From an uncultured Prevotella sp. (lineage in GTDB: Bacteria; Bacteroidota; Bacteroidia; Bacteroidales; Bacteroidaceae), in assembly GCA_934230685.1 (NCBI GenBank), contig CAKQFF010000032.1, positions 1 through 14,425 of the forward strand: a DNA stretch of 14,425 bases. Direction: 5' to 3'. A model generated the notes under the pieces. It was given only the letters and a program-made list of their open reading frames with translations, did not search any database and was not told the DNA's origin. Below, one piece after another: positions 1-14,425 of this stretch; the first letter of the stretch is position 1; each line of letters begins with the position of its first letter. The position numbers and the translations under genes were made by a program.

Positions 1-402
1 ATCGACCTCTTCATTGGCGGTATCGGTCCTGACGGCCACATCGCTTTCAACGAGCCGGGTTCTTCACTGACATCACGCACACGTCAGAAGACTTTGACTA
101 CAGATACTATCGTAGCTAACTCTCGTTTCTTCGACAACGACGTTAACAAGGTTCCGACAACTGCTCTTACTGTAGGTGTAGGCACAGTAATGTCGGCTCG
201 CGAGGTAATGATTCTCGTAAACGGTCACAACAAGACACGTGCTTTGCAGGCTGCGGTTGAGGGTCCTGTTACTCAGATGTGGACTATCTCTGTACTCCAG
301 CTCCACCAGCACGGTATCATCGTTGCCGACGAGGCTGCCACCGATGAACTCAAGGTTAGCACATACCGCTACTTCAAGGACATCGAGAAGAACAATCTGT
401 AA
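1..402 (+). CDS. nagB: Glucosamine-6-phosphate deaminase, C-terminal half (partial, runs off the left edge)
   Basis: NagB converts glucosamine 6-phosphate to fructose 6-phosphate and ammonia in the cytoplasm, the step that brings amino sugars into glycolysis. Only the last 133 residues are present; the frame is open from base 1 and stops at 400-402. The segment lines up without gaps with E. coli NagB as I recall it, at an offset of 130. The catalytic motif [11 protein letters not shown] is intact: D11, H13 and E18 match E. coli D141, H143 and E148. The allosteric N-acetylglucosamine-6-phosphate site residues are also kept (S21, R28, K30 and Y124, matching S151, R158, K160 and Y254), so allosteric activation is plausible. 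The C-terminus is about three residues shorter than in E. coli. The next gene starts 19 bp downstream on the same strand. Assignment is firm; the N-terminal half cannot be assessed here. Confidence 0.96.
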
Positions 403-421
403 AAATTAAACCCCGTATCAT

Positions 422-1078
422 ATGCACAAAGCATTGAACATAAAGAAAATCTCAGCTGCCCCAGTAGGGGCGGCTGAGATTTGTCGTATATTGGACGAAG
501 CCAATGTGGACTTCGTTTCTGTAGACAACCATTGCTGGGCTGCCGACTATCCCTACAAACCCAAGTTTGAAGTGCGCATGGCTCATAACGGCAACCAGCT
601 GCTCATCAATTACCGCGTGACAGAGGAGTGTGTGCGTGCAGTTGCACCTCATGACGACGGCAATGTATGGGAAGACTCTTGCTGCGAACTTTTCCTCTCG
701 CCTGTAGCCGACGGCACATATTATAATATGGAATGCAACGCCGCTGGAACATTGCTTATAGGTTTTGGTCCTGAAAGAAACAACCGTGAGCGTGCTTCAC
801 AGGAAGTGCTCGACAAGGTAGACCGTTGGTCGTCGATGGGCAGAGCACCATTTGCCGACAAGATGGGCGAACAGACATGGCAGCTTTGTCTTGCTGTGCC
901 CACAACAGCATTCTATCGTCACAACATCGAGTCGTTCGACGGATTGAAGGTTAAGGGTAATGTATATAAGTGTGGCGACATGTTGCCACATCCGCATTTC
1001 CTTTCACTCTTCCCGATAGATTTGCCTAAACCCGACTTCCATCGCCCTGACTTCTTTGGTGGTGTGGAATTTGAGTAG
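422..1078 (+). CDS. CBM9-like carbohydrate-binding domain protein
   Basis: A 218-residue single-domain protein resembling the family 9-like carbohydrate-binding modules that occur as stand-alone proteins in Bacteroidetes. Visible hallmarks are the VWEDSCCELFLSP segment (about residues 82-94), the following YYNMECNAAGTLL strand region (100-112) and the C-terminal PKPDFHRPDFFG motif (202-213). There is no signal peptide or membrane segment, so it is probably cytoplasmic; ligand and role are unknown. The ATG at 422 lies 19 bp after the nagB stop, which suggests co-transcription and perhaps a link to sugar handling, but that is inference. Residues 9-21 are encoded by an almost perfect 16-bp DNA hairpin (447-482), described separately. 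The N-terminal segment looks like part of the fold, so a start downstream of the hairpin is unlikely. An antisense reading of the region gives nothing recognisable. Confidence 0.8.
   Translation: MHKALNIKKISAAPVGAAEICRILDEANVDFVSVDNHCWAADYPYKPKFEVRMAHNGNQLLINYRVTEECVRAVAPHDDGNVWEDSCCELFLSPVADGTYYNMECNAAGTLLIGFGPERNNRERASQEVLDKVDRWSSMGRAPFADKMGEQTWQLCLAVPTTAFYRHNIESFDGLKVKGNVYKCGDMLPHPHFLSLFPIDLPKPDFHRPDFFGGVEFE
447..482 (+). other. 16-bp hairpin inside the 5' coding region of the CBM9-like gene
   Basis: Arms 447-462 and 467-482 are complementary over all 16 positions, with a single G-U pair (T457/G472) and an AGTA tetraloop at 463-466. The upper stem is GC-rich (four consecutive C-G pairs next to the loop) and the arm ends in TTT. 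It lies 45 bp after the nagB stop and 25 bp into the next gene. The geometry resembles an intrinsic terminator or attenuator with a short U tract, but it encodes residues 9-21 of the protein. Function is inferred, not shown. Confidence 0.7.
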
Positions 1079-1088
1079 AATATAAAAA

Positions 1089-1128
1089 ATGTAGGAGGTT
1101 AAGAGAGAAACCCCTCAACCTCCTACAT
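1089..1128. terminator. Bidirectional rho-independent terminator between convergent genes
   Basis: A 12-bp perfect stem (1089-1100 with 1117-1128) can be extended inward by GAG/CTC (1103-1105 with 1114-1116). On the minus strand the stem is followed directly by a T run (complement of 1083-1089), which ends the CDF transporter transcript. On the plus strand a T-rich tract (about 1134-1140) follows after a short gap and ends the CBM9-like gene. The placement between two converging stop codons fits this role. Confidence 0.85.
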
Positions 1129-1140
1129 ACACGTTCTTTT

Positions 1141-2073
1141 TTATTTCTTTGGTTCAATATGAATCATCACAAACGTGTCTTTTCCCAATAACTGTCTTAT
1201 TTCATTCTCCACCTCAGTAGCACGCTTATGCGCTTCGTTCAGCGGCATGTTGCCATCCATACGCACATGCACATCCACCGAAGAACGGTTGCCTATCTTG
1301 CGTGTGCGCATATTGTGAGGGTCGCTAACCTCTGGGCAAGAGAGAATTACTTTGCGTATCTCCTCCTCCACAGGTTCGGGCAAAGAGTTTTCAACAAGTT
1401 CTCCAAGACTCGGACGCAACTGTTCTACAGCAGCATGTATGATAAGAACACTCACGATAAGGGCCGCTATAGGGTCGAGCACAGTCCAATGCTGCCCCAT
1501 GAGCAATGCTCCACCGATACCAATAGCTGTGCCTATTGAGGAGAAGGCATCGCTGCGATGATGCCATGCATTGGCTATAACAGCCTGCGAATTGACGCGT
1601 CGGCCCTCACGTTGTGTGTATTGAAATAGGGCTTCCTTAACAACAATCGACACTATTGCAGCCACAAAAGCAATCCATCCAGGCGACTTCAACTGCTCGC
1701 CATTAAGACATGCCCATATCTGCGTGAGACTGTTCCACATGATTCCAGCACCCACAAACAGCAGCATCAGTCCGATGACGGTAGTGGCAAGAGTCTCATA
1801 CTTGCCATGACCATACTCATGTCCCCTATCCTGCGGTTTGCTTGATATGCGCACGAATGCAATCACTATGAAGTCGGTGATAAGATCGCTAAGCGAATGT
1901 ACGCCATCAGCAATCATAGCCGAACTTCGTCCAAACACACCAGCCAACAGTTTTGCAGTACAAAGCAATACATTTGCAATGGCTCCATAAAGAGTCACGC
2001 GATAGATACGACGCTCTCTTGAGTCGTCTGCCGTGTCAACATTTTTTGGGCACGGCTCATTTTGTAAAACCAT
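1141..2073 (-). CDS. Cation diffusion facilitator (CDF) metal exporter, FieF/ZitB-like
   Basis: A 310-residue inner-membrane cation/proton antiporter of the CDF family that probably exports Zn2+ or a related divalent metal. Six hydrophobic segments are visible (about 24-48, 51-76, 93-116, 131-152, 164-191, 195-219), followed by a cytoplasmic domain. The transport site would be H59 and D63 in TM2 (motif ADGVHSLSD) plus H171 and D175 in TM5 (motif HHRSD). That is an HD-HD arrangement, where E. coli FieF has DD-HD. The linker motif HEYGHGKYE (85-93) matches the FieF segment carrying an interface zinc site. The cytoplasmic zinc residues of FieF have counterparts at H253, H269, H282, H305 and E307. 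The family call is firm; metal specificity is inferred, with HD-HD favouring zinc. The gene is divergent from the helicase gene and ends at the shared terminator. No regulator gene lies beside it. Confidence 0.93.
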   Translation of the reverse strand: MVLQNEPCPKNVDTADDSRERRIYRVTLYGAIANVLLCTAKLLAGVFGRSSAMIADGVHSLSDLITDFIVIAFVRISSKPQDRGHEYGHGKYETLATTVIGLMLLFVGAGIMWNSLTQIWACLNGEQLKSPGWIAFVAAIVSIVVKEALFQYTQREGRRVNSQAVIANAWHHRSDAFSSIGTAIGIGGALLMGQHWTVLDPIAALIVSVLIIHAAVEQLRPSLGELVENSLPEPVEEEIRKVILSCPEVSDPHNMRTRKIGNRSSVDVHVRMDGNMPLNEAHKRATEVENEIRQLLGKDTFVMIHIEPKK

Positions 2074-2137
2074 AATGCCTTTCTTTGATATTAATTCATA
2101 ATGTTATGTTCTTTCTACTTATATAAATGAGCGATTG

Positions 2138-2145
2138 CAAAAGTA
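2138..2145 (-). promoter_or_regulatory. Candidate -7 promoter element for the CDF gene
   Basis: The minus strand reads TACTTTTG, a full match to the Bacteroidetes -7 consensus TAnnTTTG, 65 bp upstream of the CDF start. No convincing -33 TTTG element sits 19-21 bp further upstream. Confidence 0.5.
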
Positions 2146-2188
2146 TATATTATTTTCGAATACAGTAGGCTTTTTAAGTTATTTTTAG

Positions 2189-2196
2189 TAATTTCG
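2189..2196 (+). promoter_or_regulatory. Candidate -7 promoter element for the helicase-exonuclease gene
   Basis: The plus strand reads TAATTTCG, one base off TAnnTTTG, 32 bp upstream of the helicase ATG. It follows a T-rich run and is succeeded by CAAC. No clear -33 element is visible. The divergent CDF promoter lies about 45 bp away, so the two promoters share a compact intergenic region. Confidence 0.4.
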
Positions 2197-2228
2197 CAAC
2201 CTAACCATTTTAGAAAAGAAAAGCGACA

Positions 2229-5006
2229 ATGACCGACAGCACATTCACCCCCGATCCCTATCAGCAAGAAGTGATCTACGCCCGTGGCGGATTCCATCTT
2301 GTGCTTGCCCCTCCGGGATGCGGCAAGACACAGATACTCACCGAGCGCATACGCCATGCCCATAACGCTGAGGGCATAGCCTATGCCGACATGCTATGCC
2401 TCACATTCACCAACCGTGCAGCAAGAGGCATGGTAGAACGCATACACAACAATATCTCCGACGATGCCGTGGGCGATGTTTTTGTTGGCAATGTGCATAG
2501 ATTCTGCTCCAAATTTCTTTTCTCCAACGCTCTTGTGGCGGCTGAGTCGAGTGTCATCGACGAGGACGACGCCATCTCTATCATTGCCCGTTATCTATGT
2601 GACGACGAATATACCGTGATGTGCAATCCTAACCGTCGCCGCGAATACAGCAATATCCTGCATCTTGAAAGCATGATGCACCAGATACGCCACAATCACC
2701 CCAAAGCCATACGTGTGCATCCCGACTGCATCAACGCCAATGACATTGCAGCCATGCGCCGCATCTGCGAGGTTATAAAACGGCCTTTCGACGCTGCCGC
2801 AATGATTGACATCTACGAGAATGTGGACGCTTACCGCGACCTCACACAATCGGACACATGCGACTATGGCGACAGACAAATCATAATGAAACTACTTCAG
2901 AAGATGTCGCTTGCACGTCATTACCAGCTCTATAAGCGCCAAAACCATCTGCTCGACTTCCACGACCTGCTTGTGCAGACATATGACGCACTGGTGTCCG
3001 ACAGCAAGCAAACACAATACAAGCGTTATCCTTGGGTGCAAGTGGACGAGGTGCAGGACCTTAACCCCTTGCAGATGTCTATCATCAAGCTGCTCACAGC
3101 ACGTCCGTTCCACACTGTGATATTCCTTGGCGACGAGCAACAGGCCATATTCTCGTTTATGGGGGCCAAGCTCGACGCTCTCTCTGCATTGAAGCAACAA
3201 CCTAAGTGTCAGCTTCATCACCTGTCGGTGAACCACCGCTCACCTAAATATCTTCTCGACATATTCAACACCTATGCCGCCGAAGTGCTGAAGATTGACC
3301 CCGCGCTATTGCCAGAGGTGGGCAAGGAGCATCCGCAGAATATATTAGGCAATGAACTGAAAATAATCTGCAGCGAGACATACGAGCAGGAGGTGCGCGA
3401 TTGCGTGCAGTTTGCCAACATGCTGAGCAACAACTTCCCTGAATCAACCACAGCCATTGTGGTCAACTCCAACCGTGATGCCGAGGTTATAAGCGACGAA
3501 CTTACCCTGCGTGACATAGGACATTTCAAGGTGTCGGGCACCGACCTTTTCTCTTTACCAGAAGTGAAACTGCTGCTTGCACATCTTGGTGTGCTCAACA
3601 ACGAGTTCAGTTTTATGTCGTGGGCAAGGCTCATGAAGGGACTGCATGTGTATGAGAACAATGCTGCCGCCCGCAATTTTGTGCGCCAGTTGTTCGACCA
3701 TGCCATCATGCCGTCCGACCTCTTGCGTTTCGACGATACCACATACATCCAGAAATTCATCCACAGCTACGAGAATGATACTATCGTTGTGTTCGACACA
3801 GAGACTACCGGGCTAAATGTCTTTGAGGACGACATACTGCAAATTGCCGCTGTTAAGGTGCGCAATGGCGTGGTAGTGCCAGATTCTGATTTTACTTTAT
3901 ACATCGAGACCGACAAACCTATCCCTACCATGCTCGGCGACATAGTGAATCCGATAATAGAAGAACGCCGCCACCACAAGCTTCTCTCTCATGACGATGC
4001 CTTGCGACAGTTTATGGCTTACGCCGAAGGCTGCACCCTGCTCGGCCATAATGCCGACTACGACTATCACATCCTCGACTTCAACTTGCGACGCTATGCT
4101 CCCGAGACAAGTCTTGCAGACAGCCATCCCTCTCACCTCGACTCTCTGCGCCTTGTGCGTCTGCTGCATCCCGAACTAATGGAGCACAAGCTAAAGTATC
4201 TGCTTAGCGTCCTCGGACTCGAAGGCACAAACTCTCATCTTGCCGACGACGACGTGAACGCCACCCGCAACGTGGTGGTGCATTGCTATAATATGGCTAA
4301 AGACAAGGTTGAGGAACAGAATAATTTCTTGGGCGACAGCCGTGTGCGGCTGCGTGTGGAAACGCTGCGAAAGAACTATAGGGACATGTATATGGAGGCA
4401 ATAAATTCCATGTACGTAAGGGAAGAACGAACAATGAAGAGTGAAGAACTTTGTGGTGATAATGAAGATAAAGGAGCATTGGTGAGGGAATTGCGACGCT
4501 TCTATGATTATCTGCTGGCAAAAGGATTTACAGTAGAGATTGATGGACTGCGCTTTATCTTGGCTTATCTTTCTGGCGATATGATTGACGCGTCGAAGGA
4601 ACCGTCGCTATACGAACAGCTATGCAACCATACAATGGAGATAAGCACACTGAAGGAAGCTGACCTCTGTGGCAGCAGAAGCATCAACGAGCGCATATTC
4701 GTAACTACCATACACAAGGCAAAGGGTCTGGAGTTTGACAATGTGATTGTGTTCGACGCTGTGGATGGACGTATGCCCAACTACTACAGTCGCAACAATC
4801 CTCGTCAGATTGCAGAGGATGCCCGAAAGTTCTATGTGGCACTGTCTCGTGCAAAGCAACGTCTGTACGTCTCGCAATGCATTCAGCGCTTAGACTATCA
4901 TAATGTGCCACACGAAGTGCATCTCACACCATTCATGCGTCCGATATCGAAATACTTCAAGGAAGAGAGATTTGGAGACGAAGTTTTAAAACAAACCACA
5001 TTATAA
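2229..5006 (+). CDS. UvrD/Rep-type superfamily 1A helicase with an inserted DnaQ-like 3'-5' exonuclease domain
   Basis: A 925-residue predicted ATP-dependent 3'-5' DNA helicase that also carries a nuclease. Helicase motifs appear in order: Q motif around Y11-Q13, Walker A APPGCGKT (27-34), Ia LTFTNRAARGM (58-68), motif II DEVQD (273-277), motif III GDEQQAIF (301-308), motif IV NHRS (335-338), motif V TTIHKAKGLEF (826-836) and motif VI YVALSRAKQR (869-878). Between IV and V, at about 517-690, lies a complete DEDDh exonuclease: ExoI FDTETTGL with D523 and E525, ExoII GHNADYDYHILD with D610, and ExoIII H670 and D675. UvrD/Rep place their regulatory 2B domain in the same interval. A repair or recombination role is inferred. 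After the exonuclease, codons shift from C-ending toward A/T-ending (about 4380-4860), with a charged linker near residues 727-750. No partner genes adjoin it. The ATG at 2229 places the Q motif correctly. Confidence 0.9.
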   Translation: MTDSTFTPDPYQQEVIYARGGFHLVLAPPGCGKTQILTERIRHAHNAEGIAYADMLCLTFTNRAARGMVERIHNNISDDAVGDVFVGNVHRFCSKFLFSNALVAAESSVIDEDDAISIIARYLCDDEYTVMCNPNRRREYSNILHLESMMHQIRHNHPKAIRVHPDCINANDIAAMRRICEVIKRPFDAAAMIDIYENVDAYRDLTQSDTCDYGDRQIIMKLLQKMSLARHYQLYKRQNHLLDFHDLLVQTYDALVSDSKQTQYKRYPWVQVDEVQDLNPLQMSIIKLLTARPFHTVIFLGDEQQAIFSFMGAKLDALSALKQQPKCQLHHLSVNHRSPKYLLDIFNTYAAEVLKIDPALLPEVGKEHPQNILGNELKIICSETYEQEVRDCVQFANMLSNNFPESTTAIVVNSNRDAEVISDELTLRDIGHFKVSGTDLFSLPEVKLLLAHLGVLNNEFSFMSWARLMKGLHVYENNAAARNFVRQLFDHAIMPSDLLRFDDTTYIQKFIHSYENDTIVVFDTETTGLNVFEDDILQIAAVKVRNGVVVPDSDFTLYIETDKPIPTMLGDIVNPIIEERRHHKLLSHDDALRQFMAYAEGCTLLGHNADYDYHILDFNLRRYAPETSLADSHPSHLDSLRLVRLLHPELMEHKLKYLLSVLGLEGTNSHLADDDVNATRNVVVHCYNMAKDKVEEQNNFLGDSRVRLRVETLRKNYRDMYMEAINSMYVREERTMKSEELCGDNEDKGALVRELRRFYDYLLAKGFTVEIDGLRFILAYLSGDMIDASKEPSLYEQLCNHTMEISTLKEADLCGSRSINERIFVTTIHKAKGLEFDNVIVFDAVDGRMPNYYSRNNPRQIAEDARKFYVALSRAKQRLYVSQCIQRLDYHNVPHEVHLTPFMRPISKYFKEERFGDEVLKQTTL

Positions 5007-5041
5007 TATAATTATATGTAGCAACATATTCATTTTTTTTG

Positions 5042-5049
5042 TAATTTTA
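5042..5049 (+). promoter_or_regulatory. Weak candidate -7 element for the TPR/HTH gene
   Basis: TAATTTTA differs from TAnnTTTG only at the last base, sits directly after an eight-T run and a G, and lies 39 bp upstream of the ATG at 5089. It resembles the element upstream of the helicase gene. A -33 element is not evident. Confidence 0.3.
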
Positions 5050-5088
5050 CAGCCGCAAACCTAAAAAAGCAAATGAAACTAAAAACAA

Positions 5089-6828
5089 ATGAAATCTACA
5101 AGACAAAACAATGCTGTATATACAAGACAAAATAAAGTAATATATAATTGTATACATCATGTCGCAATGACAGTTGCCTTGCTCTGGCTGACCGTCTGTC
5201 CTGTCAAGGCTGCCGTCCACCCTACTGCAGCCTCGATAGACTCCCTACTCCACTGCATAGACACAGCTATTGAGCATAGCGAACAATATGTACATAAGAA
5301 GATGGATCGTATAGACTATCTTAAGTCGGAGATTGACCAGGCAGAAACTCTGTCGGCCAAATACGAGCTGACCTACCAGATTTATATAGAATATCTGCCA
5401 TTCATCAACGACTCGGCAATAGTCTATCTTGAGCGATGCTCAGAGATAGCCCAACAAATGGGCGACAACTCCAAGAAAGGAGCATGTCTGTCGCTCATTG
5501 CCCTTAGCTGCTCGAATGCAGGAATGTATATTGAGTCAGAGGCTATACTGAAGGACATCAACCCAAGTAGCCTGCACGACATTGACCTTGGACTATACTA
5601 TTATGCCTACGGTCATCTGTCTGGCGAGCTGGCATATTACGGCAAGTTTAAGGACATGCGCAAGAAATATGCCGAATCTTCAATGGAAAACTTCATGCTC
5701 GCACAGCAGAACCTGCCACATAGCCATAAATATTACAACCAATGTCGCGAGATGATGGCTCAAAACCAAAGCGACTTCAAGCAATCGCTCGCCATCAACA
5801 ACGAATGGATAGCACAAGCGAAGCCTGGCTCTACAGAATATGCACTTGTCTCGTTCTATCGATATTTAGACTATAAAGCATTGGGCGACTCCATACAGGC
5901 GATGTACTGGCTTGGCGAGTCTGTCCTGTCAGACATAAGAAATGCCGTGATGGACCAAGGATCATTGTGGGAGATGGCAAACTTGCTCATGGCAAAGGGC
6001 GACATCGACCGTTCCTACAGATATATATGCTTCACTTCGGACTGCGCCGACCGCTTTGGCTCACGCCAACGCCTGTCGCGCATCTCGCCCCTGTTGTCGC
6101 ACATTGCCAAACAATACAAGACAAATGAAGAGAAGTCAAACCGCTCGCTGTGCTACACAATAGTAGCCATAAGCCTGCTTTCTGTGCTGCTGCTCGCGGC
6201 ATTGGTCTACGTTTACCGCAAGCGCAACCAGCTCGCCATAACACGTGACCAACTCGCCAAGTCAAACGAGCAGCTAATGGATTCAAACGAGCAACTGTCA
6301 TCACTCAACTCTCAGCTCGCCATACTCAACATTCAGTTGTCCGAGGCCAACCGTGTGAAGGACGAATACGTGGGACGTTTCCTCCGACTGTGCTCTGTGT
6401 ATATCGACAAACTTGAGGACATACGCAAGAAGGTGATAAAACGAGTGAAGAACAAGCAGTTTGCCGAACTTGCCGAACTCACACGCTCTGCCGACTTCAC
6501 AAGCAAGGAGACCAACGAGCTATACGAGAACTTCGACAACGCATTCCTGCAACTGTTCCCTTCCTTTGTCGACGAATTCAACGCGCTGTTGAAACCAGAG
6601 AACCGCATTATGCCACCCGACAACAAGTCGCTCAACACCATAATACGCATTTTCGCCCTTATCCGACTCGGCATAACCGACAGCAGCAAGATTGCAGAAT
6701 TTCTGCACTACAGCGTCAACACAATATACAATTACAGGGCAAACATCAAGAACGGAGCCATATGCGACCGTACGGAGTTTGAGGACAGAGTAAGGCAGAT
6801 AGGTATGCCAAATGCAAAAAATACATAG
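5089..6828 (+). CDS. Membrane-anchored TPR/coiled-coil protein with C-terminal HTH (DUF6377-type regulator)
   Basis: A 579-residue protein with the architecture of Bacteroidetes regulators annotated as DUF6377. A hydrophobic signal-like segment (about 22-42, possible cleavage after VKA) precedes a helical, TPR-like region (about 50-340), one membrane span (354-376) and a long coiled coil rich in SNEQL/LNSQL heptads (380-425). At the end is a helical region with a helix-turn-helix resembling LuxR-type DNA-binding domains (about 515-565; core DSSKIAEFLHYSVNTIYNYR). The layout implies an external sensor part and a cytoplasmic DNA-binding end, like a one-component transmembrane regulator; signal and targets are unknown. 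There is no histidine kinase or receiver domain. Residues 4-19 come from a 24-bp tandem duplication (TRQNNAVY / TRQNKVIY). The unusually long n-region leaves M27 (5167) as an alternative start. The gene is monocistronic by context. Confidence 0.78.
   Translation: MKSTRQNNAVYTRQNKVIYNCIHHVAMTVALLWLTVCPVKAAVHPTAASIDSLLHCIDTAIEHSEQYVHKKMDRIDYLKSEIDQAETLSAKYELTYQIYIEYLPFINDSAIVYLERCSEIAQQMGDNSKKGACLSLIALSCSNAGMYIESEAILKDINPSSLHDIDLGLYYYAYGHLSGELAYYGKFKDMRKKYAESSMENFMLAQQNLPHSHKYYNQCREMMAQNQSDFKQSLAINNEWIAQAKPGSTEYALVSFYRYLDYKALGDSIQAMYWLGESVLSDIRNAVMDQGSLWEMANLLMAKGDIDRSYRYICFTSDCADRFGSRQRLSRISPLLSHIAKQYKTNEEKSNRSLCYTIVAISLLSVLLLAALVYVYRKRNQLAITRDQLAKSNEQLMDSNEQLSSLNSQLAILNIQLSEANRVKDEYVGRFLRLCSVYIDKLEDIRKKVIKRVKNKQFAELAELTRSADFTSKETNELYENFDNAFLQLFPSFVDEFNALLKPENRIMPPDNKSLNTIIRIFALIRLGITDSSKIAEFLHYSVNTIYNYRANIKNGAICDRTEFEDRVRQIGMPNAKNT
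5097..5144 (+). repeat. 24-bp tandem duplication in the 5' coding end of the TPR/HTH gene
   Basis: Copies 5097-5120 and 5121-5144 share the 12-base start TACAAGACAAAA and a TATA end, with a few differences between. Being 24 bp, the duplication keeps frame and repeats eight codons in the region before the signal segment. It begins inside the third codon. Confidence 0.75.
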
Positions 6829-6835
6829 CTTAAAG

Positions 6836-6866
6836 TTGTGTGTATCAAGGAAAATACTTAATTTTG
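6836..6866 (+). promoter_or_regulatory. Bacteroidetes-type promoter of hflX
   Basis: The -7 element TAATTTTG (6859-6866) matches TAnnTTTG completely. A -33 TTG (6836-6838) lies exactly 20 bp upstream of it, the expected spacing. Transcription would start near 6873, leaving a leader of about 40 nt before the ATG at 6916. That leader contains the palindrome at 6890-6905. Confidence 0.65.
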
Positions 6867-6889
6867 TATCAAATTGGCGCATTAGCCGC

Positions 6890-6905
6890 ATAAATACGTA
6901 TTTAT
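6890..6905. promoter_or_regulatory. 16-bp perfect palindrome just upstream of the hflX start
   Basis: ATAAATACGTATTTAT is identical to its own reverse complement and ends 10 bp before the hflX ATG, downstream of the predicted transcription start. It could be a protein-binding operator or a weak A/U-rich leader hairpin with a 4-nt loop. Function is unproven. Confidence 0.4.
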
Positions 6906-6915
6906 AAGTTATTGA

Positions 6916-8166
6916 ATGAAAGAATTTGTTATATCAGAAGTAAAGGCCGAAACTGCCATTCTTGTGGGTCTTATCACCAAAGAACAGGACGAAGCCAAAA
7001 CCAAGGAATATCTCGACGAGCTGGAATTTCTCGCTGACACAGCAGGAGCTGTCACAGTGAAGCGATTCACCCAACGCGTAGGCGGGCCAAGCCAGGTGAC
7101 CTATGTAGGTTCTGGAAAGCTTGAGGAGATACGCGACTATATCAAGGCAGAGGAAGATGCCGAGCGCCCGGTAGGTATGGTCATCTTCGACGACGAACTG
7201 TCGGCAAAGCAGATACGCAACATCGAAAAGGAATTGGGCGTAAAGATTCTCGACCGCACATCGCTCATCCTCGACATCTTTGCCATGCGTGCGCAGACAG
7301 CAGCCGCCAAGACACAGGTGGAATTGGCACAATACCGCTACATGCTGCCCCGACTGCAGAGACTGTGGACTCACCTTGAACGTCAGGGTGGCGGCTCTGG
7401 CTCAGGTGGAGGTAAAGGTAGCGTGGGCCTGCGTGGACCTGGTGAGACTCAGCTCGAGATGGACCGACGCATCATCCTCAACCGCATCACTCTGCTCAAA
7501 CAGCGCCTTCTGGAGATTGACAAGCAGAAGACAACACAACGCAAAAACCGCGGCCGACTGATCCGCGTGGCTCTTGTGGGCTACACCAACGTGGGCAAGT
7601 CGACCATCATGAACCTACTCTCAAAGAGCGAGGTGTTTGCCGAGAACAAGCTCTTCGCCACATTGGACACCACCGTGCGCAAGGTTGTTATCGAAAACCT
7701 TCCATTCCTCCTTGCCGACACAGTAGGATTCATACGCAAGTTGCCTACCGACCTTGTCGACTCATTCAAATCAACACTCGACGAGGTGCGCGAGGCCGAC
7801 CTCCTGCTGCATGTTGTCGACATATCCCACCCCGACTTCGAGGAACAGATAAACGTAGTGGAGAACACTCTCAAAGACCTCGGCTGCGCCGACAAACCCT
7901 CGATGATTGTTTTCAACAAAATCGACAACTACACATGGACAGAGAAGGAAGAAGACGACCTCACGCCCATAACCAAGGATAACATCACTCTCGACGAACT
8001 AAAACGCACATGGATGGCACGCCTCAACGATAACTGTCTCTTCATCTCTGCCAAGGAGAAGGAGAATATCGACGAGTTCCGTGAGACTATATATAATAAG
8101 GTGCGCGAAATGCATGTGCAGAAATATCCATACAACGACTTCCTGTACGAAGTGGTAGACGAATAA
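6916..8166 (+). CDS. hflX: Ribosome-associated GTPase HflX
   Basis: A 416-residue TRAFAC-class GTPase. HflX binds the 50S subunit and, in E. coli, splits stalled ribosomes under heat stress; it acts in the cytoplasm. The HflX-specific N-terminal domain spans about 14-200, with the glycine-rich loop QGGGSGSGGGKG (157-168) and the family signature GPGETQLEMDRR (174-185). The G domain follows: G1 GYTNVGKST (222-230), G2 region around TTVR (252-255), G3 DTVG (268-271), G4 NKID (334-337) and G5 SAK (378-380). Length and motif order are normal, and no key residue is missing. The ATG at 6916 lies 50 bp after the -7 element. The last codons and stop are copied imperfectly in tandem downstream (8152-8227). 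The next gene starts 70 bp on in the same direction, with no terminator between, so read-through is plausible. Confidence 0.97.
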   Translation: MKEFVISEVKAETAILVGLITKEQDEAKTKEYLDELEFLADTAGAVTVKRFTQRVGGPSQVTYVGSGKLEEIRDYIKAEEDAERPVGMVIFDDELSAKQIRNIEKELGVKILDRTSLILDIFAMRAQTAAAKTQVELAQYRYMLPRLQRLWTHLERQGGGSGSGGGKGSVGLRGPGETQLEMDRRIILNRITLLKQRLLEIDKQKTTQRKNRGRLIRVALVGYTNVGKSTIMNLLSKSEVFAENKLFATLDTTVRKVVIENLPFLLADTVGFIRKLPTDLVDSFKSTLDEVREADLLLHVVDISHPDFEEQINVVENTLKDLGCADKPSMIVFNKIDNYTWTEKEEDDLTPITKDNITLDELKRTWMARLNDNCLFISAKEKENIDEFRETIYNKVREMHVQKYPYNDFLYEVVDE

Positions 8167-8227
8167 CATTTAAAAAAGTAGTAGCTGAATAACATTTAAA
8201 AAGCAGTAGACGAATAAACATTTTAAC
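8152..8227 (+). repeat. Three imperfect tandem copies (25-26 bp) of the hflX 3' end
   Basis: Copies at 8152-8177, 8178-8202 and 8203-8227 follow the pattern GTGGTAGACGAATAAC plus ATTTAAAAA. The first copy is the real C-terminus (VVDE, stop). In their own registers copies 2 and 3 would read VVAE-stop and AVDE-stop. The array fills nearly the whole gap between hflX and the DUF4954 gene. Confidence 0.85.
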
Positions 8228-8236
8228 TTTAAGAAT

Positions 8237-10090
8237 ATGGCATACAGAAACTTGACAGACACAGAGATTTCCACCCTTCAGGCTAACAGCTGTTGGGCAG
8301 AAGACTGGCAGCGCATCAAAGTAAGCGAAGACTTCGCACCTAATTATTTCCACCGCGTGATGTTCTATGGCGACATACGTCTCGGACATTTCGACAAGAG
8401 CGTGGAGGTGAGCAAAGGCTTCCTCAAACACTCAGGCGTGAACAACGCCACGCTGCGCAATGTCACCATCGGCGACAACTGTCTCATTGAGAATATTTCT
8501 GGCTTTATCAACAATTACGTGATTGGCGACAACTGCCTTATCTCCAACGTATGCACTATGGAGACCACCGAGGGAGCAACCTATGGCGAGGGCAACCTCA
8601 TCTCTGTGCTCAACGAGGTGGGCGACGGCAACCTCATCCTCTATCACGGACTCACAAGCCAGATAGCCGCCTTTATGGTGAAGCACTTCCAGAACCGTCC
8701 GCTCAAGGATGCCATACGCCGGCTGATACGCGAGGAGATAGAGCGCACGTCGCCCGAGACTGCCACCATCGGCAACAACGTGAAGATTGTCAACACCAAG
8801 GAGATCACCAACACTATCATCTATGATGACTGTGAGATTTCGGGTGCGTCACGACTCAGCGACTGCACCATCATGAGCAACACCAACGCTTCGGTATACA
8901 TCGGAACGGGCGTTATCTGCGAGAACTCCATCATCAGCGACGGCTCGTCGATCATCAACAGCGTGAAGATGCAGGACTGCTTCGTGGGCGAGGCTTGCAA
9001 GATAAGCAATGGCTTCACTGCCTCCAACAGTGTGTTCTTCGCCAATTCCTACATGTCAAACGGCGAGGCATGCGCCGCATTCTGCGGACCATTTACGGCT
9101 TCCCACCACAAGAGTTCGCTGCTCATCGGCGGTGAGTTCTCGTTCTACAACGCTGGCTCTGCCACCAACTTCTCCAACCATGCCTACAAGATGGGACCTA
9201 TGCACTATGGCACTCTTGAGCGTGGATCGAAGACAGCATCGGGTGCCTACGTGCTCATGCCTGCTCATATCGGAGCCTTCTCCGTATGCTTTGGCAAGCT
9301 GATGTATCATCCCGACACCCGTTCTCTGCCGTTCTCTTATCTCATCGCCTACAACGACACCATGTATCTTGTGCCAGGCCGCAACCTCACCACTGTGGGT
9401 CTCTACCGCGACATACGCAAGTGGCCTAAGCGCGACATGCGTCCAGCTGGCACAAAGAAGAGTGTTGTCAACTTCGACTGGCTCTCGCCTTTCACTGTTG
9501 GCGAGATTCTCAGAGGAAAGAAAATTCTTGAGGACTTGCGCGATGCTTCGGGCGAGGATGTGTCAACCTACAACTACCACGAGTATGTCATCAAGAACTC
9601 TTCATTGCGCAAGGGCATCAAATACTACGACATAGCCCTGCGCATCTATATGGGTGCCGTGCTCAAGCGCCATGCTCCCGTGGAACCTATCCTGAAGGTT
9701 GGCACTGGCTCATGGAACGACCTCTCTGGCCTGCTGCTTCCTGAATCGGAGGAACAGCGCCTCATCAACGACATCCTCTCTGGCGACATCGACAACCCAC
9801 AAGACCTCACCGAGCGTTTCGAGGAGATCCACAGCTATTACTCAGAATACCGCTGGGCATGGTCCTACCGCATGATTTTGGACTACTATGGCTTCGACTC
9901 GCTTACAGAGGAGAACGTGGAGCGCGTGAAGCAAGACTACATCACAGCACGCCGCGCATGGATTGCCGAAATCAAGAAAGACGCAGCCAAGGAATACCGT
10001 CTTGGCGACGTAGAGGAAGAAGTGTTCACCAGCTTCAACGAGCAGCTCGACAAGGAGGTGGACTTCGAGAATCAAAAACTGTATATGTAA
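8237..10090 (+). CDS. DUF4954 family protein with left-handed beta-helix repeats
   Basis: A 617-residue protein that I recognise as DUF4954, a family common in Bacteroidetes with no defined biochemical role. Residues about 66-300 show hexapeptide-like repeats typical of left-handed beta-helices (for example VTIGDNCLIEN, YVIGDNCLISN, ATIGNNVKIVN, VYIGTGVICEN), the fold of the GlmU C-terminal domain and other acyltransferases. A helical insertion (about 139-173) interrupts the coil. The C-terminal part (about 400-617) is mostly helical and charged, with the conserved-looking stretch SYYSEYRWAWSYRMI (533-547). There is no signal peptide, so it is probably cytoplasmic. An acyl- or nucleotidyl-transfer role would be a guess from the fold alone. 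The stop is only 12 bp before the M16 protease start, so the two genes are probably co-transcribed, perhaps together with hflX. Confidence 0.85.
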   Translation: MAYRNLTDTEISTLQANSCWAEDWQRIKVSEDFAPNYFHRVMFYGDIRLGHFDKSVEVSKGFLKHSGVNNATLRNVTIGDNCLIENISGFINNYVIGDNCLISNVCTMETTEGATYGEGNLISVLNEVGDGNLILYHGLTSQIAAFMVKHFQNRPLKDAIRRLIREEIERTSPETATIGNNVKIVNTKEITNTIIYDDCEISGASRLSDCTIMSNTNASVYIGTGVICENSIISDGSSIINSVKMQDCFVGEACKISNGFTASNSVFFANSYMSNGEACAAFCGPFTASHHKSSLLIGGEFSFYNAGSATNFSNHAYKMGPMHYGTLERGSKTASGAYVLMPAHIGAFSVCFGKLMYHPDTRSLPFSYLIAYNDTMYLVPGRNLTTVGLYRDIRKWPKRDMRPAGTKKSVVNFDWLSPFTVGEILRGKKILEDLRDASGEDVSTYNYHEYVIKNSSLRKGIKYYDIALRIYMGAVLKRHAPVEPILKVGTGSWNDLSGLLLPESEEQRLINDILSGDIDNPQDLTERFEEIHSYYSEYRWAWSYRMILDYYGFDSLTEENVERVKQDYITARRAWIAEIKKDAAKEYRLGDVEEEVFTSFNEQLDKEVDFENQKLYM

Positions 10091-10102
10091 TTATATCAAG
10101 CA

Positions 10103-13006
10103 ATGAAATTAAAATCTTTAATTCTTGCCTCGATCCTGTTCATGGGATTTGGCAGTCAGGCATCAGCCTACAGCTACGAGACAGTTAAGGGCGACCCGAT
10201 GCAGACACGCATCTACACTCTGCCCAACGGACTGAAGGTTTATCTTTCTGTAAACAAGGAGAAACCTCGTATTCAGACTTACATCGCCGTGCGCACAGGC
10301 TCGCGCAACGACCCTGCCGAGACAACGGGCTTGGCACACTATCTTGAGCACCTTATGTTTAAGGGCACACGCCAGTTCGGCACATCCGACCCCGTAAAGG
10401 AGCAGCCTTATCTTGACGACATCGAGCGTCGCTATGAGCACTACCGCACCGTGACCGACCCTGCACAGCGCAAACAGCTCTATCACGAGATTGACTCTGT
10501 GTCGCAGCTCGCAGCCAAGTACTTCATTCCTAATGAGTACGACAAGCTCATGTCGAGCATCGGAGCCGAAGGCACCAATGCCTACACCAGCAACGACGTG
10601 ACATGCTATGTAGAGAAGATCCCATCGAACGAGGTGGAGAACTGGGCAAGAATCCAGGGCGACCGTTTCCAGAACATGGTGATCCGCGGTTTCCATACCG
10701 AGCTTGAGGCTGTGTACGAGGAGTTCAACATCTCGCTCACCAACGACACCCGCAAGGAGTTTGCTGCCATCGGCAAGCTGCTCTTCCCATCCCACCCCTA
10801 CGGCACACAGACCACAATCGGCACACAGGAGCACCTGAAGAACCCGTCGATAACAAACATCAAGAACTACTACAGCCACTACTACGTGCCCAACAACGTG
10901 GCTATCTGTATGGCTGGCGACTTCGACCCCGAAACTGTGGTTGCCACCATCGACAAGTATTTCGGCTCATGGAAGAAGAGCGACAAGGTGACTTATCCGC
11001 AGTTCCCCGTGCAGAAGAACCTCACATCGCCCGCAAGCGAGACTGTCATTGGCAAGGAAGCCGAGAACATAATGCTTGCATGGAAGATGGACGGTGCGGC
11101 TGCATTGCAGAACGACACACTTGAAGTTATCTCTTCAATCCTCAACAACGGCAAGGCTGGCTTGTTCGACCTCGACCTCAACCAGCCCATGCGTTGCCAG
11201 GCCGCACAGGCTTTCAACTATGCCATGCGCGACTATTCGCAGTTCATCGTCTTCGGTATGCCTAACGAGGGACAGTCGCTCGACGAGGTGAAGAACCTTA
11301 TCCTTGCCGAGATAGAGAAACTCAAGAACGGTGACTTCAGCGACAAACTCTTGCCAGCTGTTGTCAACAACATGAAGCTCGACTATCTCAACTCGCTCGA
11401 CAACAACGAGAAACGTGCTGACGCCTACGTCAACTCGTTCATCAACGGACGCGACTGGAAGACTGAGGTGGAGAAATTCGACCGCATTGCAGGCATGACA
11501 AAGCAGCAGATTGTTGACTTCGCACGCCGCCACTTCACCAATGGCTACGGCATAGTATACAAGAAGCAGGGCGAGGATGCGTCGCAGAAGAAGATAGACA
11601 AACCTTCTATCACAGCCATTCCTACCAACCGCGACATGCAGAGCGCATTCGTAAAGGAGATCAAGGAGTCGAAGGTGGAGCCTATACAGCCTCGCTTCCT
11701 CGACTTCAAGAACGACTTCACACAGACCAAGACCAAGCGCAATCTGCCTGTATACTACATACAGAACCAGCAGAACCAGCTCTTCTCTCTGAGCTATTAC
11801 TTCGAGTTTGGCGAGGAGTCGAACAAGTGGCTGCCTTTCGCAAAGGACTATTTCGACTATCTCGGCACCGACAAGCTGTCGGCCAAGGAGGTGAAGGAGC
11901 GTTTCTATCAGCTCGCATGCGGCTACAACATCAGCGTTGGCACCAACACTATGCAGATCAGACTCTACGGTCTGGGCGAGAACATGACCGAGGCACAGAA
12001 ACTCATGGAGCAGGTGGTAAACCATGCCAAGGTAGACCGCGATGCCTACAAGAAGTTTGTTGAGCAGGAGCTGAAGTCGCGCCGCGACCAGAAGCTCAAC
12101 CAGAAAGCCAACTTCAGAGCTTTGCAAGTATATGGACAGTATGGCGAGTACAACCCTCTGCGCAATGTGCCCGACAGCACCGAGCTTGTGTCTGCCGACC
12201 CACAGAAGCTCATCGACATGGTTGCCGACCTCAAGAACTACAAGCACAGCGTCATCTACTACGGTCCGCTCACAGCAAAGCAGCTCGTAGCCGCCATCGA
12301 CAAGAACCACGCCGTGGCCAAGTCGCTCAAGGACACTCCTGCCAGCAAGCACTACACCAAGCAGACCACTCCAAGCAATGAGATTTGGATTGCGCCCTAC
12401 GATGCCAAGAACATCTACATGATTCAGTATCACAACGAGAATCAGAAGTGGAACCCTGAGGACGAGGCTAAGGTGGAAGTGTTCAACGAGTACTTTGGTG
12501 GTGGCATGAACGGTGTTGTGTTCCAGGAACTCCGCGAGAGCCGTGGCTTGGCCTACAGCGCATTTGCCGACTTCGCCACACCATCACGCAAGGAAGACTC
12601 CAACTATGCCTTTACATATATAATCTCGCAGAACGACAAGATGATGGACTGCATCCGCGTGTTCAACAATATCCTCGACACTCTGCCGCAAACTCCTGCC
12701 GCATTCGAGCTTGCAAAACAGGCTATAATGAAGCGCATCGCCTCGCAGCGCATCACCAAGACAGGCATCATCTACTCATACCTATCAGCCAAGGAGCGCG
12801 GCATCGACTACGACCTTCGCAGCAAGGTTTACGCAGCTCTGCCATCATTGACTCTCGAGGACATCGTGAAGTTTGAGCACGACAACATGGCTCAGAAGCC
12901 ATGGCGTTATCTCATCCTCGGCGACGAGAACAACCTCGACATGAAAGCTCTGGAGAAAATCGCTCCTATCAAGCGAGTTTCAACAAAGGATATCTTCGGA
13001 TATTAA
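10103..13006 (+). CDS. Secreted M16 (insulinase/pitrilysin) family zinc metallopeptidase
   Basis: A 967-residue zinc peptidase predicted to act on peptides in the periplasm. An N-terminal Sec signal peptide (residues 1-22, cleavage after ASA) lacks a lipobox cysteine. The inverted zinc motif HYLEH gives H79, E82 (catalytic base) and H83. The distal glutamate is most likely E207 in ELEAVYEEF (200-208), with E200 as the conserved partner. The H83-E207 gap is about 124 residues rather than the usual mid-70s, because of an extra charged helical segment (about 100-150). The second M16 half carries the R-x-x-x-Y pair R814/Y818 in ELRESRGLAYS (809-819) and no zinc motif, the usual active/inactive duplication. 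Codon use is strongly C-ending, which suggests high expression and creates long spurious antisense frames. It is the last gene before the terminator at 13024. Confidence 0.94.
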   Translation: MKLKSLILASILFMGFGSQASAYSYETVKGDPMQTRIYTLPNGLKVYLSVNKEKPRIQTYIAVRTGSRNDPAETTGLAHYLEHLMFKGTRQFGTSDPVKEQPYLDDIERRYEHYRTVTDPAQRKQLYHEIDSVSQLAAKYFIPNEYDKLMSSIGAEGTNAYTSNDVTCYVEKIPSNEVENWARIQGDRFQNMVIRGFHTELEAVYEEFNISLTNDTRKEFAAIGKLLFPSHPYGTQTTIGTQEHLKNPSITNIKNYYSHYYVPNNVAICMAGDFDPETVVATIDKYFGSWKKSDKVTYPQFPVQKNLTSPASETVIGKEAENIMLAWKMDGAAALQNDTLEVISSILNNGKAGLFDLDLNQPMRCQAAQAFNYAMRDYSQFIVFGMPNEGQSLDEVKNLILAEIEKLKNGDFSDKLLPAVVNNMKLDYLNSLDNNEKRADAYVNSFINGRDWKTEVEKFDRIAGMTKQQIVDFARRHFTNGYGIVYKKQGEDASQKKIDKPSITAIPTNRDMQSAFVKEIKESKVEPIQPRFLDFKNDFTQTKTKRNLPVYYIQNQQNQLFSLSYYFEFGEESNKWLPFAKDYFDYLGTDKLSAKEVKERFYQLACGYNISVGTNTMQIRLYGLGENMTEAQKLMEQVVNHAKVDRDAYKKFVEQELKSRRDQKLNQKANFRALQVYGQYGEYNPLRNVPDSTELVSADPQKLIDMVADLKNYKHSVIYYGPLTAKQLVAAIDKNHAVAKSLKDTPASKHYTKQTTPSNEIWIAPYDAKNIYMIQYHNENQKWNPEDEAKVEVFNEYFGGGMNGVVFQELRESRGLAYSAFADFATPSRKEDSNYAFTYIISQNDKMMDCIRVFNNILDTLPQTPAAFELAKQAIMKRIASQRITKTGIIYSYLSAKERGIDYDLRSKVYAALPSLTLEDIVKFEHDNMAQKPWRYLILGDENNLDMKALEKIAPIKRVSTKDIFGY

Positions 13007-13023
13007 TTGAAAATTATATTGAA

Positions 13024-13084
13024 AGTGTGGTAAAACTCTATAGAGAGTCATCTTCTATAGAGTCTTATCACACTCTTTTTTTCT
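13024..13084 (+). terminator. Strong rho-independent terminator after the M16 protease gene
   Basis: An outer 10-bp stem (13024-13033 with 13065-13074, one G-U pair) and an inner perfect 10-bp stem (13035-13044 with 13054-13063) are separated by a single A/C mismatch. The loop is 9 nt (13045-13053). The hairpin is followed by CTTTTTTTCT, a run of seven T. It starts 17 bp after the stop codon. Confidence 0.92.
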
Positions 13085-13086
13085 CC

Positions 13087-13274
13087 ATTTGTTCTTCGTT
13101 CATCTTCCGTTCTACCTTCGTTCATCCTCCGTAGTGAACTCGATCTGCCTCCGTTATGAACTCGATCTGCCTCCGTTCGTTCTTCGATAGTTTAACGGAG
13201 GATGAACGGAGGATGAACGGAGAACGATCGAGAACCTATCGAGAGGCGAACGAGAAGCTATCGAAGAAAATAAC
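13087..13274. repeat. Array of exactly 11-bp units with orientation switch
   Basis: From 13098 to 13262 the sequence divides without gaps into fifteen units of 11 bp, each starting with G and ending with C, so sixteen CpG steps fall at exact 11-bp spacing (13097/98 to 13262/63). Early units are pyrimidine-rich, for example GTTCATCCTCC (13120-13130). Later units are purine-rich, for example GGAGGATGAAC twice (13197-13218), which is the exact reverse complement. The switch lies around the unit at 13186-13196. Two 22-bp double units (13131-13152 and 13153-13174) are near-identical. A partial unit precedes the array and a 12-bp unit follows it (13263-13274). Perfect 11-bp inverted copies also occur at 13180-13190 and 13257-13267. 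It is non-coding by context; 11 is not a multiple of 3. Confidence 0.9.
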
Positions 13275-13302
13275 GATGACCACAAAAAGCAATTAATTTT
13301 AC

Positions 13303-13343
13303 TCTCTCGGCAGGAAAAAATATTTCTCTCGGCAGGAAAAAAA
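13303..13343 (+). repeat. 18-bp direct repeat, period 22 bp
   Basis: TCTCTCGGCAGGAAAAAA occurs at 13303-13320 and again at 13325-13342, followed by a further A. The two copies are separated by TATT. The period is twice that of the neighbouring 11-bp array, but the phase does not continue from it. Confidence 0.8.
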
Positions 13344-13365
13344 TTGCCCATACAGAAACAACGTG

Positions 13366-13518
13366 GTCAAAATGTCATTAGTCATTAAGTCATTAAGAAT
13401 TTGAAGTTGCAGTCATCCCTTATAGTATAATAAAAATATAATCATATTTTTATTATACTATAGAGCAAAAAATACATTCCCAATTTCTTAATGACTTAAT
13501 GACTAATGACATTTTGAC
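13366..13518. repeat. Nested inverted repeat: 34-bp perfect arms around a 19-bp perfect inner hairpin
   Basis: The outer arms 13366-13399 and 13485-13518 are perfect reverse complements over 34 bp. Each is itself built from a short repeated motif (GTCATTA or GTCATTAA, three times per arm). The inner stem 13421-13439 pairs perfectly with 13444-13462 over 19 bp around the loop AATC. Spacers of 21 and 22 bp separate inner and outer stems. The whole 153-bp element is symmetrical and contains no coding sequence. It looks like a MITE or an intergenic palindromic element; no target-site duplication is evident at its edges. Confidence 0.85.
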
Positions 13519-13762
13519 ATTCTGTTGGTTCTTCTATACAAACATTGAAGTTTTTTGACTTATTATTCCATTTTGAAACAAAAATTCAATTGGTGTTATA
13601 AAAATTAACTGTTTTAATGTTAACAAAAAAAAAAAACGCATCATTCTTCTTAATCGCTGTTAATAAATGATAGGATATATATGTTTTTATTGTACATTTG
13701 CCATATAATTGTTTTATAAACGATTATTACTACTTACTCTATTTACCAAAACTAAATAAATT
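13519..13762 (+). other. AT-rich upstream region of the susC-like gene
   Basis: No gene is visible in this 244-bp stretch. It contains a homopolymer of twelve A (13625-13636), a candidate promoter (13693-13700) and a predicted leader of roughly 55 nt. The rest is AT-rich sequence without strong repeats. Confidence 0.6.
13693..13700 (+). promoter_or_regulatory. Candidate -7 promoter element of the susC-like gene
   Basis: TACATTTG matches the Bacteroidetes -7 consensus TAnnTTTG and lies 62 bp upstream of the ATG at 13763. A canonical -33 TTTG is not seen 19-21 bp upstream, so an activator or an alternative sigma factor may be involved; that is inference. Confidence 0.55.
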
Positions 13763-14425
13763 ATGCAAAAAGGACATGCTTTAAAGCCCTTTATGAGGGT
13801 TGGCTTGACTACACTCTTGCTTAGTTCTGCAATTGTAGCTAATGCACAGAACGCTACAGTTAAGGGTGTTGTGAAAGACGCTTCCGGCGAACCTGTTATA
13901 GGTGCTTCCGTGAAGGTTAAGGGTTCTAATACCACAGGCACAGTGACTAATCTTGATGGCGATTTCTCGCTCAATGGAGTGCAGAAAGGCCAGACCCTTA
14001 TCATCACCTATATCGGATGCAATCCGCAGGAGGTGAAATGGACAGGCCAGACCCTTGACATCGTATTGAAAGACAACTCACAGAGCCTTAATGAGGTGGT
14101 TGTTGTAGGTTATGGTACACAGAAGAAGGCAAACCTTTCTGGTGCTGTGGCTTCGGTTGACGGTAAAGTTCTTGAGAACCGTCCTATCACCAACATCGGA
14201 CAAGGCTTGCAGGGTGTTGTGCCTAACCTTAACGTAAGCGTTGGCTCAGGTGCTCCTGGCCAGTCTTCATCATTCAACGTCCGTGGTAACACATCTCTTA
14301 ACGGCGGTAGCCCTCTCGTGCTCGTTGACAACGTGCAGATGGATGCCAACCTCGTTAACCCTGACGACATCGAGTCAATCTCTGTATTGAAGGATGCTGC
14401 TTCTTCAGCAATCTACGGTGCACGT
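13763..14425 (+). CDS. SusC/RagA-type TonB-dependent outer-membrane receptor, N-terminal part (runs off the right edge)
   Basis: SusC-like proteins are outer-membrane beta-barrels that, with a SusD lipoprotein lid, import glycan fragments or peptides using TonB energy. Only the first 221 residues are present, and the frame is still open at the last base. A Sec signal peptide spans residues 1-28 (cleavage after ANA, before Q29). A carboxypeptidase-regulatory-like domain follows (about 31-104; GVVKDASGEPVIGASV at 35-50, TNLDGDFSL at 62-70). The TonB-box region is NEVVVVGYGTQKK (110-122). The plug domain begins near 123, with FNVRGNTSLNGGSPLVLVD (171-189) and the family-typical DIESISVLKDAASSAIYG (202-219). 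A susD gene is expected just beyond the window, and the substrate cannot be told from this part. No anti-sigma/ECF pair or hybrid two-component gene adjoins it on the left. Confidence 0.96.
   Translation, partial: MQKGHALKPFMRVGLTTLLLSSAIVANAQNATVKGVVKDASGEPVIGASVKVKGSNTTGTVTNLDGDFSLNGVQKGQTLIITYIGCNPQEVKWTGQTLDIVLKDNSQSLNEVVVVGYGTQKKANLSGAVASVDGKVLENRPITNIGQGLQGVVPNLNVSVGSGAPGQSSSFNVRGNTSLNGGSPLVLVDNVQMDANLVNPDDIESISVLKDAASSAIYGAR

What the first reader, a model, noticed from the sequence alone, without database searches (positions are those of the whole stretch)
13087..13274. Gap-free array of fifteen 11-bp units with a CpG at every junction and a mid-array strand flip
Sixteen CpG dinucleotides sit at exact 11-bp intervals from 13097 to 13263. 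Unit sequence varies strongly, yet length, first base G and last base C never change. Units are pyrimidine-rich on the left and purine-rich on the right, and GTTCATCCTCC (13120-13130) reappears twice as its exact reverse complement (13197-13218). Constant length with variable interior suggests selection on spacing (about one helical turn) or a copying mechanism with an 11-nt step, rather than simple slippage. I know of no named element that fits. Possible roles: phased binding sites for a DNA-bending or partition-type protein, a recombination substrate, or a structured RNA downstream of the M16 gene.
Basis: seen in the sequence. Interest (0 to 1): 0.75.

Follow-up and report, generated by a model that had tools for sequence, protein, structure and literature searches.

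The report
Helical-turn-length repeat arrays in Prevotella
Between two genes of a gut Prevotella lies a string of 11-letter DNA repeats, one of many such arrays in related bacteria in which a spacing of one DNA turn tends to be kept while the letters drift, which suggests that something may read this DNA once per turn.

Summary
The array is real and not chance: 16 CpG at exact 11-bp steps, 13097-13262; the longest run in 5,000 shuffles was 6. It belongs to a large, mostly intergenic class of Prevotella arrays with periods of 11 or 22 bp. In 80 neighbourhoods not chosen for repeats, 27 arrays of period 22 fall into 22 unit families; each other period from 17 to 40 gives at most 7. The 11-bp form is abundant only in some genomes. 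Forty Bacteroidia stretches give 0 arrays at 11 and 1 at 22. CpG is not the defining trait: 12 of 22 families of 11-bp units lack it. The mid-array flip is systematic in 11-bp arrays: C-rich arm first in 22 of 23. At equal mismatch, 11/22-bp arrays are gap-free in 77 of 136 cases, other periods in 40 of 177 (weaker in the 80 loci alone). Tests for a terminator, curved DNA, a transposase link and a general RNA hairpin were mostly negative. Best reading: DNA grown in one-turn steps and held in helical register, perhaps as a lattice for a DNA-binding protein; the protein is inferred. Neutral copying with an 11-nt step is equally likely.

The parts
13087..13274 (.). the reported 11-bp array; strict CpG phase 13097-13263
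13077..13186 (+). left arm, C/pyrimidine-rich (35 C, 16 G); holds two copies of a 22-bp unit at 13132-13175
13185..13197 (.). flip point CGATAGTTTAACG between the arms; a similar stretch (CGATAGACTAACG) stands at the flip in L129 of another genome
   Evidence: by eye
13196..13274 (-). right arm, G/purine-rich (26 G, 13 C), units GAGGATGAACG, AGAACCTATCG etc.
13303..13342 (.). second repeat pair with 22-bp spacing (TCTCTCGGCAGGAAAAAA twice) in the same intergenic region
13024..13080 (+). intrinsic-terminator-like hairpin and T-run between the M16 gene and the array
10103..13006 (+). M16 peptidase gene upstream (PF00675, PF05193)
13763..14425 (+). start of a TonB-dependent receptor (SusC-type) gene downstream, running off the window

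Best explanation
The array is one copy of a class of Prevotella intergenic arrays built from units of one DNA turn (11 bp), with a sister class of two turns (22 bp). Arrays grow and shrink by local duplication in whole units. Substitutions are tolerated, but length changes that would break the helical phase are selected against, because the same face of the double helix must be presented once per turn over 50-200 bp. The likely reader is a DNA-bound protein with weak sequence preference, meeting (in the 11-bp class) two arms of fixed orientation, C-rich first and G-rich second. Shown here: the array, the class, the 11/22 length preference across many unit families, fewer indels than in other repeats, polarity of the 11-bp class, mostly intergenic position, no coding-strand preference. 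Inferred: duplication by whole units, selection as the cause of the register, and the protein.
For: Length preference: in 80 M16 neighbourhoods 27 arrays of period 22 form 22 unit families; period 21 gives 7 families, every other period from 17 to 40 at most 4. Autocorrelation in their 79 kb of intergenic DNA: lag 22 z 11.5, 44 z 6.6, 66 z 4.7; lag 20 -0.9, 23 2.0. Array-rich genomes: 43 period-11 segments in 91.5 kb intergenic (G343, stretches taken by contig number), 28 in 35.3 kb (G212); 0 in 56.5 kb from 40 Bacteroidia stretches. Position: period-22 segments intergenic in 30 of 39 (M16 loci, 8.4% of the DNA), period-11 in 45 of 50 (G343) and 28 of 29 (G212). Register: TRF score >=60, mismatch 10-40%: gap-free 77 of 136 (periods 11/22) against 40 of 177 (periods 6-60 without 11, 21, 22, 33, 44, 55), mean mismatch 21.3% in both, P 1e-9; indel/mismatch 0.12 against 0.29. 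Related loci: of five pairs picked from 124 flank-sharing pairs, L243/L246 keep the array without a gap and L237/L240 with one 1-nt gap at its edge, while bases differ. Polarity of 11-bp arrays: 22 of 23, 42 of 47, 28 of 33, 24 of 32. No coding-strand bias (11 sense-only, 14 antisense-only), as expected for something acting on double-stranded DNA.
Against: No protein was found. In the 80 M16 loci lag 11 (z 5.3) does not stand out from lags 10 and 12 (7.3, 6.1), and only 1 of 80 loci has a period-11 segment: the 11-bp form is common only in genomes I found by similarity to this array. In the M16 loci alone the gap-free counts do not support the register at score 40 (17 of 43 against 53 of 117) and weakly at 50 (16 of 40 against 20 of 68), though indel/mismatch does (0.15 against 0.25; 0.14 against 0.29); other-period arrays at score 60 are also longer (74 against 61 bp). 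Arrays of period 22 without an 11-bp signal show no polarity (10 against 8; 15 against 12), and period-7 repeats the opposite one (6 against 40). A wedge-model curvature test gives nothing (mean percentile 0.526, s.e. 0.03, 94 arrays; wedge values recalled). Unit families are so varied that a sequence-specific binder is hard to imagine. 11.0 bp is longer than relaxed B-DNA (about 10.5, recalled). Register could also be kept by repeat turnover. Three of the five related pairs do not show register: one has large gaps including a 22-nt one, two are too diverged or rearranged.
Confidence: 0.39

Rival explanations
1. Neutral or mildly selfish minisatellites produced by a copying process with an intrinsic 11/22-nt step (slippage, fold-back template switching or a repair enzyme), with no function; register is kept because turnover replaces whole units.
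For: Arrays come and go between relatives: none in the 189 bp after the M16 gene in L001 and none in the 1,857 bp after it in L002. Units within an array resemble each other (mean column identity 0.64-0.71) and consensus C columns are not better conserved than T columns (0.698 and 0.714). Little gene-context preference: 11-bp arrays in 19 convergent, 34 co-directional, 13 divergent gaps, length-matched expectation 13.2, 35.1, 17.7; convergent against divergent P 0.19. The register signal is weak in the unbiased loci.
Against: No copying step of 11 nt is known to me (recalled). Turnover should purge odd indels at other periods too, yet those arrays hold about twice as many per mismatch. Fixed arm polarity is not an obvious result of neutral fold-back.
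Confidence: 0.39
2. Two-way Rho-dependent terminator: the C-rich, G-poor arm is met first on either strand and offers a YC dinucleotide every 11 nt to the Rho ring.
For: Published rut description: 78 nt, C>G, cytosines every 11-13 nt (PMC6407284, passages); (YC)N9-13 motifs (PMC9160355, passages). Window array: 7 YC at exact 11-nt spacing within 78 nt on each strand; no 78-nt stretch of the window outside 13000-13350 does so. Polarity puts the C-rich arm first. Arrays between co-directional genes lie in the upstream half in 25 of 34, P 0.009. One-armed-like arrays have the C-rich strand as coding strand in 8 of 10 at a strong skew cut-off, P 0.11.
Against: At a weaker cut-off that is 10 of 18; YC chains: 11 sense-only, 14 antisense-only. 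Convergent gaps are not more often two-armed (2 of 19 against 15 of 34 co-directional). Intrinsic terminators occur before arrays about as often as expected: 12 observed, 13.6 expected of 50; without that length control 13 of 60 against 71 of 199, P 0.058. The window array itself sits behind an intrinsic terminator.
Confidence: 0.1
3. Non-autonomous mobile element (MITE or REP type) that carries the array around.
For: High copy number, mostly intergenic; shared centre sequences such as CCCATTTTTCGCCTATT in several arrays (by eye); copies in G297 share flanks (by eye). BrickBuilt of P. gingivalis is a 23-nt minisatellite in a MITE (PMC4596501, passages).
Against: No inverted repeat found in 12990-13560 bounds the window array. 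Y1 transposase family (PF01797) in 9 of 11 genomes with an array match and 12 of 19 without one, P 0.42. Twenty-two unit families share the period rather than a sequence.
Confidence: 0.08
4. Structured RNA: a long hairpin of one A-form turn per unit.
For: The window array folds better than all 200 shuffles as RNA (z -5.37); A-form RNA has about 11 bp per turn (recalled). Arms of the same array are more alike than arms of different arrays (P 0.006), and 5 of 23 arrays match at 9-10 of 11 positions.
Against: The difference is small on average (7.0 same array, 6.1 other arrays, 5.9 shuffled, of 11). No Rfam family reaches its cut-off. No coding-strand bias.
Confidence: 0.04

Closest known systems
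BrickBuilt MITE of Porphyromonas gingivalis (PMC4596501, passages read)
   Same: Bacteroidales, intergenic, tandem units without spacers of about two DNA turns (23 nt), 19 copies in one strain, imperfect units; the paper also mentions 22-nt tandem repeats in strain W83
   Different: One unit sequence with leader, tail and terminal inverted repeats; here many unit sequences, 11 or 22 bp, two-arm polarity, no bounding inverted repeats found at the window array
Rho utilisation (rut) sites (PMC6407284, PMC9160355, passages)
   Same: C>G strand and cytosines about every 11 nt
   Different: Strict 11.0 spacing as a tandem repeat, both strands, and no relation to gene direction found
REP/REPIN elements with RAYT transposases (recalled; listing)
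   Same: High-copy intergenic, hairpin-capable
   Different: Longer, periodic, variable sequence, no clear association with PF01797 in a sample of 30 genomes
A-tract phasing of bacterial genomes at 10-11 bp (PMC3940949, passages)
   Same: Helical-turn spacing
   Different: Discrete tandem arrays, mostly not A-tracts; no excess predicted curvature
Ordinary bacterial minisatellites/VNTRs (recalled)
   Same: Tandem, imperfect units
   Different: Period preference at 11/22 across many unit families, fewer indels per mismatch, fixed flip polarity of the 11-bp class

Membership tests
BrickBuilt-type MITE | 23-nt tandem unit | tested here: not met
   period 11 (and 22)
BrickBuilt-type MITE | flanking leader and tail with terminal inverted repeats | tested here: not met
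   inverted repeats in 12990-13560 are the terminator, the array itself and a separate element; none bounds the array. Leader and tail sequences themselves were not compared
REP/RAYT | associated Y1 transposase | tested here: inconclusive
   9 of 11 genomes with an array match, 12 of 19 without one
Rho-dependent terminator | C>G stretch of about 78 nt with cytosines every 11-13 nt | tested here: met
   both strands, 7 YC at exact 11-nt spacing
Rho-dependent terminator | placed on the coding strand after genes | tested here: not met
   11 sense-only, 14 antisense-only; position nearer the upstream gene in 25 of 34
Rho-dependent terminator | termination that depends on Rho | not testable with these tools
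   needs RNA data
Intrinsically curved DNA | curvature above that of column-permuted arrays | tested here: not met
   mean percentile 0.526, 94 arrays (wedge values recalled)
Minisatellite | head-to-tail imperfect units of about 10-60 bp | tested here: met
Known structured RNA | Rfam match at gathering score | tested here: not met
   11 weak matches in 12800-13800, all below cut-off

The most novel reading that the evidence does not exclude
The intergenic DNA of some Prevotella carries a hundred or more arrays per genome (extrapolated from 43 period-11 segments in 0.67 Mb of G343) quantised at one or two DNA turns, with fixed arm polarity in the one-turn class, kept in helical register while their sequence drifts: a phased lattice for an unknown nucleoid or silencing protein that reads spacing and strand composition rather than a motif.
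Probability: 0.27. Interest if true: 0.82.

Novelty: new variant of a known kind. Interest (0 to 1): 0.58.

Why it matters
Tandem repeats are normally explained by slippage, which has no preferred length tied to the helix. A repeat class with periods of 11 and 22 bp across dozens of unit families, and with a deficit of indels, would make a physical constraint on bacterial intergenic DNA directly testable in culturable gut bacteria. It also offers strain-typing loci and accounts for part of the repeat content of Prevotella genomes.

Tried and rejected
Rho terminator: attractive from polarity and spacing, but of the context tests only position near the upstream gene was positive; coding strand, two-armed form in convergent gaps, convergent/divergent balance and replacement of intrinsic terminators were not. 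The first terminator-deficit result (10 of 71 against 93 of 299) was withdrawn after the controlled repeat. Curvature: no signal. Y1 transposase: no clear association. Selection on cytosine columns: none seen. Arm complementarity as a rule: not met, though present in 5 of 23. Conservation of the array after the M16 gene: 30 of the 80 loci were looked at, 28 of them with a next gene to bound the gap; 22-bp arrays sit 64-73 bp after the match in five (L006, L008, L010, L013, L015), an 11-bp array in none. Rfam: nothing above cut-off. Paper searches for 11-bp or 22-bp Prevotella repeats listed no description of this class; several lists were capped, and the library lacks most subscription journals. 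PMC12306157, PMC4666352, PMC2267715, PMC6344855, PMC3940949 and PMC5771137 were only searched for terms.

Limits. Rich genomes (G343, G212, G113, G297, G001) were found through similarity to the window array, so densities there are not typical; only the 80 M16 loci are unbiased for repeats among Prevotella. The 40 Bacteroidia stretches are contig starts, several short, of genomes that could include Prevotella. In some searches only the two best candidates per genome were scored, so 11 of 398 is a lower bound. Genes were called by a simple ORF rule; most array analyses dropped segments lying more than half in ORFs (counts). Family clustering is greedy at 70%. Period-22 and period-11 counts overlap in rich genomes. 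Segment cut-offs differ between calls (13 to 18). P-values treat arrays as independent.

Full report
Observation. Sixteen CpG stand at exact 11-bp steps from 13097 to 13262; the next CpG is one base out of phase. Dinucleotide shuffles of the same stretch never gave a constant-spacing CpG run longer than 6 in 5,000. The reverse-complement copies of GTTCATCCTCC are at 13197-13207 and 13208-13218. Autocorrelation in the stretch is 0.55 at lag 11 and 0.58 at lag 22, so the unit is partly a two-turn one.

Setting. The window is from a close relative of Leyella (Prevotella) stercorea: the M16 protein is 85% identical to strain An906 (L001) and 73% to DSM 18206 (L002) (best segments). The intergenic region between the M16 gene (10103-13006) and a TonB-dependent receptor gene (13763 on) holds an intrinsic terminator (13024-13080), the array, a pair of 22-bp-spaced repeats (13303-13342) and a 38-nt inverted repeat (13366-13518).

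Not unique. In An906 (G001) the window array finds three further arrays of the same kind (L081, L083, L087), with CpG phased at 11 bp and the same Y-to-R flip. In the genus sample 11 of 398 genomes match at E<=1e-4, in the class sample 1 of 295, the centre itself (only the two best candidates per genome were scored). Those genomes hold arrays of many unit sequences, for example CTCTGCCTCCG, CAATTCAAGTC, CTCCATCGCTA, GTGAATCTTAC, ATTATAATACC. Of 22 unit families of period 11, 12 have no CpG.

A length preference. In 80 M16 neighbourhoods from Prevotellaceae, chosen for the gene and not for repeats, autocorrelation of 79 kb of intergenic DNA is raised at lag 22 (z 11.5), 44 (6.6) and 66 (4.7), while lags 20 and 23 give -0.9 and 2.0; lag 21 is also raised (7.0), and so are short lags in general (11: 5.3, between 10: 7.3 and 12: 6.1), with lags 7 and 8 forming another class (and, for lags 7 and 8). 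23 of the 80 loci hold a period-22 segment, 1 a period-11 segment. So 22 is the form seen without selection, and 11 is common only in some genomes: 43 period-11 segments in 91.5 kb intergenic of G343, 28 in 35.3 kb of G212, 5 in 17.1 kb of G297, 4 in 32.0 kb of G001. Clustering unit consensuses at 70% identity gives 22 families among 27 period-22 arrays in the M16 loci; period 21 gives 7 families, each other period from 17 to 40 at most 4. The other Prevotella stretches give 22 families among 126 period-11 arrays and 29 among 51 period-22 arrays. Forty Bacteroidia stretches (56 kb intergenic) give none at 11, and at 22 two segments or one array by the stricter rule. Segments lie mostly between genes: 30 of 39 at period 22 in the M16 loci, where 8.4% of the DNA is intergenic; 45 of 50 (G343) and 28 of 29 (G212) at period 11. 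Shared ancestry of one unit does not easily explain a shared period among so many unit families.

Register. With Tandem Repeats Finder on the Prevotella intergenic DNA held, period 11/22 arrays and other periods have the same mismatch level at score 60 or more (21.3%), but indels per mismatch are 0.12 against 0.29 and gap-free arrays 77 of 136 against 40 of 177; at score 50 it is 107 of 190 against 100 of 311, at score 40 131 of 242 against 214 of 520. The other-period arrays are longer at score 60 (74 against 61 bp). In the M16 loci alone indels per mismatch are 0.15 against 0.25 (score 40) and 0.14 against 0.29 (score 50), but gap-free counts are 17 of 43 against 53 of 117 and 16 of 40 against 20 of 68, so there the register is not supported by the simpler count. 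Of five related-locus pairs (G113 against G212) that I chose from 124 flank-sharing pairs, two keep the array in register while bases change (L243/L246 gapless; L237/L240 with a 1-nt gap at the array edge), one shows large gaps including one of 22 nt, and two are too diverged or rearranged to judge.

Polarity. Of 23 two-armed arrays in five genomes and the window, 22 have the C-rich arm first. For 47 skewed period-11 segments with a clear reverse-complement partner (of 86 tested), 42 have it 3' of the C-rich arm. Cruder counts agree: 28 against 5, 24 against 8 inverted repeats (some of those 8 are not made of array units). Arrays of period 22 without an 11-bp signal show no polarity (10 against 8; 15 against 12); the 35 against 5 at lag 22 overlaps the 11-bp set. 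Period-7 repeats have the opposite order (6 against 40), as have 8 (2, 10), 14 (2, 23) and 21 (0, 10), and other intergenic inverted repeats lean to the G-rich arm first (140 against 217). Order is therefore a property of each repeat class.

What it is not, as far as tested. A Rho terminator predicts coding-strand bias, two-armed arrays in convergent gaps and fewer intrinsic terminators; none was found, although arrays between co-directional genes do lie nearer the upstream gene (25 of 34, P 0.009) and the rut-like composition is present. Curvature is no higher than in column-permuted arrays. Arms of one array are only modestly more alike than arms of different arrays, with 5 of 23 nearly identical, so a hairpin is not the general rule, although the window array does fold well (z -5.37). 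Y1 transposases do not clearly track arrays. No Rfam family reaches its cut-off.

Mechanism. The remaining facts (preferred length, free letters, no preference for the coding strand, intergenic position, fewer indels) fit a constraint on the DNA helix. Commitment: growth by whole-unit duplication, with helical phase held by selection, most likely through a bound protein (0.39). The neutral alternative with an 11-nt copying step is equally likely on this evidence (0.39). The test is indel spectra among close strains.

Novelty. Minisatellites in Bacteroidales are known; BrickBuilt (23 nt) is the closest, and 22-nt tandem repeats in P. gingivalis W83 are mentioned in that paper (passages read). 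A class with periods of 11/22 bp across many unit families was not found in the searches named in Tried and rejected. I file it as a new variant of a known kind.

Noticed in passing
window 13303-13342: A second repeat pair with 22-bp spacing in the same intergenic region.
   Followed up: partly
window 13366-13518: 38-nt arms, 97% complementary, made of GTCATTAA-type 7-8-bp repeats around an inner palindrome (13421-13462): a MITE-like element.
   Followed up: no
Prevotella intergenic DNA, L001-L080 and L109-L248: Period-7/14 repeats are common and, unlike the 11-bp arrays, have the G-rich arm first (6 against 40 at period 7).
   Followed up: partly
L001 7908-8096 and L108: Another repeat with GCCCAGGGC/GCCCTGGG-like palindromes where the M16 contig of An906 ends; a similar one stands in L108 (by eye).
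   Followed up: no
L129, L137, L196 (G297): Three dispersed arrays share flanking sequence by eye, so copies may have spread together with neighbouring DNA.
   Followed up: no
L008, L010, L013, L015 just after the M16 gene: An AAAGGNNNCCTTT-type 22-bp array starts at the same distance (64 bp) after the gene match in four species, so some arrays look old and inherited.
   Followed up: partly
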